Source of the DNA: Roseovarius autotrophicus
GTDB taxonomy: Bacteria; Pseudomonadota; Alphaproteobacteria; Rhodobacterales; Rhodobacteraceae
Length of the DNA: 64,000 nucleotides
Reading direction: 5' to 3'
Assembly (NCBI RefSeq): GCF_018069895.1
Contig: NZ_JAGQDH010000014.1
Coordinates: 1 to 64,000 of the forward strand
The notes under the pieces are model-generated. The model saw only the letters and a list, made by a program, of their open reading frames with translations, was not told the origin of the DNA and did not search any database. A program made the position numbers and the translations under genes. Each line of letters opens with the position of its first letter. The stretch's first letter is position 1. Shown here one piece after another: positions 1-64,000 of this stretch.

Positions 1-117
1 GTCCAGACCATCTATGCCCGCGAGGTGATCCGGGAGGGGGATGTCTTCACCAACAAGGTGATCGGTGTCGCGCTTGAGGACCACGCTGACGCTTACGCGG
101 CAGAGTGCAAGATGTAA
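1..117 (+). CDS. C-terminal end of an unidentified protein, possibly an amino-acid ABC substrate-binding protein
   Basis: Frame 1 is open from the first base and gives 38 residues before a TAA, ending ...AYAAECKM. The start lies outside the window. The piece IYAREV...NKVIGV resembles the last strand of periplasmic branched-chain amino-acid binding proteins, but 38 residues are too few to be sure. It is convergent with the deacetylase gene; only 10 bp separate the two stop codons and no terminator hairpin is evident in them. Confidence 0.45.
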   Translation, partial: VQTIYAREVIREGDVFTNKVIGVALEDHADAYAAECKM

Positions 118-127
118 GCGCGCGCGC

Positions 128-1243
128 TCAGACCCAGGTACGGCCACGCGCACGCAGATGCGCGATGGCCGTGCGCACCCCCTCAGCCACCGCCCCTTCA
201 CGCGGCGCGTCGCGCAGCGTGTCGATGAGCGCATCAGGCGGGATCGCCGGACGGCGCGGCCAGGAAAGCGCGGCAAGGATCGCGCGGGCGCGCTCTGGCA
301 GGCGGTCGGGGATGGTGTGCCCGTTCAGCGTGGCCCAGACCCCGGCCCAGAGGCGGCCCACGGTCCACGGATTGTAGCCGCCGCCGCCCAGCACCAGACA
401 GCGCGGGGCCAGCGGGCGCAGCAGTGCGACCGCCCGCCAATGGGCATTGTTCGACAGGCAAAGCCGCGACAGCGGGTCCTCGGTCACGGCATCGGCCCCG
501 CATTGCAGGACAATGGCCTCTGGCCGCATCGCCTGCACCGCGGGCAGGATCACCTCATCAAGCGCCATGGCGAACCCGCTGTCATTGGTGCCGCGCGGCA
601 GGGGCAGGTTGATTGCCTGCCCGCCCGCGCGATCCCCGAGCGCGCCGGTAAAGGGCCAGCGCCCCGCCTCGTGGGTCGAGATCATCAACACGCGGGCATC
701 GCCGTGAAACGCCGCCGCCACCCCGTCGCAATGATGCGCGTCGATATCCACATAGGCGATGCGGCCCAGACCCTGCGCAAGGAACGCCTTGATCGCCAGC
801 ACCGGGTCGTTGAGATAGCAGAAACCGCCCGCATGATCGGCCATGCCGTGGTGGGTGCCGCCGCCGGGATTGTAGACCGCGCCGCCGCGCGCCAGCAGAC
901 CGGCAGCGAGGAGAGAGCCGCCGACGGCGGTGGCGGGGCGGCGGAACATCTCGGGGAATACCGGGTTGGACAGCGTGCCGATTTGATGGCGGGCGCGGGT
1001 GGCGTCGCTCACGCGGCCCTCGGTCTCGGCGCGTTGCAAGGCGGCGATATAGGCAGGCGTGTGGAAGGCCGTCAAAGCCTCCGGCCTTGCACGCGGGCTG
1101 GTGCGGTATTGCCCATCAGGCAGCCAGCCAAGCGCACGGCAGAGGTCCATGACGACCGGCACGCGCGGGATCGAGAGCGGATGGCGCGGCCCGTAGGAGG
1201 AGCCGCGATAGATTTCGGAGCCGATGAAGAGCGGCGCGGTCAT
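128..1243 (-). CDS. Histone deacetylase-family (AcuC/HDAC-like) amidohydrolase
   Basis: A 371-residue zinc deacetylase of the arginase/HDAC fold. The catalytic signature GGGTHHG is followed by GGFCYLND and the metal-binding VDIDAHHCDG, then ISTHE, QCGADAV and LGGGGYN, all in family order. Bacterial members remove acetyl groups from small amines or from protein lysines (AcuC acts on acetyl-CoA synthetase); the substrate here cannot be read from sequence. Its ATG overlaps the stop of the upstream sixA-like gene by four bases (ATGA), so it is the last gene of a translationally coupled string running from argB. Confidence 0.93.
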   Translation of the reverse strand: MTAPLFIGSEIYRGSSYGPRHPLSIPRVPVVMDLCRALGWLPDGQYRTSPRARPEALTAFHTPAYIAALQRAETEGRVSDATRARHQIGTLSNPVFPEMFRRPATAVGGSLLAAGLLARGGAVYNPGGGTHHGMADHAGGFCYLNDPVLAIKAFLAQGLGRIAYVDIDAHHCDGVAAAFHGDARVLMISTHEAGRWPFTGALGDRAGGQAINLPLPRGTNDSGFAMALDEVILPAVQAMRPEAIVLQCGADAVTEDPLSRLCLSNNAHWRAVALLRPLAPRCLVLGGGGYNPWTVGRLWAGVWATLNGHTIPDRLPERARAILAALSWPRRPAIPPDALIDTLRDAPREGAVAEGVRTAIAHLRARGRTWV

Positions 1244-1737
1244 GCCTCGTCGAGCAATGCGCGCGGGATCACGAAATGCCGGGTTTGGCCGGTGTGCTCT
1301 TTCAATGCAGCCCAGTCCGCGATGGCGAAATCGGTCACCAGCGTCGCCCCGGTCGGATAGTCGTCAAAGCGCGGGTGCTCGGGTGCTGCGGCAACAAGGC
1401 GCGTGGCAAACTCGGCGATGCCGGGATTGTGTCCGATCATCAGCACCGTGTCGGCGTGGGCCGTGCGCAACGCGGCCAGCATGTCCTGCGGCCCGGCCAT
1501 GTAGAGGCTGTCGAGCAGGCGTGGCGCAAGCGGCAGTTTGAGGCGCGCGCAGGTCTCCTGCGTGCGGGTGGCGGTGGAACAGAGGATTTCCCCCGGCACC
1601 AGCCCCTCGGTCCGCAGCCACGCGCCAAGCGCCTTGGCCGAGCGCCGACCGCGCCTGTTCAGCGGGCGCGCGTGATCGGGCAGGGCCGGATCGTCCCAGT
1701 CGGATTTGGCATGGCGCATCAGGATCAGGCGTTTCAT
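1240..1737 (-). CDS. SixA-type histidine phosphatase
   Basis: A protein of 165 residues starting MKRLILMRHAKSDWDD, with the RHG-type catalytic motif at residues 8-10 (RHA) and the second histidine in MIGHNPG. SixA-family enzymes remove phosphate from phosphohistidine or small phosphoesters. The open frame extends 28 codons further upstream, but that part overlaps the ferredoxin-like gene, whereas the ATG at 1737 overlaps its stop by four bases, which is the coupled arrangement seen across this operon. Confidence 0.9.
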   Translation of the reverse strand: MKRLILMRHAKSDWDDPALPDHARPLNRRGRRSAKALGAWLRTEGLVPGEILCSTATRTQETCARLKLPLAPRLLDSLYMAGPQDMLAALRTAHADTVLMIGHNPGIAEFATRLVAAAPEHPRFDDYPTGATLVTDFAIADWAALKEHTGQTRHFVIPRALLDEA

Positions 1738-2384
1738 GCGAAATACCCCATATGAAAGGCCGATTGGGCCTCTTGCCGCCCATAGCCCTGACTGACCGGG
1801 CACGCGCGCCGCACCGCGCAACCGCGCGACATGCAGTCGTTGCCGGGCCGTTCCAGATCGGTCTTGCAGGCGGGCACGTCATAGCCACCGGGTTTGAGCG
1901 CATCGACCGGACAGGCCGAAAGGCAGGGTCGTGCGGCGCAGGTCTCGCAAGGCGAGGCTGTGGCGGGCGGCAGATCAAGCGCATGGGCAAAGGCCAGCGC
2001 CCCGCGATAGGACACCATCAGCCCCGCCACGTCATGCACCAAAAGCCCGACCGGCGACTGCCAGGCCCGCCCCGAGCGTCGCGCCCAGGTTGTGAAGGGC
2101 TGCCAGGGCGGGCCGCCAAAGGGGAAAAGCGCGCGCGCCCCGAGGATTTCGGCCAACGCGCCGATGACTCGCTCGGACCAGTGGTTCATCGGGTCGGGCG
2201 CGCTGTCGCGATATTCGGGGCTTTGGGTGAAATGCGCCCAGAATCCCGGCTCTTGCGGCCCGAGAAGGACAAGGGCCCGCATTCCGGGCACTTCGTCCGG
2301 ATCGAGGGTCAGCGCGCCGAACACCGCAAGGTGGTGGGCGCGCGCGGTCGCGTCGATCAGGGCGAGATCGGGCGCGCCCGTCAT
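1734..2384 (-). CDS. Ferredoxin-like 4Fe-4S protein
   Basis: A 216-residue protein with a cysteine cluster near residues 145-200: CETCAARPCLSACPVDA, then a spaced CKTD, CMSRGCAVRRACP. The first run is a typical [4Fe-4S] binding pattern with the CP ending. The N-terminal half resembles the queuosine-reductase/epoxyqueuosine-like ferredoxin family, but is shorter and lacks a B12-binding part. The function is unknown; electron transfer is the natural inference. Its ATG directly follows the argB stop (TGA ATG), so it is co-translated with argB. Confidence 0.8.
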   Translation of the reverse strand: MTGAPDLALIDATARAHHLAVFGALTLDPDEVPGMRALVLLGPQEPGFWAHFTQSPEYRDSAPDPMNHWSERVIGALAEILGARALFPFGGPPWQPFTTWARRSGRAWQSPVGLLVHDVAGLMVSYRGALAFAHALDLPPATASPCETCAARPCLSACPVDALKPGGYDVPACKTDLERPGNDCMSRGCAVRRACPVSQGYGRQEAQSAFHMGYFA

Positions 2385-3278
2385 TCAGGCAGTGTCGCGC
2401 TTGACGAGCGGTCCCTGATTGCCCCGGATGAGCGAGCCTGCCCCATGCTCGGTGAACAGCTCCAGCAGGGTCGCATTGGGCGCGCGCCCGTCGAGGATCA
2501 CCACCGCGCGCACGCCGCCGTCAATCGCGGCAAGCGCCGTCTCGGTCTTGGGGATCATCCCGCCCGCGATCACGCCATCGCGGGTCATCTGGCGGATCTG
2601 TTCTGCGCTGAGTTCGGTGACGACCTGTCCCGACGCATCGCGCACCCCGTCGATATCGGTCAGCAGCAACAGCCGATCGGCCTTGAGCGCGGCGGCGATG
2701 GCGCCGGCCGCCGTATCACCGTTGATATTGTAGGTCTCGCCCGCTGTCCCGGCACCCAGGGGCGCGATCACCGGGATCATGTCGGCGGCGAACAGCGTGT
2801 GCAGGATCTTGGGGTCGATTTCGGACGGCTCGCCGACAAGACCCAGATCGGGGCTGGCCGGCGTGCAGGTGATCAGGCGGGCATCCTTGCCCGACAGCCC
2901 CACGGCGCGGCCGCCCTGGCCGTTGATCGCGGCCACGATCCGCTTGTTGACCGTGCCCGAGAGCACCATCTCGACCACGTCCATCGTCGCCGCATCGGTC
3001 ACGCGCTTGCCGTTCACGAAGTCCGAGCGGATATCGAGCCGCGCCAACATCGCGTTGATCATCGGCCCGCCGCCATGCACGATCACCGGGTTGATACCCA
3101 CCTGCTGCATCAGCACCACGTCGCGGGCAAACTCCTCCATCGCCTCATCGCTGCCCATGGCGTGCCCGCCAAGCTTGATGACGACAATCGCGCCGGTATA
3201 GCGTTGCAGATAGGGCAGCGCCTCGGAGAGGGTGCGGGCGGTGGCGATCCAGTCGCGATTCATGTCTCGGGCCTTCAT
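2385..3278 (-). CDS. argB: Acetylglutamate kinase
   Basis: Phosphorylates N-acetyl-L-glutamate, the second step of arginine biosynthesis, in the cytoplasm. The chain (297 residues) shows the amino-acid kinase glycine loop [10 protein letters not shown], the substrate loop [10 protein letters not shown], and [14 protein letters not shown] for nucleotide binding. The ATG at 3278 has GGAG eight bases upstream; a second ATG at 3263 (MNRDWIATA) is also possible and matches how many relatives start. The open frame upstream of 3278 is not conserved-looking. It leads a four-gene overlapping string with the ferredoxin, SixA and deacetylase genes. Confidence 0.96.
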
Positions 3279-3398
3279 CCTTGTCTCCGGCGCGGGGGTG
3301 CCCGTTCTTGTTAGCGGCTGCGTGGCGAGGTGCCAAGGGCCGTTGAACTTGGCGCGCGTCAGGCTAGGGTGTTCGCGACAAGGGCAAGAGGGATCGAC

Positions 3399-4121
3399 AT
3401 GCGCACATTGCTTCTGACCGGCGCGAGCCGGGGGATCGGGCACGCCACCGTGCGCCGCTTCAATGCCGAGGGATGGCGCGTCATCACCTGTTCACGCCAC
3501 CCTTTCCCCTCGGAATGTCCCTGGGGCGGCGGGGCGCAACATCATGTCCAGATCGACCTTGCCAACCCCAATGACGTGATCGAGAAGATCGAAGTGATCC
3601 GGGGCATGATCGGCACGCGGCTCGATGCGCTGGTGAACAATGCGGGTATCTCTCCCAAGGGAGCGAAGGGCGAGCGGCTCGATACGCTGACCACCGATCT
3701 GCGCACCTGGGGGCAGGTGTTCCACGTCAATTTCTTTGCTTCTGTCGTGCTGGCGCGCGGCCTCAAGGATGAACTGGCGGCAGCGAAGGGCGCGGTGGTC
3801 AATGTCACCTCCATCGCGGGCGGGCGCGTGCATCCTTTCGCGGGCGCGGCCTATGCCACGTCAAAAGCGGCGCTGGCGGCGCTGACCCGTGAGATGGCGC
3901 ATGATTTCGGGCCATTGGGTGTGCGCGTCAACGCCATCGCGCCCGGCGAGATCCGCACCGACATTCTCTCTCCGGGGACCGAGAAACTGGCCGAATCCAT
4001 CCCCATGCGCCGCCTCGGAGAGCCGTCGGAAGTGGCCGACACGATCTATTTTCTCTGCACCGAGGGGTCATCTTACATTTCCGGTACCCAGATCGAGATC
4101 AACGGCGCGCAGCACGTCTGA
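3399..4121 (+). CDS. SDR-family NAD(P)-dependent oxidoreductase
   Basis: A classical short-chain dehydrogenase/reductase of 240 residues. It has the nucleotide motif [10 protein letters not shown] at residues 6-15, the NNAG motif (ALVNNAGIS), the catalytic Ser in NVTSIAGG, the YATSK (YxxxK) pair, and the C-terminal pattern [13 protein letters not shown]. The ATG at 3399 follows a purine-rich AGGGCAAGAGGG. The substrate is not determinable. The gene stands alone between argB and engB, both on the opposite strand. Confidence 0.9.
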
Positions 4122-4127
4122 GCGGGA

Positions 4128-4778
4128 TCAGCCGAGCGCGGCGATGGTCGCGCGCAGCGTGGCCAGCCCCTCGCCCTTTTCCGAGGAGGTCAGGATCAGT
4201 TCGGGATAGGCCGCCGGGTGGGGGGCGAGGCGGGCGCGCACCTGCGCGAGCACCTGGTCGAGGGTTGCGGCGTTGATCTTGTCGGTCTTGGTCAGCACGC
4301 ATTGGAACGGCACGGCGGCGCGGTCGAGCAGCGCCATGATTTCCTCGTCCACCGACTTGATCCCGTGCCGCGAATCCACCAGCACGAAGGCGCGGCGCAG
4401 GCTGGGGCGACCCGAGAGATAGGCCTTGAGAAGGGCCTGCCATTTCTCGACCACCGCCACCGGCGCATTGGCAAAGCCATAGCCGGGCAGGTCCACGAGG
4501 TAATGGCTGTCGGCCAGGGCGAAAAAGTTGATCTCCTGCGTGCGACCGGGCGTGTTCGAGGCGCGCGCCAGCGCCTTGCGGCCCGTGAGCGCGTTGATCA
4601 GGCTTGACTTGCCCACATTGGAGCGGCCCGCGAAACAGACTTCGGCACGGTCGGCCGGCGGCAGGCCGGACATGGCCACCACCCCCTTGAGGAAATCGAC
4701 CGGCCCGGCAAAGAGCTTGCGCCCCGCCTCGGCGGCGATGCTGTCGGGGGCTGCGGCCACGGGAAAGGCAAGCTGCAT
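4128..4778 (-). CDS. engB: Ribosome biogenesis GTPase YihA/YsxC (EngB)
   Basis: A 216-residue TRAFAC GTPase that helps assemble the large ribosomal subunit. Visible motifs are G1 GRSNVGKSS, the T of the switch region in NTPGRTQEINF, G3 DLPGYG, and G4 TKTD, with the SSEKGEG G5 region. It lies 36 bp downstream of yidC on the same strand, a common alphaproteobacterial neighbourhood, and is likely cotranscribed with it. It converges with the SDR gene with only six bases between the stops. Confidence 0.96.
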   Translation of the reverse strand: MQLAFPVAAAPDSIAAEAGRKLFAGPVDFLKGVVAMSGLPPADRAEVCFAGRSNVGKSSLINALTGRKALARASNTPGRTQEINFFALADSHYLVDLPGYGFANAPVAVVEKWQALLKAYLSGRPSLRRAFVLVDSRHGIKSVDEEIMALLDRAAVPFQCVLTKTDKINAATLDQVLAQVRARLAPHPAAYPELILTSSEKGEGLATLRATIAALG

Positions 4779-4814
4779 GGCGGGCCTACCGGGCGGTGAC
4801 GCGGGCGGGCCGCG

Positions 4815-6644
4815 TCACTTCTTCTTCTCCGGCCTGGTCGAACCGGTGGGTTTGTCGCGCTTGAAGCTGGATATGATATTGCCGAAAACGTTCGGTTTGT
4901 GGCCATGCGTGCGCATGATCGCGTATTGCTGGCCGAAGGTGATCATGTTGTTGGCGATCCAGTAGAGCACGAGGCCGCTGGCGAAACTGCCCAGCATGAA
5001 CATGAAGACCCAGGGCATCCAGGCAAAGATCATCTTTTGCGTGGGATCGGTCGGCGATGGGTTGAGTTTCTGTTGCAGCCACATCGAGATGCCAAGGCCA
5101 AGCGGCAGGATGCCGATGAAGATCAGCGCGAGGATCGAACCCGGCTCCGGCGCGGCCCAGGGGAATACGCCCCAAAGGTTCATGATCGACGACGGATCGG
5201 GCGCGGAAAGGTCCCTGATCCAGCCGATCCAGGGCGCATGGCGCAGTTCCAGTGTAACGAAGATCACCTTGTAGAGCGAAAAGAAGATGGGGATCTGCAG
5301 CAGGATCGGTAGACAGCCCGCCGCCGGATTGACCTTTTCCTTCTTGTAGAGCGCCATCATCTCCTGTTGCAGCTTCTGGCGGTCGTCGCCGGCGATTTCC
5401 TTGATCTTCTCCATCTGCGGCTGGAGTTCCTTCATCTTGGCCATGGAGACGTAGGATTTGTAGGCCAAGGGCAGCACCAGCGCCTTGATCAGCAGCGTGA
5501 GCGCGATGATCGCCCAGCCCATGTTGCCGATCATCAGGTTCAACCAGTGCAGCGCCGCAAAGATCGGTTTGGTCAGGAAGAAAAACCAGCCCCAGTCGAT
5601 CGAATCGACGAAGCGATCGACATTCTCCTCGTTCTGGTAACGGCGGATGGTGGCCCATTCCTTGGCGCCGGCAAACAGGCGGCTGTCGGCGCTGACGGTG
5701 GCGCCCGGCGCGAGGCTGAGCGTCGCCTGCACCGTTTCGGTCTGAAAGATGCTGCGCTGCGGATCGTATTTGGTCACGGCCTTGAACGGCGTGCCGGAAT
5801 CGGGGATGAGCGTGGTCATCCAGTAGTGATCGGTAAAGCCCAACCAGCCGCTTTCCGCGACCTGAATCACCTTGGCCGGCGCGCCCTCGCGGGGGTTGAA
5901 GTCCAGTTTTTCCACATCCTTGTAGCTCAGTTCCGAGAGCGTGCCGTCGGCCATGCCGATGATGCCCTCGTGCAGGATGAAGAAACTCTTGAGATCGGCG
6001 GGCCGGCCGTGGCGCGCGATGATGCCGTATGGCGCGAGGCTCACGGTGGCATCGCTCTGGTTCTCGGCCGATTGGCGGACCGAGAACATGTAATCGGCGT
6101 CGATGCTGATTTCGCGGCGGAAGATCAGGCCGGCACCGTTGTCCCAGACCAGCGTGACCGGGCTTTGCGGGCTGAGCACGGTGCCGCTCTCGACCTGCCA
6201 GAGCGTGTTGGCGCCGGGCACCTGTTCGGGCGAAAGCCCCGCGCCGGGGGCCCAGCCATGCAGCGTGTAATAGGGCGCGACCGTGCCGGTCGGCGACAGC
6301 AGGTGCACCGTATCGGACTCGGGGTCGATGGTCTCGCGGTAGTTCCTGAGCACCAGATCATCGACCCGGCCGCCGAGAAGAGAGATCGAACCGCTCAGCC
6401 GGGGCGTCTCGATGCTCAGGCGCGGTGTTGCGGCGTCGGTTTCCGCAGCGCCACCGATCGTACCGGCCAGATCGGTCGCGCCAGCGGTGGCGGTCGGGGA
6501 CGTGGGCGCAGTGTCGGTCATGGCCGCCGGAGCGTTCGGGTCCGACGGTGCCGGTTCCGGCGGCGGGAACAGCACGAACCAGGCCAGGATCACGAGAAAA
6601 CTGAGCGCCGTCGCGAGTATGAGGTTCTTGTTCTGATCGTCCAT
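4815..6644 (-). CDS. yidC: Membrane protein insertase YidC
   Basis: The 609-residue Oxa1/YidC insertase of the inner membrane. The N-terminal segment (MDDQNKNLILATALSFLVIL) is the first membrane helix, followed by a Pro/Ala/Thr-rich linker and a large periplasmic beta-sandwich domain. From about residue 350 come the conserved insertase helices with WGWFFFLTKPIF, a cytoplasmic KMKELQPQMEKI hairpin and NPAAGCLPILLQIPIFFSLYKV. The tail is basic (RPEKKK). The length is usual for Gram-negative proteins. No rnpA or yidD is seen upstream; a 160-bp gap precedes the GGDEF-like gene. Confidence 0.98.
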   Translation of the reverse strand: MDDQNKNLILATALSFLVILAWFVLFPPPEPAPSDPNAPAAMTDTAPTSPTATAGATDLAGTIGGAAETDAATPRLSIETPRLSGSISLLGGRVDDLVLRNYRETIDPESDTVHLLSPTGTVAPYYTLHGWAPGAGLSPEQVPGANTLWQVESGTVLSPQSPVTLVWDNGAGLIFRREISIDADYMFSVRQSAENQSDATVSLAPYGIIARHGRPADLKSFFILHEGIIGMADGTLSELSYKDVEKLDFNPREGAPAKVIQVAESGWLGFTDHYWMTTLIPDSGTPFKAVTKYDPQRSIFQTETVQATLSLAPGATVSADSRLFAGAKEWATIRRYQNEENVDRFVDSIDWGWFFFLTKPIFAALHWLNLMIGNMGWAIIALTLLIKALVLPLAYKSYVSMAKMKELQPQMEKIKEIAGDDRQKLQQEMMALYKKEKVNPAAGCLPILLQIPIFFSLYKVIFVTLELRHAPWIGWIRDLSAPDPSSIMNLWGVFPWAAPEPGSILALIFIGILPLGLGISMWLQQKLNPSPTDPTQKMIFAWMPWVFMFMLGSFASGLVLYWIANNMITFGQQYAIMRTHGHKPNVFGNIISSFKRDKPTGSTRPEKKK

Positions 6645-6805
6645 GGCCCGGAACCGTCCGTCATTGCAGTGTCCCGGGCGTTCAACAGAGTGCGGCCCAA
6701 AAGGTCAAGCGGTTTCCGGGCGAGATGCCGCGGAGGGCGGGGATTCGTCGCGCCTTGTGTCGTGCGGTGTCAAGCGGCAGGCCGGGCGGCAGACAGGGGG
6801 GGGCG

Positions 6806-7546
6806 TCAGCGCGCAGTCCGATGGCGGGTGCGCCTGGCCGTGGGTGGTTGCGGCGGGGCAAGCGGCATGGTCACGGGCGTTGCCTCGGGCGGATGCCGCA
6901 GAAGCGCGTCGAGGCTTTCCCTGATCGTCTCTGGCACGCGATGGTGGGTGCCGGGCCTTGCCACGATGATTGTGGCGCAGACCCGGATCCCGTCCGTGGG
7001 CAGGATGGCCCCCGCCGCCGATTGCGCGACCTGCCCGAGCCGCTGCGCCACCCTTCCGCCAGAGCCGGGATTGTAGGTCGCACTTGCCCCGAGCAGCACG
7101 CCGAAACGCCCCTCGCCAAGATCGAACAGGCTGTCCCCTGCCCGCAGGGCGCGGGCGAGGTTATCGAGGCAGGTGGTCACGAGTCGGGCCTGCATCGCGG
7201 GGCCGTGCCGCGCCCGGATTTCCGCGAAGCGGTCGATTCCGAGAAGGATGCAGGCCGCATCCCGACCGTCGCGCCGGGCGCGCGCAAGGCGCCGTTCAAG
7301 CGCGTTTGCCATGTCGGCGAACTGACCCGGTGCCGCATCGCGCGACGGGCGCCCGTCCCGAGTGTCCCGCCGACCCTGCGGCAGCGCCCCGACGAGCAGA
7401 AGGGGCAGCGTCAGCAGAAGGCCACGCGCGCCATACCAAAGCAGCGCCAGCGCCAGCGCCAGCCCGAAGACGATCAGTTGCGGGCCGCGCAACGCCTCGG
7501 CCATGGTGTGACACCAGCCACGAAGGGGGATTATCACATGTCGCAT
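6806..7546 (-). CDS. Degenerate GGDEF-domain membrane protein
   Basis: A 246-residue protein with two hydrophobic segments at about residues 22-55, then a cytoplasmic domain of about 160 residues that looks like a diguanylate-cyclase fold: ILLGIDRFAEIRARHG (in place of the usual lD.DhFK.iND.hGH), AGDSLFDLGEGRFGVLL, and a late AR.G..HH region. The active-site GG(D/E)EF is replaced by GEGRF, so cyclase activity is unlikely. It may bind GTP or c-di-GMP or act as a scaffold. The ATG at 7546 has GGAGG five bases upstream, favouring it over the ATG at 7504. Confidence 0.75.
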   Translation of the reverse strand: MRHVIIPLRGWCHTMAEALRGPQLIVFGLALALALLWYGARGLLLTLPLLLVGALPQGRRDTRDGRPSRDAAPGQFADMANALERRLARARRDGRDAACILLGIDRFAEIRARHGPAMQARLVTTCLDNLARALRAGDSLFDLGEGRFGVLLGASATYNPGSGGRVAQRLGQVAQSAAGAILPTDGIRVCATIIVARPGTHHRVPETIRESLDALLRHPPEATPVTMPLAPPQPPTARRTRHRTAR

Positions 7547-7586
7547 TCCAGCCTCCGAATCCTCGGGCCAGTCTGCGCGCGCGAAG

Positions 7587-8456
7587 TTAACGAAGTGTTG
7601 GCGGTTCCACGAAATCTGTCCCGGATACGGCCGGGTCGCGTGTCAGCCCCGCGAAATCGAACAGTTTGGGATCAAGAAGATGCGAGGGCCGTGCATTCAT
7701 CAGGGCGCGGAACATGACCTGACGGCGACCGGGGCTGCGTGATTCCCAGCCGTCGAGGATCTGTTTGACCTGCTGGCGTTGCAGGCCGTCCTGCGAGCCG
7801 CAGAGGTCACAGGGGATGATCGGATAGTTCATCGCCCGCGCGAATCGCTCGCAATCCACCTCGGCCACATGAGCGAGCGGGCGATAAACGAAAAGATCGC
7901 CCTCTTCGTTCACCAGTTTGGGCGGCATCGTCGCCAGCCGCCCGCCGTGAAAGAGGTTCATGAAGAAGGTTTCGAGAATGTCGTCGCGGTGATGGCCGAG
8001 AACGACCGCCGTGCAGCCCTCTTCGCGGGCGATGCGGTAGAGGTTGCCCCGGCGCAGGCGCGAACACAGGGCGCAGTAGGTGCGCCCCTGCGGCACCTTG
8101 TCCATGACGATGGAATAGGTGTCCTGATATTCGATCCGGTGGGGCACGCCCATCCGTTCGAGAAATTCGGGCAGGACGGTGGCCGGAAAACCGGGCTGGC
8201 CCTGATCGAGATTGCAGGCGAGCAGATCCACGGGCAGAAGGCCGCGCCATTTCAGCTCATACAGCACGGCGAGGAGGGTATAGCTGTCCTTTCCGCCCGA
8301 GAGGCAGACCAGCCATTTGCCGCCCGGCGCGATCATGCCGTATTGCTCGATCGCCTCGCGCACGTTGCGCACGATGCGTTTGCGCAGCTTGCGGAATTCG
8401 GTGCCCGTGGGGGCGCCGTGAAAGAGCGGGTGAATCTCGTCATCGACATCGGACAT
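7587..8456 (-). CDS. ttcA: tRNA 2-thiocytidine(32) synthetase TtcA
   Basis: Adds sulfur to cytidine 32 of tRNA, using ATP and an iron-sulfur cluster. The 289-residue chain has the PP-loop [10 protein letters not shown] near residue 54, the paired cysteines [10 protein letters not shown] in the middle and CDLCGSQ later, and the HHRDD motif, as in E. coli TtcA. The C-terminal [19 protein letters not shown] is also typical of the family. It lies 40 bp downstream of the GGDEF-like gene on the same strand. Confidence 0.95.
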
Positions 8457-8502
8457 GAGCGCGCTTTAGGGGCTTTCGCGTTCCCGGACAAGGGTTGCAC
8501 GA

Positions 8503-8524
8503 TTGACCGTTATCTTGCGGTCAA
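8503..8524. promoter_or_regulatory. Inverted repeat in the ttcA/ybjN divergent gap
   Basis: TTGACCG and CGGTCAA (7-bp arms) are separated by eight bases. The site lies between the divergent ttcA and YbjN-domain genes, 47 bp from the ttcA start. It could be an operator or an RNA hairpin; no T-run follows, so a terminator is unlikely. The regulator is unknown. Confidence 0.35.
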
Positions 8525-8645
8525 AGATCACTTTCCCACAACTTATTGCCCGCACCCCCAACAAATTGCTTTACAGGCTGCGTTCAACCCCTCACCATAT
8601 CTGGTAGGGACGGATAGATGCACTGCCGTCCTTAGAGCAGGCACC

Positions 8646-8678
8646 TAGCGTTTGGGGTGCACAGGCCCCTACGCGCTA
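8646..8678 (+). promoter_or_regulatory. Possible structured 5' leader of the YbjN gene
   Basis: TAGCG (8646-8650) pairs with CGCTA (8674-8678) and, inside, GGGG (8654-8657) pairs with CCCC (8666-8669). A further GGACGG/CCGTCC pair lies just upstream, around 8608-8630. Together they could fold the leader of the downstream gene, whose ATG is 20 bases later. This is pattern-level evidence only. Confidence 0.3.
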
Positions 8679-8697
8679 CAGCATATGAGGCGGCGCC

Positions 8698-9198
8698 ATG
8701 GCACTTTCCGAGCATTATCTCAGCGACGATCTGCACCCGATCGACATCGTCGAGCATATCGCCGCGCATCACGACTGGGAGTTTGATCGCATCGGCGACG
8801 ATCAGATCGCCATGGCGATAGAGGGGCAATGGCGGACCTATGCGATCACGCTGGCCTGGTCGGGCCATGACGAGACGCTGCGCCTTGTGTGCACCTACGA
8901 GATGGAGCCGCCCGAGGACCGTCTGGATGTACTTTACGAGATGCTCAACACGGTCAACGATCAGTGCTGGAGCGGGGCGTTCACCTGGTGGGGCGAACAG
9001 AAGCTGATGGTCTGGCGCTACGGGCTTGTCATGGCTGGCACGCAGGGCGCGAGCGCCGAGCAGATCGACACGCTTCTGGGCGCGGCGGTGATGGCGGCGG
9101 AGCGGTATTACCCGGCCTTTCAGCTTGCAATCTGGGGTGGCAAGTCTCCGCGTGACGCGATGCAGGTCGCCATTGCAGAGGCCTACGGGCGCGCGTAA
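8698..9198 (+). CDS. YbjN domain-containing protein
   Basis: A 166-residue soluble protein rich in acidic residues and tryptophans with the YbjN pattern: a short N-terminal strand region, then LVCTYEMEPPEDRLDVLYEMLNTVNDQCWSG as the long amphipathic helix, followed by strands and a C-terminal AAERYYPAFQ helix. YbjN proteins resemble type III chaperones in fold and are linked to stress and motility, but their molecular role is not settled. The ATG follows GAGG. It sits upstream of proC and may share its transcript (36-bp gap). Confidence 0.85.
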   Translation: MALSEHYLSDDLHPIDIVEHIAAHHDWEFDRIGDDQIAMAIEGQWRTYAITLAWSGHDETLRLVCTYEMEPPEDRLDVLYEMLNTVNDQCWSGAFTWWGEQKLMVWRYGLVMAGTQGASAEQIDTLLGAAVMAAERYYPAFQLAIWGGKSPRDAMQVAIAEAYGRA

Positions 9199-9233
9199 AC
9201 CTGCTCCCGCATGCGGCAAGCGGGGGAAAAGGC

Positions 9234-10049
9234 ATGGGATTTCAGCAGTTGGCAGACCGGGGGCTGGTGCTTTTGGGCTGTGGCAAGATGGGCGGCGCGA
9301 TGCTCAGGGGCTGGCTCGACGGAGGGTTGGCGCCAAAGGCGGTGCATGTGATCGATCCGCGCCCGGCGGAGTGGCTTCGCGAGGCTGGGGTGCGGGTCAA
9401 TGGCGGCCTGCCCGAGAGCCCGGCCATCGTCATCGTCGCGGTCAAGCCGCAGATGATGGGCGATGCGCTGCCCGTGCTGAAGGGCTATGGCAACGGCACG
9501 ACGCTGTTTGTCTCGGTGGCGGCGGGCACGACGATGGCCACATATGAGGCGATGCTCGGCGCGGCGACGCCGGTGGTGCGCGCCATGCCCAACACGCCCG
9601 CCGCGATCGGCAAGGGCATCACCGCGATTGTGGGCAATGCCACGGCTTCGGCGGCGCATCTCGATCAGGCGGAGACATTGTTGAAAGCCGTGGGGCAGGT
9701 CGTCCGGCTGGAGAGCGAGGATCAGATGGACGCGGTGACGGGGCTTTCGGGCTCTGGCCCGGCCTATGTGTTCCACATGATCGAATGTCTGGCGAAGGCG
9801 GGCGAGGCCGAGGGGCTGGCCCCCGCTCTGGCGATGCAGTTGGCCAAGGCGACGGTCGCCGGGGCGGGCGCGCTGGCCGAGGTGGCCGGAGAGACGCCCG
9901 CGCAGTTGCGCGAGAATGTCACAAGCCCCAATGGCACCACGCAGGCGGGGCTTGAGGTGCTGATGGACAAGGTCACGGGCCTGCCGCCGCTGATGGCGCG
10001 CACGGTTGCGGCGGCAACCGCGCGATCGAAGGCGTTGCGCGATGGCTGA
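9234..10049 (+). CDS. proC: Pyrroline-5-carboxylate reductase
   Basis: Makes L-proline from pyrroline-5-carboxylate with NAD(P)H, the last step of proline synthesis. The 271-residue protein shows the Rossmann GCGKMGGAML near residue 14, the VKPQ motif, VRAMPNTPA, and the C-terminal signature LSGSGPAYVFHMIE plus ENVTSPNGTTQAGLEVL. The length equals the family norm. Its last eight bases overlap the start of the tRNA-binding protein gene, so these genes form an operon. Confidence 0.97.
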   Translation: MGFQQLADRGLVLLGCGKMGGAMLRGWLDGGLAPKAVHVIDPRPAEWLREAGVRVNGGLPESPAIVIVAVKPQMMGDALPVLKGYGNGTTLFVSVAAGTTMATYEAMLGAATPVVRAMPNTPAAIGKGITAIVGNATASAAHLDQAETLLKAVGQVVRLESEDQMDAVTGLSGSGPAYVFHMIECLAKAGEAEGLAPALAMQLAKATVAGAGALAEVAGETPAQLRENVTSPNGTTQAGLEVLMDKVTGLPPLMARTVAAATARSKALRDG

Positions 10050-10380
10050 GATCGGTTTCGAGGATTTCCTCAAGGTGGATATCCGCGCGGGCCGGGTGAT
10101 CCGGGCAGAGCCTTACCCCGAGGCGCGCAAGCCCGCGATCAAGCTCTGGATCGATTTCGGCCCCGAGATCGGCGAGCGGACATCGAGCGCGCAGATCACC
10201 GTGCATTACACGCCCGAGGCGCTGATCGGCCGGCAGGTTCTGGCGGTGGTGAATTTCCCGCCGCGCCAGATCGGCAAGTTCGTGTCGGAGGTGCTGGTTC
10301 TGGGCGTCAGCGACGCGCAGGGCGGGATCGTTCTGATCGGCCCGGATATCGACGTGCCTTTGGGCGGGAGGCTGCATTGA
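10042..10380 (+). CDS. CsaA-like tRNA-binding domain protein
   Basis: A stand-alone OB-fold tRNA-binding domain of 112 residues. It has DFLKVDIRAGRVIRAEPYPEARKPA, KLWIDFGPEIGER.SSAQIT, and VVNFPPRQIGKFVSEVLVLG, all diagnostic of the CsaA/YgjH group. These proteins bind tRNA or act as export-related chaperones in some bacteria. The ATG at 10042 lies inside the 3' end of proC and is chosen because the conserved region begins directly after it. Its stop overlaps the TTG start of the next gene. Confidence 0.9.
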   Translation: MAEIGFEDFLKVDIRAGRVIRAEPYPEARKPAIKLWIDFGPEIGERTSSAQITVHYTPEALIGRQVLAVVNFPPRQIGKFVSEVLVLGVSDAQGGIVLIGPDIDVPLGGRLH

Positions 10381-11333
10381 CACGGATCCTCATCACCCGG
10401 CCCATGCCCGCGCGCGTGATCGAGGTCGCGCGCGCGCATTTCGAGGTGGAGGTGCGCGAGGACAACACGCCCCTGAAAACAGGGCAGATGAAGGGCGCAC
10501 TGGTGCTCTATGACGGGATTTTGCCGACGCTGGGCGACATGTTCTCGGCGGAGGTGTTCGCCGAGGCCGAGGGGAGCCGCTGTCGCATTCTCGCCAATTT
10601 CGGGGTGGGATATAACCATATCGACGTGGCCGCGGCGCGGGCGGTGGGCATTGCCGTCACCAACACGCCCGGTGCGGTGACGGACGCGACCGCCGATATC
10701 GCGCTGATGCTGATGCTGATGAGCGCGCGACGCGCGGGCGAGGGGGAGCGGCTGCTGCGCGCGGGGCGCTGGATGGGCTGGAACCCGACGCAGATGCTGG
10801 GGCTGCACATGACCGGAAAGACCGTGGGCATCGTCGGCATGGGGCGGATCGGGCAGGCGATCGCGCGGCGCTGTCATTTCGGTTTCGGCATGGAGGTGCT
10901 CTATCACAACCGCTCGGCCAAACCGGTCGATTTCCCGGCGCGGCAGGTGGAGAGTGTTGCCGCGCTGGCGGCGGCGGCGGATTTTCTGGTGGTGGCGGTG
11001 CCCGGCGGGGCCGGGACGCGGGGGCTGATCGGGGCCGAGGTGCTGGCGGTGATGCGGCCCTCGGCGCATCTTGTGAACATCGCGCGGGGCGATGTGGTGG
11101 ACGAGACGGCGCTGATTGCCGCGCTGTCCGAGGGGCGCATCGCGGGGGCGGGGCTGGATGTCTACGAACGCGAGCCGGAGGTGCCCGAGGCGCTGCGGGC
11201 GCTGGAGAACGTCACGCTGCTGCCGCATCTGGGCACGGCCGCGCTTGAGGTGCGCGAGGCGATGGGGCTGATGGCGGTGGCGAACCTGCGCGCCTTTTTC
11301 GCCGGTGAGGCGCTGCCGAATCCGGTGGAATGA
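10377..11333 (+). CDS. D-isomer-specific 2-hydroxyacid dehydrogenase (glyoxylate/hydroxypyruvate reductase type)
   Basis: A 318-residue NAD(P)-dependent dehydrogenase. It shows NFGVGYNHIDVAAA, the dinucleotide motif TVGIVGMGRIGQAIARR near residue 148, the catalytic Arg in NIARGDVVDE, the Glu in GLDVYEREPEVP, and the active-site His in LLPHLGTA. This pattern is that of glyoxylate reductase/glycerate dehydrogenase. The start is a TTG overlapping the upstream TGA (TTGA); the next ATG at 10404 would remove the first strand. Confidence 0.9.
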   Translation: MTRILITRPMPARVIEVARAHFEVEVREDNTPLKTGQMKGALVLYDGILPTLGDMFSAEVFAEAEGSRCRILANFGVGYNHIDVAAARAVGIAVTNTPGAVTDATADIALMLMLMSARRAGEGERLLRAGRWMGWNPTQMLGLHMTGKTVGIVGMGRIGQAIARRCHFGFGMEVLYHNRSAKPVDFPARQVESVAALAAAADFLVVAVPGGAGTRGLIGAEVLAVMRPSAHLVNIARGDVVDETALIAALSEGRIAGAGLDVYEREPEVPEALRALENVTLLPHLGTAALEVREAMGLMAVANLRAFFAGEALPNPVE

Positions 11334-11422
11334 GTATTTGCGGAACGGTGAAACGGCGCCACGTCTTGCTTGACGGGATTGTGCATTTCCGATGATCTGG
11401 CGGGAAACCTGAGGAGACGACC

Positions 11423-12544
11423 ATGGTGCAGCCCGCGATCACGGGGTCGGGTGTGTTCACGCCGCCCGAGGTGATCACCAACGAGGAGCTGGTGGTGGCC
11501 TACAACGCCTATGCCGAGGCGTTCAACGCGCGTCATGCGACGGAGATCGCGGCGGGCGAGGTTGCGGCCAAGGGGCTTTCGTCGCCGGAGTTCATCGTCA
11601 GCGCCTCGGGGATCGAGCGGCGGCATGTGATGGACAAGGCGGGTGTTCTCGATCCGGAGGTGATGCACCCGCGTCTGCGTGCGCGCAGCGATGACGAGCC
11701 GGGGATCATGGCGGAAATGGCGCTTGATGCCTGCGGCAAGGCGCTGGCGCGGGCGGAGAGGGAGGCGGGCGAGGTCGATCTGGTGATCTGCGCCGCGTCG
11801 AACCACGAGCGGCCCTATCCGGCGGTGGCGATCGAGATTCAGGACTTGCTGGGCGCGGGCGGATTTGCGTTTGACATGAACGTGGCGTGTTCCTCGGCCA
11901 CGTTCGGGATCCAGGCCGCCGCCGACATGATCCGGTCGGGCAGCGCGCGGCGCGCGCTGGTGGTGAGCCCCGAAATCTGTTCGGGGCATCTGGAATGGCG
12001 TGACCGGGATTGTCATTTCATCTTTGGCGATGTCTGCACCGCGCTGGTGATCGAGGCGGCGGAAGAGGCCAAGGGCGCGCATTTCCGCATCCTCTCGACC
12101 CGCTGCGCCACGCGGTTTTCCAACAATATCCGCAACAATAACGGCTTTCTGCGCCGCTCGCGACCCAATGGCATGGCGGACCGGCGCGACATGCTGTTCG
12201 TGCAGGAGGGGCGCCGCGTGTTCAAGGAGGTGCTGCCGATGGTTTCGGCGCATATCCTGGAGCATATGGAGGCGGAGGGGGTGACGGCGGCGGATCTGCG
12301 CAGGCTCTGGCTGCATCAGGCCAACAGGACCATGAACGATTTCATTGGCCGCAAGGTGATGGGCCGCGTGCCGGAGCGGGAGGAGCAGCCCAATATCCTT
12401 CAGGATTATGCCAATACCTCATCCGCCGGCTCGATCATCGCATTCGCGCAATATTCCGACGATCTGCGACCCGGCGACCTGGGGCTGATCTGTTCGTTCG
12501 GGGCGGGCTATTCGGTGGGTTCGGTGCTGGTTGCGCGCGGCTGA
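11423..12544 (+). CDS. Beta-ketoacyl-ACP synthase III family protein
   Basis: A thiolase-fold condensing enzyme of 373 residues with the FabH catalytic triad: Cys156 in NVACSSATFG, His298 in WLHQANRTMN and Asn331 in ANTSSAGS. It is longer than E. coli FabH (317) because of an N-terminal insert around residues 30-95, a form common in this lineage. It probably uses acyl-CoA or acyl-ACP; whether it starts fatty-acid synthesis or makes a secondary product cannot be read from sequence. It follows a 90-bp gap and has GAGGAG before the ATG. Confidence 0.9.
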   Translation: MVQPAITGSGVFTPPEVITNEELVVAYNAYAEAFNARHATEIAAGEVAAKGLSSPEFIVSASGIERRHVMDKAGVLDPEVMHPRLRARSDDEPGIMAEMALDACGKALARAEREAGEVDLVICAASNHERPYPAVAIEIQDLLGAGGFAFDMNVACSSATFGIQAAADMIRSGSARRALVVSPEICSGHLEWRDRDCHFIFGDVCTALVIEAAEEAKGAHFRILSTRCATRFSNNIRNNNGFLRRSRPNGMADRRDMLFVQEGRRVFKEVLPMVSAHILEHMEAEGVTAADLRRLWLHQANRTMNDFIGRKVMGRVPEREEQPNILQDYANTSSAGSIIAFAQYSDDLRPGDLGLICSFGAGYSVGSVLVARG

Positions 12545-12576
12545 GGCGGGGCGGGCTTGCGCGGGACTGTCCGCGC

Positions 12577-12906
12577 TCAGCCGAAGAGGGCGCTTGTCGC
12601 GTCGTTCAGCAGCACCATCACCGACCCGCGAAAGCCCGGCAGCACCAGGGCCGAGAGAAAGGCCAGGTGCAGCACCATGATCGCGTTGAGTGAACTGCGG
12701 AACGGTTCCTTCCGGGTCTTGTGGCGAAAGAACGCCTGACCGGTCTTGGCCCCGAAGGCCCCGCCGACAAGGCAGAGCGTCAACAGGGTGCTTTCAGGCA
12801 CGCGCCAGCGTCGCTGGATCGCGCATTGCTTGTCCCACCAGAACAGGCCGAATGTCACGAGGTTCAGGGTGGCGAGGTAAACGAAAGCGAGGGCCAGCGA
12901 GGTCAT
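12577..12906 (-). CDS. DUF1294 membrane protein
   Basis: A 109-residue inner-membrane protein with an N-terminal helix (SLALAFVYLATLNLVTFGLF), the conserved WWDKQCA and RVPESTLL motifs, a GGAFGAKTGQAFFRHKTRK loop and a C-terminal hydrophobic stretch. That motif order is the DUF1294 signature. The function is unknown. It is convergent with the FabH-like gene; a GCGCGG/CCGCGC hairpin at 12559-12576 lies between the stops. Confidence 0.85.
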   Translation of the reverse strand: MTSLALAFVYLATLNLVTFGLFWWDKQCAIQRRWRVPESTLLTLCLVGGAFGAKTGQAFFRHKTRKEPFRSSLNAIMVLHLAFLSALVLPGFRGSVMVLLNDATSALFG

Positions 12907-12943
12907 GGCGACTTTCAGAACGTGGTAATTTCAAAATCCGCTG

Positions 12944-13537
12944 TCAGAACGATTTGCGTGCCGCGAGTGCTGCGCTGATCGTCCCGTCGTCGAGATAATC
13001 CAACTCGCCCCCGATTGGAACACCCTGTGCGAGAGATGTGATCGCCACGCGGCATTCGAGTTGATCGGCGATGTAATGGGCCGTGGTCTGGCCATCGACG
13101 GTGGCGTTGAGCGCGAGGATCACCTCGGTGATCCCCTCGGCCTCGACGCGGGTGATCAATTCGGGAATGCGCAGCATGTCCGGGCCGACCTGATCGAGCG
13201 CCGAAAGCGTGCCGCCAAGCACGTGATAACGCCCCCGGAACGCCTGCCCGCGCTCCATCGCCCAGAGATCGGCCACATCCTCGACCACGCAGATCTGGCC
13301 GTTGGCGCGTTTGCCGTTGAGGCAGATGTCGCAGACCTCGGTCGTGCCGATATTGCCGCAGATGCGGCATTCGCGCGCGGTGGCGGCAACGCTCTGCATG
13401 AGGTCGGCGAGCGGCGAGAGCAGCAGCGCGCGTTTGCGGATCATGTGCAGTACCGCGCGCCGGGCCGAGCGCGGCCCGAGGCCGGGCAGCCGGGCCATCA
13501 TGTCGATGAGGGCGTCAATGTCGCGGGTGCTGCTCAA
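12944..13537 (-). CDS. recR: Recombination protein RecR
   Basis: Acts with RecF and RecO in RecA loading at gaps. The 197-residue chain has the helix-hairpin-helix [12 protein letters not shown] near residue 18, the zinc finger [16 protein letters not shown], and the Toprim domain with [15 protein letters not shown]. The start is a TTG at 13537 with GGAG eight bases upstream; the frame stays open further upstream, but that part lies in the gap toward ybaB. It is downstream of dnaX and ybaB in the classic dnaX-ybaB-recR order. Confidence 0.95.
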
Positions 13538-13605
13538 GCGGTTTGCTCCGGGGATGCGGGCGGATAGGCCTTCGGCGAGGGTGTTCAGGGCAAGATGAAG
13601 CCGCC

Positions 13606-13950
13606 TCAGAACGGCAGTTTCATGTCCTTGGGCAGGCCCATCGATTCGGTCAGCTTGCCCATCTCTTCCTTGACCTTGTCCTGCGCGCGCGATTGCGCGT
13701 CCTTGATCGCGGCGAGGATCAGATCCTCGACCACTTCCTTGTCGTCGGCGTTGAAGATCGAGGGGTCGATGTCGAGCGCCTTCAATTCCCCCTTGGCGGT
13801 GCAGGTGGCCTTGACCAGCCCCGCGCCCGATTCGCCGGTGACGGTGAGCAGGTGCATATCTTCCTGAAGCGCGGCCATCTTCTGTTGCATTTCCTGGGCG
13901 GCCTTCATCATCTTGGCCATGTCGCCCATCTGTCCCAGACCCTTGAACAT
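13606..13950 (-). CDS. YbaB/EbfC-family nucleoid-associated protein
   Basis: A DNA-binding protein of 114 residues that forms dimers. It begins [22 protein letters not shown], followed by the typical [20 protein letters not shown] core and the acidic [11 protein letters not shown] helix. The ATG at 13950 has GGAG eight bases upstream; the earlier ATG at 13959 has its GGAG directly abutting and is less suitable. It lies between dnaX and recR, as in most Gram-negative bacteria. Confidence 0.93.
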
Positions 13951-14017
13951 GTCGGTCATCTCCTGCTGAAAGGTTCGGTGCCGCTTTAAACATATCGCGC
14001 GCGGCTTGGCGAGGCGT

Positions 14018-15760
14018 TCAGTCCTCCTCGAAGGGATCCCATTCGCCCTCGACTTCGGGCAGAGCCTCGGCGCCGGCCTCCGAGGCGATATCCTGCGCGG
14101 TGCGGATTTCCCGGATCGCGGCCCTGGGGAAGGCGTCGAGCACCGCGCGCACCAGCGGATGCGCGCGTGCCTCGGCCTCGAGCGCCGATTGCGCGGTGTC
14201 GCGCGCCTCGACGATGGTGGGGGCGGTGGCGGAGTTCACAAGGCTGACGGCCCATCGTTGCCCGGTCCAGCGTTGCAAGGCGGAACCGAGGCGCTGGGCG
14301 AGGTCGGCGGGGGCGTCGGGGGTGGGGGTGAATTCGATGCGGCCCGGACGGTAGGCGCCAAGGCGCAGGCAACCTTCCACCTCGATGAGAAGCTTCGCGT
14401 CGCGTTGGGCGCGGATGAGGTCGAGCACGCTTTGGAAGCTGGGATAGGCCGCCAGTGCCACGTCCTGCGCCGGGGCAAGCGCGGTGACGGGGCCGGTGCC
14501 GCGCTGTGTCGGCATGGTGGTGCGGGGCGGGCCTGCCGCGCCCTGGGGGGCGGTGCGCGGGCCCGAGCCGGAACCGCCGCCGGGGCCGGAGGGGGGCGTC
14601 TCGCGCAGCTGGCGCACGAGGTCTTCGGGCGCGGGCAGATCGGCCACATGGGTGAGGCGGATCACCGCCATTTCGGCGGCCATCATGGCGTTGGGGGCGG
14701 CGGCCACTTCGTCGAGTGCCTTGAGCAGCATCTGCCACATGCGGGTGAGCACGCGCATCGGCAGTGCCCCGGCCATGGCAAGGCCGCGCGCGCGCTCGTC
14801 CGGGCCGATGGTGGGGTCTTGCGCCGCGTCGGGGGTGATCTTGACCACGCTCACCCAATGGGTGATCTCGGCCAGATCGCGCAGCACGGCGAGCGGATCG
14901 GCGCCTTCGGCATATTGCGCGCCAAGTTCGGTGAGCGCGCCCGCGGCGTCGCCTTTCATGATCAGATCGAAGAGGTCAAGCACTCGGCCCCGGTCGGCAA
15001 GGCCCAACATGGCGCGGACCTGTTCCGCCGTGGTTTCGCCCGCGCCGTGGGAGATGGCCTGATCGAGAAGCGATGTTGCGTCCCGCGCCGAGCCTTCGGC
15101 GGCGCGGGTGATCAGCGCGAGCGCCTCGTCGGTGATCCGCGCGCCCTCCGCGCCCGCGATCCGGCGCAGCAGGCCGATCATCACCTCCGGCTCGATCCGG
15201 CGCAGGTCGAATCGCTGGCAGCGCGAGAGCACGGTGACTGGCACCTTGCGGATCTCGGTGGTGGCGAAGATGAATTTCACATGGGCAGGCGGTTCTTCCA
15301 GTGTTTTCAGAAGCGCGTTGAAGGCCGAGGTGCTGAGCATGTGCACCTCGTCGATGATGTAGATCTTGTAGCGCGCGCTTGCGGCGCGGTAGTGCACGCT
15401 TTCGATGATCTCGCGGATATCGCCCACGCCGGTGCGCGAGGCCGCGTCCATCTCCATCACATCGACATGGCGCCCCTCCATGATTGCGCGGCAATGCTCG
15501 CATTGCCCGCAAGGTTCGGTCGTCGGCACGCCGGTGCCGTCGGGGCCGATGCAGTTCATGCCCTTGGCGATGATGCGCGCGGTGGTTGTCTTGCCGGTGC
15601 CGCGAATGCCGGTCATGATGAAGGCCTGTGCGATGCGGTCCGCCTGAAAGGCGTTTTTCAGGGTGCGCACCATGGCGTCCTGTCCGACAAGATCGGCAAA
15701 GGTCTCGGGACGGTATTTGCGGGCGAGAACCTGATAGCCGGACTCAAGAGGCTGCGACAT
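14018..15760 (-). CDS. dnaX: DNA polymerase III subunit gamma/tau
   Basis: The clamp-loader ATPase, 580 residues. Near residue 51 is the P-loop GIRGTGKTTTA, followed by the zinc-binding CGQCEHC, Walker B IIDEVHMLS, the sensor FATTEIRKVP and LSRCQRFDLRR. The Gly/Pro-rich linker around residue 390 leads to the tau-specific C-terminal domain, which ends in an acidic tail. I see no A-rich slippery site like that producing gamma in E. coli, so tau alone may be made. It heads the dnaX-ybaB-recR group. Confidence 0.97.
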   Translation of the reverse strand: MSQPLESGYQVLARKYRPETFADLVGQDAMVRTLKNAFQADRIAQAFIMTGIRGTGKTTTARIIAKGMNCIGPDGTGVPTTEPCGQCEHCRAIMEGRHVDVMEMDAASRTGVGDIREIIESVHYRAASARYKIYIIDEVHMLSTSAFNALLKTLEEPPAHVKFIFATTEIRKVPVTVLSRCQRFDLRRIEPEVMIGLLRRIAGAEGARITDEALALITRAAEGSARDATSLLDQAISHGAGETTAEQVRAMLGLADRGRVLDLFDLIMKGDAAGALTELGAQYAEGADPLAVLRDLAEITHWVSVVKITPDAAQDPTIGPDERARGLAMAGALPMRVLTRMWQMLLKALDEVAAAPNAMMAAEMAVIRLTHVADLPAPEDLVRQLRETPPSGPGGGSGSGPRTAPQGAAGPPRTTMPTQRGTGPVTALAPAQDVALAAYPSFQSVLDLIRAQRDAKLLIEVEGCLRLGAYRPGRIEFTPTPDAPADLAQRLGSALQRWTGQRWAVSLVNSATAPTIVEARDTAQSALEAEARAHPLVRAVLDAFPRAAIREIRTAQDIASEAGAEALPEVEGEWDPFEED

Positions 15761-15868
15761 GCGGGGGGCCTTTCTGTCTCTTCGTCGATGAACCTAAAGC
15801 CGGGGGCGCGGGCCGTCCACCTTGCTTTTCGGGACAAGTGCGGGAAGGGTGGCGGCGGGGGAGTGGTC

Positions 15869-16363
15869 ATGACCGGGTTTGTCATTCACGCGTTGCATGT
15901 GGGCGGGGGCACGCTGGCGCTGGCGCCTCTGCCGGGGGCGGGGGGCGAGTATGCCGCCGACATGGCGCATCTGGCCGACTGGAAGCCGGCGCTGGTGATC
16001 TCGATGACGACCGGGGCCGAGATGGTGGCCTCTGGGGCGGGCGATCTGGCGGCGCAGGTGCAGGCGGCGGGCACGCGCTGGATCGGGTTGCCGGTGGCAG
16101 ATTACGGCGTGCCGAGGGCGGATCAGGCCACGGACTGGGTGCAGGCGAGTGCGGCGGCGCGGGCTGCGCTCGGGGGTGGGGGCCGGGTGCTGGTGCATTG
16201 CCGGGGCGGGTGCGGACGCTCGGGCATGGCGGTGCTGCGGCTGATGATCGAGGCGGGCGAGGTGCCGGAGCGGGCGCTGGCGCGTTTGCGCGCGCTGCGG
16301 CCTTGCGCGGTCGAGACCGGGGCGCAGATGGCATGGGCGCTGCGGGGGAGGGTGAGAGGCTGA
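15869..16363 (+). CDS. Protein-tyrosine-phosphatase-fold protein
   Basis: A 164-residue protein with the Cys-based phosphatase loop VLVHCRGGCGRSGM (CX5R) and an upstream PVADYGVPRAD segment that resembles the general-acid loop. This matches small dual-specificity or atypical protein tyrosine phosphatases. The ATG at 15869 has GGGGAG upstream; the frame is open much further upstream, but that part is antisense to dnaX. Its stop codon coincides with the 3' edge of the SRP RNA gene on the other strand. Confidence 0.8.
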   Translation: MTGFVIHALHVGGGTLALAPLPGAGGEYAADMAHLADWKPALVISMTTGAEMVASGAGDLAAQVQAAGTRWIGLPVADYGVPRADQATDWVQASAAARAALGGGGRVLVHCRGGCGRSGMAVLRLMIEAGEVPERALARLRALRPCAVETGAQMAWALRGRVRG

Positions 16364-16454
16364 CAACGACCCAAGCGAGGCTCGTTACGGCTGCTTCCTT
16401 CCGGATCTGACCGGGTTGGCGAGGTGCCTGCCCGCGCCAACCTCTCGATCCCGC
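16361..16454 (-). ncRNA. ffs: Small signal recognition particle RNA (4.5S type)
   Basis: On the minus strand the segment contains the universally conserved SRP domain IV loop: GGTCAGATCCGGAAGGAAG followed by CAGCC. The flanking arms CCTCGCCAACCCGG and CGAGCCTCGC can extend the hairpin. The RNA binds Ffh to target inner-membrane proteins. The ends are approximate (about 94 nt). It lies close to dnaX, and overlaps the 3' end of the nucleotidase reading frame on the same strand. Confidence 0.93.
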
Positions 16455-18391
16455 ATATAGGCGTCGGCGGCGGGCTTGGCAAGGGTGGGGCTGTCAGCCT
16501 CTGGCAGGGGCATGTCAAGGCGCAGAAAGCCGGTTTCATCGAGCCCCTCGTCGATCGCCCCGAGCGCCGCGATCTCGTTCGAATGGGTGCGCAGACCGGG
16601 CCCGGTGAGGATCGCCACGCGGGTCGCGGGCATAGGCGCGAGGCGCCATGTGGTGGGGGCGGTTGGCGCGATCGGGCTGGAGATTCCGACATGATCGGCC
16701 AGCAGGTCGCGGATCGGGCGGTTCGACTGGTGGATGAGCGCGCCACGGGCGAGCGGCAGGAACGGGCCCCCGCCCCAGGCGCGATAGGAATTTGTGGCGA
16801 TGACGAACAGGTCTTCGTCGGCCAGCGGGCATCCCCGATAGGTCAGATCGCGGATGCGTCTTGCGTTGGGGTCGATCACTGCGCCGCTCAGGCTGTAACG
16901 GGCGGGCGAGGTCAGGTCGATGGCGTAGCGCAACCCGTCTATCACGTCGAAGACATGGCCGGGAACGGTCGGATCAAGCAGCGCCTGACCGGGTGCGCCC
17001 GGCGTGATCCGGTTGAAGCAGATCGCCGCGCGTTCGAGCCAGTCGCGCAGGTCGGCCCCGGTCACGACAAGGCCGCACAGGGTGTTGGGAAAGCTGTAGA
17101 GATCGGCAATGTTTCGCAGCCGCAGCGGCCCCGCCGGGATGTCGGTGAAATGATCCGGGCCGCCGCGCCCGCCGGTCTTGAAGGGCGCGCAGGCCGAGAG
17201 CATCGGCAGCGTGGCATATGGTGTGTCGCGGATCGCCTCTGCCAGTGCTGCGCGCTGCGCGGCATTGACAAGGGCGAGGCCGGGATCGTCGCGCACCAGC
17301 GACAGATAGCTGTGGAGGGCCGCGCGCGTCTCGCCCAAGGTGTAGCCGGTCAGGCGAAGCGTGTGGGCATGGGCGCGGGCAAGGGTGCGGGTGACGGTCC
17401 GGCAGGGTGGTATCTGCGCGCACGCGCGCAGCGCGACGGCATGTCCGGCCACACGCCAGCCCGTGGTGTCACGCAGAAGGTGGAGGTCGATCTGGCCCAG
17501 GTGAGAGGCGGCATAGCCCGGCTTGACGCAAGGCACCCCGTGCAGCGTGCCGCGCGCCACATCGGCGCCTGGTGTCCGCGCGTGATCTGGGCTTGGAAAG
17601 ACGCGGTGGCTGTGCCCGGCAATGATCGCGTCGATCCCCGGCACACGCGCCAGTGCGCGCGCCGCGTTCTCCATGCCCGAGCGGTCGGGGCCGGGGTCGA
17701 TGCCGGTATGGGCCAGCGCGATCACGATGTCCGCGCCCCGCGCACGCAGCGTGGGCACCCAGTGGCGGGCGGTTTCGACGACGTCGCGTGTGCTGATTCG
17801 ACCGGTCAGATGGGCGTGGTCCCAGACCATCACCTGTGGCGGGCAGAACCCGACAAGGCCAATGCGGATCGCATGACGGGTGTCGTCGGCGGCCCGGAGG
17901 TGGCGCGTGAGGATCGTGACCGGCGGCCGGAACGGGGTGTCATCTAGCGGTGTCCTGCCTGTCGCGCGCACGGCATTGGCGCAGAGCACGGGGAAATCGG
18001 CCCCGACAAGCGTTTCTTCCAGCCAGTCGAGACCGAAGTTGAACTCGTGATTGCCAAGGGTCGCAGCATCATAGCCCATGCGGTTCATCGCCCGGATCAC
18101 CGGGTGCTGACCGCGCCAGCCCCGACCGGGCCGGCCTGTCAGGTCGGTCAGGGCGGTGCCTTGCAGGAAATCACCGTTGTCAAGGAGAAGGCAGTTTTCC
18201 GGCGCGATCTCGGCGCGGGCGCGCCTGACCAGCGAGGCCACCCGCGCCAGCGCGCCCGGCGCGCCGGGCGTCCCCGCGAAGTAGTCGGTCGGCAGCACAT
18301 GGCCGTGAACGTCGCTGGTTGCCAGCAGGCGCAGTGTCGTGACCGGGGGGCTGTTGGCAGGGGCGTTGGGGCTGTGCTTGGCGTAGATCAC
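16385..18391 (-). CDS. cpdB: 2',3'-cyclic-nucleotide phosphodiesterase/3'-nucleotidase (5'-nucleotidase superfamily)
   Basis: A 668-residue two-domain enzyme. The N-terminal metallophosphatase domain carries LLATSDVHGHVLPTDY, LLDNGDFLQGT, TLGNHEFNFG and IIAGHSHRVF; the C-terminal substrate domain begins around residue 400 with the SFPNTLCG and RAWGGGPF regions. This is the CpdB arrangement. No clear signal peptide is seen at the proposed ATG, which is odd for an enzyme that is usually periplasmic. The last about 23 codons run through the SRP RNA gene, so the true C-terminus or the family length may be extended by chance. Confidence 0.85.
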   Translation of the reverse strand: MIYAKHSPNAPANSPPVTTLRLLATSDVHGHVLPTDYFAGTPGAPGALARVASLVRRARAEIAPENCLLLDNGDFLQGTALTDLTGRPGRGWRGQHPVIRAMNRMGYDAATLGNHEFNFGLDWLEETLVGADFPVLCANAVRATGRTPLDDTPFRPPVTILTRHLRAADDTRHAIRIGLVGFCPPQVMVWDHAHLTGRISTRDVVETARHWVPTLRARGADIVIALAHTGIDPGPDRSGMENAARALARVPGIDAIIAGHSHRVFPSPDHARTPGADVARGTLHGVPCVKPGYAASHLGQIDLHLLRDTTGWRVAGHAVALRACAQIPPCRTVTRTLARAHAHTLRLTGYTLGETRAALHSYLSLVRDDPGLALVNAAQRAALAEAIRDTPYATLPMLSACAPFKTGGRGGPDHFTDIPAGPLRLRNIADLYSFPNTLCGLVVTGADLRDWLERAAICFNRITPGAPGQALLDPTVPGHVFDVIDGLRYAIDLTSPARYSLSGAVIDPNARRIRDLTYRGCPLADEDLFVIATNSYRAWGGGPFLPLARGALIHQSNRPIRDLLADHVGISSPIAPTAPTTWRLAPMPATRVAILTGPGLRTHSNEIAALGAIDEGLDETGFLRLDMPLPEADSPTLAKPAADAYMRDREVGAGRHLANPVRSGRKQP

Positions 18392-18628
18392 GATGGTGGC
18401 CTGAAAACTGGGGTTGGAAAGCTGCGGGTGCGGAAAGTCAGGAATCGCAAGGCCATGACTGGCCAGACAGGCAAACCCTGTCTTTGATCTATCTTAAGAA
18501 GCAATTACTTTAGTCAGATAATCTTTAGGTTGAAGTTTGATTTATTTCAAAGGATTGACAGGCATATGCGACCGCTTGCCATGCCTCTCGTGCCGGTGCC
18601 AATAAGGCACGACGGAAAGGGAGGTCGC

Positions 18629-19600
18629 ATGCGACATGCGGAAGACGTAACGTTCGGAGGTTCGGCGCTGGACCGAGCGGACGAGATTCGCGGTGACGAG
18701 GGGGCGATTGCGTTGGCGCTCGCCGAGGGACGGGCGCGCTCGGTCGTGCTCTGGCGCGGCAAGCCGCTGCTGGCGGGGCCGGGGCTGGACGCGCTGGTGC
18801 GGCTCGCGCCGGATCATCCGGTGCTGGGGCGTTACAAGGTGCCGCCGATCCTGCTCGGGCGCGAGGCGGGGGGCGATCTGATCCTTGCCCATGACATTTC
18901 CGCCTGGGTGCCGCCAGGGCTGGAGCCCGATCAGCTCGATACCTTCCTCGACGCCTCGGAACAGGCGCATCCCGACCTGCCCGAAGGTGCGGTTTTTGCC
19001 GAGTTACGGCGGGTGATGAGTGCGCTTTCGCCGCGCGATGCGGAACTGGCCGCGACCGCCAAGGCGGTGTTTGGTTGGCACGAGAGCCACCGCCATTGCG
19101 CGCGCTGCGGCGCGAGGAGCCGGATGATCCGGGCCGGCTGGCAACGGGCCTGCGACGATTGCGGCGCGCAGCATTTCCCGCGCACCGACCCGGTGGCGAT
19201 CATGCTGATCACCCATGGCAACAGCGTGCTGATGGGGCGTTCGCACGGCTGGCCCGAGGGGATGTATTCGCTGCTGGCCGGGTTCATCGAGCCGGGCGAG
19301 ACGGTCGAGGCCGCTGTGCGCCGCGAGGTCTGGGAGGAGGCGGGGGTGCGCGTGGGCCGCGTGAGTTATCTGGCAAGCCAGCCCTGGCCTTTTCCCGCCT
19401 CGCTGATGCTGGGCTGTCGCGGCGAGGCGCTGAGCGATGCGATCACCATCGACCCCAACGAGATCGAGGCCGCGCGCTGGATGAGCCGCGAGGAGATCCT
19501 TGCCGCCTTTGCCGGGGAACACCCCCAGGTGTTGCCCGCGCGCAAGGGGGCGGTGGCGCATTTCCTGCTCAGGAACTGGCTTGCCGACCGCCTCGAATGA
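18629..19600 (+). CDS. nudC: NAD+ diphosphatase NudC
   Basis: Splits NAD(H) and removes NAD caps from RNA. The 323-residue protein has an N-terminal domain, a zinc ribbon CARCG...CDDCG (residues about 160-180), the DPVAIMLI strand, and the Nudix box GFIEPGETVEAAVRREVWEE followed by AG. The SQPWPFPASLM motif after the box is diagnostic for NudC. The ATG at 18629 follows GGGAGG at five bases; the upstream in-frame ATGs lack such a site. Confidence 0.95.
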   Translation: MRHAEDVTFGGSALDRADEIRGDEGAIALALAEGRARSVVLWRGKPLLAGPGLDALVRLAPDHPVLGRYKVPPILLGREAGGDLILAHDISAWVPPGLEPDQLDTFLDASEQAHPDLPEGAVFAELRRVMSALSPRDAELAATAKAVFGWHESHRHCARCGARSRMIRAGWQRACDDCGAQHFPRTDPVAIMLITHGNSVLMGRSHGWPEGMYSLLAGFIEPGETVEAAVRREVWEEAGVRVGRVSYLASQPWPFPASLMLGCRGEALSDAITIDPNEIEAARWMSREEILAAFAGEHPQVLPARKGAVAHFLLRNWLADRLE

Positions 19601-19658
19601 AGCGAAAGTGTCGCCCGATCCCGGTGACAGGGCACCAAAAACCACGGCAGGACAGGCG

Positions 19659-20126
19659 ATGCAGTTCACAAGCAAGGAAGATATCGAGGCGCCGATCGAG
19701 CGTGTCTTTGCCGATATCATCGATGTCCAGCGGTTCGAGCGTGCCGCGCTGCGCCGGGGGGCCGATGTGCAGCGCATCGACAGCCTGAACGCACCCGGCG
19801 TTGGCATGAGCTGGCGCGCGAAGTTCAGGTTGCGGGGGCGGATGCGTAATCTGTCGCTGCGGCTGGCCGACTACGATCCGCCGAATGGTATCGCGATCGA
19901 GGCCGAGGCGGCGACGCTGGAAGGGCGCATGACGGTGGATCTGATCGCGCTTTCGCGCGCGCGAACGCGGCTGACGGTGGATCTGGCGCTTGAGCCGCGC
20001 ACGCTGGCCGGGCGGCTCATCGTGCAATCGCTGAAGCTGGCCAGGGGCAATGTGTCAAAACGGTTCCGGCTGCGCCTCGCGGAATTTGCGAGGGATCTCG
20101 AGGACCGTTACAAGCGCGCATCCTGA
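19659..20126 (+). CDS. SRPBCC (START-like) domain protein
   Basis: A 155-residue protein beginning MQFTSKEDIEAPIERVFADI, the usual first strand and helix of polyketide cyclase/START-like folds, followed by strands and a long basic C-terminal helix (KLARGNVSKRFRLRLAEFAR). Such proteins bind hydrophobic ligands. The ligand is unknown. It lies 58 bp after nudC on the same strand and may be cotranscribed with it. Confidence 0.8.
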   Translation: MQFTSKEDIEAPIERVFADIIDVQRFERAALRRGADVQRIDSLNAPGVGMSWRAKFRLRGRMRNLSLRLADYDPPNGIAIEAEAATLEGRMTVDLIALSRARTRLTVDLALEPRTLAGRLIVQSLKLARGNVSKRFRLRLAEFARDLEDRYKRAS

Positions 20127-20141
20127 CCGGTGCGGGCCGTC

Positions 20142-20792
20142 TCAGACCCCCCACCAGCGCAGCGTTTCCCTCAGGTGATACCGGATCGCCGCGTCGGCGC
20201 GGATGCTGTCTCGGGCCTCGATGGCATCGAGAATGGCGAGATGTTCTTCCATTGCCGGGGCAATCCGGTCGGGCACGAAGGGGCGGGTGTTCTGGATCAC
20301 CGCGATTCGGTCGCGGTTCTCGCCGTAGAGGCGCGCGGCGAGCGGCGAGTCGAGGCCCCGCGCCAGCGCATCGTGCAGCGAAAGATCGGTCCGGATCGCG
20401 CGCTGCTGAAGGTCGCAGGCGGGGTCGGCGCGCGCCTCGGCCAGAAGCTGATGATGCGTCTCGCGCAGAGCCGCCAGGGGAAAGGCGCCGCCAGAGGCGA
20501 TGATCCTGCGCGCGCCCTCGCAATCGAACATTGTGCGCAGTTCAAGGCAATCGCGCGTGGTCTGTGGGCCCGCGTCCATCACCGCCACCCCCCGTTTCGG
20601 CACGATTGTCAGAAGCCCGCTTGCCTCGGCGCGCTTGACCGCCTCGCGCATAGCGGCGATGGGCAGTCCGATGAGGTCGACCAGCACGGGCATGGACAGG
20701 AAAGTCCCGCTGCGCAGGCGCCCGTCACGCAGCCGGTCGAGCAAAGCCGCGTGGGCACGGTCGGAGAGATTTGATGTCGTCGGCATACCCAT
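20142..20792 (-). CDS. GntR-family transcriptional regulator (FCD type)
   Basis: About 216 residues. The N-terminal winged helix-turn-helix spans residues 10-65 (LRDGRLRSGTFLSMPVLVDLIG...MREAVKRAEASGLLTIVPKRG), and the C-terminal FCD domain has the expected metal/ligand residues in TDLSLHDAL and HLAILDAIEARD. Members respond to small carboxylates or nucleobase-derived ligands. The frame begins earlier at a TTG (20828), but ATGs at 20792 and 20786 are more plausible. It is divergent from the NCS1 permease gene and most likely controls it. Confidence 0.87.
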   Translation of the reverse strand: MGMPTTSNLSDRAHAALLDRLRDGRLRSGTFLSMPVLVDLIGLPIAAMREAVKRAEASGLLTIVPKRGVAVMDAGPQTTRDCLELRTMFDCEGARRIIASGGAFPLAALRETHHQLLAEARADPACDLQQRAIRTDLSLHDALARGLDSPLAARLYGENRDRIAVIQNTRPFVPDRIAPAMEEHLAILDAIEARDSIRADAAIRYHLRETLRWWGV

Positions 20793-20876
20793 CACGCGCA
20801 GGTTTTGTGAAGGCCCAGTCTCTTGCAAATCCTGAAGGTCCTGTCTCGATTTTATGAATAATCAAAACGTAACATA

Positions 20877-20889
20877 ACATCTAACATGT
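20877..20889. promoter_or_regulatory. Candidate GntR operator between regulator and permease
   Basis: ACAT-CTAAC-ATGT is an interrupted palindrome in an AT-rich stretch of the divergent gap, about 85 bp from the regulator start and 72 bp from the permease start. It sits where a regulator could control both promoters. The assignment is by position and symmetry only. Confidence 0.35.
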
Positions 20890-20960
20890 CAGGTGCAATA
20901 TCACAAATGCAGCGATGCGACACGCCAGGCGTTCGTCGCATCGAGGGAAGGGAGGACCTG

Positions 20961-22391
20961 ATGCATAGCACCACGCTTGAGGCACAGATCGGAGCGGGCG
21001 ACGACGACACGCTTGCCCCCGTCAAGCCTGAGGAAAAAACCTGGAGCTGGTTCGCCATCTTCAACGTCTGGGCGAACGATATCCAGTCACTGTTTGGTTA
21101 TTCTCTGGTGGCGTCGCTGTTCATTTCCTATGGGGTGAGCGGCTGGACGGCCTTCGCCGCGCTGATCTGTGCGGGTCTGTTCGTGATGTTCCTTGTCAAC
21201 CTCTCGGGGGCGGCGGGCGAGAAATACGGCATCCCCTATCCGGTCTTCGCACGCGCCAGCATGGGCACGGCGGGGGCCAGGCTTCCGGCGGTGCTGCGCG
21301 CCACGGTGGCGGTGTTCTGGTATGGTGTGCAGGTCTATTTCGCCTCTACCGCGCTGGCGCTTCTGATCCGGTCGGTGACGGGCATCAACGGCGGAGCCGA
21401 GGTGCTGGGCCTTACCGGCGTGGACTGGCTCTCCTTCGTGCTGGTCTGGGTCTTTCATATCCTGATTTTCTGGCGTGGCATGACCTGGGTCGAGACGTTT
21501 CTCAATATTGCCGGTCCCTTTGTCTATGCGGTGATGATCGGGCTTCTGGCGGTGCTCTGGGTCAAGTCCGACGGCCAGCTTCTGTCGCAGGCGCAAACGA
21601 TCTTCGCCAATCCCGAGGGCACCTGGGGCACAGAGATCGCGGGCTTTGTCGCCATCATCGGCACGATGGTGGCCTATTTCGCAGCCGTTATGATCAATTT
21701 CAGCGATTTCTCACGCTTCGCGCGGGACAAGCGCGCGATGATCCTGGGCAACCTCACCGGCCTGCCGCTCAACATGATCCTGTTCTCGGCGCTGGCGCTT
21801 CTGACCACGGCGGGCGCGGCGGTGGTTTACGGCGAGGCGATCATCAACCCGACCGAGATCGTGGCGCGCACCGACAGCGTGCTTCTGGGCGTCATTGCGG
21901 CGATCACCTTCTTCGCGGCAACGGTGGGCATCAACCTTGTGGCCAACTTCATCCCGGCGGTGAACGGCATCGCCAGCCTTGCCCCCGAGAAGATCGGGTT
22001 CCGCAAGGCGGGCCTGATCACGTCGGTCTTTGCGCTGGTAATCGGTGGGTTCTGGCACAGCTTCATCAGCGAATTCGGCATCAGCGGCTTTGTCAACACG
22101 CTGGGCGCGACGCTTGCACCGCTCTACGGGATCATGATCGCGGATTACTACCTGCTGCGCAAACAGGCGTTGAAGTGCGACGATCTCTACAACATGGAGG
22201 GCGGGGCCTATCATTTCACCGATGGCTGGAACCGCAACGCGCTGACGGCGTTCGCGATTGCGGCGGTGTTCTCGGTGGCGACGGTCTGGGTGCCCGCGCT
22301 GGGCGAGCTTTCGGGATATGCCTGGGTGATCGGCGCGATCCTGGGCGGCGTGATCTATTTCGTCCGCTGCCGCCGCAACCATATCGTCTGA
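20961..22391 (+). CDS. NCS1-family nucleobase:cation symporter
   Basis: A 476-residue inner-membrane transporter with about 12 hydrophobic segments. The N-terminal TWSWFAIFNVWANDIQSLFGYSL and PVFARASMG regions mark the nucleobase:cation-symporter-1 family, which imports cytosine, uracil, allantoin, hydantoins or related compounds. The substrate is not clear. The ATG at 20961 follows GGGAGG with good spacing. The divergent GntR regulator suggests substrate-induced expression. A strong terminator follows the stop. Confidence 0.88.
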   Translation: MHSTTLEAQIGAGDDDTLAPVKPEEKTWSWFAIFNVWANDIQSLFGYSLVASLFISYGVSGWTAFAALICAGLFVMFLVNLSGAAGEKYGIPYPVFARASMGTAGARLPAVLRATVAVFWYGVQVYFASTALALLIRSVTGINGGAEVLGLTGVDWLSFVLVWVFHILIFWRGMTWVETFLNIAGPFVYAVMIGLLAVLWVKSDGQLLSQAQTIFANPEGTWGTEIAGFVAIIGTMVAYFAAVMINFSDFSRFARDKRAMILGNLTGLPLNMILFSALALLTTAGAAVVYGEAIINPTEIVARTDSVLLGVIAAITFFAATVGINLVANFIPAVNGIASLAPEKIGFRKAGLITSVFALVIGGFWHSFISEFGISGFVNTLGATLAPLYGIMIADYYLLRKQALKCDDLYNMEGGAYHFTDGWNRNALTAFAIAAVFSVATVWVPALGELSGYAWVIGAILGGVIYFVRCRRNHIV

Positions 22392-22411
22392 GCGCGCCTG
22401 TGCATGACATG

Positions 22412-22444
22412 GGAAAACCCGGCCCCGTGCCGGGTTTTCCTTTT
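22412..22444 (+). terminator. Rho-independent terminator of the NCS1 permease gene
   Basis: GGAAAACCCGG (22412-22422) and CCGGGTTTTCC (22430-22440) form a perfect 11-bp stem with a seven-base loop, followed by TTTT. It begins 20 bp after the permease stop and ends just before the convergent pheA stop. The T-run exists only on the + strand. Confidence 0.9.
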
Positions 22445-22447
22445 GGG

Positions 22448-23290
22448 TCAACCCGCCGCGTGGCGTTTGGGATCGGCAGGGTAGACGCCGAGAATGGTCA
22501 CGTCCGAGGTGAAGTAATCCAGCTCGTCGAGTGCGCGCGCCACCGCCGGATCCTCGGGGTGGCCCTCGATATCGGCGTAGAACTGCGTCGCAGTGAACGA
22601 GCCGTTCACCATGTAACTTTCCAGCTTGGTCATGTTCACGCCATTGGTGGCAAAGCCGCCAAGCGCCTTGTAGAGCGCGGCGGGGATGTTGCGCACCTGA
22701 AAGACGAAGGTGGTCATCATCCCGTCCGCACCGCGCGGTGAGAAATCGGGTTCGGGCGCCATCACGAGAAAGCGCGTGGTGTTGGTTCCCTGATCCTCGA
22801 TATGGCGGGCGATCACGTCGAGGCCATAGATCTCGCCAGCCAGTTCGCTGGCCAGCGCCGCCATCTCGGGAACGTCCGCCTCGGCCACCTGCCGCGCCGA
22901 GCCGGCCGTGTCGGCGCCGGTCACGCGGCGGATGCCGTGACGCTCCAGAAAGGCGCGGCACTGACCGAGCAGCATGGTGTGGCTCATCGCGCTCTCGACC
23001 TGGTCGAGCCGCACGCCGGGCAGGGCGAGCAGGTTGATATGCACGCGCACAAACGCCTCGCCCACGATATGCAGCCCTGATTGCGGCAGCAGGTGGTGGA
23101 TATCGGCGACGCGCCCGAAGGTGGAATTCTCGATCGGCAGCATGGCAAGCTGTGCCGCGCCGTCGCGCACCGCCGCGATGGCATCCTCGAAGGTGCGGCA
23201 AGGCAGCGCCTCCATGTCGGGATAGGTTTCGCGGCAGGCCTGATGGGAATAGGCTCCCGGCTCTCCCTGGAAGGCGATGCGCTTGGTCAT
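22448..23290 (-). CDS. pheA: Prephenate dehydratase
   Basis: Converts prephenate to phenylpyruvate in phenylalanine synthesis. The 280-residue monofunctional form shows IAFQGEPGAYSHQA at the N-terminus, LPIENSTFGRV, the TRF motif (NTTRFLVM), and a C-terminal ACT regulatory domain with FQVRNIPAALYKALGGFATNGVNMTKLES, the phenylalanine-binding part. No chorismate mutase domain is present. The convergent terminator lies directly downstream. Confidence 0.95.
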   Translation of the reverse strand: MTKRIAFQGEPGAYSHQACRETYPDMEALPCRTFEDAIAAVRDGAAQLAMLPIENSTFGRVADIHHLLPQSGLHIVGEAFVRVHINLLALPGVRLDQVESAMSHTMLLGQCRAFLERHGIRRVTGADTAGSARQVAEADVPEMAALASELAGEIYGLDVIARHIEDQGTNTTRFLVMAPEPDFSPRGADGMMTTFVFQVRNIPAALYKALGGFATNGVNMTKLESYMVNGSFTATQFYADIEGHPEDPAVARALDELDYFTSDVTILGVYPADPKRHAAG

Positions 23291-23410
23291 GGCGAATTCC
23301 GTGCAATTCGGGCCCGGTCGGGCGTTTGGTCGCGGAAACTACACCTTGCGAACGGGTAGGGGAAGCGGATACATACGCGCCCAAGCGACAGAGCAAACGG
23401 AAGCGAGCCA

Positions 23411-24469
23411 ATGTTCGACACGATGACACTCACTAAGGCCACCGGCGCGATTTGCGGATCTCTGCTTGTCTTTCTTCTGGGAAGCTGGGCGGCGGAATCC
23501 ATTTACTCGATGGGTAGCGGTTATGGAGATGACCGCGTGCAGGGCTTCGTGATCGATACCGGGGCCGATGACGCAGCGGATGTGGCCGCCGACGAGGGAC
23601 CGAGCTTTGCCGAACTGTTTGCCGCTGCCGACATGTCGAATGGCGAGCGCGTGTTCCGCAATTGCGCCGCCTGCCACGCGCTTGAGCAAGGTGTCAACAA
23701 GGCTGGGCCTTATCTCTATGGCGTCGTCGGGCGCGATGTCGGGGCCTCGCAGGGTTTTGCCTATTCCGGTGCGCTGACGGCGGTTGTGGATGCCTGGACG
23801 CCGCAGGAACTCGACGCCTTTCTTGAGAACCCGCGCGGCTATGCGCCGGGCACGACGATGGGCTATGCCGGTCTGCGCAAGGCCCAGGACCGTGCCGACC
23901 TGATCGCGTTCCTCGATCAGACCGATGGCACCACCTACGAGATGCCCGCCGCCGCGACCACCCCGGCAGAAGAAGCCCCTGCCGAACCCGAGGCAACCGA
24001 GGAAGCGCCCGCCGAGGAAGCGCCCGCCGAGGAAGAGGCCGCCGCCGAGGCCCCTGCCGAGGAGGCCGCCGCAGCCGAAGCGCCTGCGCAAGAGGCCGCG
24101 ACGACCGAGGAGGCCGCCGCCGAGGCCGCGCCCGCCGGCAATTTCGCCACGCTCGTTGCTGCTGCGGATGTTGCGCAGGGTGAAAAGCTCTATCGTCGTT
24201 GTGCGGCCTGCCATGCTGTTCAGGACGGCCAGAACAAGGCAGGGCCACATCTTTACGCCATTGTCGGGCGCGACATCGCCTCGGTTGACGGGTTCAGCTA
24301 TTCCGACGCCCTCAAGGGGCTGGATGGTGCCTGGACCGTCGAGCAGCTTGACGGCTGGCTTGAGAACCCGCGCGCCTTTGCTCCGGGCAACCGGATGGGC
24401 TTTCCGGGGCTGAAGGGTGAAGAGGACCGCGCCAACCTGATCGGCTATCTCGCAACCCTCGGCAACTGA
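23411..24469 (+). CDS. Membrane-anchored two-haem cytochrome c (fused c2-like domains)
   Basis: A 352-residue protein. Residues 9-32 form an N-terminal membrane anchor. Two similar class I cytochrome c domains follow, each with CAACH, a GPYLYGVVGRD/GPHLYAIVGRD region and a methionine ligand segment (MGYAG, MGFPG). They are joined by about 70 residues rich in Ala, Glu and Pro (repeats of PAEEA). One domain with an anchor is what is known for cytochrome cy, the electron carrier to cbb3 oxidase in Rhodobacter; two in tandem is less usual. It likely shuttles electrons at the periplasmic membrane face. Confidence 0.88.
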   Translation: MFDTMTLTKATGAICGSLLVFLLGSWAAESIYSMGSGYGDDRVQGFVIDTGADDAADVAADEGPSFAELFAAADMSNGERVFRNCAACHALEQGVNKAGPYLYGVVGRDVGASQGFAYSGALTAVVDAWTPQELDAFLENPRGYAPGTTMGYAGLRKAQDRADLIAFLDQTDGTTYEMPAAATTPAEEAPAEPEATEEAPAEEAPAEEEAAAEAPAEEAAAAEAPAQEAATTEEAAAEAAPAGNFATLVAAADVAQGEKLYRRCAACHAVQDGQNKAGPHLYAIVGRDIASVDGFSYSDALKGLDGAWTVEQLDGWLENPRAFAPGNRMGFPGLKGEEDRANLIGYLATLGN

Positions 24470-24489
24470 TCCGCAGGGCAGATTTCGGG

Positions 24490-24519
24490 GGCCGCTGCCT
24501 GCGAGGGCGGCGGCCTTTT
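24490..24519 (+). terminator. Rho-independent terminator after the cytochrome c gene
   Basis: GGCCGCTGCC (from 24490) pairs with GGCGGCGGCC (ending 24515), with one G-T wobble, and is followed by TTTT. It starts 20 bp after the stop. Confidence 0.8.
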
Positions 24520-24615
24520 CATGTCCGCGCCCGTTCCGCGCTTGAACAAGCCGCCCACGCCCCCTAGCTTGCCCTTCAAGGCGCGGCCAACGCGCGTGAC
24601 CGACAGGAGGATGAG

Positions 24616-26550
24616 ATGAGCCAACCGCCGCACGCCGGATTCCCTGTCAGCCGCCGCTTTGCCCTTTCAGGAATGGCGGCCCTCATGGCCGGGAGCGCGC
24701 TGCCTGTGCTGCTGCCGGGTCAGGCGCGCGCCGGTGACGATGACATCATCCGGTCGCACGGCTATTCCTTCTTCGGCGATCTCAAGTATCCCGCCGATTA
24801 TCCCCATTTCGACTATGTGAACCCCGATGCCCCCAAGGGGGGCGAGATTTCGCTGTTTGCCCCCGGCACATTCGATTCGATGAACCCCTATGCCCGCAAG
24901 GGGCGGGCCGGTCGCCTGTCCTGGATGGTCTACGAAAGCCTTTTGGGCCGGTCGCTGGCAAGTGGCGAGCCGCTGCCGGGGGATCGCTATAACGAGGGCT
25001 ATGGCCTTCTGGCAGAAAGCCTTGAATACGACCGGGGCAAGACCTGGGTGATCTTTCACATGCGGCCCGAGGCGCGCTTTGCCGATGGCACGCCGGTGAC
25101 GGCGCAGGACGTGGTGTTTTCGCACAACCTGTTTCTGGATCAGGGCTTGCGCTCTTATGCCGAGGCGGTGCGGCGGCGGGTGATCGGGGCCGAGGCGCTT
25201 GACGACCACACGGTCAGATTCGAGTTCGCGGAAGGAATTTCGCGCCGGTCGCTGATCGATCAGGTGGGCGGCACGCCGGTGTTTCCGCGCGCCTGGTATG
25301 AGGAGACGGAGGCACGCCTTGACGAGCCGCGCCTGGCGGCGGCGCCGGGGTCTGGCCCCTATCAGGTCGGGCGCGTCGAGGTGAACCGAAATATCGTCTA
25401 CGAGCGCAACCCCGACTATTGGGGCTGGCACCTGCCGATCAACAAGGGGCGGCACAATTTCGACCGGATCCGCATCGAGTATTTCGCCGATGACAACGCC
25501 GCCTTTGAGGCATTCAAGGCAGGGATCTACACCTTTCGTCCCGAGGGCAATTCCAAGACCTGGGCCACGGGCTATGATTTCCCGGCAATGCGCGCGGGTC
25601 ATGTGGTGCGTGCCGAACTGCCCGACGGGCTGCCGCCGACGCCCTCTGGCTTTGTCTTCAACCTTGGCCGCGAGAAATTGCAGGACAAACGGGTGCGGAA
25701 GGCGATCGCGCTGGGGTTCAATTTCGAATGGACCAACGCCTCGCTGCAATTCGGGCTGTTCAAACAGCGCCATTCCTTCGTGCAGGATACCCCACTGGAG
25801 GCCAGGGGCCTGCCCGAGGGAGAGGAACTGGCGCTGCTGCAATCACTGGGCGATCTGGTGCCCGAGGCGATGCTGGGCGAACCGGCGGTCATGGCGCATA
25901 CGTCCGATCCTGACCGCCTCAACGACCGGCGCAACCTGCGCCGCGCCATGCAGCTTCTGGACGAGGCAGGCTGGTCCGTGGGCGGCGACGGCAAGCGGCG
26001 CAATGCCGCCGGCGAGCTGCTGACCCTGGAACTGCCGATTTCCTCATCGGGGTCGGCCACCATGTCGGCGGTGGTGGAAAGCTTCGTGTCGAACCTGCAA
26101 CTTATGGGGATCGAGGCGAAATTCGACAAGATCGACGCCGCGCAATACACCGCCCGCGAGCGCGACCGCGATTACGACATCATCTTCGACAGCTATGTGG
26201 CCTTTCTGGAGGCGGGTACCGGCCTGCATCAACGCTATGGCAGCCAGGAAGCGGCGTTCAGCCTGTTCAACCCGGCGGGGCTGGCAAGCCCGCTGGTGGA
26301 TGCGCTGATCGACAAGGCGCTTGAATCGACCACGCTGGAGGAACAGAACGTGGCGCTGATGGCGCTTGACCGGGCGCTGCGGCACGAGTTCTTCATGATC
26401 CCGACCTGGTATCTGGACCGGTCCTGGGTGGCCTATTGGGACATCTACGAGCGCCCCGATCCCTTGCCGCCCTTCGCCACCGGCGTGCTCGATTTCTGGT
26501 GGTATGACAAGGAGAAGGCCGCCGCTCTCAAGGCAGCGGGCGCGCTGTGA
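24616..26550 (+). CDS. yejA: Peptide ABC transporter substrate-binding protein (YejA type)
   Basis: The periplasmic binding protein of a Yej-type oligopeptide/microcin C importer, 644 residues. The N-terminus has SRRFALSGMAALMAG, a twin-arginine-like signal, followed by a hydrophobic core and an ARA cleavage region. The mature part is a SBP family 5 protein: HGYSFFGDLKYPADYPHFDYVNPDAPKGG is the YejA signature (split here by the usual loops). AGGAGGATGAG precedes the ATG. The order yejA-yejB-yejE-yejF follows on the same strand. Confidence 0.93.
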   Translation: MSQPPHAGFPVSRRFALSGMAALMAGSALPVLLPGQARAGDDDIIRSHGYSFFGDLKYPADYPHFDYVNPDAPKGGEISLFAPGTFDSMNPYARKGRAGRLSWMVYESLLGRSLASGEPLPGDRYNEGYGLLAESLEYDRGKTWVIFHMRPEARFADGTPVTAQDVVFSHNLFLDQGLRSYAEAVRRRVIGAEALDDHTVRFEFAEGISRRSLIDQVGGTPVFPRAWYEETEARLDEPRLAAAPGSGPYQVGRVEVNRNIVYERNPDYWGWHLPINKGRHNFDRIRIEYFADDNAAFEAFKAGIYTFRPEGNSKTWATGYDFPAMRAGHVVRAELPDGLPPTPSGFVFNLGREKLQDKRVRKAIALGFNFEWTNASLQFGLFKQRHSFVQDTPLEARGLPEGEELALLQSLGDLVPEAMLGEPAVMAHTSDPDRLNDRRNLRRAMQLLDEAGWSVGGDGKRRNAAGELLTLELPISSSGSATMSAVVESFVSNLQLMGIEAKFDKIDAAQYTARERDRDYDIIFDSYVAFLEAGTGLHQRYGSQEAAFSLFNPAGLASPLVDALIDKALESTTLEEQNVALMALDRALRHEFFMIPTWYLDRSWVAYWDIYERPDPLPPFATGVLDFWWYDKEKAAALKAAGAL

Positions 26551-26580
26551 GGCGGGTTGTGATCGGGGGGATCGCCTGAG

Positions 26581-27675
26581 ATGGGGGCCTATATCCTGCG
26601 GCGTCTGGCGCTTATCATCCCGACGCTGTTCGGCATCATGGTGATCAACTTTGCCCTTGTGCAATTCGTGCCCGGCGGCCCGGTCGAGCAGATGATCGCC
26701 AACATGCAGGGGCGCGGTGACGTGTTCGAGAGCTTTGCCGGGTCAGGGTCCGACACCGGGCAGGACCTGGTCGGGACGGCGGCGGGGTCTTCGGCCTATC
26801 TGGGCGCGCGTGGCCTGCCGCCCGAACTCATCAAGGAGCTGGAGGAACAATTCGGCCTCGACAAGCCGCCGCTGGAGCGGTTCCTGGGCATGATGTGGAA
26901 CTACATGCGCTTCGATTTCGGCGAGAGCTATTTCCGCAAGATCAACGTGCTCGACCTGGTGCTGGAGAAGATGCCGGTCAGTATCACGTTGGGGCTGTGG
27001 TCCACGGTCATCGCCTATATCGTCTCGATCCCGCTGGGTGTGGGCAAGGCGGTGCGCGACGGCACGCGGTTCGACACCTGGACGAGCGGCGTTATCATCG
27101 TGGCCTATGCGATCCCGGCGTTTCTGTTTGCAATCATGCTTCTGGTGCTGTTCGCGGGCGGCAGTTATTTCCAGATTTTCCCGCTGCGGGGCCTGACCTC
27201 GGACAATTTCAGCGAGTTGAGCCTTTGGGGCAAGGCGATGGATTACGCCTGGCACATCACCTTGCCGGTGCTTGCCTCGACCATCTCGGCCTTTGCCACG
27301 CTGACGCTGCTGACCAAGAACAGCTTTCTCGACGAGATCAAGAAACACTATGTGATGACCGCGCGCGCCAAGGGTCTGTCAGAGCGCCGGGTGCTTTACG
27401 GCCATGTCTTCCGCAACGCCATGCTGATCGTGATCGCGGGCTTTCCGGCGGTGTTCATCGGCGTGTTCTTTGGCGGGTCTGTCCTGATCGAGACCATATT
27501 CAGCCTCGACGGGCTGGGGCGGCTTGGTTTCGAGGCCGCGGTGAGCCGGGATTATCCGGTGATGTTCGGGACGCTGTTCCTGTTCGGCCTTATCGGGCTG
27601 GTGGTGGGGATCCTGTCGGACCTGATGTATGTGCTGGTCGATCCGCGCATCGATTTCGAGAAGCGGGAGGGGTGA
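26581..27675 (+). CDS. yejB: Peptide ABC transporter permease YejB
   Basis: A 364-residue inner-membrane permease with six hydrophobic segments. It starts [20 protein letters not shown], typical for DppB-like permeases, and has the EAA-type loop [27 protein letters not shown] near residue 257. It would form the channel with YejE. It starts 30 bp after yejA. A repeat element separates it from yejE. Confidence 0.95.
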
Positions 27676-27693
27676 GGATGGGCCGCGCATCAT

Positions 27694-27755
27694 GGGGGCG
27701 CTGCCCCCGCCGCGCCTGCGGCGCGACTCCCCCGGGATATTTTCGGCCAGAAGAA
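27694..27755. repeat. Rhodobacteraceae-type intergenic palindromic repeat, copy 1
   Basis: Between yejB and yejE lie GGGGGC-GCT-GCCCCC, CGCGCC-TGCG-GCGCG and then CCCCCGGGATATTT, three bases and GCCAGAAGAA. The same core appears inverted at 32684-32733. The right end merges into AAGAAGGAGG, which serves as the yejE ribosome binding site. The element could fold in RNA and modulate expression within the operon. Confidence 0.75.
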
Positions 27756-27766
27756 GGAGGGGCGCG

Positions 27767-28876
27767 GTGATCCGTCTCTCGCCGCTCAACCAGCGCCGCT
27801 GGCGCAATTTCAGGCGCAACCGGCGCGCCTTCTGGTCGCTGATCATCTTTTCGGTGATCTTCACGGTGACGCTGTTTGCCGAATTCGTGGCCAATGACAA
27901 GCCGATCCTCGTGCAGTATCGCGGCGAGTTCTACATGCCGATCTTCCGCTTTTATCCCGAGACCGAGTTCGGCGGGGATTTCGAGACCGAGGCGATCTAT
28001 CGTGATCCGGAGGTGCGCTGCCTGATTGCCACGGGGGGGCTGGATGCCTGCCTTGACGATCCCGAGGGGGTGATGGCGCAGGCCGCGAGCGGTCGGGTCG
28101 ATGGACAAGAGGTGGTGCGCGGCTGGGCGATCTGGCCGCCCATCCCCTATAGCTATACCACCACGGTGGACCGGCCCGGTGCGGCGCCGCTGCCGCCCAA
28201 TGCGCAGAACTGGCTGGGCACCGACGATACCAAGCGCGACGTGCTGGCGCGGGTGATCTATGGTTTTCGCCTCTCGGTGATGTTCACGCTGATCGTGACG
28301 CTCTTGTCCTCGGTGATCGGGATTTTCGCGGGCGCGGTGCAGGGTTATTTCGGCGGGCGCACGGATTTGCTGTTTCAACGGATCATCGAGATCTGGGCCT
28401 CGACGCCGCAGCTTTATGTTATCATCATCCTTTTCGCGATCCTGCCGCGAAGTTTCTGGCTTCTGGTGGTGATCACTGTGCTGTTCGGCTGGATGGCTCT
28501 GGTCGGTGTGGTGCGGGCCGAGTTCCTGCGCGCGCGCAATCTGGAATATGTGCGCGCGGCCAAGGCGCTGGGCGTGGGCAATGTCACGATCATGTTCCGC
28601 CATATGCTGCCCAATGCGATGGTGGCGACGCTGACGATGCTGCCCTTCGTGATCACCGGCACGATTTCGCTGTTGGCGGGCTTGGATTTTCTGGGCTTCG
28701 GTTTGCCGTCCTCCTCGCCGTCGCTGGGGGAATTGACGCTTCAGGCCAAGCAGAACCTGCAAGCGCCCTGGCTGGCCTTCACGGCGTTTTTCGCCTTTGC
28801 CATCATGCTGTCGCTGCTTGTCTTCATCTTCGAAGGCGTTCGCGATGCGTTCGATCCCAGAAAGACCTTTCAATGA
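27767..28876 (+). CDS. yejE: Peptide ABC transporter permease YejE
   Basis: The second permease, 369 residues, starting with GTG at 27767 after AAGGAGG. The basic N-terminus (LNQRRWRNFRRNRRAFWSL) leads to the first helix, followed by a long periplasmic insert that is characteristic of YejE, and the EAA loop EYVRAAKALGVGNVTIMFRHMLPNA. An upstream ATG at 27629 lies in frame, but its sequence is inside yejB and unlike YejE. The last four bases overlap yejF (ATGA). Confidence 0.93.
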   Translation: MIRLSPLNQRRWRNFRRNRRAFWSLIIFSVIFTVTLFAEFVANDKPILVQYRGEFYMPIFRFYPETEFGGDFETEAIYRDPEVRCLIATGGLDACLDDPEGVMAQAASGRVDGQEVVRGWAIWPPIPYSYTTTVDRPGAAPLPPNAQNWLGTDDTKRDVLARVIYGFRLSVMFTLIVTLLSSVIGIFAGAVQGYFGGRTDLLFQRIIEIWASTPQLYVIIILFAILPRSFWLLVVITVLFGWMALVGVVRAEFLRARNLEYVRAAKALGVGNVTIMFRHMLPNAMVATLTMLPFVITGTISLLAGLDFLGFGLPSSSPSLGELTLQAKQNLQAPWLAFTAFFAFAIMLSLLVFIFEGVRDAFDPRKTFQ

Positions 28877-30468
28877 GCGTGCTCGAGGTGCGCGATCTGC
28901 GCGTGAGTTTCCGGCAGGACGGGCAGGTGATACCGGCGGTCAGGGGTGTCAGCTTCAGCGTGGACCGGGGCGAGACGGTGGCGTTGGTGGGCGAGAGCGG
29001 GTCGGGCAAGTCGGTCACCGCGCTTTCGACCGTGTCGCTTCTGGGGGCGTCGGCGGAGGTGACGGGCAGCGTCACCTATGCCGGGCAGGAGATGATCGGC
29101 GCGGATGAGCGGCGGCTGCGCAAGGTGCGGGGCAATGACATCAGCTTTATCTTTCAAGAGCCGATGACCAGCCTCAACCCGCTGCACACGCTGGAAAAGC
29201 AATTACGCGAGAGCCTTGAGCTGCATCAGGGGCTGACAGGGGATGCGGCGCGCGGGCGGATCGTGGAGTTGCTGGAGCGGGTGGGTATTCGTGACGCGGC
29301 AAGCCGTCTGGGGGCCTATCCGCATCAATTGTCCGGCGGGCAGCGGCAGCGGGTGATGATCGCCATGGCGCTGGCCAACAAGCCCGACATCCTGATCGCC
29401 GACGAGCCGACAACCGCGCTTGATGTCACCATTCAGGCGCAGATTCTGGAATTGCTGGCAGAGTTGAAGCGCGAGGAGGGCATGGGGCTTTTGTTCATCA
29501 CCCATGATCTGGGCATCGTGCAGCGCATCGCCGACCGGGTCTGTGTGATGAAGGATGGCGAGATCGTCGAGGCGGGGCCGGTGGCCAAGGTCTTTGCCGC
29601 GCCCCAGCATCCCTATACCCGGAAACTGCTTGCCGCACGCGCGACGGGCGTGCCTTCACCGGTGCCCGAAGGCGCGCCGGTGGTGGTCGAGACGCAGGAT
29701 CTGCGGGTGTGGTTCCCGATCCAGAAGGGCTTTCTGCGGCGCACGGTGGGGCATGTGAAAGCGGTCAACGCCGCCACGCTGGAGGTCAGGGCGGGCGAGA
29801 CGCTGGGGATCGTGGGCGAATCGGGGTCGGGCAAGACCACGCTGGCGCTGGCGGTCATGCGGCTGATTGCATCCGAGGGCGGCATCCGTTTCGCGGGCGA
29901 GGATGTGAACGGTTGGTCCACGCGGGACTTGCGGCGGCGGCGGGCGGAGATGCAGATCGTGTTTCAGGACCCGTTTGGCAGCCTCAGCCCGCGCATGACC
30001 GCCGCGCAGATCATCGCCGAGGGGCTGGGCGTGCATGGCAATCCCGGCGGGCGCCCCGAGCGGGAACTGGTGGCCGAGGTGATGGGCGAGGTCGGCCTCG
30101 ACCTCGCGATGATGGACCGCTACCCGCATGAGTTTTCCGGTGGGCAGCGGCAGCGCATCGCCATCGCCCGCGCCATGATTCTGCGGCCAAGACTGGTGGT
30201 GCTCGACGAGCCGACAAGCGCGCTTGACATGACCGTGCAGGTGCAGATCGTGGACCTTCTGCGCGCGCTCCAGCAGAAATACGGTCTGGCCTATCTGTTT
30301 ATCAGCCACGACCTGCATGTGGTGCGCGCCATGAGTCACAGGGTGCTGGTGATGAAAGGTGGCGACGTGATCGAGGCGGGCGAGGCCGAGCGGCTGTTTT
30401 CCGCGCCGCAGACCGACTATGCGCGCACGCTGCTGGCGGCGGCGCTGGAGGGGCGGGCCGAGGCCTGA
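28873..30468 (+). CDS. yejF: Peptide ABC transporter, double ATP-binding protein YejF
   Basis: A 531-residue protein with two ABC ATPase domains. Domain one has [12 protein letters not shown], signature [12 protein letters not shown] and Walker [13 protein letters not shown]; domain two has [24 protein letters not shown] and [12 protein letters not shown]. Both are complete. It powers the YejBE channel. It overlaps yejE by four bases and ends the operon; the next gene is convergent six bases later. Confidence 0.95.
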
Positions 30469-30473
30469 GCCCC

Positions 30474-31829
30474 TCAGATCGCCGAGGAATGCCCGTCTGC
30501 GTTCACCTCGTAGGCGTCGAACTTGCGGGCGATCATCCGGGTGAGGGGACGTGCCTCGGGCGGGATGGCAAGGCCGCTTGCGTCGAGCCGCAAATGCCCG
30601 GCAAAGGCGCGGTCCACCTTCGAGAGCATTGCGTTGAGCGTCTCGGGCGTGACGGCGAAATCGCGGGTGATCTCGGCGCGGTCAATGCGGAAATCGCACA
30701 TCAGCGCCTCGATCAGGCGCGCGCGCAGCTTGTCGTCCTCGGAAAAGACATGCCCCCGCGCGGTCGAGAAGCGCCCGTCGCGGATCGCCGCCGTATGCAC
30801 GCCGGTGGCGGGCGCGTTCTGCGCATAGCCTTGCGGAAAGCGCGAAATGGACGAGGCACCGAGCCCGATCAGCACCTCGGCCGTGTCGTCGGTATAGCCC
30901 TGAAAATTGCGCCGCAGCCGTCCGGCGCGTTGCGCCACGCTCAGCCCGTCGGAGGGAATGGCGAAATGGTCGATGCCGATCTCGTCATAGCCGTCCCAGA
31001 GAAACAGCCGACGCGCCGTCTCGAACAGCGCGAGTCGCTCTTGCGGGGTGGGCAGGGCGTCCGAGGGGATCAGCTGCTGTCGCTTGGCCATCCACGGCAC
31101 ATGGGCATAGCCATAAAGCGCCACCCGGTCGGGATTGAGCGACAGGAGTTTCTGCACACTTTCGGTGATGCGCGCGCGGCTTTGATGGGGCAGGCCGTAG
31201 AGGATATCGGCATTGAGGCTGCGTACGCCGCGCGCGCGAATCTCTTCAACCGCCTGCCGGGTGATGTCATAGCCTTGCAGGCGGCCGATGGTCTTTTGAA
31301 TCTCCTCGTCGAAATCCTGCACTCCGATCGAGGCACGGTTCATGCCCGCTGCGGCCAGTGCATCGAGACGCGGCCCGTCGATCTCGTTCGGGTCGATCTC
31401 GACCGAGAACTCGGTTTCTTCGGTGAAGGGCGCGATGTCCCGGATCGCCCCGGCAAGCTCGGTCATCATCGGTGCCGACAGAAGCGTTGGTGTCCCGCCG
31501 CCCCAATGCAGCCGCGAGAGGTGCACCCCCGCGGGCAGGGTGCGGCCCAGCATCGCGATCTCGGTCTTGAGCGTCTCCAGATAGGCCGCTACCGGTGCAT
31601 CCGATTGCGTGCCCTGCGTGCGGCAGGCGCAGAACCAGCACAGTCTGCGGCAGAAGGGCACATGCACATAGAGCGAGATCCCCGATCCTTCGGGAATAGC
31701 CTTGATCCAGGTGACAAAATGCGCTTCTCCGACAGCCGGGTTGAAGTGCGGCGCGGTCGGGTAGCTTGTGTAGCGTGGCACCTTGGCGTCAAAAAGACCC
31801 AGACTGCCCAGTTTGGTTTGCGTATCCAT
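30474..31829 (-). CDS. hemN: Oxygen-independent coproporphyrinogen III oxidase
   Basis: A radical-SAM enzyme of 451 residues that makes protoporphyrinogen IX without oxygen, for haem and bacteriochlorophyll. The cluster motif is CRRLCWFCAC (CX3CX2C) near residue 59; upstream is the YTSYPTAPHF signature, then WGGGTPTLL and GVQDFDEEIQKTIGR. It is divergent from fnrL with an FNR box between, so it is probably induced at low oxygen. Confidence 0.97.
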   Translation of the reverse strand: MDTQTKLGSLGLFDAKVPRYTSYPTAPHFNPAVGEAHFVTWIKAIPEGSGISLYVHVPFCRRLCWFCACRTQGTQSDAPVAAYLETLKTEIAMLGRTLPAGVHLSRLHWGGGTPTLLSAPMMTELAGAIRDIAPFTEETEFSVEIDPNEIDGPRLDALAAAGMNRASIGVQDFDEEIQKTIGRLQGYDITRQAVEEIRARGVRSLNADILYGLPHQSRARITESVQKLLSLNPDRVALYGYAHVPWMAKRQQLIPSDALPTPQERLALFETARRLFLWDGYDEIGIDHFAIPSDGLSVAQRAGRLRRNFQGYTDDTAEVLIGLGASSISRFPQGYAQNAPATGVHTAAIRDGRFSTARGHVFSEDDKLRARLIEALMCDFRIDRAEITRDFAVTPETLNAMLSKVDRAFAGHLRLDASGLAIPPEARPLTRMIARKFDAYEVNADGHSSAI

Positions 31830-31863
31830 GCGCTAAGGATTACGTTCGATTCATCTAAAGTCC

Positions 31864-31877
31864 TTGACCCAGATCAA
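31864..31877. promoter_or_regulatory. FNR box between hemN and fnrL
   Basis: TTGACCCAGATCAA matches TTGAT-N4-ATCAA with one change (TTGAC). It lies 35 bp from the hemN start and 17 bp from the GTG of fnrL. A TTG inside it could be mistaken for the fnrL start. It probably mediates activation of hemN and control of fnrL itself, as known in Rhodobacter. Confidence 0.88.
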
Positions 31878-31893
31878 TCGCGGGAACGAGACA

Positions 31894-32646
31894 GTGGCAA
31901 CGCTTGAACATATCGCGGACACAGCTCCGCATGACTGTGCGGATTGCCCGATCCGTCATCGGGCCGTCTGTGCGCGTTGCGAGCCGGGTGAGCTGGATAA
32001 GCTCGATTCGATAAAATATTATCGCAGCTTCGAGGCCGGTCAGACGGTGATCTGGTCGGGTGACCCGATGGATTTCGTGGCCTCGGTGGTCTCTGGCATC
32101 GCCACGCTGACGCAAACCATGGAGGACGGGCGCACGCAGATGGTGGGCCTGTTGCTGCCCTCGGATTTCGTGGGGCGGCCAGGGCGGGCGCGGGCCGCGT
32201 ATGACGTGGTGGCGACGACCGATATTGTCATGTGTTGTTTTCGCCGCAAACCCTTCGAGGAGATGATGGGACGCACGCCCCATATTGCGCAGCGGCTGCT
32301 GGAAATGACCCTGGATGAGCTGGATGCCGCGCGTGAATGGATGCTGGTGCTTGGGCGCAAGACCGCGCGCGAGAAGATCGCCTCGCTTCTGGCGATCATC
32401 GGGCGGCGCGACGCCGCCCTGCACATGGGCAGACGGGGCGGGCCGCTTGTCTTTGATCTGCCTCTCACCCGAGAAGCGATGGCCGACTATCTCGGGCTCA
32501 CGCTGGAGACGGTCAGCCGCCAGATATCGGCGCTGAAGAGGGACGGGGTGATTGTCCTGGAAGGCAAGCGTCGCGTAACCGTGCCCGACATGAACCGCCT
32601 TCTTGAAGAAGCGGGTGACGACAGCGATGGCGGTTTGCTGGCATAA
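31894..32646 (+). CDS. fnrL: Oxygen-sensing regulator FnrL (Crp/Fnr family)
   Basis: A 250-residue transcription factor. The N-terminal cysteines Cys15, Cys18, Cys26 and Cys29 and a later Cys (CC at 114-115) can ligate a [4Fe-4S] cluster that breaks down in oxygen. A cyclic-nucleotide-like beta barrel and dimer helix lead to the helix-turn-helix LTREAMADYLGLTLETVSRQ, whose E-xx-SR residues read the TTGAT half-site. I choose GTG at 31894 because the upstream TTG is part of an FNR box. Confidence 0.93.
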   Translation: MATLEHIADTAPHDCADCPIRHRAVCARCEPGELDKLDSIKYYRSFEAGQTVIWSGDPMDFVASVVSGIATLTQTMEDGRTQMVGLLLPSDFVGRPGRARAAYDVVATTDIVMCCFRRKPFEEMMGRTPHIAQRLLEMTLDELDAAREWMLVLGRKTAREKIASLLAIIGRRDAALHMGRRGGPLVFDLPLTREAMADYLGLTLETVSRQISALKRDGVIVLEGKRRVTVPDMNRLLEEAGDDSDGGLLA

Positions 32647-32683
32647 CACGCTGGCGCGGCCAGGATCGTGATGACTGGCGCGG

Positions 32684-32733
32684 TTTCTTCTGGCTGCAAA
32701 TATCCCGGGGGTTTGGGGGCTGGCCCCCAAACC
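32684..32733. repeat. Rhodobacteraceae-type intergenic palindromic repeat, copy 2
   Basis: Between convergent fnrL and the stress-protein gene: TTCTTCTGGC, four bases, AATATCCCGGGGG, then GGTTTGGGGGC/GCCCCCAAACC as a palindrome. It is the 27694-27755 element in the opposite orientation. Placed here it may act as a transcription end for one or both genes. Confidence 0.75.
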
Positions 32734-32752
32734 GCACGTTACCCTATCGACG

Positions 32753-33592
32753 TCAATGCGCCATGAAGACAGGCACTGTCGCCTGTTCCAGCATGTAGCG
32801 CGTCGCCCCGCCAAAGATTGCCTCGCGGAAGCGCGAATGGCCATAGGCCCCCATCACCACCATATCTGCATCCATGTCGGCGACATGACGCAAGAGCACG
32901 TCCGACACGCGCGGCAGCGTTTTCGACAGCACGTCGATCTCGGCTTTCACCCCGTGGCGGGCCAGGTATTGTGACAAGAGCCCGCCGGGATCCGAGCGGT
33001 TGGGTCCATGGGTGGGCGGGTCGATCACCACCACATGCACGCTTTCCGCGGCCCGCAGCAGCGGAAGGGCGGCGCGGGTGGCGCCGAGTGCCTCGCTGCT
33101 TTCGTTCCATCCCAGCAGGATGCGGCGCGGGCGTGGCGCGGGTCTGGCCCCGGCAGGGGCGATCAGAACAGGGGTGCGTCCCTCGAAAAGCGCCGATTCG
33201 GTCACCGGTTCGAGTTCGGCCCCACGGCCCTCGCCATAGGGTTGCGCCAGGATGACCAGGTCCGAGAATCGCGCCCGCGTGGAGACGTGCCGCCCCAGAT
33301 CGGCCAGTTGGCTGACCCCGGCATCGACAGCCCAACGAATCGTCGTGCCCTCGAGGCGCTGGCGCGCGAGGGTCTCGACTTCCTCGGATTCTTCCTGCGC
33401 GCGCGCGATGGTTTCCTGAAGCACGATCGCGCTGGCGCCGGCGTAGTAATAGCCGGTCTGGCTGCGATCCACACCGAGGCAGAGCACGTCGAGATGGGCG
33501 TCGAACGCTTCGGCGGCGGCAATGGCATGAGAGAGGGTCTCGTCGACGAGCGCCACGTCGGACAGGACCGTGAAGAGGCTGTTATATGTCAT
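32753..33592 (-). CDS. Tandem universal stress protein
   Basis: A 279-residue protein of two UspA domains. The second has RILLGWNESSEA at its start and ends with VVMGAYGHSRFREAIFGGATRYMLEQA, which contains the ATP-binding G-X2-G-X9-G(S/T) type pattern (GAYGHSR...GGATR); the first domain is more degenerate (SDLVILAQPYGEGRG). The start at 33592 (MTYNSLFTVLSDV) is chosen as the conserved beginning. It is divergent from ccoN, sharing a gap with two FNR boxes, and may be anaerobically induced. Confidence 0.9.
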   Translation of the reverse strand: MTYNSLFTVLSDVALVDETLSHAIAAAEAFDAHLDVLCLGVDRSQTGYYYAGASAIVLQETIARAQEESEEVETLARQRLEGTTIRWAVDAGVSQLADLGRHVSTRARFSDLVILAQPYGEGRGAELEPVTESALFEGRTPVLIAPAGARPAPRPRRILLGWNESSEALGATRAALPLLRAAESVHVVVIDPPTHGPNRSDPGGLLSQYLARHGVKAEIDVLSKTLPRVSDVLLRHVADMDADMVVMGAYGHSRFREAIFGGATRYMLEQATVPVFMAH

Positions 33593-33655
33593 GTCGCTTT
33601 TCCCGATTGGTGTTAACCTGAAACCTAGCATAGGGCCGGTTCATTCCAAGGCGCC

Positions 33656-33669
33656 TTGACGCGGATCAA
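33656..33669. promoter_or_regulatory. FNR box 1 upstream of ccoN
   Basis: TTGACGCGGATCAA matches TTGAT-N4-ATCAA with one change. It lies 64 bp from the start of the stress-protein gene and 127 bp from ccoN, so it could serve either direction. Confidence 0.82.
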
Positions 33670-33687
33670 GCCCCGCGCGCGGGGGTT

Positions 33688-33701
33688 TTGATGCAGATCA
33701 A
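33688..33701. promoter_or_regulatory. FNR box 2 upstream of ccoN
   Basis: TTGATGCAGATCAA is a perfect TTGAT-N4-ATCAA site, 95 bp upstream of the ccoN ATG. This is the expected place for FnrL activation of the cbb3 oxidase operon. Confidence 0.9.
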
Positions 33702-33795
33702 GGTTACTTGATTCTGTTCCTATCATTACGGGCGCAATCAAATGTGCCTGCGCGGGTCAGACCGACTCGGGCCGGTGAGGACGAAGGGACGCAAC

Positions 33796-35400
33796 ATGAT
33801 GAATTATATCAAGCTGATCGTGCTTGGTCTGATCACGCTTTTCGCGTTGGTCGCGGCCAATTACGCGCGCGATCTGGCCTATCTGGTCGATGCGCTGATC
33901 GTGGCGGCAGTGGCCGGCGGGCTGTTTCTGTGGGTGCTGCGGCGCACCGACGAGCCGAAGGTCAAGGTCGATCTTTCCGGTGAATACATGGATGGCGTGA
34001 TCCGCGCCGGGGTTATCGCGACCGCGTTCTGGGGCGTGGTCGGTTTCCTTGCGGGCACCTATATCGCCTTTCAGCTTGCCTTTCCGGCGCTCAATTTCGA
34101 CTGGGCGCAGGGCTACATGAATTTCGGGCGTTTGCGTCCGCTGCACACCTCGGCGGTGATCTTCGCCTTTGGCGGCAACGCGCTGATCGCGACCTCGTTC
34201 TACGTGGTGCAGCGCACGAGCGCGGCGCGGCTCTGGGGCGGCAACCTCGGCTGGTTCGTGTTCTGGGGCTACAACCTCTTTATCGTGCTGGCGGCGACAA
34301 GCTATATCCTTGGCGGCACGCAGTCCAAGGAATATGCCGAGCCGGAATGGTATATCGACCTGTGGCTGACCGTGGTCTGGCTGGCCTATCTGGCGGTGTT
34401 CCTCGGCACCATCGTCAAGCGCCGCGAGCCGCATATCTATGTGGCCAACTGGTTCTTCCTGTCCTTCATCATTACCGTGGCGATGCTGCATGTGGTGAAC
34501 AACCTGAGCATACCGGTCTCGATCTTCGGTTCGAAATCGGTGCAGGTCTTCTCGGGCGTGCAGGATGCCATGGTGCAATGGTGGTATGGCCACAACGCCG
34601 TGGGCTTTTTCCTCACCGCCGGGTTCCTGGGCATGATGTATTACTTCGTGCCGAAACAGGCCGAACGCCCGGTTTATTCCTACAAGCTGTCGATCATCCA
34701 CTTCTGGGCGCTGATCTTCCTTTATATCTGGGCCGGTCCGCACCACCTGCACTATACCGCGCTGCCTGACTGGGCCTCGACCCTTGGCATGGTGTTCTCG
34801 ATCATTCTGTGGATGCCGTCCTGGGGTGGCATGATCAACGGTTTGATGACGCTCTCGGGCGCCTGGGACAAGCTGCGCACCGATCCGGTGATCCGCATGA
34901 TGGTGATCTCGATCGGCTTTTACGGCATGTCCACCTTCGAAGGGCCGATGATGTCGATCCGCGCGGTCAACTCGCTGTCGCATTACACCGACTGGACCAT
35001 CGGGCATGTGCATTCCGGGGCTCTGGGCTGGAACGGGATGATCACCTTCGGCGCGCTCTACTTCCTCGTGCCGAAGCTGTGGAACCGCGAGCGGCTCTAT
35101 AGTCTGAGCCTTGTGAGCTGGCACTTCTGGCTCGCCACCATCGGTATTGTGCTCTACGCCGCCTCGATGTGGGTGACGGGGGTCATGGAAGGGCTGATGT
35201 GGCGCGAGGTTGATGCCAACGGCTTCCTCGTGAACTCCTTCGCCGACACGGTGGCCGCAAAGTTCCCGATGTATGTGGTGCGGGCGCTGGGCGGGGTGCT
35301 GTTCCTCGCTGGGGCCATCATCATGTGCTACAACCTCTGGATGACTGTGAAACGTTCGCCGGCCGTTGAGGCCACGAACGGCACGGTCCCGGCTGAATAA
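33796..35400 (+). CDS. ccoN: cbb3-type cytochrome c oxidase subunit I
   Basis: The catalytic haem-copper subunit of the high-affinity terminal oxidase, in the inner membrane. The 534-residue chain has an N-terminal pair of helices, LRPLHTSAV (haem ligand His), [26 protein letters not shown] (split motif with the copper-ligand His and Tyr region), GPHHLHY (copper His-His), and [19 protein letters not shown]. The two-His IGHVHSG near the end binds the haems. The ATG at 33796 follows GAAGGGA. Confidence 0.97.
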
Positions 35401-35414
35401 GGAGGGCCGGAGAG

Positions 35415-36140
35415 ATGGCATTTCTCGACAAACACGCCGTTCTCGAAAAGAACGTCACGCTTCTGGCAATCTTTGCCTTCCTCGTGGTCACCATCGGCGG
35501 CATCGTGCAGATCGCGCCTCTGTTCTGGCTGGAAAACACCATCGAGGATGTAGAGGGCATGCGCCCCTACTCCCCGCTGGAGTTGGCCGGGCGTGACATC
35601 TACATCCGCGAGGGCTGTTACGTCTGTCACAGTCAGATGATCCGCCCGATGCGCGATGAGGTCGAGCGTTATGGCCACTATTCACTGGCGGCGGAGTCGA
35701 AATACGACCACCCGTTCCAGTGGGGATCCAAGCGGACAGGGCCGGACCTCGCCCGTGTCGGTGGCCGCTATTCGGATGACTGGCATGTGCAGCACCTGCG
35801 CGACCCGCAATCGGTGGTTCCGGAATCGGTCATGCCGAAATACGGCTATCTTGAAAAGCGCCTGCTGGATGGCAAGTATATCGGCGATCTCATGAAGACG
35901 CACCGTCTGGTTGGCGTGCCCTATAGCGACGAGATGATCGAGAACGCAGTGGCCGATTTCCGGGCGCAGGCGGACCCGGACGCCGATAGCGACGGGCTGC
36001 TTGCCCGCTATCCCAAGGCGCAGGTGCGTAACTTTGACGGGCAGCCGGGCATTTCCGAGACCGACGCCCTGATCGCCTACATGCAGATGCTGGGCACGCT
36101 GGTCGATTTCTCGACCTTCACCCCCGTGGCCAGCCGCTGA
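35415..36140 (+). CDS. ccoO: cbb3-type cytochrome c oxidase subunit II (monohaem)
   Basis: A 241-residue membrane-anchored cytochrome c. One N-terminal helix (residues 15-37, [20 protein letters not shown]) precedes the haem site CYVCHSQM at residues 68-75. The region [24 protein letters not shown] and a late [11 protein letters not shown] fit CcoO. It passes electrons from CcoP to CcoN. It starts 14 bp after ccoN. Confidence 0.97.
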
Positions 36141-36152
36141 GGAGGGAACGCA

Positions 36153-36347
36153 ATGGAAACCTACTCGCTTTTGCGCGAATTCGCCGATAGCTGGATGCTT
36201 CTGGTTCTCTTTGTCTTCTTCGTCGGGGTCGTGATCTTCGTGTTCCGACCCGGCGCAAGCAAGGCCTATGAGAACCCCGCGAACATCCCCTTCCGGCACG
36301 AAGACAAACCGGCGCCCGAGAGCGCCCGCCGCCCAGAGGAGGCGTGA
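36153..36347 (+). CDS. ccoQ: cbb3-type cytochrome c oxidase subunit IV (CcoQ)
   Basis: A 64-residue protein with one membrane segment (LLVLFVFFVGVVIFVF) followed by a short cytoplasmic tail that includes YENPANIPFRHED, typical of CcoQ. It stabilises the complex. GAGGAGGG lies upstream of the ATG. It is placed, as usual, between ccoO and ccoP. Confidence 0.95.
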   Translation: METYSLLREFADSWMLLVLFVFFVGVVIFVFRPGASKAYENPANIPFRHEDKPAPESARRPEEA

Positions 36348-36350
36348 GAC

Positions 36351-37217
36351 ATGGCCAAGAAAGCCGACAACAAGAAGCAGGTCGAGACGACCGGCCATTC
36401 CTGGGATGGGATCGAGGAATACAACAATCCCTTGCCGCGCTGGTGGGTCTGGGTGTTCTACGCCACCATCGCCTGGGGGCTGTGGTATGTGATCGCCTAT
36501 CCCGCCTGGCCGCTGATCAACCAGGCGACAGCGGGCTACAAGGGGTGGTCCACGCGCGCCAATGTCGCCGCCGAGATCGAGGCGGCGCGTGAGGCCAATG
36601 CCGGGATCAACGCGCGCCTTGTGGCCGCCGACCTCAACGATGTGCCCGGCGATGCCGAGCTGAACAACTATGCGGTCGCGGCTGGCGGCGCGGTGTTCCG
36701 CACCTGGTGCGCGCAGTGTCACGGCTCGGGTGCGGCGGGCGTGCAGGCGGGGGGTTATCCCAACCTTCTGGACAATGACTGGCTCTGGGGCGGCTCGCTG
36801 GAGGATATCCATACCACCATCGCCCACGGGATCCGCAACGAGACCGATCCCGATGCGCGCTGGTCGCAGATGCCCGCCTTTGGTGACATGCTCGACAATC
36901 GCGAGATCGATCAGGTGGTGAATTACGTCATGGCGCTTTCGGGCGAACCGAAGGATGCCAGCGCCGTTGCCGCGGGCGAGGAGATCTACCTCGACAACTG
37001 CGCCGCCTGTCATGGCGAGGCGGGCGAGGGGGACGTGACGCAGGGCGCGCCCAACCTTGCCGATGCGATCTGGCTTTACGGTGGCAGCTACGAGACCATC
37101 ACCGAGACCGTGCGCTACAGCCGCTTTGGCGTCATGCCCTCCTGGGCGGATCGCCTGAGCGAGGCCGAGGTGCGCGCCGTCGCGGTCTATGTCCACCAGC
37201 TTGGCGGTGGCGAATAG
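36351..37217 (+). CDS. ccoP: cbb3-type cytochrome c oxidase subunit III (dihaem)
   Basis: A 288-residue dihaem cytochrome c, the electron entry of the oxidase. The N-terminal region has [17 protein letters not shown], the family signature, then a membrane helix ([16 protein letters not shown]). Haem sites are CAQCH (residues 120-124) and CAACH (217-221), each followed by methionine-ligand regions ([14 protein letters not shown]). The gene begins three bases after the ccoQ stop. Confidence 0.97.
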
Positions 37218-37232
37218 TCCCGCCGACGAAAT

Positions 37233-37254
37233 CCCCGGGTCGCAAGACCCGGGG
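37233..37254. terminator. Hairpin after ccoP
   Basis: CCCCGGGT and ACCCGGGG form a perfect 8-bp stem around a six-base loop, 15 bp after the ccoP stop. No T-run follows, so it may be a processing or stability hairpin, or a weak terminator, at the end of ccoNOQP. The rest of the 350-bp gap to the next gene holds no supported gene; its second half has the hairpin at 37452. Confidence 0.5.
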
Positions 37255-37451
37255 TGAAGCACCGGCCCTTCCGTCCTGTTCGCGCGTTTCCAGGGAGGGT
37301 CGGTGCCGTTTTGCCATGACGGCCCGTCCGTGACAACCTGAGGCATCGTGTTTCCGGCTCTGCCGCACAACAGTGCCCCAGACACATTTTTGCAACATCG
37401 TCGGCGCCTTTGCCGGGGACGCGCAACTACAGCTTGAAATCGAGCGACTCT

Positions 37452-37480
37452 CCCGGCCTTCTTTTCAGAAGGCGGGTTTT
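37452..37480 (+). terminator. Candidate terminator upstream of the outer-membrane protein gene
   Basis: CCCGGCCTTC and GAAGGCGGG pair with one bulged base around a six-base loop and are followed by TTTT. It lies 235 bp after the ccoP stop and 88 bp before the next start, so it could end readthrough from ccoNOQP or act as a leader attenuator. Confidence 0.5.
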
Positions 37481-37567
37481 CATCCCGCGTTCCTAATGAT
37501 GAAGCATTCTGGCGGACCCTTGGGCGTCTGAACCGATGCCGCCCCATGTCAGCCGACGGACGGGACA

Positions 37568-38920
37568 ATGACAATGACAATGAAAATGACGAAACGCACA
37601 ACCCATACGCTCCTTGCGCTCGGGCTTGCCGGTGGTTTGGCGATGCCCGCCCCGGCCGCGGAAATCTATTCCAGTGGCGGGCTGACCGTGTCGCTTGATG
37701 TCGAGATCGGATCGGCGGCGTTCTTCGTGGACAACCCGAATTTCGGTCTGGGCCGGATCGACCTGAGCAACGGGGAAAACACCGGGGATACCAGCAACTA
37801 CGAGGCCTATGTCAAGCCAAGCCTCAGCTTCAGCTACGACGCAGGCGGCGTGGCCGAGCTTTACGGCGAGCTGTCCGGCGTCCTGACCGGCACTCTCGGG
37901 GATGGCGATGCGGGTGGCTTTACCGCCGGCGACGATACCGACGCCGATATCGAAGCGGCGTATCTGGGCCTGCGGTTCAACCTCACGCAGGGCGACAACC
38001 CGCTTGTGCTCGATGTCTCGGGCGGTCGGCAGGATCTGCAGATCGGCAATGGCTGGCTGTTCTATGACGGTAACTTCGACGCCTTCTCGGACAATGCCTT
38101 CTGGCTTGCGCCGCGCACGGCGTTTCGCAACACCGGGATCGTCAGGCTGGGCAACGAGCAGGTCGGCTTTACCGGTTTCTACGTCAAGGGCGACAGCGAC
38201 AACGACCGGGCCGAAGTAGGCGGGGTCGATCTCGAATTCACGACCGATTATGGCCAGTTCGGTATCCTCTACGCCGAGATCAACGATTCCGACGAAGTGA
38301 ATTTCGCACGTCGTGGCATGGAAATGGTCAGCTTGCGGGCGCTTGACGTGCCGATCCCGGCGGTCGAGGGGCTTTCGCTCAGCGGTGAATATACCAAGCA
38401 GTTCGGCGGCAAGGGCGGCAATGATTTCGACGCCCATGGCTATTACGGGCAGATCAGCTACAGCTTTGCCGGGCTGCCCTTCACGCCGACGCTGAGCTAT
38501 CGCTATTCGAAATTCAGCGGTCAGGACGGCAGCGCCGACATCAAGGCCTTCGACCCGCTTTTCTACGGCTTTGATGGCTGGGGCACCTGGTTCCAGGGCG
38601 AGATCGTGGGCGAATACCTGCTGTTCAACTCGAACCAGCGCACCCACATGGTTCATCTCTCCGGAAGCGTCAGCGAAAGCATCGGCATCGGCGCGATCTA
38701 CTATCACTTCGATCTGGACAAGAAGAATTACTTCGGCATTCCGGTGACCAGCACGGACTTTGCCGACGAGATCAACTTCTATGTGGATTGGGAGGTGAAC
38801 GACAATCTGAGCGTGGGCGCCGTGGCCGGTGTGGCCTTTCCCGGATCGGCAGCAAAGCAGGCTTTCGGCGACAACGACAACATCTACCTGTTGCAGGCTT
38901 TCGCCATCGTCAACTTCTGA
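37568..38920 (+). CDS. Predicted outer-membrane beta-barrel (porin/AlgE-like) protein
   Basis: A 450-residue protein with a signal peptide (HTLLALGLAGGLAMPAPAAE, cut probably after APAA) and a mature part made of alternating aromatic/polar strands, with short Asp/Gly turns and a terminal Phe (AFAIVNF) that matches the barrel-assembly signal. The pattern recalls alginate-export-like barrels. The ligand is unknown. It interrupts the usual ccoNOQP-ccoGHIS continuity, and a hairpin follows its stop. Confidence 0.75.
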   Translation: MTMTMKMTKRTTHTLLALGLAGGLAMPAPAAEIYSSGGLTVSLDVEIGSAAFFVDNPNFGLGRIDLSNGENTGDTSNYEAYVKPSLSFSYDAGGVAELYGELSGVLTGTLGDGDAGGFTAGDDTDADIEAAYLGLRFNLTQGDNPLVLDVSGGRQDLQIGNGWLFYDGNFDAFSDNAFWLAPRTAFRNTGIVRLGNEQVGFTGFYVKGDSDNDRAEVGGVDLEFTTDYGQFGILYAEINDSDEVNFARRGMEMVSLRALDVPIPAVEGLSLSGEYTKQFGGKGGNDFDAHGYYGQISYSFAGLPFTPTLSYRYSKFSGQDGSADIKAFDPLFYGFDGWGTWFQGEIVGEYLLFNSNQRTHMVHLSGSVSESIGIGAIYYHFDLDKKNYFGIPVTSTDFADEINFYVDWEVNDNLSVGAVAGVAFPGSAAKQAFGDNDNIYLLQAFAIVNF

Positions 38921-38943
38921 TCGCGCCGCGATTTGCGGTGTCG

Positions 38944-38970
38944 GGGCGGCCCATCGTGGGCCGCCCTTGT
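38944..38970 (+). terminator. Probable terminator after the outer-membrane protein gene
   Basis: GGGCGGCCC and GGGCCGCCC form a perfect 9-bp stem with a five-base loop, followed by TTGT; the T-run is poor. It is 23 bp after the stop. Confidence 0.65.
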
Positions 38971-39020
38971 CATTTCGGGCGCGGTTTGGGCGGGCAAATA
39001 GATCGGTTCAAGATTCAGAT

Positions 39021-39034
39021 TTGATTCAGGTCAA
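39021..39034. promoter_or_regulatory. FNR box upstream of ccoG
   Basis: TTGATTCAGGTCAA matches TTGAT-N4-ATCAA with one change (GTCAA). It is 63 bp before the TTG start of ccoG, so ccoGHIS probably has its own low-oxygen promoter, separate from ccoNOQP. Confidence 0.8.
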
Positions 39035-39096
39035 AGCCGGTGCCGTGGCATCCTGCAAGAACGCGCTCCATGACCCGAGTAGCCCGGAGTTCCGAT

Positions 39097-40533
39097 TTGT
39101 CCGATTCGCAACCGAACGCCCCGCAATCCCTCTATGCCGCGCAGGAACCGATCTTTCCGCGACGCGTCTCGGGGCCGTTCCGAAATCTGAAATGGGTGCT
39201 CATGGCGATCACCCTCGGCATTTATTATGTCACCCCCTGGATTCGCTGGGACCGGGGCGAAAGCCTGCCGGATCAGGCGGTGCTGCTCGATCTGGCGAAC
39301 AGGCGGTTCTTTTTCTTCTGGATCGAGATATGGCCGCACGAATTTTATTTCGTGGCCGGGCTTCTGGTCATGGCGGGGCTGGGCCTGTTTCTGTTCACCT
39401 CGGCGCTCGGCCGGGTCTGGTGCGGCTATGCCTGCCCACAGACCGTGTGGACCGACCTATTCATCCTCGTGGAACGCTGGATCGAGGGCGATCGCAACGC
39501 GCGGCTGCGGCTGCACCGACAAAAGAAATGGGATGTCCGCAAGCTGCGGCTCAGGCTCACCAAGTGGATCACCTGGGCTTTGATCGCGGTGGCCACGGGC
39601 GGGGCCTGGGTGTTCTATTTCACTGATGCGCCGACGCTTCTCGTTGATCTGTTCACTCTCAATGCTCACCCCATCGCCTATACCACTATCGGTGTGCTGA
39701 CCGGCACGACCTTCTTCTTCGGCGGCTTTGCGCGGGAACAGATCTGCATCTATGCCTGTCCCTGGCCGCGGATTCAGGCAGCGATGATGGATGAGGACAC
39801 GCTCACCGTCGGGTATCGCGGCTGGCGGGGTGAGCCGCGCAAGAACTCGGCCGAGGTCAAGGCCGGGGCGGAGATGGGAGATTGCGTCGATTGCATGGCC
39901 TGCGTCAATGTCTGTCCCATGGGCATCGATATCCGTGACGGGCAGCAGATGGAGTGCATCACCTGCGCGCTCTGCATCGACGCCTGCGATGATGTGATGG
40001 CCAAGCTGGGCAAGCCGCGCGGCCTGATCGACTATATGGCGCTTACCGATGAGCAGCGCGAGCGGGAGGGCAAGACGCCCAAGCCTGTCTGGCAGCATGT
40101 CCTGCGTCCGCGCACGATTCTCTATACCGTTCTATGGTCGGCGGTCGGGATCGGCCTTGTCTTTGCGCTCTTCATCCGTTCCGATCTCGATATCACGGTC
40201 GCGCCGGTGCGCAATCCGATCTATGTTACACTTTCGGATGGAACGATCCGCAACACCTATGAGGTGCGCATCCGCAACATGCAGCATGACGAGCGGGAGT
40301 TCGTGTTGAGCGTCAAGGGCGACCCGGCGATTGTCCTGTCGCTTGAAGGTCTGGAGGGCAATGTGGTCAGCGTGCCCGCCGACGAGATGCGCCTGCAACG
40401 GCTTTATCTTGTCGCGCCGCCGGGATCGGCCCCGGCGCGGGACGCGCGCAGCGAGGTGCGCATCTGGCTGGAGGATCGCGAGAGCGGGGCGCGCTCTTAC
40501 AAGGATACCGTCTTTAACGGAAGGGGCGAATGA
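39097..40533 (+). CDS. ccoG: cbb3 oxidase accessory protein CcoG (RdxA/FixG type)
   Basis: An inner-membrane iron-sulfur protein of 478 residues that reduces or handles copper for cbb3 assembly. After LYAAQEPIFPRRVSGPFR come several membrane helices with CGYACPQTVWTDL, then two 4Fe-4S motifs CVDCMACVNVCP and CITCALCIDACD, and a C-terminal immunoglobulin-like domain. I choose TTG at 39097 (SDSQPNAPQ) because GGAG lies seven bases upstream and relatives begin with MSDS; ATG at 39070 is the alternative. Confidence 0.93.
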   Translation: MSDSQPNAPQSLYAAQEPIFPRRVSGPFRNLKWVLMAITLGIYYVTPWIRWDRGESLPDQAVLLDLANRRFFFFWIEIWPHEFYFVAGLLVMAGLGLFLFTSALGRVWCGYACPQTVWTDLFILVERWIEGDRNARLRLHRQKKWDVRKLRLRLTKWITWALIAVATGGAWVFYFTDAPTLLVDLFTLNAHPIAYTTIGVLTGTTFFFGGFAREQICIYACPWPRIQAAMMDEDTLTVGYRGWRGEPRKNSAEVKAGAEMGDCVDCMACVNVCPMGIDIRDGQQMECITCALCIDACDDVMAKLGKPRGLIDYMALTDEQREREGKTPKPVWQHVLRPRTILYTVLWSAVGIGLVFALFIRSDLDITVAPVRNPIYVTLSDGTIRNTYEVRIRNMQHDEREFVLSVKGDPAIVLSLEGLEGNVVSVPADEMRLQRLYLVAPPGSAPARDARSEVRIWLEDRESGARSYKDTVFNGRGE

Positions 40534-40988
40534 TGGCAGAGCGGAAACTTACCGGGCGGCATGTGCTGTTCATCTTCGTGGGGGCCTTTGGCGTCATCAT
40601 CGCGGTGAACCTCTTTCTGGCATATTCGGCGGTCAGCACCTTTCCGGGGCTTGAGGTGAAGAATTCCTATGTCGCCAGCCAGGAATTCAACGAACGCAAG
40701 GCCGCGCAGGAGGCGCTTGGCTGGGAGGTGCGTGCCACCCATGGCGGTGGCGTGCTGCGGCTGGCCATTACCGATGCCGAGGGGCAGCCGGTGCGCGTGG
40801 CAGCCCTTGATGCCACGCTTGGCCGCGCCACACATGTGGCCGAGGACCAGCGCCCCGAGTTCCGCTTTGACGGGCGGGGCTATGTCGCGCCGGTCGATCT
40901 GGGGCCCGGCAACTGGAATATCCGTATGGAGGCCCGTGCCGAGGACGGCACCGCGTTTCAGCAGCGCGTCGTTCTGGTGACGGAGTAG
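40530..40988 (+). CDS. ccoH: CcoH (FixH) family protein
   Basis: A 152-residue protein with an N-terminal membrane helix (HVLFIFVGAFGVIIAVNLFL) and a periplasmic domain with VKNSYVASQEFNE, the FixH signature. It is needed for cbb3 oxidase assembly in relatives. Its ATGATG start overlaps the ccoG stop, so translation is coupled. Confidence 0.92.
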   Translation: MMAERKLTGRHVLFIFVGAFGVIIAVNLFLAYSAVSTFPGLEVKNSYVASQEFNERKAAQEALGWEVRATHGGGVLRLAITDAEGQPVRVAALDATLGRATHVAEDQRPEFRFDGRGYVAPVDLGPGNWNIRMEARAEDGTAFQQRVVLVTE

Positions 40989-40991
40989 GCC

Positions 40992-43175
40992 ATGACCGCG
41001 ACGCTGCGCGCCACGCCGTCTGCCTGCCCCGCCTGCGCCGCCGCCCCCGCGGCCGAGGCGCTGGCGGCGCGCGCGCTGCCGGACGCGCGAATCGCACTAT
41101 CGCTGCCGACGATCCATTGCGCGGCCTGCATCTCGAAGATCGAGGCCGCGCTCAATGCCCATGAGCAGGTGCGTTCGGCCCGCGTCAACCTCACGCTCAA
41201 GCGCGCCAGCATCGACGCCGCGCCGGACGTGACGGCAGAGGAGATGCGCGCGCTGGTCGAGGGGCTGGGATACGAGGCGCATGAACTGGACGCAGGCACA
41301 CTCAGCGCCACGGCGACCGACAAGGCCGGGCGCGACCTGCTGATGCGGCTTGCCGTGGCGGGCTTTGCCAGCATGAATGTCATGTTGTTGTCGGTTTCGG
41401 TCTGGTCCGGGGCCGAGGCCGCGACGCGCGACCTGTTTCACTGGATTTCCGCTGCCATAACCCTTCCTGCCATCGCCTTTTCCGGCGTGCCGTTCTTTCG
41501 CAACGCCTGTGCCGCGCTGCGGCAGGGGCGACTCAACATGGATGTACCGATCACGCTCGCGATCCTGCTGGCCGTTATCACATCGCTCTGGGAGACATCG
41601 CTTTCGGGCGAGCACGCCTATTTCGACGCGGCCATCGCGCTCACCTTCTTTCTGCTCGCGGGGCGCTATCTCGACCACCGCACGCGCGCCATCGCGCGGT
41701 CCGCCGCCGAAGAGCTGACCGCGCTCGAAGTGCCGCGCGCGACGCGCCTGCGGGAGCGGGCGGAGGAGGTTGTGGGGATCGCGGACCTGTCGATTGGCGA
41801 TCTGATCCTCGTGCGTCCCGGCGGTCGGATGCCCGTGGATGGCGTGATCGTCGCGGGCACGTCGGAAATCGACCGCTCGCTGCTGACCGGCGAGACGCTG
41901 CCCGTTTTCGCGGGTGAGGGGCAACAGGTCAGCGCGGGCGAGGTGAACCTCACCGGCCCGCTGACCATCCGCGCCACCGCCGTGGGGGCGGAGACCTCGC
42001 TGCATCGCATGGCCGATCTGGTGGCGATCGCGGAATCCGGGCGCTCGCGCTACACATCGTTGGCCGACAGCGCGGCCAAGCTCTATGCGCCGGGCGTGCA
42101 CATCCTTTCGGGGCTCAGCTTTCTCGGCTGGTATCTTTACACATGGGATCTGCGCACCGCGCTCAACATCGCCGCTGCCGTGCTCATCATCACCTGCCCC
42201 TGCGCGCTTGGCCTGGCCGTGCCTGCGGTCACGACGGCGGCCTCGGGGCGGCTTTTCCGGCGGGGAATGCTGATCAAGCACGAGACCGCGCTGGAGCGGC
42301 TGGCGCAGGTGGATACGGTCGTGTTCGACAAGACCGGCACGCTGACCTCGGGCATGCCGCGCCTGACCAATCTCGACACGCTGCCGCGCGACGCGATGGA
42401 ACTGGCGCTTGCGCTATCGCAGGCATCGGCGCATCCGCTGGCGCAGGCGATCACCCTCGCCGGGCGTGACGGCGGCTATGTGACGGCGGAGGTGTCCGAC
42501 ATCTCCGAAGTGCCGGGCTATGGTACCAAGGGGGTCTTCGAGGGGCAAGATGTGCGCCTTGGCCGGGCAAGCTGGGTTGGTGCCGCGCCGCGCGCCGAGA
42601 CCGCCACCTTCCTGCGGGTGGGAGAGGCCGCGCCGGTGGCGCTCACGTTCGCCGATGCGCTGCGCCCCGGTGCGGAAGAGGCGGTGGAGGCGCTGGTCAG
42701 ACAGGGCAAGCGGGTCATTCTCATGTCGGGCGACACGACCCCAGCGGTCGAGGCGCTGGCGGTGCGGCTGGGGATCGCGCAATGGCTGGCCGAGGCGCTG
42801 CCCGCCGACAAGGCTGCGCGCGTCAAGGCGCTCTCGGATCAGGGTGCGCATGTGCTGATGGTGGGCGACGGGCTTAACGATACTGCCGCATTGGCCGCGG
42901 CCCATGTCTCGATTTCGCCCGCCTCGGCGCTTGATGCCGCGCGCGTGGCCTCGGATATCGTGCTTCTGGGCAATGATCTGTCGCCCATCGGCGCGGCCTG
43001 CGAGACCGCCCGCGCCGCCACCCGCCGCATCCGCGAGAATTTCCGCATCGCCACGGTCTACAACATCGTCGCCGTGCCGTTGGCGGTGGCGGGGCTTTGC
43101 TCGCCGTTGATTGCGGCCCTGGCCATGTCGGCCAGTTCCATTACCGTATCGCTCAACGCGCTCAGGCTGAGGTGA
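40992..43175 (+). CDS. ccoI: Copper-translocating P-type ATPase CcoI (FixI)
   Basis: A 727-residue P1B ATPase that exports copper for the oxidase's CuB site. The N-terminal metal-binding domain has the CAAC motif in IHCAACISK; eight membrane segments follow, with CPC in TCPCALGLAVP, the phosphorylation motif DKTGT, HP (SAHPLAQA) and MVGDGLNDTAAL. An extra ACPAC pair lies at the very N-terminus. It starts three bases after ccoH and is followed by ccoS. Confidence 0.96.
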   Translation: MTATLRATPSACPACAAAPAAEALAARALPDARIALSLPTIHCAACISKIEAALNAHEQVRSARVNLTLKRASIDAAPDVTAEEMRALVEGLGYEAHELDAGTLSATATDKAGRDLLMRLAVAGFASMNVMLLSVSVWSGAEAATRDLFHWISAAITLPAIAFSGVPFFRNACAALRQGRLNMDVPITLAILLAVITSLWETSLSGEHAYFDAAIALTFFLLAGRYLDHRTRAIARSAAEELTALEVPRATRLRERAEEVVGIADLSIGDLILVRPGGRMPVDGVIVAGTSEIDRSLLTGETLPVFAGEGQQVSAGEVNLTGPLTIRATAVGAETSLHRMADLVAIAESGRSRYTSLADSAAKLYAPGVHILSGLSFLGWYLYTWDLRTALNIAAAVLIITCPCALGLAVPAVTTAASGRLFRRGMLIKHETALERLAQVDTVVFDKTGTLTSGMPRLTNLDTLPRDAMELALALSQASAHPLAQAITLAGRDGGYVTAEVSDISEVPGYGTKGVFEGQDVRLGRASWVGAAPRAETATFLRVGEAAPVALTFADALRPGAEEAVEALVRQGKRVILMSGDTTPAVEALAVRLGIAQWLAEALPADKAARVKALSDQGAHVLMVGDGLNDTAALAAAHVSISPASALDAARVASDIVLLGNDLSPIGAACETARAATRRIRENFRIATVYNIVAVPLAVAGLCSPLIAALAMSASSITVSLNALRLR

Positions 43176-43178
43176 TCC

Positions 43179-43337
43179 ATGAACGTGCTGGCCTATCTCA
43201 TCCCGATCTCGCTCATCCTCGGTGGCGTGGGCCTTGTGGCCTTTGTCTACACGGTGCGCTCGAACCAGTATGACGACCCGGAAGGCGATGCGCGGCGCAT
43301 CCTGTCCGACGACTGGGATGACCGGCCCAAACCCTGA
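43179..43337 (+). CDS. ccoS: cbb3 oxidase maturation protein CcoS
   Basis: A 52-residue protein starting MNVLAYLIPISLILGGVGL, one membrane helix, then VRSNQYDDPEGDARRIL and an acidic tail. This YDD-P-G-D-A-R-IL pattern is diagnostic of CcoS. It begins three bases after the ccoI stop. It is required for cofactor insertion in cbb3 oxidase of Rhodobacter. It is short enough to be missed by gene finders. Confidence 0.93.
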   Translation: MNVLAYLIPISLILGGVGLVAFVYTVRSNQYDDPEGDARRILSDDWDDRPKP

Positions 43338-43622
43338 AGCTGCCAGAACGTTCGGTACCAGGAAGGGGCAGAACGCAAGCCTGGCTCCGGGGGGCTGAAA
43401 GGCAACCTTCTCCGAATTTCGCGCCGCTTATGTGATTCTTCTCACTGTAGAACCAGGTTTTCCTGCATGATGGTTGAAAAGAATCCGTCCCTCAGGTCAT
43501 TCTTTGACGTGAAGAGACGGGCCCATCATTTGTGAAGTTGTGTGCAGATTGTTGAAAGGGCACATGAATCCTCAGGAGAGGTCCATGGTCCTTTTTAGCA
43601 GTTTGCTCAATGAGGTGCCTGC
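43338..43622 (+). other. Leader region upstream of the first efflux operon
   Basis: 285 bp without a supported protein gene. It is less GC-rich than its surroundings and marks the change from the cco block to accessory DNA. Near its end AGGAGAGG is followed by an ATG at 43585 that opens a 26-codon frame ending at 43665, inside the start of the HlyD-type gene; this could be a coupled leader, or chance. No clear promoter boxes or terminator are seen. Confidence 0.3.
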
Positions 43623-44582
43623 ATGCGACAAACTTGGGTTTGGACCGCGCTTCTGTTGGCGCTGATCGCCGGCGGTTCCTATGGCGGCTATCTCTACCTG
43701 CGGCCAGAGCCGCTGCCCGAGAGGTTGCTATACGGAAACGGCCATATTGAGGGCACCGAGGTTCGGGTTGCGGTCGAGGTGGGGGCCCGTGTCGTCGAAA
43801 GCCGCCTCGTTGAAGGTGAGACGGTGTCGCGCGGCGATCTTCTGATCAGGCTCGACGTTACGGACCTTGAACTGCGGCATCGGCGGGCGCAGGCTCTGAT
43901 AGAAGCGCTGGAGCGACAGCGCGGACGCGCCGAGCGTGAGCTGGAGACGGCACGGCATCACCTGGGAACAGCCGAGCGCGATTTGGCGCGGGCGCGCGAG
44001 CTGTTTGCGCGAGAAGTGACGCCGGAGCAACGGGTGGAACAGGCCGAAAATGCCATCGAGGAAGCGCGCGGTCGGATTGCCGCCCTGGAAGCGCAGATCA
44101 ACACCTTCGAAGCACAAGTTGAGGCGGCGCACCGAGATCTCGACCTGATCACCAGCCAGATCGACAAGACCCGCATCACCGCACCGATCGGCGGTAACGT
44201 GCTCGTCAAGGCGGTGGAGGCCGGCGAGGTCGTCCAGCCCGGACAGGTGGTGGCGGTCCTCGTTGACCTGAGCCGCATCGAACTCAGGGTTTTCATACCG
44301 GAGGGCGAGCTGGCCAGGGTGCGTCTGAATTCTCTGGCGCGGGTGCGTGTCAGCGCCTTCCCCAACCGCCTGTTCGAGGGGCGAGTGGCGCGGGTCGACC
44401 AGCAGGCGCGCTTCACGCCACGCGACATTCACATGCCGGAAGAGCGTGTGCGTATGGTCTTCGGAGTGACCATCGCTCTCGACAACCCTGACGGCCTATT
44501 GAAGCCCGGAATGCCGGCCGATGCCTGGATTCTTTGGCAACCGGATGCAGACTGGCCGGTTCGCCTGTTCGTCCCGCGGTGA
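43623..44582 (+). CDS. HlyD-family periplasmic adaptor of an ABC-2 efflux system
   Basis: A 319-residue membrane-fusion protein. Residues 7-26 form the N-terminal membrane anchor; YGNGHIEGTEVRVAVEVGARV is the first biotinyl-like hairpin half, then a long coiled coil (residues about 85-175, rich in Glu/Arg/Ala), the second half (RITAPIGGNVLVKAVEAGEVV) and a beta-barrel. It connects the inner-membrane transporter to the periplasm or a TolC-like channel. It resembles YbhG. The operon continues with an ATPase and two permeases. Confidence 0.88.
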   Translation: MRQTWVWTALLLALIAGGSYGGYLYLRPEPLPERLLYGNGHIEGTEVRVAVEVGARVVESRLVEGETVSRGDLLIRLDVTDLELRHRRAQALIEALERQRGRAERELETARHHLGTAERDLARARELFAREVTPEQRVEQAENAIEEARGRIAALEAQINTFEAQVEAAHRDLDLITSQIDKTRITAPIGGNVLVKAVEAGEVVQPGQVVAVLVDLSRIELRVFIPEGELARVRLNSLARVRVSAFPNRLFEGRVARVDQQARFTPRDIHMPEERVRMVFGVTIALDNPDGLLKPGMPADAWILWQPDADWPVRLFVPR

Positions 44583-44587
44583 CGCCG

Positions 44588-46342
44588 ATGGCACAGTCCC
44601 ATTCCGATATCATCCGGACGGAGCGGCTGGGCCGACGGTTCCGGGGCCGATGGGCGATTCAGGATATCGACCTCGGCATCGCTCGGGGCGAGATCGTGGG
44701 CCTCGTCGGGCCGGATGGCGCGGGCAAGACCACGCTTCTGCAGCTCCTGGCGGCGATCCTCGACCCGAGCGAAGGCCAGTGCCGGGTGCTCGGCCACGAC
44801 AGCGTGTGTGAGAGTGCGGAAATTACCTCGCGGATCGGCTACATGGCGCAAGGCTTCACGCTGTATGACCGGCTCACAGTCGCAGAAAATCTTGCCTTCG
44901 CCGCCAAGGTACGCAACGTTTCTGCAGCGCAACTGGCCGAGCGCCGTCAGCGCTTGCTTGCCATGGCGGGGCTTGGCACGTTTCTCGATCGCCGCGAGGG
45001 CGCGCTGTCGGGGGGCATGCGAAAGAAGCTCGCGCTTTGCACCAATCTCGTCCATGCGCCGCCGCTCCTGCTGCTCGATGAGCCGGGCCTCGGGGTTGAC
45101 CCGCTGTCGCGCCGCGAGCTGTGGCGGATGCTGGAGGCATATCGGCGCGATGGCGCAACGATCGTTTTCAGCACCTCCTACATGGACGAGGCCGAGATTT
45201 GCGACCGTGTCGCCTTCCTCGACGCTGGTCGAATGATCGCCCTTGGCACGCCAGACGAACTGCGGGCGCGCGGGACGGGCGCCGTGTTCAGCGTCGACTC
45301 CAGCCAACCCGCCGCCGTCGAGAACGCACTCGGTCGTGAACCGGAAGTTCTGGGTGTCCAGTGGCAGGCACGCCAAGTTCGTTTTGTCGTGCGGCCTGGC
45401 GACCCGTTATCATCCCGCCTTCGTGCGATACTGGCGCACCTTGGCCGGGTGGAGCCAGCACGCCCTACGATCGAAGACATCTTTGTGATCCTCACCGCCG
45501 GCGCCAGGCATGCGGCCGATGGGGAGATCGAACCCGCAAGCGAGGCGCGGGCGTTCGGCCCTGCGGAAAGCGCCACTTCGGGCATAGCGACCAATCGCCT
45601 GAGTCGACGCTTCGACTCGTTCGTCGCCGTGGATGACGTCTCGTTCGAAATTGGCGCGGGCGAGGTTTTTGGTCTCCTGGGCGCCAATGGCGCCGGCAAG
45701 ACAACGCTGATCCGCATGCTGTGCGGATTGTTGCCGCCGTCGAGCGGGAGCGCGCGGGTTGCCGGGATCGACGCGGTTACCGACCCCCAGGTCTTGCGCC
45801 AGAACATCGGCTACATGTCGCAGCGCTTTTCGCTCTATCCCGATCTCTCGGTGGGCGAGAACCTCAGATTCTTCGCCAGCGCCTATGGGCTTGGCCGGCG
45901 GGCCGCGCGCGATGCGATCACTTGGGCAAGCGCCGTAACCGGACTCGCAGAATTCGAACGTCAAACCGTCGCTCACCTGTCAGGGGCCGTTCGCCAACGT
46001 CTCGGTCTCGCCTGCACCATCCTGCATCGACCCGCAGTCGTTTTTCTCGACGAGCCAACTTCCGGTGTCGATCCGCTGTCGCGCTATCGTTTCTGGCGCT
46101 TGGTGAACGCGCTGGGAGCCGCCGGCACCACGGTGCTCGTCACAACCCATTACTTGGAGGAGGCCGCCTATTGTCACCGCCTCGGGCTGATGCACGAAGG
46201 CCGGATGATCGCGGTCGGCGACCTGGCGTCGTTGTGCGCCGGCTTGCCGTCCGATGTCCCGGCCACGGTGGAAGGCGTGTTCGTCGCCTATATCGAGCGC
46301 GAGCGCGCCCGGATGGCGCGCAGCGGCAGTAAAGCGTCATGA
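44588..46342 (+). CDS. ABC transporter with two ATP-binding domains (YbhF-like)
   Basis: A 584-residue protein with two ABC ATPase domains. Domain one: Walker A GPDGAGKTTLLQ, signature LSGGMRKKLAL, Walker B LLLLDEPGLGVD. Domain two: GANGAGKTTLIR, a degenerate signature LSGAVRQRLGL, Walker [13 protein letters not shown]. The ATG at 44588 begins six bases after the adaptor stop. It energises the two permeases that follow and overlaps the first by four bases. The layout is that of YbhF. Confidence 0.9.
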   Translation: MAQSHSDIIRTERLGRRFRGRWAIQDIDLGIARGEIVGLVGPDGAGKTTLLQLLAAILDPSEGQCRVLGHDSVCESAEITSRIGYMAQGFTLYDRLTVAENLAFAAKVRNVSAAQLAERRQRLLAMAGLGTFLDRREGALSGGMRKKLALCTNLVHAPPLLLLDEPGLGVDPLSRRELWRMLEAYRRDGATIVFSTSYMDEAEICDRVAFLDAGRMIALGTPDELRARGTGAVFSVDSSQPAAVENALGREPEVLGVQWQARQVRFVVRPGDPLSSRLRAILAHLGRVEPARPTIEDIFVILTAGARHAADGEIEPASEARAFGPAESATSGIATNRLSRRFDSFVAVDDVSFEIGAGEVFGLLGANGAGKTTLIRMLCGLLPPSSGSARVAGIDAVTDPQVLRQNIGYMSQRFSLYPDLSVGENLRFFASAYGLGRRAARDAITWASAVTGLAEFERQTVAHLSGAVRQRLGLACTILHRPAVVFLDEPTSGVDPLSRYRFWRLVNALGAAGTTVLVTTHYLEEAAYCHRLGLMHEGRMIAVGDLASLCAGLPSDVPATVEGVFVAYIERERARMARSGSKAS

Positions 46343-47433
46343 AACCGTCACGCATCGCAGCGGTCCTTGAGAAAGAGACAAAGGAGATCGCCCGCGATCC
46401 GGTGACGGTGGCCATCGCCCTGATCATGCCGATCATGATGCTTTTCCTGTTCGGTTATGCTATTTCCCTGGACGTTGACGATATCCCCATGGGCGTTCTC
46501 GATCATGATCGTTCCCCCGCCAGCCGCCAGCTCGTCGATGAATTCGTTCAGAGCGGATACTTCCGCCTTGCCGACACCTACGCGACACCCGAAGCCATGG
46601 AAGGTGCTATCCAGCGCAATGAAGTGATGCTCGCACTCGTCATTCCGCCCCGGTTTCACCAAGCGCTGGTTCGCGGCGAGGCGGCCCCCGTGCAGGTCAT
46701 CGTTGACGGGACCTATGCGGCGAGCGCGAACCTCGCTGCGGCCTATGCCGAGAGCATCATCTCCGCCTTCCCAGAGGCGGTCGCGCCGGCCGCGCGCGTG
46801 GAGGTGCGGGTGTGGTACAACCCGGCGCTCAGAAGTGCGAACTTCATCGTGCCCGGTCTGTTCGGTGTCATCCTGATGGCGTTTCCGCCCCTGCTTACCG
46901 CGCTGGCTATTACACGGGAGAAGGAAAGCGGCTCCATTCAGCAGATATTCGCCTCGCCCCTGACGCCGGCCGAGTTCCTGGCCGGCAAGCTCGTGCCCTA
47001 CGGTCTCATTGCGTTCGTTCAACTCGTCACGGTGATCGTGATCGGTTTCCTGTGGTTCGGCGTGCCCATGCGGGGCAGCCTCGGCCTCCTGTTGGCAGTG
47101 GGACTTGTCTATGTCTTCACCACCGTGGGTATCGGGCTTCTCGTCTCGACGATCGCCAACAGCCAGGTCGTGGCGATGCTGCTTGCGCTGATCGTCGCGC
47201 TCATGCCATCGACCCTGTTCTCGGGCTTCCTGTTCCCGATTTTCACCATGCCGTATGCCGCCCAACTCTATGCCCGGACGCTGCCAGCCGGTTATTTCGT
47301 CGATTTTTCGCGCGGTCTGGTGCTCCGGGGGGCCGGTCTGCCGGAGCTGTGGCCATCGGTCGCGCTTCTGTTGGCCTATACGCTGATCGTCTTTGCGCTG
47401 GCAGTGTGGCGCTTCCGCAAGAAGGTGGCGTGA
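46339..47433 (+). CDS. ABC-2 type permease 1 (YbhS/YbhR-like)
   Basis: A 364-residue membrane protein: one N-terminal helix, a large periplasmic domain with the DVDDIPMGVLDHDRSPASRQLV region typical of drug-efflux ABC-2 permeases, then five helices, with REKESGSIQQIFASPLTPAEFLAGKLVPY as the conserved cytoplasmic loop. Start and stop overlap its neighbours by one to four bases. The substrate is unknown; cationic drugs are a family precedent. Confidence 0.9.
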   Translation: MKPSRIAAVLEKETKEIARDPVTVAIALIMPIMMLFLFGYAISLDVDDIPMGVLDHDRSPASRQLVDEFVQSGYFRLADTYATPEAMEGAIQRNEVMLALVIPPRFHQALVRGEAAPVQVIVDGTYAASANLAAAYAESIISAFPEAVAPAARVEVRVWYNPALRSANFIVPGLFGVILMAFPPLLTALAITREKESGSIQQIFASPLTPAEFLAGKLVPYGLIAFVQLVTVIVIGFLWFGVPMRGSLGLLLAVGLVYVFTTVGIGLLVSTIANSQVVAMLLALIVALMPSTLFSGFLFPIFTMPYAAQLYARTLPAGYFVDFSRGLVLRGAGLPELWPSVALLLAYTLIVFALAVWRFRKKVA

Positions 47434-48536
47434 TGACAACCCGCCTCGCCGGTCTGCTCGTCAAAGAGATGATCCAGTTCCTGCGCGACCGCGTCGTCCT
47501 GATGCTGATCCTTTGGCTGTACACGATCGAGGTGGTGATCTGCACCTTGGCCGTATCCTTCGATGTCGAGAACATGCCACTTGCCGCTGTCGATCTCGAC
47601 CAAACGCCGATGAGCCGCGCCCTTGTCCAGGATTTTCTCGTTTCGGATACCTTCACATTGGCCGGGGCACCGGCCAATGTCACCGAGGCGACGGACTGGT
47701 TGCAGGACGGCCGCGCCCGGGTCGCGCTGGTCGTGCCTGTGGGATTCCAGCGGGATGTCACGCGCGGCGAGGTTCCGGCGGTCCAGATCCTGCTGGACGG
47801 GACCGACTCCAACATTGCTGCCCAAGCCCGTGGCATTGCGCTTGCCATCGTCGGCCGGTTTGGCACCACCGCCGCCGAGCAGCACGGCCAGGGAGGCGCC
47901 CGGCCGGTGCTCCGTGTCTGGTACAATCCCGATGGGAGTTCAACCTCGTTCACCGTCCTCTCGATGATCGCGCTGGCCGCCCTGATGGTGGGCGTCATCT
48001 ATCCCGCCGCCTCGATCATGCGCGAGAAGGAGGCGGGCACTATCGAGCAGCTTCGGGTGACGCCGATCGGCACCACCGAGCTGTTTGTGGCCAAGACCGC
48101 GCCTATGCTCGTGATGGGACTCGTTTCGGTGTTCCCGAGCCTGCTTATCGTGTCGTGGTTCGGCGTGCCGCTGCGCGGCAGCCTTGCCCTGTTCCTCGCT
48201 CTGACAGCGGTATTTCTGATCAGCGCGATCGCCATCGGCGTGCTCATCGCGAGCGTCAGCCGGACGCTGCAGCAGGCCCTTCTCTTGAGCTTCTTCGGGC
48301 TGTTTCCCGTGCTGTTTCTCTCGGGGACCATCACCCCGGTCGAAAGCATGCCCAAGCTGCTTCAAACGGCATCGCTCGTCAGCCCGTTGCGTCACTATAT
48401 GGATGTTATCCTTGGTGTGTTCCTGAAGGGCGCCGGTCTTGCCGAGCTTTGGCCCCAGGCGCTCGCACTCGTGGCCATCGGTACACCGCTCTTCCTCGTC
48501 GCCGCCCGGATCTTCCGGCGCTCGCCGGCGGGTTGA
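47433..48536 (+). CDS. ABC-2 type permease 2
   Basis: A 367-residue paralogue of the preceding permease, with the same topology and the loop MREKEAGTIEQLRVTPIGTTELFVAKTAPM. A CTxxVSFDVENMPLAAVDLDQTPMSR part follows the first helix. It starts at the last base of permease 1 (TGATG). It ends the four-gene operon; the next 170 bp hold no gene that I recognise before the IS66 remnant. Confidence 0.9.
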   Translation: MTTRLAGLLVKEMIQFLRDRVVLMLILWLYTIEVVICTLAVSFDVENMPLAAVDLDQTPMSRALVQDFLVSDTFTLAGAPANVTEATDWLQDGRARVALVVPVGFQRDVTRGEVPAVQILLDGTDSNIAAQARGIALAIVGRFGTTAAEQHGQGGARPVLRVWYNPDGSSTSFTVLSMIALAALMVGVIYPAASIMREKEAGTIEQLRVTPIGTTELFVAKTAPMLVMGLVSVFPSLLIVSWFGVPLRGSLALFLALTAVFLISAIAIGVLIASVSRTLQQALLLSFFGLFPVLFLSGTITPVESMPKLLQTASLVSPLRHYMDVILGVFLKGAGLAELWPQALALVAIGTPLFLVAARIFRRSPAG

Positions 48537-48706
48537 TGGTCCGGCTTGGGGGGGGGCGGATTCATGGGCTGACGGCGATCCAGCCAGGCAGGAACGCGAT
48601 CATCGCAACACGCCGCCGCCGTCTATGGATGGCTCGTAACCGACCGATTGTGCTTGCAGTTACCCATAAGTGTGGTGCGGCGGATCCTAGCCGCGGTGGA
48701 CGGGCC

Positions 48707-49008
48707 ATGATCGCGTTTCCACCCGGGGTGAAGGTCTGGATCGCAGGCGGCGTGACGGACATGCGGCGAGGGATGAACACGCTGGCGCTGCAGGTCCAGG
48801 AGGGTCTTGGTCGTGACCCGCATGCGGGTGAGATTTTTTGCTTCCGCGGACGTCGTGGCGATCTGGTCAAGATTTTATGGCATGACGGCGTTGGCATGTC
48901 GCTGTACCTGAAGCGCCTCGAGGCGGGAAGTTCATCTGGCCGAGCACCGGCAGTGGCGAGGCAGTGCAGATCTCGGCGGCGCAGCTCGGCTATCTTCTGG
49001 AAGGTGAG
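48707..49008 (+). pseudogene. IS66-family tnpB (accessory protein), frameshifted
   Basis: Codons 1-74 from the ATG at 48707 match IS66 TnpB: PPGVKVWIAGGVTDMRRGMN, FCFRGRRGDLVKILWHDG and LKRLEAG. One base is then missing near 48929, and the expected continuation (KFIWPSTGSGEAVQISAAQL then GYLLEG) is in the next frame. The normal end is replaced by a palindromic repeat. It is a dead remnant of an insertion sequence. Confidence 0.88.
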
Positions 49009-49017
49009 GAGGGATCA

Positions 49018-49042
49018 GGAAACAGTCCGGTGGACTGTTTCC
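49018..49042. repeat. Perfect 11-bp palindromic hairpin inside the IS66 remnant
   Basis: GGAAACAGTCC - GGT - GGACTGTTTCC. It sits where the tnpB tail should be and looks like a REP-type or short mobile palindrome inserted there. Confidence 0.7.
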
Positions 49043-49161
49043 CCCGACGTAAAGCTGGCGCAATTCGCGCTGGACCCAACGCCCTGCAAAGGCAGGATAA
49101 ATCGGCCTCCCCCAGTCTCTTTCCCATGGGCTTGTGCGGATCGGCATGGTAAGTTTTGACC

Positions 49162-49250
49162 ATGTCCGAGACCGCCTCCGAACTCAAGCAACTGCGCGCC
49201 GCACTCGCCGCGGCGGAAGGGCGTGCCGCGGCCGCCGAGGCCGATCTCGC
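49162..49250 (+). pseudogene. IS66-family tnpC transposase, N-terminal stub
   Basis: ATG at 49162 gives MSETASELKQLRAALAAAEG and more of the Ala/Glu-rich coiled coil that begins IS66 transposases (about 30 residues to AAEADLAH). The match then stops and unrelated sequence follows. The catalytic domain is absent. From here to the tRNA (about 290 bp) I see no gene. Confidence 0.7.
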
Positions 49251-49540
49251 GCATCGGCCACGGCAGCACGCGCGAAGGTCAAACGAGGCCCATCCGCAAG
49301 CCCTCGCTGGCGGCAGGCCGAATTGGCATTGCCGGTCGGATCAGCAAAGACCGCAACCAATGAACCCGCATAGAGCCCCCGGTCCCAGCGCGGTGCAGGA
49401 CGATCGCCAATGCCGTGTTCCACTCGATTTCCTGTTGTGAGCGCTCCATTCGCGTCCTCGAATTGGCATGGTCTGACCGAAGACCGGCTTCGCCTCACTC
49501 GTCTTCCGCCGGATCGGGAGAAACGTTTCTCAAAGGAAAG

Positions 49541-49630
49541 TGGCGGAGAGACAGGGATTCGAACCCTGGAGACGGTTACCCGCCTACACGCGTTCCAGGC
49601 GTGCGCCTTCGACCACTCGGCCACCTCTCC
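49541..49630 (-). tRNA. tRNA-Ser (anticodon GGA)
   Basis: Read on the minus strand, 90 bases begin GGAGAGGTGGCCGAGTGG, with an anticodon stem-loop CACGC-CTGGAAC-GCGTG, a long variable arm, the T loop GGTTCGAATCC and an encoded CCA. The anticodon GGA reads serine codons UCC/UCU. The acceptor ends pair (GGAGAGG with CTCTCC). Its 3' end faces the IS66 remnant. Confidence 0.97.
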
Positions 49631-49808
49631 GGCCTGTGCTTCTTAGACAATGATGGCGAGCCTTGGCAAGGGCTGTTCGACCGGCACCGCCAGGCATGAT
49701 GATCAAGGGAGGCTCTGACATAACCTTCCGCCGAGGGCCGTCGGTCTGCCCTGAACGCCGTGTCGCAGGTCCGGTGGGAATTCATCATGGCGCGGACGGT
49801 AGTGCCCC

Positions 49809-50186
49809 ATGGGATGGTGTATGAGCGCCAGACCTCGGAGAGGCTCGGTCTCTCGGTCAGGCTGCCACGGCGGGCAGCCTGTGGTTGGGAGTATCCGTGA
49901 TGCGGGCGAGCGGTTCCCGGTCCGAGAGACAGCATTTGCAGCCGAAACACCGCCTGCGCGCGAGGTTTTGGCCGCCAGCCGCACCATGAAGGGCGGTGGT
50001 GCGGCGGGTGTGGCGACAGTGGGGGCCGCCGGGGTCGAGGTCGTGCAGGCCGAGACCCAGACCGCCATCCTGCCGCTGGTCCCGTATCTCGATACCCTGC
50101 GCTGGGTGTTCATCGCGCTGGCGCTCGCAGGGATTGCAGTTGCGATCTGGGCGCGCCTTGATGACTGGAAACGGGGGCGGCGGTGA
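49809..50186 (+). pseudogene. Prophage lysis-cassette remnant (C-terminal holin/lysozyme-like membrane segment)
   Basis: The last about 65 codons read ...VVQAETQTAI, PYLDTLRWVFIALALAGIAV and WARLDDWKRGRR, a membrane segment with a basic tail as at the C-terminus of phage endolysin/holin proteins of Rhodobacteraceae prophages. The earlier part has no recognised domain. Its end overlaps a GTG-started Rz-like frame (50183-50308) that is cut after about 28 codons. A diverged second copy lies at 57067-57174. Confidence 0.5.
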
Positions 50187-50349
50187 TTGCCGCGCTTCTG
50201 ACCGGGTTTGCAGCCAGTCCGTGTATGCGGGCGGCGCTGCGCTACGGCACCACCGTGGCGATCTGGACACGGTGCGGTCAATGCAACCCGAATTCTGCCA
50301 TCAACTGACGGCGATAGCCTACAAAACCCGTGTCGTTGCGGTCGCGCGG
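50151..50349. repeat. 199-bp direct repeat, left copy
   Basis: Identical base for base, as far as I can compare by eye, to 57139-57337. It holds the end of the prophage remnant, an Rz-like stub and the last 24 codons of the ABC ATPase gene on the minus strand. The left flank of the two copies is similar but clearly diverged. Confidence 0.93.
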
Positions 50350-51048
50350 GCGGGGCAGGTCCACGTCAATGAGGCGGATGGCGTCGCCCTTGGTGCCCGG
50401 AAGGACCAGCACCCGGTCGGCCAGAAAGATCGCCTCTTCGAGGTCATGGGTGACCAGCACCATCGTCACCTTTTCCTCGTGCCAGATGCGGGTCAGCTCC
50501 TCTTGCATGGTCATCTTGGTCATGGCGTCAAGTGCGCCCAACGGCTCATCCAGCAGCAGGATTTCGGGCTGGACGGTCAGGGCGCGGGCGATGCCCACCC
50601 GTTGCGCCATGCCCCCCGATAGCTGCCGGGGCCAGGCGGCCTCGAACTCGGCCAGACCGACAAGGCGGATATAGCGTCGCGCCCGCTCGGCCGCCTCCGG
50701 TTTCGGCACGCCCTGCACCTCCAGCCCGAAGGCCACGTTATCGAGCACCGTGAGCCAGGGCAGTAGGCGCGGCTCCTGAAAGATCACCGCGCGCTCGCGC
50801 CCCAGCCCGTGAACCGGCGCGCCGTCGGTCAGCACGTCGCCCGTATCCGGCTCTTCCAGACCGGCCAGCACGCGCAAAAGCGTCGTCTTGCCCGAGCCGG
50901 AGGCCCCCACGATCGCAAGGCTCTCGCCACCGCGAATATCAAGATTGATCCCCTTGAGGACGGTCAGCGTCTCGCCGTCAAGGGGGAAGCTCTTGGTGAG
51001 ATCACGGATCGTGACCTCACCCTTCGCCTGTGTCTGCACCAGCGTCAT
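50278..51048 (-). CDS. Sulfonate/nitrate/taurine-type ABC transporter ATP-binding protein
   Basis: A 256-residue ATPase: Walker [14 protein letters not shown]-loop VIFQEPRLLPW, signature LSGGMAQRVGIARAL, Walker B ILLLDEPLGALDAMTK, switch His in VTHDLEEA. The QEPRLLPWLTV motif is typical of the SsuB/TauB/NrtD group. Its last 24 codons are in the 199-bp repeat, so a truncated copy of this 3' end exists at 57266-57337. It closes a minus-strand operon with a binding protein, permease and monooxygenase. Confidence 0.92.
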   Translation of the reverse strand: MTLVQTQAKGEVTIRDLTKSFPLDGETLTVLKGINLDIRGGESLAIVGASGSGKTTLLRVLAGLEEPDTGDVLTDGAPVHGLGRERAVIFQEPRLLPWLTVLDNVAFGLEVQGVPKPEAAERARRYIRLVGLAEFEAAWPRQLSGGMAQRVGIARALTVQPEILLLDEPLGALDAMTKMTMQEELTRIWHEEKVTMVLVTHDLEEAIFLADRVLVLPGTKGDAIRLIDVDLPRPRDRNDTGFVGYRRQLMAEFGLH

Positions 51049-51059
51049 CGCGTCCGGCC

Positions 51060-52037
51060 TCAGTTCGTGGCGGGCGCATCGCCCGTGATCAACAGGATGT
51101 CGGCGGCGGCAAGCTGTCCCTCGCGCAACGCGCCTTCGCGCACCAGAACATCGATCCAGAACTGCACGTCCCGCTCAACCGGCAGACCGCCCTCCCGCAC
51201 GCCGAAACCTGCGAAGAACTTGGCCACCTGCGGGTTTTCTCCGCGTGCCTCAAGCAGTTTGGCAATGATTTCACGGGTCTTTTCCGGGTTCTCGCGGGCG
51301 TAATCGAGTGCACGCGCCGATTTCTCGACAAAGTGGCGGGCGGCCTCTGGGTGGGCCTCGACCCAATCGCGGCGCAATACGGCAAAGCCGCCCGCGATCT
51401 CGCCCAGAATGTCGGTGTCATCAAACACCGCGCGCAGACCGCCATTCGCGCGCGCCGCGCCCTCGAACGTCGTTTGCCAATAGCCAAAGGCGGCGATGTC
51501 CACCTGTTTCGAACGCAGCACCTGCTCAAGCTGCGGCCCCGGCACCACCACCAGATTGGCGGCGTTCTGCGGCAGCCCTTGCTGATGCAGCGCCTCGCGG
51601 ACCGTATAATCGAGATGTGCGCCAAGTGTGTTCACAGCGATGGTCTTGCCCTTGATATCCGCGATGGATTTGATCGGGCTGTCCTCCAACACATGAAAGA
51701 CCGACTGCGCATCATCGTTGATGCCGTTGGTCGGATAGGCGGCGACGAAATCATTGCCGCCGGCGATGGCGTTGATGATTGCCGAAGTGGCCGCCGAGCC
51801 GATATCGACGCTGCCCGCAGCCAGAGCAAAGAGCGACTCCGGCCCGCCCCCGGCATAGCCCAAGCCTTCGAAGTTCACGCCGGTGCCCTCGAAAAAGCCA
51901 AGCTCCTTGGCCAGTTCATGCGCCGACACGCCGCCATGATAGGAGAGGTAGCGCAGGGTCACGTCCTCGGCCTGTGCCGTGGCAGCCGAAAGCGACAGGG
52001 CGACGCCCGCGATGATGGATTTGAAGCGATAGGTCAT
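51060..52037 (-). CDS. ABC transporter substrate-binding protein (SsuA/TauA/NrtA-like)
   Basis: A 325-residue periplasmic protein with a signal peptide (KSIIAGVALSLSAATAQAED). The mature chain shows AHELAKELGFFEGTGVNFEGLGYAGGGPES and the loop GKTIAVNTLGAHLDYTVREAL, features of the NMT1/SsuA family that bind sulfonates, taurine, nitrate or pyrimidine precursors. The neighbouring flavin monooxygenase suggests an organosulfur substrate. It lies between the permease and ATPase genes. Confidence 0.88.
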   Translation of the reverse strand: MTYRFKSIIAGVALSLSAATAQAEDVTLRYLSYHGGVSAHELAKELGFFEGTGVNFEGLGYAGGGPESLFALAAGSVDIGSAATSAIINAIAGGNDFVAAYPTNGINDDAQSVFHVLEDSPIKSIADIKGKTIAVNTLGAHLDYTVREALHQQGLPQNAANLVVVPGPQLEQVLRSKQVDIAAFGYWQTTFEGAARANGGLRAVFDDTDILGEIAGGFAVLRRDWVEAHPEAARHFVEKSARALDYARENPEKTREIIAKLLEARGENPQVAKFFAGFGVREGGLPVERDVQFWIDVLVREGALREGQLAAADILLITGDAPATN

Positions 52038-52082
52038 TTTTCTGTCCTTTGGTTTGTGGATGATTGGTTGACGGGAGAAAAC

Positions 52083-52919
52083 TCAGTGCCTGGCCGTGTT
52101 CCAGCGGCAGAGCCGCCTTTGCAGCAGAACCAGAACCCAGTTGGCCGCGAGGCCAAGCCCGGCCAGCAGGAAGATCGCGGCGAACATCAGCGGGATCTGG
52201 AAATTGTATTGCGCGTTCATCACCTGGAACCCGAGGCCCTTGTTGGCCCCGATCATCTCGGCGGCGATCAGCAGCAAGAGCGCGGTCGTGGCCGACAGAC
52301 GCAGGCCCACGAAGATCGCCGGGACCGAGGCCGGCAGCACGACCCGGCGAAAGGTGGTGAGCCGCGCCGCGCCAAAGGTGCGCGCCATCTCGATCAGTTT
52401 GGCATCGACCTCTTTCACACCGCCGATGGTCGCCAGCAGGATCGGGAAAAGCGTGGCCCAGAAGATGACAAAAACCTTCGACGCCTCACCCAGACCCAGA
52501 AGCAGGATGAACACGGGATAAAGCGCCAGCGCCGATGTCTGGCGGAAAAGTTGCAGGATCGGGTCAAGCGCGCGTTCCACTGCGCGGATCTGCCCCATGA
52601 AAAGACCAAGCGGGATGCCGAGCGCGACGGCCGCGAAAAAGGCCAGCCCTGCGCGTTGCAGCGAGATGCCGATATCCCCCACCAACCGCCCCGAGGCGAT
52701 GCCGTTCCAGAGTGCCTGCCCGATACGGTCGAGCGGCGGGAAAACTGCGGGATTGAGAAGCCCGGTGACGCTGGCCACATGCCAGCCCGCGAAGAAGGCA
52801 AGAAGCAACCCGTAATCGGCGAAGATGCCACGCGCCCGCTGTGCTGTCCGCGCCAGCGTGGCCCGAATGTCCGGCCCCCGAGGGGACCGGACGCGCGTAT
52901 CTGAAATCTGATAGGTCAT
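52083..52919 (-). CDS. ABC transporter permease (SsuC-like)
   Basis: A 278-residue inner-membrane permease with six helices. The EAA-type loop is VDAKLIEMARTFGAARLTTFRRVVLPAS near residue 185, typical of the SsuC/TauC group. It follows the monooxygenase gene with a 12-bp gap and would form the membrane channel for this importer. Confidence 0.9.
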   Translation of the reverse strand: MTYQISDTRVRSPRGPDIRATLARTAQRARGIFADYGLLLAFFAGWHVASVTGLLNPAVFPPLDRIGQALWNGIASGRLVGDIGISLQRAGLAFFAAVALGIPLGLFMGQIRAVERALDPILQLFRQTSALALYPVFILLLGLGEASKVFVIFWATLFPILLATIGGVKEVDAKLIEMARTFGAARLTTFRRVVLPASVPAIFVGLRLSATTALLLLIAAEMIGANKGLGFQVMNAQYNFQIPLMFAAIFLLAGLGLAANWVLVLLQRRLCRWNTARH

Positions 52920-52930
52920 GAAAACCTCCT

Positions 52931-54280
52931 TTACTCAGCGGCCTGCGCGGCGCTGCGCGCGGCGGTGTGGCGATTCACGGGATAGGGCAGCCCGAGGTTC
53001 TCGCGCAGGGTGCGCCCCTCATAGGCGGTGCGAAAGAGGCCCCGGCGCTGCAATTCCGGTGTCACAAGATTGATGAAATCGTCCAGCCCGCCCGGCAGCC
53101 AGGGCGGCAGGATGTTGAAGCCGTCAGCAGCCTCGTTCTCGAACCACTCTTGCAGCGTATCGACGATTTCAGTCGGGGTGCCGACCAGCGTGAGATGGCC
53201 GCGCGCAGTGGCGATCCATTGATAGAGCTGGCGGATGCTAAAGCCGTGCTCGTCGGCGATCTGCCGCATCAGGGCTTGGCGCGATTTCATGCCTTCGGTC
53301 TCGGGGGCGGGTGGCAGCGGGCCGTCAAGGTCAAGCCCCTTGAAATCGAGCGTGCCGCCCGCAAGCCCAGCCAGCAGCGCCAGCCCGTCGGCCTCGACGA
53401 TGAGATCGGTCAGTTGCTCGTATTTCTCGCGCGCCTCCGCCGCGGTGCGGCCCACGAAGGGGGCGACGCCGGGCATGATCAGCACATGATCGCGATTGCG
53501 TCCCTTGGCCGCCGCGCGCGCCTTGATGTCGCGATAGAATTCCTGCGCCGTCTCGATCTTCTGATGGGCGGTAAAGATCACCTCGGCGGTTTCGGCGGCC
53601 AGATCGCGCCCGGCCTCGGATTGCCCGGCCTGCACCACCACCGGATGCCCTTGCGGGCTGCGCGAGACATTGAGCGCACCCTTGACGCGGAAGTGCCTGC
53701 CCACATGGTTGGCGTCGTGCAGCCGATCAGGATCGTAGAACGCCCCGCTCTTCTTGTCCCGCAGGAACACGTCATCCTCGAAACTGTCCCACAGCTTTTT
53801 CACCACCTCGACATGCTCGCGCGCACGGTCATAGCGGTCGGCATGGGAAATCTGTTGATCCAGGTTGAAATTCTGCGCCGCTTCCTCTGTCGCGGTGGTG
53901 ACCACGTTCCAGCCCGCGCGCCCGTTCGAGATCAGATCGAGCGAGGCGAATTTGCGCGCTACGGTGAAGGGTTCTTCGTAGGTCGTGGTGTTGGTGGCGA
54001 TGAACCCCAGATGGGTCGTCTGCGTGGCCAGTGCCGCGAACAGCGTCAGCGGCTCAAAGCCTGCGATCTTGGCGCTGCCGCCCTCACGCCCGGCTCCGTT
54101 CGTGGCCAGGCCATCGGCGAGGAAATAGGCGTCAAAAAGCCCGCGCTCGGCGGTCCTCGCCAGGTCTATGTGATAGTCAAGGCTGGTCGCCCCGTCCGCG
54201 CGGGCGTCCGGGTGGCGCCAGGCGGCGACATGCTGTCCGCCACCGGGCAGGAAGGCGCCGAGTTTGATTTGTCTGGTCAT
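52931..54280 (-). CDS. LLM-class flavin-dependent monooxygenase (NtaA/SnaA/DszA type)
   Basis: A 449-residue luciferase-like monooxygenase that uses reduced FMN from a partner reductase. It starts QIKLGAFLPGGGQHVAAWRHPDA, then shows LTLFAALATQTTHLGFIAT, GRAGWNVVTTATEEAAQNF (the FMN-site WNVVT motif), SPQGHPVVVQAGQSE and FNILPPWLPGGLDDF, all diagnostic of the NtaA/DszA branch. The substrate is likely an organosulfur or amino-polycarboxylate compound. It is followed closely by the importer genes. Confidence 0.92.
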   Translation of the reverse strand: MTRQIKLGAFLPGGGQHVAAWRHPDARADGATSLDYHIDLARTAERGLFDAYFLADGLATNGAGREGGSAKIAGFEPLTLFAALATQTTHLGFIATNTTTYEEPFTVARKFASLDLISNGRAGWNVVTTATEEAAQNFNLDQQISHADRYDRAREHVEVVKKLWDSFEDDVFLRDKKSGAFYDPDRLHDANHVGRHFRVKGALNVSRSPQGHPVVVQAGQSEAGRDLAAETAEVIFTAHQKIETAQEFYRDIKARAAAKGRNRDHVLIMPGVAPFVGRTAAEAREKYEQLTDLIVEADGLALLAGLAGGTLDFKGLDLDGPLPPAPETEGMKSRQALMRQIADEHGFSIRQLYQWIATARGHLTLVGTPTEIVDTLQEWFENEAADGFNILPPWLPGGLDDFINLVTPELQRRGLFRTAYEGRTLRENLGLPYPVNRHTAARSAAQAAE

Positions 54281-54367
54281 GATGGTCTCCTTGTTTTGGG
54301 CAAGGCTCCGCCATGGCCCAGCCTGCGTGGTCGGGTGATTCAGATGGCGCAGCGTCGGGGAAGGGGG

Positions 54368-54916
54368 TTAGGCGGCGGCCTCCAGCTTGCGCGGGGTGAG
54401 GGCGGCGCTAAGTTGCGCAACCGCCGTGTCGAGCCGCGCGCGCAATGGCCCCGAGAGCTGCCCGTCACTGCCGATATCAGCAGCACCGGCATAGACGCCC
54501 GTCGGCACGCTCGCGGCCTCGAAGAAGCCAAAGAGCGGACGCAGCTGATGTTCGATCACCAGCGCGTGCCGATCACCACCGCCAGTGGCGGTCAAGAGCA
54601 CCGGTTTGCCGCGCAGGGCCTCGGGGTCAATGAGATCAAAGAGATGTTTGAAAAGGCCGGTATAGCTGCCCTTATAGACCGGGCTGCCGACGACGATGGC
54701 GCGCGCGGCCAAAAGCCTGTCAACATGCGTCCGCGCGTCCGATGAAAGATCAAACAGCGAGTCCGCCTGCCTGAAGGATGCCCCCAGATCACCCAGATCG
54801 AACACCGCATGGCCCGAGCCCGTCTGGCGGGCGGCGCCCTTTACCGCCGCCGTGACGAGGGCGCGGGTGCGCGAGGGCTGGCTGTGGCTGCCGACGAAAC
54901 CGATGATCTCGGTCAT
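54368..54916 (-). CDS. NAD(P)H-dependent FMN reductase (SsuE/MsuE-like)
   Basis: A 182-residue flavodoxin-fold reductase: GFVGSHSQPSRTRALV at the N-terminus (FMN phosphate loop) and VVGSPVYKGSYTGLFKHLFDLI, the SsuE motif. It supplies FMNH2 to the LLM monooxygenase 88 bp downstream. The ATG at 54916 (MTEIIG) has AAAGGAAA before it; the frame opens five codons earlier. The gap upstream (54917-55039) is AT-rich and likely holds the operon promoter. Confidence 0.92.
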   Translation of the reverse strand: MTEIIGFVGSHSQPSRTRALVTAAVKGAARQTGSGHAVFDLGDLGASFRQADSLFDLSSDARTHVDRLLAARAIVVGSPVYKGSYTGLFKHLFDLIDPEALRGKPVLLTATGGGDRHALVIEHQLRPLFGFFEAASVPTGVYAGAADIGSDGQLSGPLRARLDTAVAQLSAALTPRKLEAAA

Positions 54917-54941
54917 GAGCTTTCCTTTCAACGAGCAATTC

Positions 54942-54956
54942 TATCGTGTTTATCGT
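54942..54956. promoter_or_regulatory. TATCGT direct repeat in the promoter region of the reductase operon
   Basis: TATCGT occurs at 54942 and again at 54951, in an AT-rich patch 26 bp before the ATG of the FMN reductase. It may bind a regulator or be part of a promoter. No clear -35/-10 pair with normal spacing is seen. Confidence 0.3.
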
Positions 54957-55039
54957 ATTTACTTTGTGCTCTTGCTGCCATTCCAAAGATACCGGTGAAA
55001 AGAGAGAAAAGATGCCGTCCCGACGCGGCAGGGAGAATG

Positions 55040-55596
55040 TCAGCTTCGCTGTTTGACGATGCCAGCATGACCGCTCAGCGCGCAGGCGAGATCGGCGCAT
55101 TGCAGGCGGATGTCGGGAATCGCGGTGATTTCCCACAGGGCGCCGCGCGCGCAGGGCCCGATGGCGAAGATCCGGCGAGAGGCGACGCCGCCGCGCGCGA
55201 TCACCCGCGCGCCGGGAGTCGTATCCAGCCCGAGGCGCAGCGCAGCCGGTCGTCGCGCCAGGGCGCCACGAGGCTTTCGAGATAGCGGCCATAGGTGGCG
55301 TGGCTGACAAAGCACTGTTCGGTCGCACCGCAATCCTCATCGCGCGTGCGCAGCCAACGCAGGAAATGACCGGGATCGTCGGGAAAGGCGCTCATGTTGT
55401 GAACGCGGGTGTTGAGCAGATGCTCGGGGTTGTCGGTCGCATAGGCGATGCTGCAACCGACGATGCCGCGCTTTTCCACGATGGTGACGCGGATTTCGGG
55501 GGCGCGGTGCATCAGATGCGTCGCCATCAGCGCCCCGCTCGCCCCGCCGCCGATGATCAGCGCATGGCGGGCGGGATGCGCGAATGTGCCGTCCAT
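55040..55596 (-). pseudogene. FAD/NAD(P)-binding protein, internally deleted
   Basis: From ATG 55596 about 120 codons give a normal N-terminus: HALIIGGGASGALMATHLM is the dinucleotide-binding motif, then EKRGIVGCSIAYATDN and LLNTRVHNMSAFPDDP, as in FAD-NAD(P)-binding proteins of 450-500 residues. Around 55225-55250 the sequence jumps, in another frame, to the C-terminal part (RVIARGG, RIFAIGPCARGALWEITAIP). About 270 middle residues are missing, so it is inactive. Its ATG overlaps the stop of the small gene upstream. Confidence 0.8.
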
Positions 55597-55745
55597 CACA
55601 GGGCCCCGAGAATGAGACAGGTGAGCCCAAGGCAGACAAGGCCAAGCACGATCTCACCGCGAGAAGGCAAGGACCCATCCTCGGGCACGCCGTATTCCGG
55701 CGCGCCCAGACCGGCAAGGCCGGGATCGGGGGCGTAGCAGATCAT
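55596..55745 (-). CDS. Small membrane protein, 49 residues
   Basis: ATG at 55745 is preceded by AGGAGGG with seven-base spacing. The product starts MICYAPDPGLAGLGAPEYG, is Pro/Gly-rich, and ends in one hydrophobic segment (IVLGLVCLGLTCLILGAL). Its TGA overlaps the ATG of the FAD protein gene. I do not recognise a family. The strong ribosome site and tight coupling suggest it is a real gene whose partner has decayed. No function is assigned. Confidence 0.6.
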   Translation of the reverse strand: MICYAPDPGLAGLGAPEYGVPEDGSLPSRGEIVLGLVCLGLTCLILGAL

Positions 55746-55765
55746 TGCAATCCCTCCTATCGGGA

Positions 55766-55861
55766 TCAGGTCAGGATGACGATGGCCAGAAGCGTGAGAT
55801 AACTGACCGCGAAAACCGTGATCGGCATGGCGCGGCGGATGCGGTTGAAAACGGGGGTCAT
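55766..55861 (-). CDS. Small membrane protein, 31 residues
   Basis: ATG at 55861 follows AAAGGAGG. The product is MTPVFNRIRRAMPITVFAVS and a further hydrophobic stretch: a basic start followed by a single membrane segment to the C-terminus (residues about 13-31). It ends 20 bp before the 49-residue gene. No family is recognised. Coupling with the next two genes suggests a small-protein/flavoprotein unit. Confidence 0.55.
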   Translation of the reverse strand: MTPVFNRIRRAMPITVFAVSYLTLLAIVILT

Positions 55862-55934
55862 GCGATGGCCTCCTTTCGGGTCAGATGGTCTTGCAGGCTG
55901 GAGTCTGATCATGGGTATTGCCTCCGCTTCAGGA

Positions 55935-56820
55935 TTATTCGGCAACTTCAGTCCGGAACCAATCCTGCGCAGCAAAACCCTCGCCCGCCGCAGGGCGCGG
56001 CAGGCCGAGATGATCACGCAGGGTCGTGCCCTGATAGGCGGTGCGGTAGAGGCCGCGGCGCTGCAACTCCGGGATCACGAGTTCCACGAAACGCTCCAGA
56101 TCACTGGGCAGGACGGGAGCCATGATGTTGAACCCGTCCGCCACCCCGTTTTCGAAACGCGCCTGCATGGCGTCGGCGATGTCGGGGGGGTGCCGGTGAT
56201 CTGCCAGTACCCGCGTGCCCCGGCCATCGACAGGGCCAGATCGAGGATCGAGAGGTTGTCGCGCCGCGCCCGGTCGATCAGCACCTGCTGGCGGCTGACA
56301 TGCCCCACTGAGGCCGGAAGGTCGGGCAAGGGCCCGTGCGGATCAAAGCCCGAGACATCGTGACCCAGTAGGTTCGACAGATGCGAGATCGCGACCACCG
56401 GTTGCAAGAGGTCTTGAAGCGCGGCGAACCTGTCCTCGGCCTCGGCGCGGGTGCGGCCGATCACCGGAAAGATGCCCGGCATGACCAGAACATCGCCCGC
56501 TGCGCGGCCATGCCCGGGCAGGCGGCGCTTGAGATTGCGGTAATAGGCCTGCCCGTCGGCCAGGGTCTGCGTCGCGGTAAACACGCCGTCGGCGCTGCGC
56601 GCGGCCAAAACCTTGCCCGGCTCGGAGGCCCCAGCCTGAAAGATCACCGGGCGGCCCTGTGGGCTGCGCGGCACGTTGAGTGGGCCGCGTACGGCAAAAT
56701 GCGGGCCCTTGTGGTGGATCGGCGCAAAGGCTTCGGGGCGAAAGAACTGCCCCGATACTTTGTCGCGGGGGTACGCGTCATCGGGCCAGCTGTCCGAGAG
56801 GCGGGCGACCACATCAACCG
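55935..56820 (-). pseudogene. LLM-class flavin monooxygenase, 5'-truncated and frameshifted
   Basis: From about codon 150 of a normal NtaA/DszA-type monooxygenase the sequence is recognisable: DSWPDDAYPRDKVSGQFF, VRGPLNVPRSPQGRPVIFQAGASEPGKV, then FNIMAPVLPSDLERFV. A run of seven G bases (56184-56190) has lost one base compared with the expected frame, so the last 75 residues are in another frame. Its 5' part is replaced by a piece of an ABC ATPase. It is a paralogue of the intact gene at 52931. Confidence 0.85.
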
Positions 56821-57060
56821 ACTCTTCGGCGCGCGCCCGCGCCTCGGCCCGCGGCAGCTTGCGCGCCCGGACCAGCGGAAACATGACATTGCCAAGCGCC
56901 GTCTTCCACGGCAGGAGTTGATCGAATTCCTGGAACACGACAATTCAGTCCGGGCCCTGGCCTGGGCCGCTGACGGGTTTTCCACGCAGCAATATGCTGC
57001 CGGAGGCGGGTGCAATAAACCCCGCCACCGCCTTCAGGATGGTGGATTTGCCGCAACCCG
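56820..57060 (-). pseudogene. ABC transporter ATP-binding protein fragment
   Basis: It begins at GCGKSTILKAVAGF (Walker A), continues SGSILLRGKPVSGPG and then, after an in-frame TGA near 56945, VVFQEFDQLLPWKTALGNV, the Q-loop region, before passing into the monooxygenase at about 56820. The start is missing, replaced by the prophage-like segment; signature, Walker B and everything after are missing too. It is a fusion created by deletion. Confidence 0.8.
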
Positions 57061-57066
57061 AGGGCC

Positions 57067-57174
57067 ATGCCATACCTCGACACGCTGCGCTGGCTGTTCA
57101 TTGCTCTCGCGCTGAGCGGGATCGCGGTCACAATCTACGCGCGCCTTGATGACTGGAAACGGGGGCGGCGGTGA
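57067..57174 (+). pseudogene. Prophage lysis-cassette remnant, second copy
   Basis: An ATG opens 35 codons, MPYLDTLRWLFIALALSGIA and a basic tail RLDDWKRGRR, a diverged relative of the end of the 49809-50186 frame (about three quarters identical at the DNA level upstream of 57139, identical after). It abuts the ABC fragment. Confidence 0.5.
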
Positions 57175-57337
57175 TTGCCGCGCTTCTGACCGGGTTTGCA
57201 GCCAGTCCGTGTATGCGGGCGGCGCTGCGCTACGGCACCACCGTGGCGATCTGGACACGGTGCGGTCAATGCAACCCGAATTCTGCCATCAACTGACGGC
57301 GATAGCCTACAAAACCCGTGTCGTTGCGGTCGCGCGG
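57139..57337. repeat. 199-bp direct repeat, right copy
   Basis: Same sequence as 50151-50349, 6,988 bp further along and in the same orientation. Here the ABC ATPase 3' end (57266-57337) is cut short and joins an IS3-type fragment. Confidence 0.93.
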
Positions 57338-57396
57338 CGGATGTCTTTGACGACCTTCTCAGCCTCGGCTTTCGTTGTCACGGGTTTCTTGCTCAT
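57338..57396 (-). pseudogene. IS3-family transposase orfA, N-terminal stub
   Basis: ATG at 57396 on the minus strand gives MSKKPVTTKAEAEKVVKDI, the usual N-terminus of an IS3-type orfA, and stops abruptly at the edge of the 199-bp repeat. The 80 bases to its right, up to about 57475 (with ACTGTCCCATGGGTGCTGAC), look like the IS terminal region. Confidence 0.6.
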
Positions 57397-57490
57397 CTTT
57401 GCTCCATGAAGGCTACGATGAGCCAGAAACCCTCCGTTCCGCAATATGCCTAAACTGTCCCATGGGTGCTGACGTCAAACAGATATAGAG

Positions 57491-57925
57491 ATGTATGACA
57501 AGATCCTGCTGTGTCACGACGGCTCACGCGAGGGGCGGTTGGCGCTGCGCGAGGGGGCGCGGCTTGCGCAGATCACGGGGGCAGGGATGGTACTGCTCGC
57601 CGTGGTCGAGACGGTCGCGGGCAATGTGCTGGCGCAGGGCGCGGATGCCAGCATGCCTGCCCACCAGCAGGCCGATTTCATGGCAATCCTCGACGAGGGC
57701 CATCAAAGACTTTCCGCCATGGGGCTGGCACCCGAGATCCGCATGGAGGTCGGCGAGCCTGTCGGGAAAATCACCAGTGTCGCGGCCGAAACCGGGGCCG
57801 ATCTGGTCGTCGTCGGGCATCACCAGCAAGGCCTCTGGACGCGCTGGATGAGCCGGTCAGTGGCTGCCGGACTGAGCGACGCACTGGGATGCAGCCTGCT
57901 TCTGGCGCAAAAGGTCGTCAAGTAG
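57491..57925 (+). CDS. Universal stress protein (UspA family)
   Basis: A single-domain protein of 144 residues: MYDKILLCHDGSREGRLALREG at the N-terminus, then GADLVVVGHHQQGLWTRWMSRSVAAGL, with the ATP-binding GHHQQG and a terminal SLLLAQK. It is the short Usp type. It starts just after the IS3 remnant and converges with the second efflux operon. A role in stress survival is family knowledge only. Confidence 0.9.
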   Translation: MYDKILLCHDGSREGRLALREGARLAQITGAGMVLLAVVETVAGNVLAQGADASMPAHQQADFMAILDEGHQRLSAMGLAPEIRMEVGEPVGKITSVAAETGADLVVVGHHQQGLWTRWMSRSVAAGLSDALGCSLLLAQKVVK

Positions 57926-57986
57926 TCCGAGCTTTCCACCAGGGCTGAACAAGTATAGCCAAGAGGCGGTTATGCCGCCCCGGCAG

Positions 57987-59099
57987 TCAGCGCAAAAAGG
58001 CGCGGAACCGGTGCAGGGCGAAGGCAAACATCACCGACCCGATCAGCATCAGCGCCACAAGCTGCGGCCAGACTACCGACAGTCCGGCCCCGCGAAACAA
58101 CACCCCCTGTGCCAGCGCGATGAAATGCGTGTTGGGGGCCGCGAGCATGATGTATTGCACAGCTTGGGGCATCGACTCGCGCGGGGTGACGCCGCCCGAC
58201 AGGATATCGAGCGGCAACAGAACCAGCAAAAGCAGCATCGCAAACTGCGGCATAGAGCCTGCGATGGTGGCCAGCAGGATGCCCATCGAGGTCGTTGCAA
58301 AAAGGTGCAACGCCGCGCCCACAAGATAGAGTGCGACCGATCCCTCGATCGGGATGCCCATCCCCGCCTGAACCACCAGAGTGAGCGAAAGCGCCGTCGC
58401 CACCAGCACCACGCTGCCCATGCTGAGCACCTTGCTCGTCATGATCTCGACGGCGGTCACGGGCATGACCAGCAGATGCTCCAGCGTGCCGTGGTCGCGC
58501 TCGCGGATCAGGGCGGCACCCGAAAGGATGATGGACAGCATGGTCACCGTACTGATGACCGAGGTCACCGCCCCGAACCAGGCCGGGTCGAGCGAGGGAT
58601 TGAAACGGGCCCGAACGGCAAGGTCAACCGGCATCTCGGCCGGGGTGGCATCGCGCGCCAGCCATCCGGCAATCTCCTGATTGACAATGGCGCTGATACT
58701 GCCCGCCCCGGTAAAGGCCTGGCTGACCCGCGTCGCATCGACATTGAGCTGTAATTCGGGCCGGTGCCCGGCCAGCAGGTCGCGCTGGAACTCGGGCGGG
58801 ATCACCAGCGAAAAGGTGTCGATCCCGGCATCCATCCGCGCATCCATTTGCGCGATGTCGATCTGGGCGGGCGGCATGAAATAGGGCGGCAGGAAGGCAT
58901 CGGCCACGCGCCGCGACAGCGGCGAGGCGTCTTCGTCCACGATCCCGATCGTGGCCCGGTTGAGCGATTCGGGGATGGCGGTCGCGCTGACATAGACGTC
59001 GAGCGTGAAGGCATAGGCGACCAGCACCATCAGAAGCGGATCGCGCAACAGTCCGCGAATTTCCTTCAGCGACAGTTGCAGAACATGCGAAAGCCGCAT
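57987..59099 (-). CDS. ABC-2 type permease (YhhJ-like)
   Basis: A 370-residue membrane protein: one N-terminal helix, a periplasmic domain (residues about 40-170), then five helices. The cytoplasmic loop is RERDHGTLEHLLVMPVTAVEIMTSKVLSM, the ABC-2 signature. It lies three bases after the RbbA-like gene and completes the adaptor-ATPase/permease-permease set, as in E. coli yhiI-rbbA-yhhJ. Confidence 0.9.
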   Translation of the reverse strand: MRLSHVLQLSLKEIRGLLRDPLLMVLVAYAFTLDVYVSATAIPESLNRATIGIVDEDASPLSRRVADAFLPPYFMPPAQIDIAQMDARMDAGIDTFSLVIPPEFQRDLLAGHRPELQLNVDATRVSQAFTGAGSISAIVNQEIAGWLARDATPAEMPVDLAVRARFNPSLDPAWFGAVTSVISTVTMLSIILSGAALIRERDHGTLEHLLVMPVTAVEIMTSKVLSMGSVVLVATALSLTLVVQAGMGIPIEGSVALYLVGAALHLFATTSMGILLATIAGSMPQFAMLLLLVLLPLDILSGGVTPRESMPQAVQYIMLAAPNTHFIALAQGVLFRGAGLSVVWPQLVALMLIGSVMFAFALHRFRAFLR

Positions 59100-59102
59100 C
59101 GG

Positions 59103-61844
59103 TTATTTCTCCTGTTTGCGCACGAAGATGGCACCCAGCACCACCACCACCGGCACAAGCGCCAGCATCGGCAGGAAAGACCCGCCCAGATCATCGAACC
59201 CCAGTGCCTTGGAAAAGGCTCCGCGCGAGATTGTGACGAAGTGGCTGGTGGGATAGATTTCACCGATCACCCGACCCATGCCGTCCATTGATGCAACCGG
59301 ATCGATGATGCCGCCATATTGCATCGCCGGGATAAGCGTCGCCATGAAGGTGAAGAACAGGGCCGTGACCTGGCTTTGGGTGAAGGCGGAAATCAGCAGG
59401 CCCAGCCCGGTGGACAGCACGACATAGATCAGCGCCCCGAGCGAAAGCGCGAGCAGGCTGCCCTTGACCGGCACCCCGAAGACCACCACCGCCAGCGTCA
59501 GCAGCAAAAGGTAATTCATGAAACCCAGAACGACATAGGGCACCTGTTTTCCCAGCAGGAATTCCAGCCGCCGCGCCGGGGTGACATAAAGATTGACGAT
59601 CGAGCCGGTCTCCTTTTCGCGGGCCACGGACAGGACGGCCAGCGTGGCGGGAATCAGCATCAGCAACAGCGGGATCATCGCGGGCACCATGGCCGCCAAG
59701 CTCTCGACATCGGGGTTGTAGCGGTAGCGCACCTCAAGCGAGAAGTTTCCCGCCACCGCTTGATCGCCAAAGGCCTGGCGCATCTGCTCGGTCAGCCAGT
59801 GGGCGTGCATCCCCTGGATATACCCGCGCACCGTATCGGCGCGCATCGGCATGGCCCCGTCGAACCACGCGCCAATGGCGACGGGGCGGCCGCGTTCAAG
59901 ATCGGCGGCGAACCCCGGCGGAAATTCCAGCGCCAGGCTGATTTCACCCGCCCGCATCCGGTAGTCCAGATCGGCATGATCGACAAGCGATGGTTCCTCG
60001 TCAAAGTAACGCGACCCGGCCAGGTCGTTGACATAGGATTGGCTAAGGATGCTCTGATCGAAATCGAGCACCGCGAACTTGAGATTTTCGACATCCATGG
60101 ACACGCCATAGCCCAGCACGATCATCAGGATCACGCTGCCGAGGCTGGCAAGCGTCAGGCGGATCGGATCGCGGCGCAACTCCAGCGACTCGCGCCATGA
60201 AAAGCTCAGCAGCCGCGCCAGGCTGAACCCCCCGCGCCGCCGCCGGCCGGAAGTGGCAGGCCCGGCGGAAAGCCCTTCTTTCGTCTCGGACGCGGGCGGG
60301 GTGTTCTGATCCTGCGCGCGTTTCAGATGGTGGACAAAGGCATCGTCCAGCGTCTCTGTGCCTGCCTCCTCGCGGATCGCTTCGGGCGTGTCGCTGACAA
60401 GCACGCGGCCCTGATGCATCAGCGAAATCCTGTCGCAGCGCGTGGCCTCGGCCATGTAATGGGTGGAGATGAAGATCGTCACGCCATCGTTTCGGGACAG
60501 ATCGATCAGCGATTGCCAGAAGATATCGCGCGCCACAGGGTCCACCCCCGATGTCGGCTCGTCCAGGATCAGGATTTCGGGACGATGGATCAGCGCGACC
60601 GCCAGCGACAGGCGCTGACGAATACCCAGCGGCAGGCGCAGGGGCAGGCTGTCGAGCAGGCCTTCGAGGTCGAACCGTTCCGCGAGTTCCGCGATCCGTG
60701 GTTCGATCTCGGCGCTAGCCATGTCGAAAAGCCGCGCGTGCAGATCAAGGTTCTGCCGCACCGTCAACTCGGAATAAAGCGAGAAGGATTGCGTCATGTA
60801 GCCGATGCGCTTTCGGGTGGCCATGTCATGGGCATCGACCTTGCGGCCGTAAATCCTCGTGGTGCCGTCACTCGGCTCCAGCAGCCCGGTCAGCGCCTTC
60901 ATGGTGGTGGTCTTGCCGCAACCGTTAGAGCCCAGAAAGCCGAAGATCTCGCCGCGCTTGATGCGAAAGCTCACCTGGTCCACAGCTGTGAAATCGCCAA
61001 ACCGCACGGTGAGGTTCTCGGCCTCGATGACGTTTTCCCCGTCGGATGCCGGATCGCGCGGCGGGATGCTCAGATCCTTATGGTGGCTGCGTTTTTCCTT
61101 GGGCAGAAGTGCGATGAAGGCCGCATCAAGATCAGCGGCACCGGTGCGTTTCAGGATTTCGTCGGGGCTGCCGGTTGCCAGAACCTTGCCCGCGTCCATC
61201 GCCACCAGGTGATCGAAGCGCGCGGCCTCTTCCATATAGGCGCTCGACACCAGCAGGCTCATATGCGGACGATCAGCGCGGATTCGGTCGATCAGGGTCC
61301 AGAATTCGCGCCGCGACAGCGGATCGACGCCGGTCGTCGGCTCATCGAGAACCAGAAGATCGGGATCGTGGATCAGCGCGCAGCACAGGCCCAGTTTCTG
61401 CTTCATCCCGCCCGAAAGCTTGGCCGCCGCGCGGGCGGCAAAAGGGGCAAGACCGGTCGCCCTGAGCAGTTCGTCGATCCGCTGCGCGCGTTCCTGTGCG
61501 CCCTCGCCAAACAGGCGTCCGAAAAAATCGACATTCTCGCGGACCGAAAGCGTCGGATAAAGGTTCCGGCCCAGCCCCTGCGGCATATAGGCAATGCGCG
61601 GGGATATCCGCGCGCGATGCCCGGCGCGCGCCATGTCGCCACCCAGCACCTCCAGCCGCCCCTCCTGCATCTGCCGCGCCCCGACGATCAGCGCCAGAAG
61701 GCTCGACTTTCCCACGCCGTCCGGCCCTATGACGCCGACGGAACGGCCTGCCGGCAGATCGATCGAAACATCGTCCACGGCCCGGGTCTTGCCATAGCGG
61801 AGCGAGAGCCCCTCTGCGCGAACCACCGGCCCGGGGTTGGTCAT
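59103..61844 (-). CDS. ABC transporter ATPase/permease fusion (RbbA-like)
   Basis: A 913-residue protein. Two ABC domains come first: [24 protein letters not shown] and [12 protein letters not shown]; then [14 protein letters not shown], a degenerate signature ([13 protein letters not shown]) and [12 protein letters not shown]. From about residue 545 comes a permease part with a helix, a periplasmic domain, and the loop [29 protein letters not shown]. This is the RbbA/YhiH layout. It overlaps the adaptor by four bases. Confidence 0.92.
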
Positions 61845-62908
61845 TCCAGCACCTTACCCTGCGCCGCAGCCGGCCAGGGCGCGGTCGGATCAAGCCGCAC
61901 CCAGGCGACGCCGGGAAGCCCGGTCTTGACCTTATCGAGGTGCTTTTCCAGCAGCTCCGGCGCGATCTTGGCCCGCACCCTGAACATCAGCTTCTCGCGC
62001 TCGATTTCCGTCTCGACCGTCTTGGGCGTGAACTGCGCCACGTCTGACACGAAGGAAACGCGCGCGGGGATGACGATGCCGGGTGCCGCATCCAGCAGCA
62101 GGCGCACCTCGGTGCCCAGCCCGATCCGACCCGCATCCGCCGTCGGAAGGAAAAACGTCATGTAAACGTCGTTGAGGTCCACCATGTTGACCACGCGACC
62201 GCCGGCACCCACGATTTCGCCCGCACGCGCGATGATATATTGCACCCGCCCGGTGCGCGGCGCGTTCAATGTGCTGTCCTCGATCTGCACGTCGATCGCC
62301 TCGATCGTCGCCTGGGCTGCGGTTACCGCGGCCTCGGCCCCAATCACCGAGGCTTTCGCAGAAGAGACCCCCGCCCGCGCCGCCGCAAGCGATGCCTCTG
62401 CCGAGGCAACCGCCGCCGCGGCGCCAAAGGCGTTGGCCCGGTCGATCTCGAATTGCCGTTCGGATGTGATGCTGTTCTGCGTCAGAGACTCGGAGCGCTC
62501 GTATTGGCGCCGCGCGACATCCTCCTCCGCGCGGCGCTGTTCCAGAACGGCCTCGGCCGCGCGCACTTCGGCCGCGCGCTGTTCGACAAGCAGCGTGGCG
62601 TTTTCCACCGCGATTTCGGCGCGGCGCAGTTCCGCCACCATCTGGTTGCGATTGGCCTGCAATTGCCGCGTGTCGAGCTTGGCCAGAGGCGCGCCTGCCG
62701 CGACGAACCCCCCTTCGTTCACAAGCACCGTGTCAATCCGCCCGGGCAGCTTGGCCGCAACGTCGATTTCGACCGCCTCGATCCGCCCGTTGCCGCGCGC
62801 GAATCCTTCCGCGACCGTATCGGAGTGGGTGCTTTGCCAGATCAAAAAGCCGGATACGGCGACAGCGATGAGGATCACGGCTATGATAAGGGGGCTGGGT
62901 TTTGCCAC
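61841..62908 (-). CDS. HlyD-family periplasmic adaptor (YhiI-like)
   Basis: A 355-residue membrane-fusion protein: membrane anchor [20 protein letters not shown], then [21 protein letters not shown] as the lipoyl half, a very long Ala/Glu/Arg coiled coil (residues about 90-205) and the second half with [18 protein letters not shown]. First gene of the second efflux operon; the [10 protein letters not shown] start recalls the first operon's YGNGHIEG. Confidence 0.9.
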
Positions 62909-63019
62909 TGGATACTCGCTTGCTGTGATGGTTCTGGCGTCCTTTTTATTCTTGCGACGCGCCTGAACCCTAGATCATCCGCATGGGGCTTCACAACCGG
63001 ATTGAACGGCGCATCCCGT

Positions 63020-63349
63020 TCACAGAACGACGTTGTCCACCCGTCCGAGCCGACCACGGGCAAAGTCATAGGACAGGCCCAGAAGGCCGAGAACGGTTTC
63101 GATTTCCGCCGCGTTTCTGGGCGCATAGACCATGACAGCGGTTGGCGGGATCATGCCCGCCGCGGCCATCGGATGCGGTTCTGCCCAGCCCAGATCAATG
63201 ATTTTCGGCACTGCGTCCTCGGGCAGCATCATGTGCAGGCTGCCGTCCTGCGGTGGATGGAGATGGGCGAATTCATTGCCGACGATCTCGGACAAGATCG
63301 CGGCGATCTTGGCAGGGCTGACCGGCTTGGGCCCGGTGATGTCGGGCAT
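63020..63349 (-). CDS. Luciferase-like domain protein (DUF5519-like)
   Basis: A 109-residue protein: FAHLHPPQDGSLHMMLPEDA, GWAEPHPMAAAG and VMVYAPRNAAEIETVLGLLG are the conserved parts of a small luciferase-like family. The function is unknown. The ATG at 63349 (MPDITG) is chosen because the conserved region follows; the frame opens earlier, inside the dioxygenase remnant. Confidence 0.7.
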   Translation of the reverse strand: MPDITGPKPVSPAKIAAILSEIVGNEFAHLHPPQDGSLHMMLPEDAVPKIIDLGWAEPHPMAAAGMIPPTAVMVYAPRNAAEIETVLGLLGLSYDFARGRLGRVDNVVL

Positions 63350-63380
63350 TTCGCGGTGCTTTTTTCGCGTCTTTTTCAAC

Positions 63381-63879
63381 TCAACCGAAGCGGAAGGCGC
63401 TTTCGACAGCGCCCATAACGGGGTCTTCCAGCGTCTTGCGTCCAATGTCCGCGCCCGCCGCGCCCGCCACGACATTGAGCGGGATCAGGTGTTCTTCGCG
63501 CGGATGGGCATCGCGGCCGCCCGGGGCAACGGACCAGCGCGCGAGCCTGCGGTTGCGGTCCTCTGGATCGGGGCAGGTCACGGCTTCGGTTAGCCAGGCA
63601 TCGAAGGCCGTGCCGGCGATCGCGCCGCGCCGCCCGCCGCGCAGGCTCTGCATCAGACCGGACATGGTGTGATAGGTGTTGCCGCTGCCAAGGATCAGCA
63701 CGCCTTCGTCGCGCAGCGGCTCCAGCGCCTGGCCAAGGGCGATGTGGCGCGCTGGGACGTTCGGGCAAAGTGGCAGGCAGATCCTCCAGGAATTTCCGGT
63801 GCCGGTCCCATTCATCGGGCGGAGTCCAGTCCATGAAGAAGCACGGGCCGCCGCCATGGGGAATGAACATCGTTGGCAT
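63381..63879 (-). pseudogene. 4,5-DOPA-type extradiol dioxygenase, internally deleted
   Basis: The start (MPTMFIPHGGGPCFFMDW) is a normal N-terminus of class III (LigB-fold) dioxygenases such as YgiD. After about 40 codons, near 63755, the sequence jumps into another frame at ARHIALGQALEPLRDEGVLI, the C-terminal third, which is then intact to its stop (LGSGNTYHTM, PREEHLIPLNVVAGAAG). About 100 residues with metal ligands are missing, so it is not active. Confidence 0.8.
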
Positions 63880-64000
63880 ACGGGGCATATCGCATCATCC
63901 TCACCGGTCAGGCCATTCGAGACCTTGCCTTTCGTTGTATGGATAAGGAGTAGTTGAGTAATGTCGTTATTTAAAGTAAGGATAAAAAAGTAACTATAAA

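Follow-up and report, generated by a model that had tools for sequence, protein, structure and literature searches.

Two open frames of 31 and 49 codons, here called s31 and s49, stand before the remains of a flavoprotein gene in the genome of Roseovarius autotrophicus (assembly GCF_018069895.1), within the 64,000-nucleotide stretch that was analysed (contig NZ_JAGQDH010000014.1, positions 1 to 64,000; "the window"). Genes of about 30 codons are usually omitted from genome annotation, and the locus raises the question of whether such frames beside a broken gene are genes at all and, if so, which enzymes they accompany and what they may do there. An initial annotation had proposed that, if intact relatives exist, the two frames may form with the flavoprotein an undescribed three-part unit of two small anchors and a soluble flavin enzyme in organosulfur metabolism.

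Small Genes and Their Decayed Surroundings

The features of the region are collected in Table 1. The signals noticed by the initial annotation in the two frames are all present: in addition to the AGGAGG ribosome sites, each frame ends in one hydrophobic segment (best 17-residue Kyte-Doolittle mean, 2.60 for s31 and 2.65 for s49 in the window locus, L001), a gap of 20 bp (55746-55765) separates the frames, and the TGA stop of s49 and the GTG/ATG at which the flavoprotein frame begins overlap. When the two proteins were compared with Pfam-A and NCBIfam at E-values up to 0.1, no family was matched by either.

Table 1. Features of the s31-s49 region in the window
Feature	Position	Strand	Basis or remark
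SsuB-type ATPase gene	50278..51048	-	under equivalog cut-offs
SsuA-type substrate-binding protein gene	51060..52037	-	TIGR01728 115.7 vs 163.5, under cut-off
SsuC-type permease gene	52083..52919	-	under SsuC cut-off
NtaA/DmoA-family LLM monooxygenase gene, intact	52931..54280	-	TIGR03860 576.1 bits vs 279.7, passes
MsuE-like FMN reductase gene, intact	54368..54931	-	TIGR03566 206.6 bits vs equivalog cut-off 212.5
Flavoprotein gene remnant, C-terminal part, out of frame behind 799-bp deletion	55040..55242	-	comparison with intact copy
PF13454 flavoprotein gene remnant, N-terminal 124 codons	55228..55599	-	profile match and comparison with intact copy
s49, tail-anchored protein gene, 49 aa, N-terminal DPG motif	55596..55745	-	open frame
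AGGAGG ribosome site of s49	55753..55758	-	7 bases between its end and ATG
s31, single-pass protein gene, 31 aa	55766..55861	-	open frame; basic N-terminus, then one TM helix
PF06821 hydrolase gene remnant, last dozen or so codons and stop	55858..55901	-	L032 match ends at 55901
AGGAGG ribosome site of s31	55869..55874	-	7 bases between its end and ATG
Second LLM monooxygenase gene, broken, two frames	55935..56938	-	ORFs and profile matches

The flavoprotein gene of the window is indeed decayed, as had been supposed. Its fragment is clearly recognized by PF13454 (97.1 bits, cut-off 21.8), and an intact copy that the genome carries at another place shows it to lack 799 bp, at a joint where the two matching blocks overlap by 15 bp, so that the frame is shifted. 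Upstream, the stop of the hydrolase remnant overlaps the start of s31, and the remainder of that gene is gone. The window copy is thus a relic, a decayed duplicate that cannot produce the flavin enzyme. The two small frames had also been described as lying between monooxygenase genes, and this holds: the broken LLM gene is upstream, and the FMN reductase gene (named only MsuE-like because its TIGR03566 score is just under the cut-off) and the intact LLM gene are downstream. The broken LLM gene runs on into fragments of an ABC ATPase gene (window 55935-57073).

The intact copy was found in the genome's 3.68 Mb (83 contigs, G000) at a second place, which is 94% identical to the flavoprotein fragment (query residues 1-126) and lies in a frame of 509 codons. 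There (L032), genes for a PF06821 hydrolase of 195 residues, s31, s49, and a flavoprotein of 452 residues follow one another in that order, the end of the hydrolase gene overlapping s31, and the second copies of s49 and s31 are 98 and 97% identical to the window versions. Both enzymes pass their family cut-offs (flavoprotein, PF13454, 132.1 bits vs 21.8; hydrolase, PF06821, 172.8 bits vs 22). We take PF06821 to comprise serine hydrolases of the RBBP9/YdeN type. The FMN reductase gene of the L032 copy is reduced to about the first 42 codons (match to window 54806-55242), and the two places jointly make up one complete set from the hydrolase through the SsuB-type ATPase, as would be expected if the region was duplicated and each side then lost part of it. 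The whole region is flanked by a direct repeat of 273 bp (93% identity; window 50082-50353 and 57070-57340), which takes in the last part of the gene for the SsuB-type ATPase together with the sequence behind it, and suggests a past duplication.

Conservation of s49 Before One Clade of Flavoproteins

Related loci were fetched via the flavoprotein from Roseovarius MAGs, Paracoccus, Cypionkella, and others, together with annotated plasmids; in the family searches, each genus is represented by roughly one genome. The share of loci with s49 is therefore conditional on the presence of the flavoprotein. A strict scan asked for a ribosome site, a length of 24-95 codons, hydropathy, and a stop adjoining the flavoprotein start; it excluded loci not reaching 1e-20 (such as L010 and L031) and matches without the protein start (L027, L056), counted loci as one where residues 21-80 of the matched core were identical, and left two flavoprotein matches without a locus (G382:C23 and G165:C2) outside the count. 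An adjacent tail-anchored small frame was found at 22 of 78 distinct flavoprotein loci, the window copy included, vs 0.39% of 1,520 (76 x 20) order-1 randomised upstream stretches scanned in the same way.

The frames are not scattered over the family. In a tree of 77 rows, an s49-type frame precedes the flavoprotein in 22 of the 33 rows of one clade (bootstrap 98, SH-aLRT 93) vs none of the 44 rows outside; for this count L045 was added by eye, the window copy was excluded, and the paralogue row L016_208 was not counted. Reading of the upstream DNA revealed no s49 at the other 11 members of the clade (L019, L023, L024, L025, L026, L042, L043, L047, L049, L051, and L101). Among these, L019 has kept an N-terminal "DGRFDP" frame but has no TM helix, and L043 has the hydrolase and the flavoprotein and neither small gene. 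The check that the initial annotation had called for, inspection of the DNA upstream of homologous flavoprotein genes, thus revealed conserved small frames, and the intact relatives on which its proposal hinged exist both in the organism's own genome and in other bacteria.

Furthermore, the frames are conserved at the amino-acid level. The dN/dS ratio is 0.21-0.33 for s31 (window vs own copy excluded, dS being 0), and for s49 it is 0.19-0.63 among the Roseovarius loci and, for Paracoccus, 0.16-0.82 over four loci (L018 excluded), the value of 0.82 belonging to one Paracoccus pair of low divergence and all others lying at 0.16-0.63; individual values from genes so short are rough. Conservation of the small genes extends over several genera and two orders. 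The second order is represented by Hartmannibacter, whose plasmid HDIAp1, typed as conjugative, carries the cluster, as would fit horizontal spread. Together, s31 and s49 are genuine conserved genes.

Of 394 family genomes, 177 "matched" a profile of s49 alone at E-values up to 0.1, and most of the listed rows were TM parts within large frames. The matches accepted as real are the two copies of the own genome and those in G366 (known before from the other searches), G483, and G393, while L072 (G128) and L092 (G156) were rejected on inspection and a weak match in L025 proved to be the end of a cysE gene. Near a contig end in G250 (L073, 91-183), a partial match covers profile positions 6-36 of 50; it is probably a remnant and was not counted.

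Anatomy of the Two Protein Families

The s49 relatives at the 22 loci have 45-75 residues, with a short N-terminal segment followed by a single helix at the extreme C-terminus in nearly all; the L022 protein continues past its helix. The N-terminal segment carries an Asp-Pro-Gly or Asp-Pro motif in 16 of the 22 proteins (counted by eye). Since the other six have no DP pair, the case for homology of all 22 owes as much to position as to sequence. In alignment A8, made of 22 sequences (19 from flavoprotein loci, including the window, and one each from G240, G483, and G393; L022, L045, and L100 excluded), D7 is nearly invariant. The relatives of s31 have 31-60 residues, a basic N-terminus with "MNRLFR" or "RIRR" in most, and one helix; the one in L149 prints as 78 residues, its start being uncertain. 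In the s31 alignment A7 (11 sequences, L045 and L149 excluded), F17 is invariant and position 21 is Tyr in all but one sequence, which has Trp. By the positive-inside rule, the N-terminus of both small proteins would lie inside.

Pairing of the Small Genes With Enzyme Genes

The hydrolase, which the initial annotation had missed, heads the set: its gene is directly upstream in 17 of the 22 s49 loci, four have no hydrolase there, and one is cut by a contig end. An independent search (E up to 1e-35) found the PF06821 hydrolase in 18 of 389 family genomes. Of the 394 genomes searched for the flavoprotein, 15 matched at E < 1e-100, and 11 of them recur in the hydrolase set (hypergeometric probability 6e-14, a value that ignores ancestry and assumes that all 15 belong to the second sample). 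Directly behind the hydrolase, an s31-type frame occurs in eight of the 18 hydrolase loci; nine of the 18 have none there, and L151 has an open frame but no start codon. With L003, L004, L012, and L020, s31 is found directly behind the hydrolase in 12 loci overall. Five of these (G483, G237, G392, G500, and G240) show no flavoprotein in the stretch seen behind, which in G392 is about 0.5 kb up to the contig end. No s31-type frame without an upstream hydrolase was seen near hydrolase or flavoprotein genes, except in the window, where the hydrolase is a remnant, and in G034, at a contig end. The hydrolase is thus the apparent partner of s31. In G237 (L149), the hydrolase gene and the s31-like frame are followed, by eye, by an MsuE-like FMN reductase gene with neither s49 nor flavoprotein between.

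The data therefore favour two modules, hydrolase with s31 and s49 with flavoprotein, which are often joined. The three-part unit first proposed is partly right: the pairing of s49 with the flavoprotein is conserved, at 22 of the 33 clade members; s31, by contrast, is absent from the Paracoccus loci and follows the hydrolase even in loci that show no flavoprotein behind it, and the bare hydrolase-flavoprotein pair of L043 also departs from that unit.

The pairing is a tendency and not a rule, because s49-type frames occur without a close flavoprotein in three genomes, G240, G483, and G393, in the last of them alone. In G240 (L157), a gene that by eye encodes a KefB/C-like antiporter takes the place of the flavoprotein gene behind hydrolase, s31, and s49. 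In G483 (L135, about 8295-8450, reverse complement), a 51-residue s49-like frame with a GYDPQF motif and a C-terminal TM segment lies 154 bp upstream of a family 2A encapsulin gene. No PF13454 relative was found in G483 or G393 by a search that had no positive control of its own. As a weak test, encapsulin genes were searched for in 218 family genomes; the only one found is in G240 (G483 was outside this sample), with no s49 before it, so that G483 stays a single case of s49 with encapsulin. A different arrangement is seen in L025 (1150-7347), where cysE, a family 2A encapsulin gene, and cysteine desulfurase cargo genes lie directly upstream of a clade flavoprotein without s49.

Sulfur Setting

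Locus L013 encodes within 12.4 kb, in order, Rrf2, CysP, CysT, CysW, CysA, Lrp, the hydrolase, s31, s49, the flavoprotein, an MsuE-like reductase, an LLM monooxygenase, SsuC, SsuA, and SsuB. For the copy in the R. autotrophicus genome, the binding protein, CysT, and CysW pass curated cut-offs, and the ATPase was scanned against Pfam alone. Sulfate-transport or MsuE/LLM/SsuCAB genes are present in the fetched stretch of 14 of the 22 s49 loci, two of which (L016 and L017) have just one such gene, and L144 is a fifteenth with weaker importer matches; in the remaining seven no sulfate- or sulfonate-type neighbours were found within the fetched stretches, which differ in length between loci. The organosulfur context suggested at the outset accordingly holds for 14 of the 22 loci, as a setting of organosulfur use or sulfate assimilation.

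Some further observations concern the surroundings of single loci. An extra frame of 95 residues with two hydrophobic segments lies between CysT and CysW in L012 (412-696); it was seen in none of L013, L014, L138, L099, and L032 and was set aside. In L016 (3538-5047) and L102 (10226-11656), a second and more distant PF13454 paralogue is encoded near LLM or SsuD monooxygenase genes, and the strict scan found no small membrane frames at these paralogues.

The Flavoprotein and Its Nearest Solved Fold

An AlphaFold2 model of the L013 flavoprotein (pLDDT 84.5, from a 15-row alignment) has FzmM, an L-aspartate N-hydroxylase, as its nearest solved fold (Foldseek rank 1; VIA-align Z 26.9, rmsd 3.2 over 426 residues), ahead of further N-hydroxylases and flavin monooxygenases, none of them with a Z above 25.5. 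Like class-B enzymes, the model has two dinucleotide-binding domains with an intervening helical domain. A profile of 49 flavoprotein rows matches the FzmM sequence at 2e-21. FzmM (PDB 8CP2/8CP5), reported from biosynthesis in Streptomyces (PMC10404684), thus resembles the flavoprotein in fold over most of its length, in the two dinucleotide-binding regions, and in the position of a catalytic Asn, whereas identity is about 20% and the helical domain is larger in FzmM. A fold common to the two does not show function.

In FzmM, Asn62 is placed above the flavin C4a, and class B monooxygenases as a rule retain it or have Asp or Glu in its stead (PMC10404684). In the flavoproteins, N63 is invariant in 49 of 49 rows and aligns with Asn62 by count along the profile alignment. 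From the relationship to FzmM and from N63, an NAD(P)H-dependent oxygenase of the class-B type is the best guess for the flavoprotein. An Arg/His run at 284-301, conserved in the helical part, recalls the anion-binding arginines of FzmM; it is a mere lead, because the profile alignment does not reach that part of FzmM. A dithiol-disulfide reductase was also considered and is disfavoured, just one cysteine (C358) being invariant in alignments A3 and A4.

Known Relatives and the Case of Pden_5119

Relatives of s49 are already present in databases as hypothetical proteins with no recorded function. In Paracoccus denitrificans PD1222, one of 48 residues (WP_157137466.1, PDEN_RS27265) is encoded between an alpha/beta hydrolase and an FAD/NAD(P)-binding protein. 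The similar entries WP_157034049.1, WP_157775829.1, and WP_176562832.1 occupy the corresponding place in their own loci; unlike the window, these four loci leave no room for s31. The DPG motif is present in WP_157137466.1 and WP_157775829.1, and WP_176562832.1 fits by position and TM helix alone.

The product of the gene behind the PD1222 flavoprotein, WP_011751337.1, can be aligned along its full 185 residues with PDB 7QW4 (phmmer 2e-119). This structure is that of Pden_5119, described as a paraquat-upregulated, FMN-dependent NADH oxidase of P. denitrificans, and its authors state that it lacks an operon or a monooxygenase partner (PMC9963409). Passages of another study deal with the qox genes and Pden_5119 expression, and with none of the upstream genes (PMC6955949). 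While Pden_5119 was studied singly, the gene order found here on plasmid 1 (L098, 9004-11149) puts it directly behind a flavoprotein of the clade, and suggests that it belongs to the hydrolase-s49-flavoprotein cluster. Further downstream, LLM monooxygenase and importer genes are found. Our literature search returned no paper naming Pden_5117 or Pden_5118, and a query for PF13454/NAD_binding_9 gave one paper, unrelated by title. For the unit as a whole, no title or abstract start pointed to it in a search that is partly weak, since general sulfur papers dominated the results. As far as these searches show, s31 and s49 are an undescribed pair of families.

Possible Roles of the Small Proteins

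Our preferred reading, held with about even confidence, is that s31 and s49 represent two unnamed families of single-pass proteins through which a pair of soluble enzymes, encoded in a sulfur-scavenging operon, is tethered to the membrane. With a cytoplasmic N-terminus and a C-terminal helix, s31 would hold the hydrolase at the inner membrane face, and s49, via its cytoplasmic DPG segment, would hold the flavoprotein, a putative NAD(P)H-dependent flavin monooxygenase of the class-B type. As each enzyme would be tethered by its own small protein, hydrolysis and oxygenation of an imported organosulfur compound could be kept together near the importer. The host operon in Alphaproteobacteria would, in its fullest form, run from Rrf2 through a sulfate importer, Lrp, the PF06821 hydrolase, s31, s49, and the PF13454 flavoprotein to an FMN reductase, an LLM monooxygenase, and a sulfonate-type importer.

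Small single-pass subunits of membrane enzymes are familiar from CydX and KdpF. Like s31 and s49, these are tiny TM proteins sharing an operon with their partner. Unlike here, where the partners look soluble, those of CydX and KdpF are integral membrane complexes.

Small single-pass proteins are known partners of transporters as well, and importer genes lie beside many of the loci, so that s31 and s49 might be accessory subunits of the neighbouring ABC importers instead of enzyme tethers. We regard this as unlikely: the small genes overlap or abut hydrolase and flavoprotein genes and not transporter genes, the importers vary between loci while s49 is constant, and for L015, L021, L022, L100, L141, L142, and L143 the fetched stretch contains no importer of the sulfate or sulfonate type (some show weak ABC matches, which annotation or inspection by eye assigns to different ABC systems). 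The adjacency to an FAD/NAD(P) protein could also mean that the flavoprotein is a dehydrogenase feeding the quinone pool, with s49 and s31 as its membrane subunits, and the neighbouring FMN reductase homologue, Pden_5119, is reported as an NADH oxidase induced by paraquat (PMC9963409). Such an electron-transfer role is improbable in our view, given that the closest solved relative is an oxygenase and the class-B Asn is kept; the lack of any conserved histidine in A7 or A8 speaks against heme as well, though not against a quinone site.

The remaining readings dispense with an enzyme partner. The small proteins may be sensors or regulatory peptides of sulfur starvation that act alone, the enzymes being merely co-transcribed; this would explain why G240, G483, and G393 have kept s49 but no close flavoprotein, in one case next to an encapsulin operon of sulfur metabolism, while the position of s49 directly before the enzyme gene in 22 flavoprotein loci and its tracking of one flavoprotein clade make it rather unlikely. 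That translation of the frames only aids expression of the next gene, the peptides themselves being functionless, would suit their shortness and tight overlaps; with sequence conserved at the amino-acid level, a TM helix and an N-terminal motif kept, and dN/dS below 1, this is very improbable. The broken flavoprotein copy of the window might even have raised the suspicion of chance frames in G+C-rich DNA beside a pseudogene. That reading is scarcely credible: the small frames are conserved across genera and orders and occur at 22 of 78 loci against the trace level in randomised DNA, which already refutes it.

Tethering of the two enzymes thus stays our preferred reading. A bolder and doubtful extension is that dedicated tethers of 31-75 residues build a membrane-held sulfur-scavenging assembly, and that tethers of the s49 type have a place in further systems of sulfur starvation as well, family 2A encapsulin operons for example.

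Cross-genome comparison reveals here two families of tiny genes with clear partners in a setting of sulfur assimilation. Through them Pden_5119, an orphan with a solved structure, gains a likely operon, a monooxygenase-like partner upstream, and a small protein whose role can be tested in P. denitrificans, a bacterium that is readily handled in the laboratory. If the tethers are real, enzymes of sulfur scavenging taken to be soluble would act at the membrane, and the way in which desulfurisation pathways are reconstituted in vitro would change.
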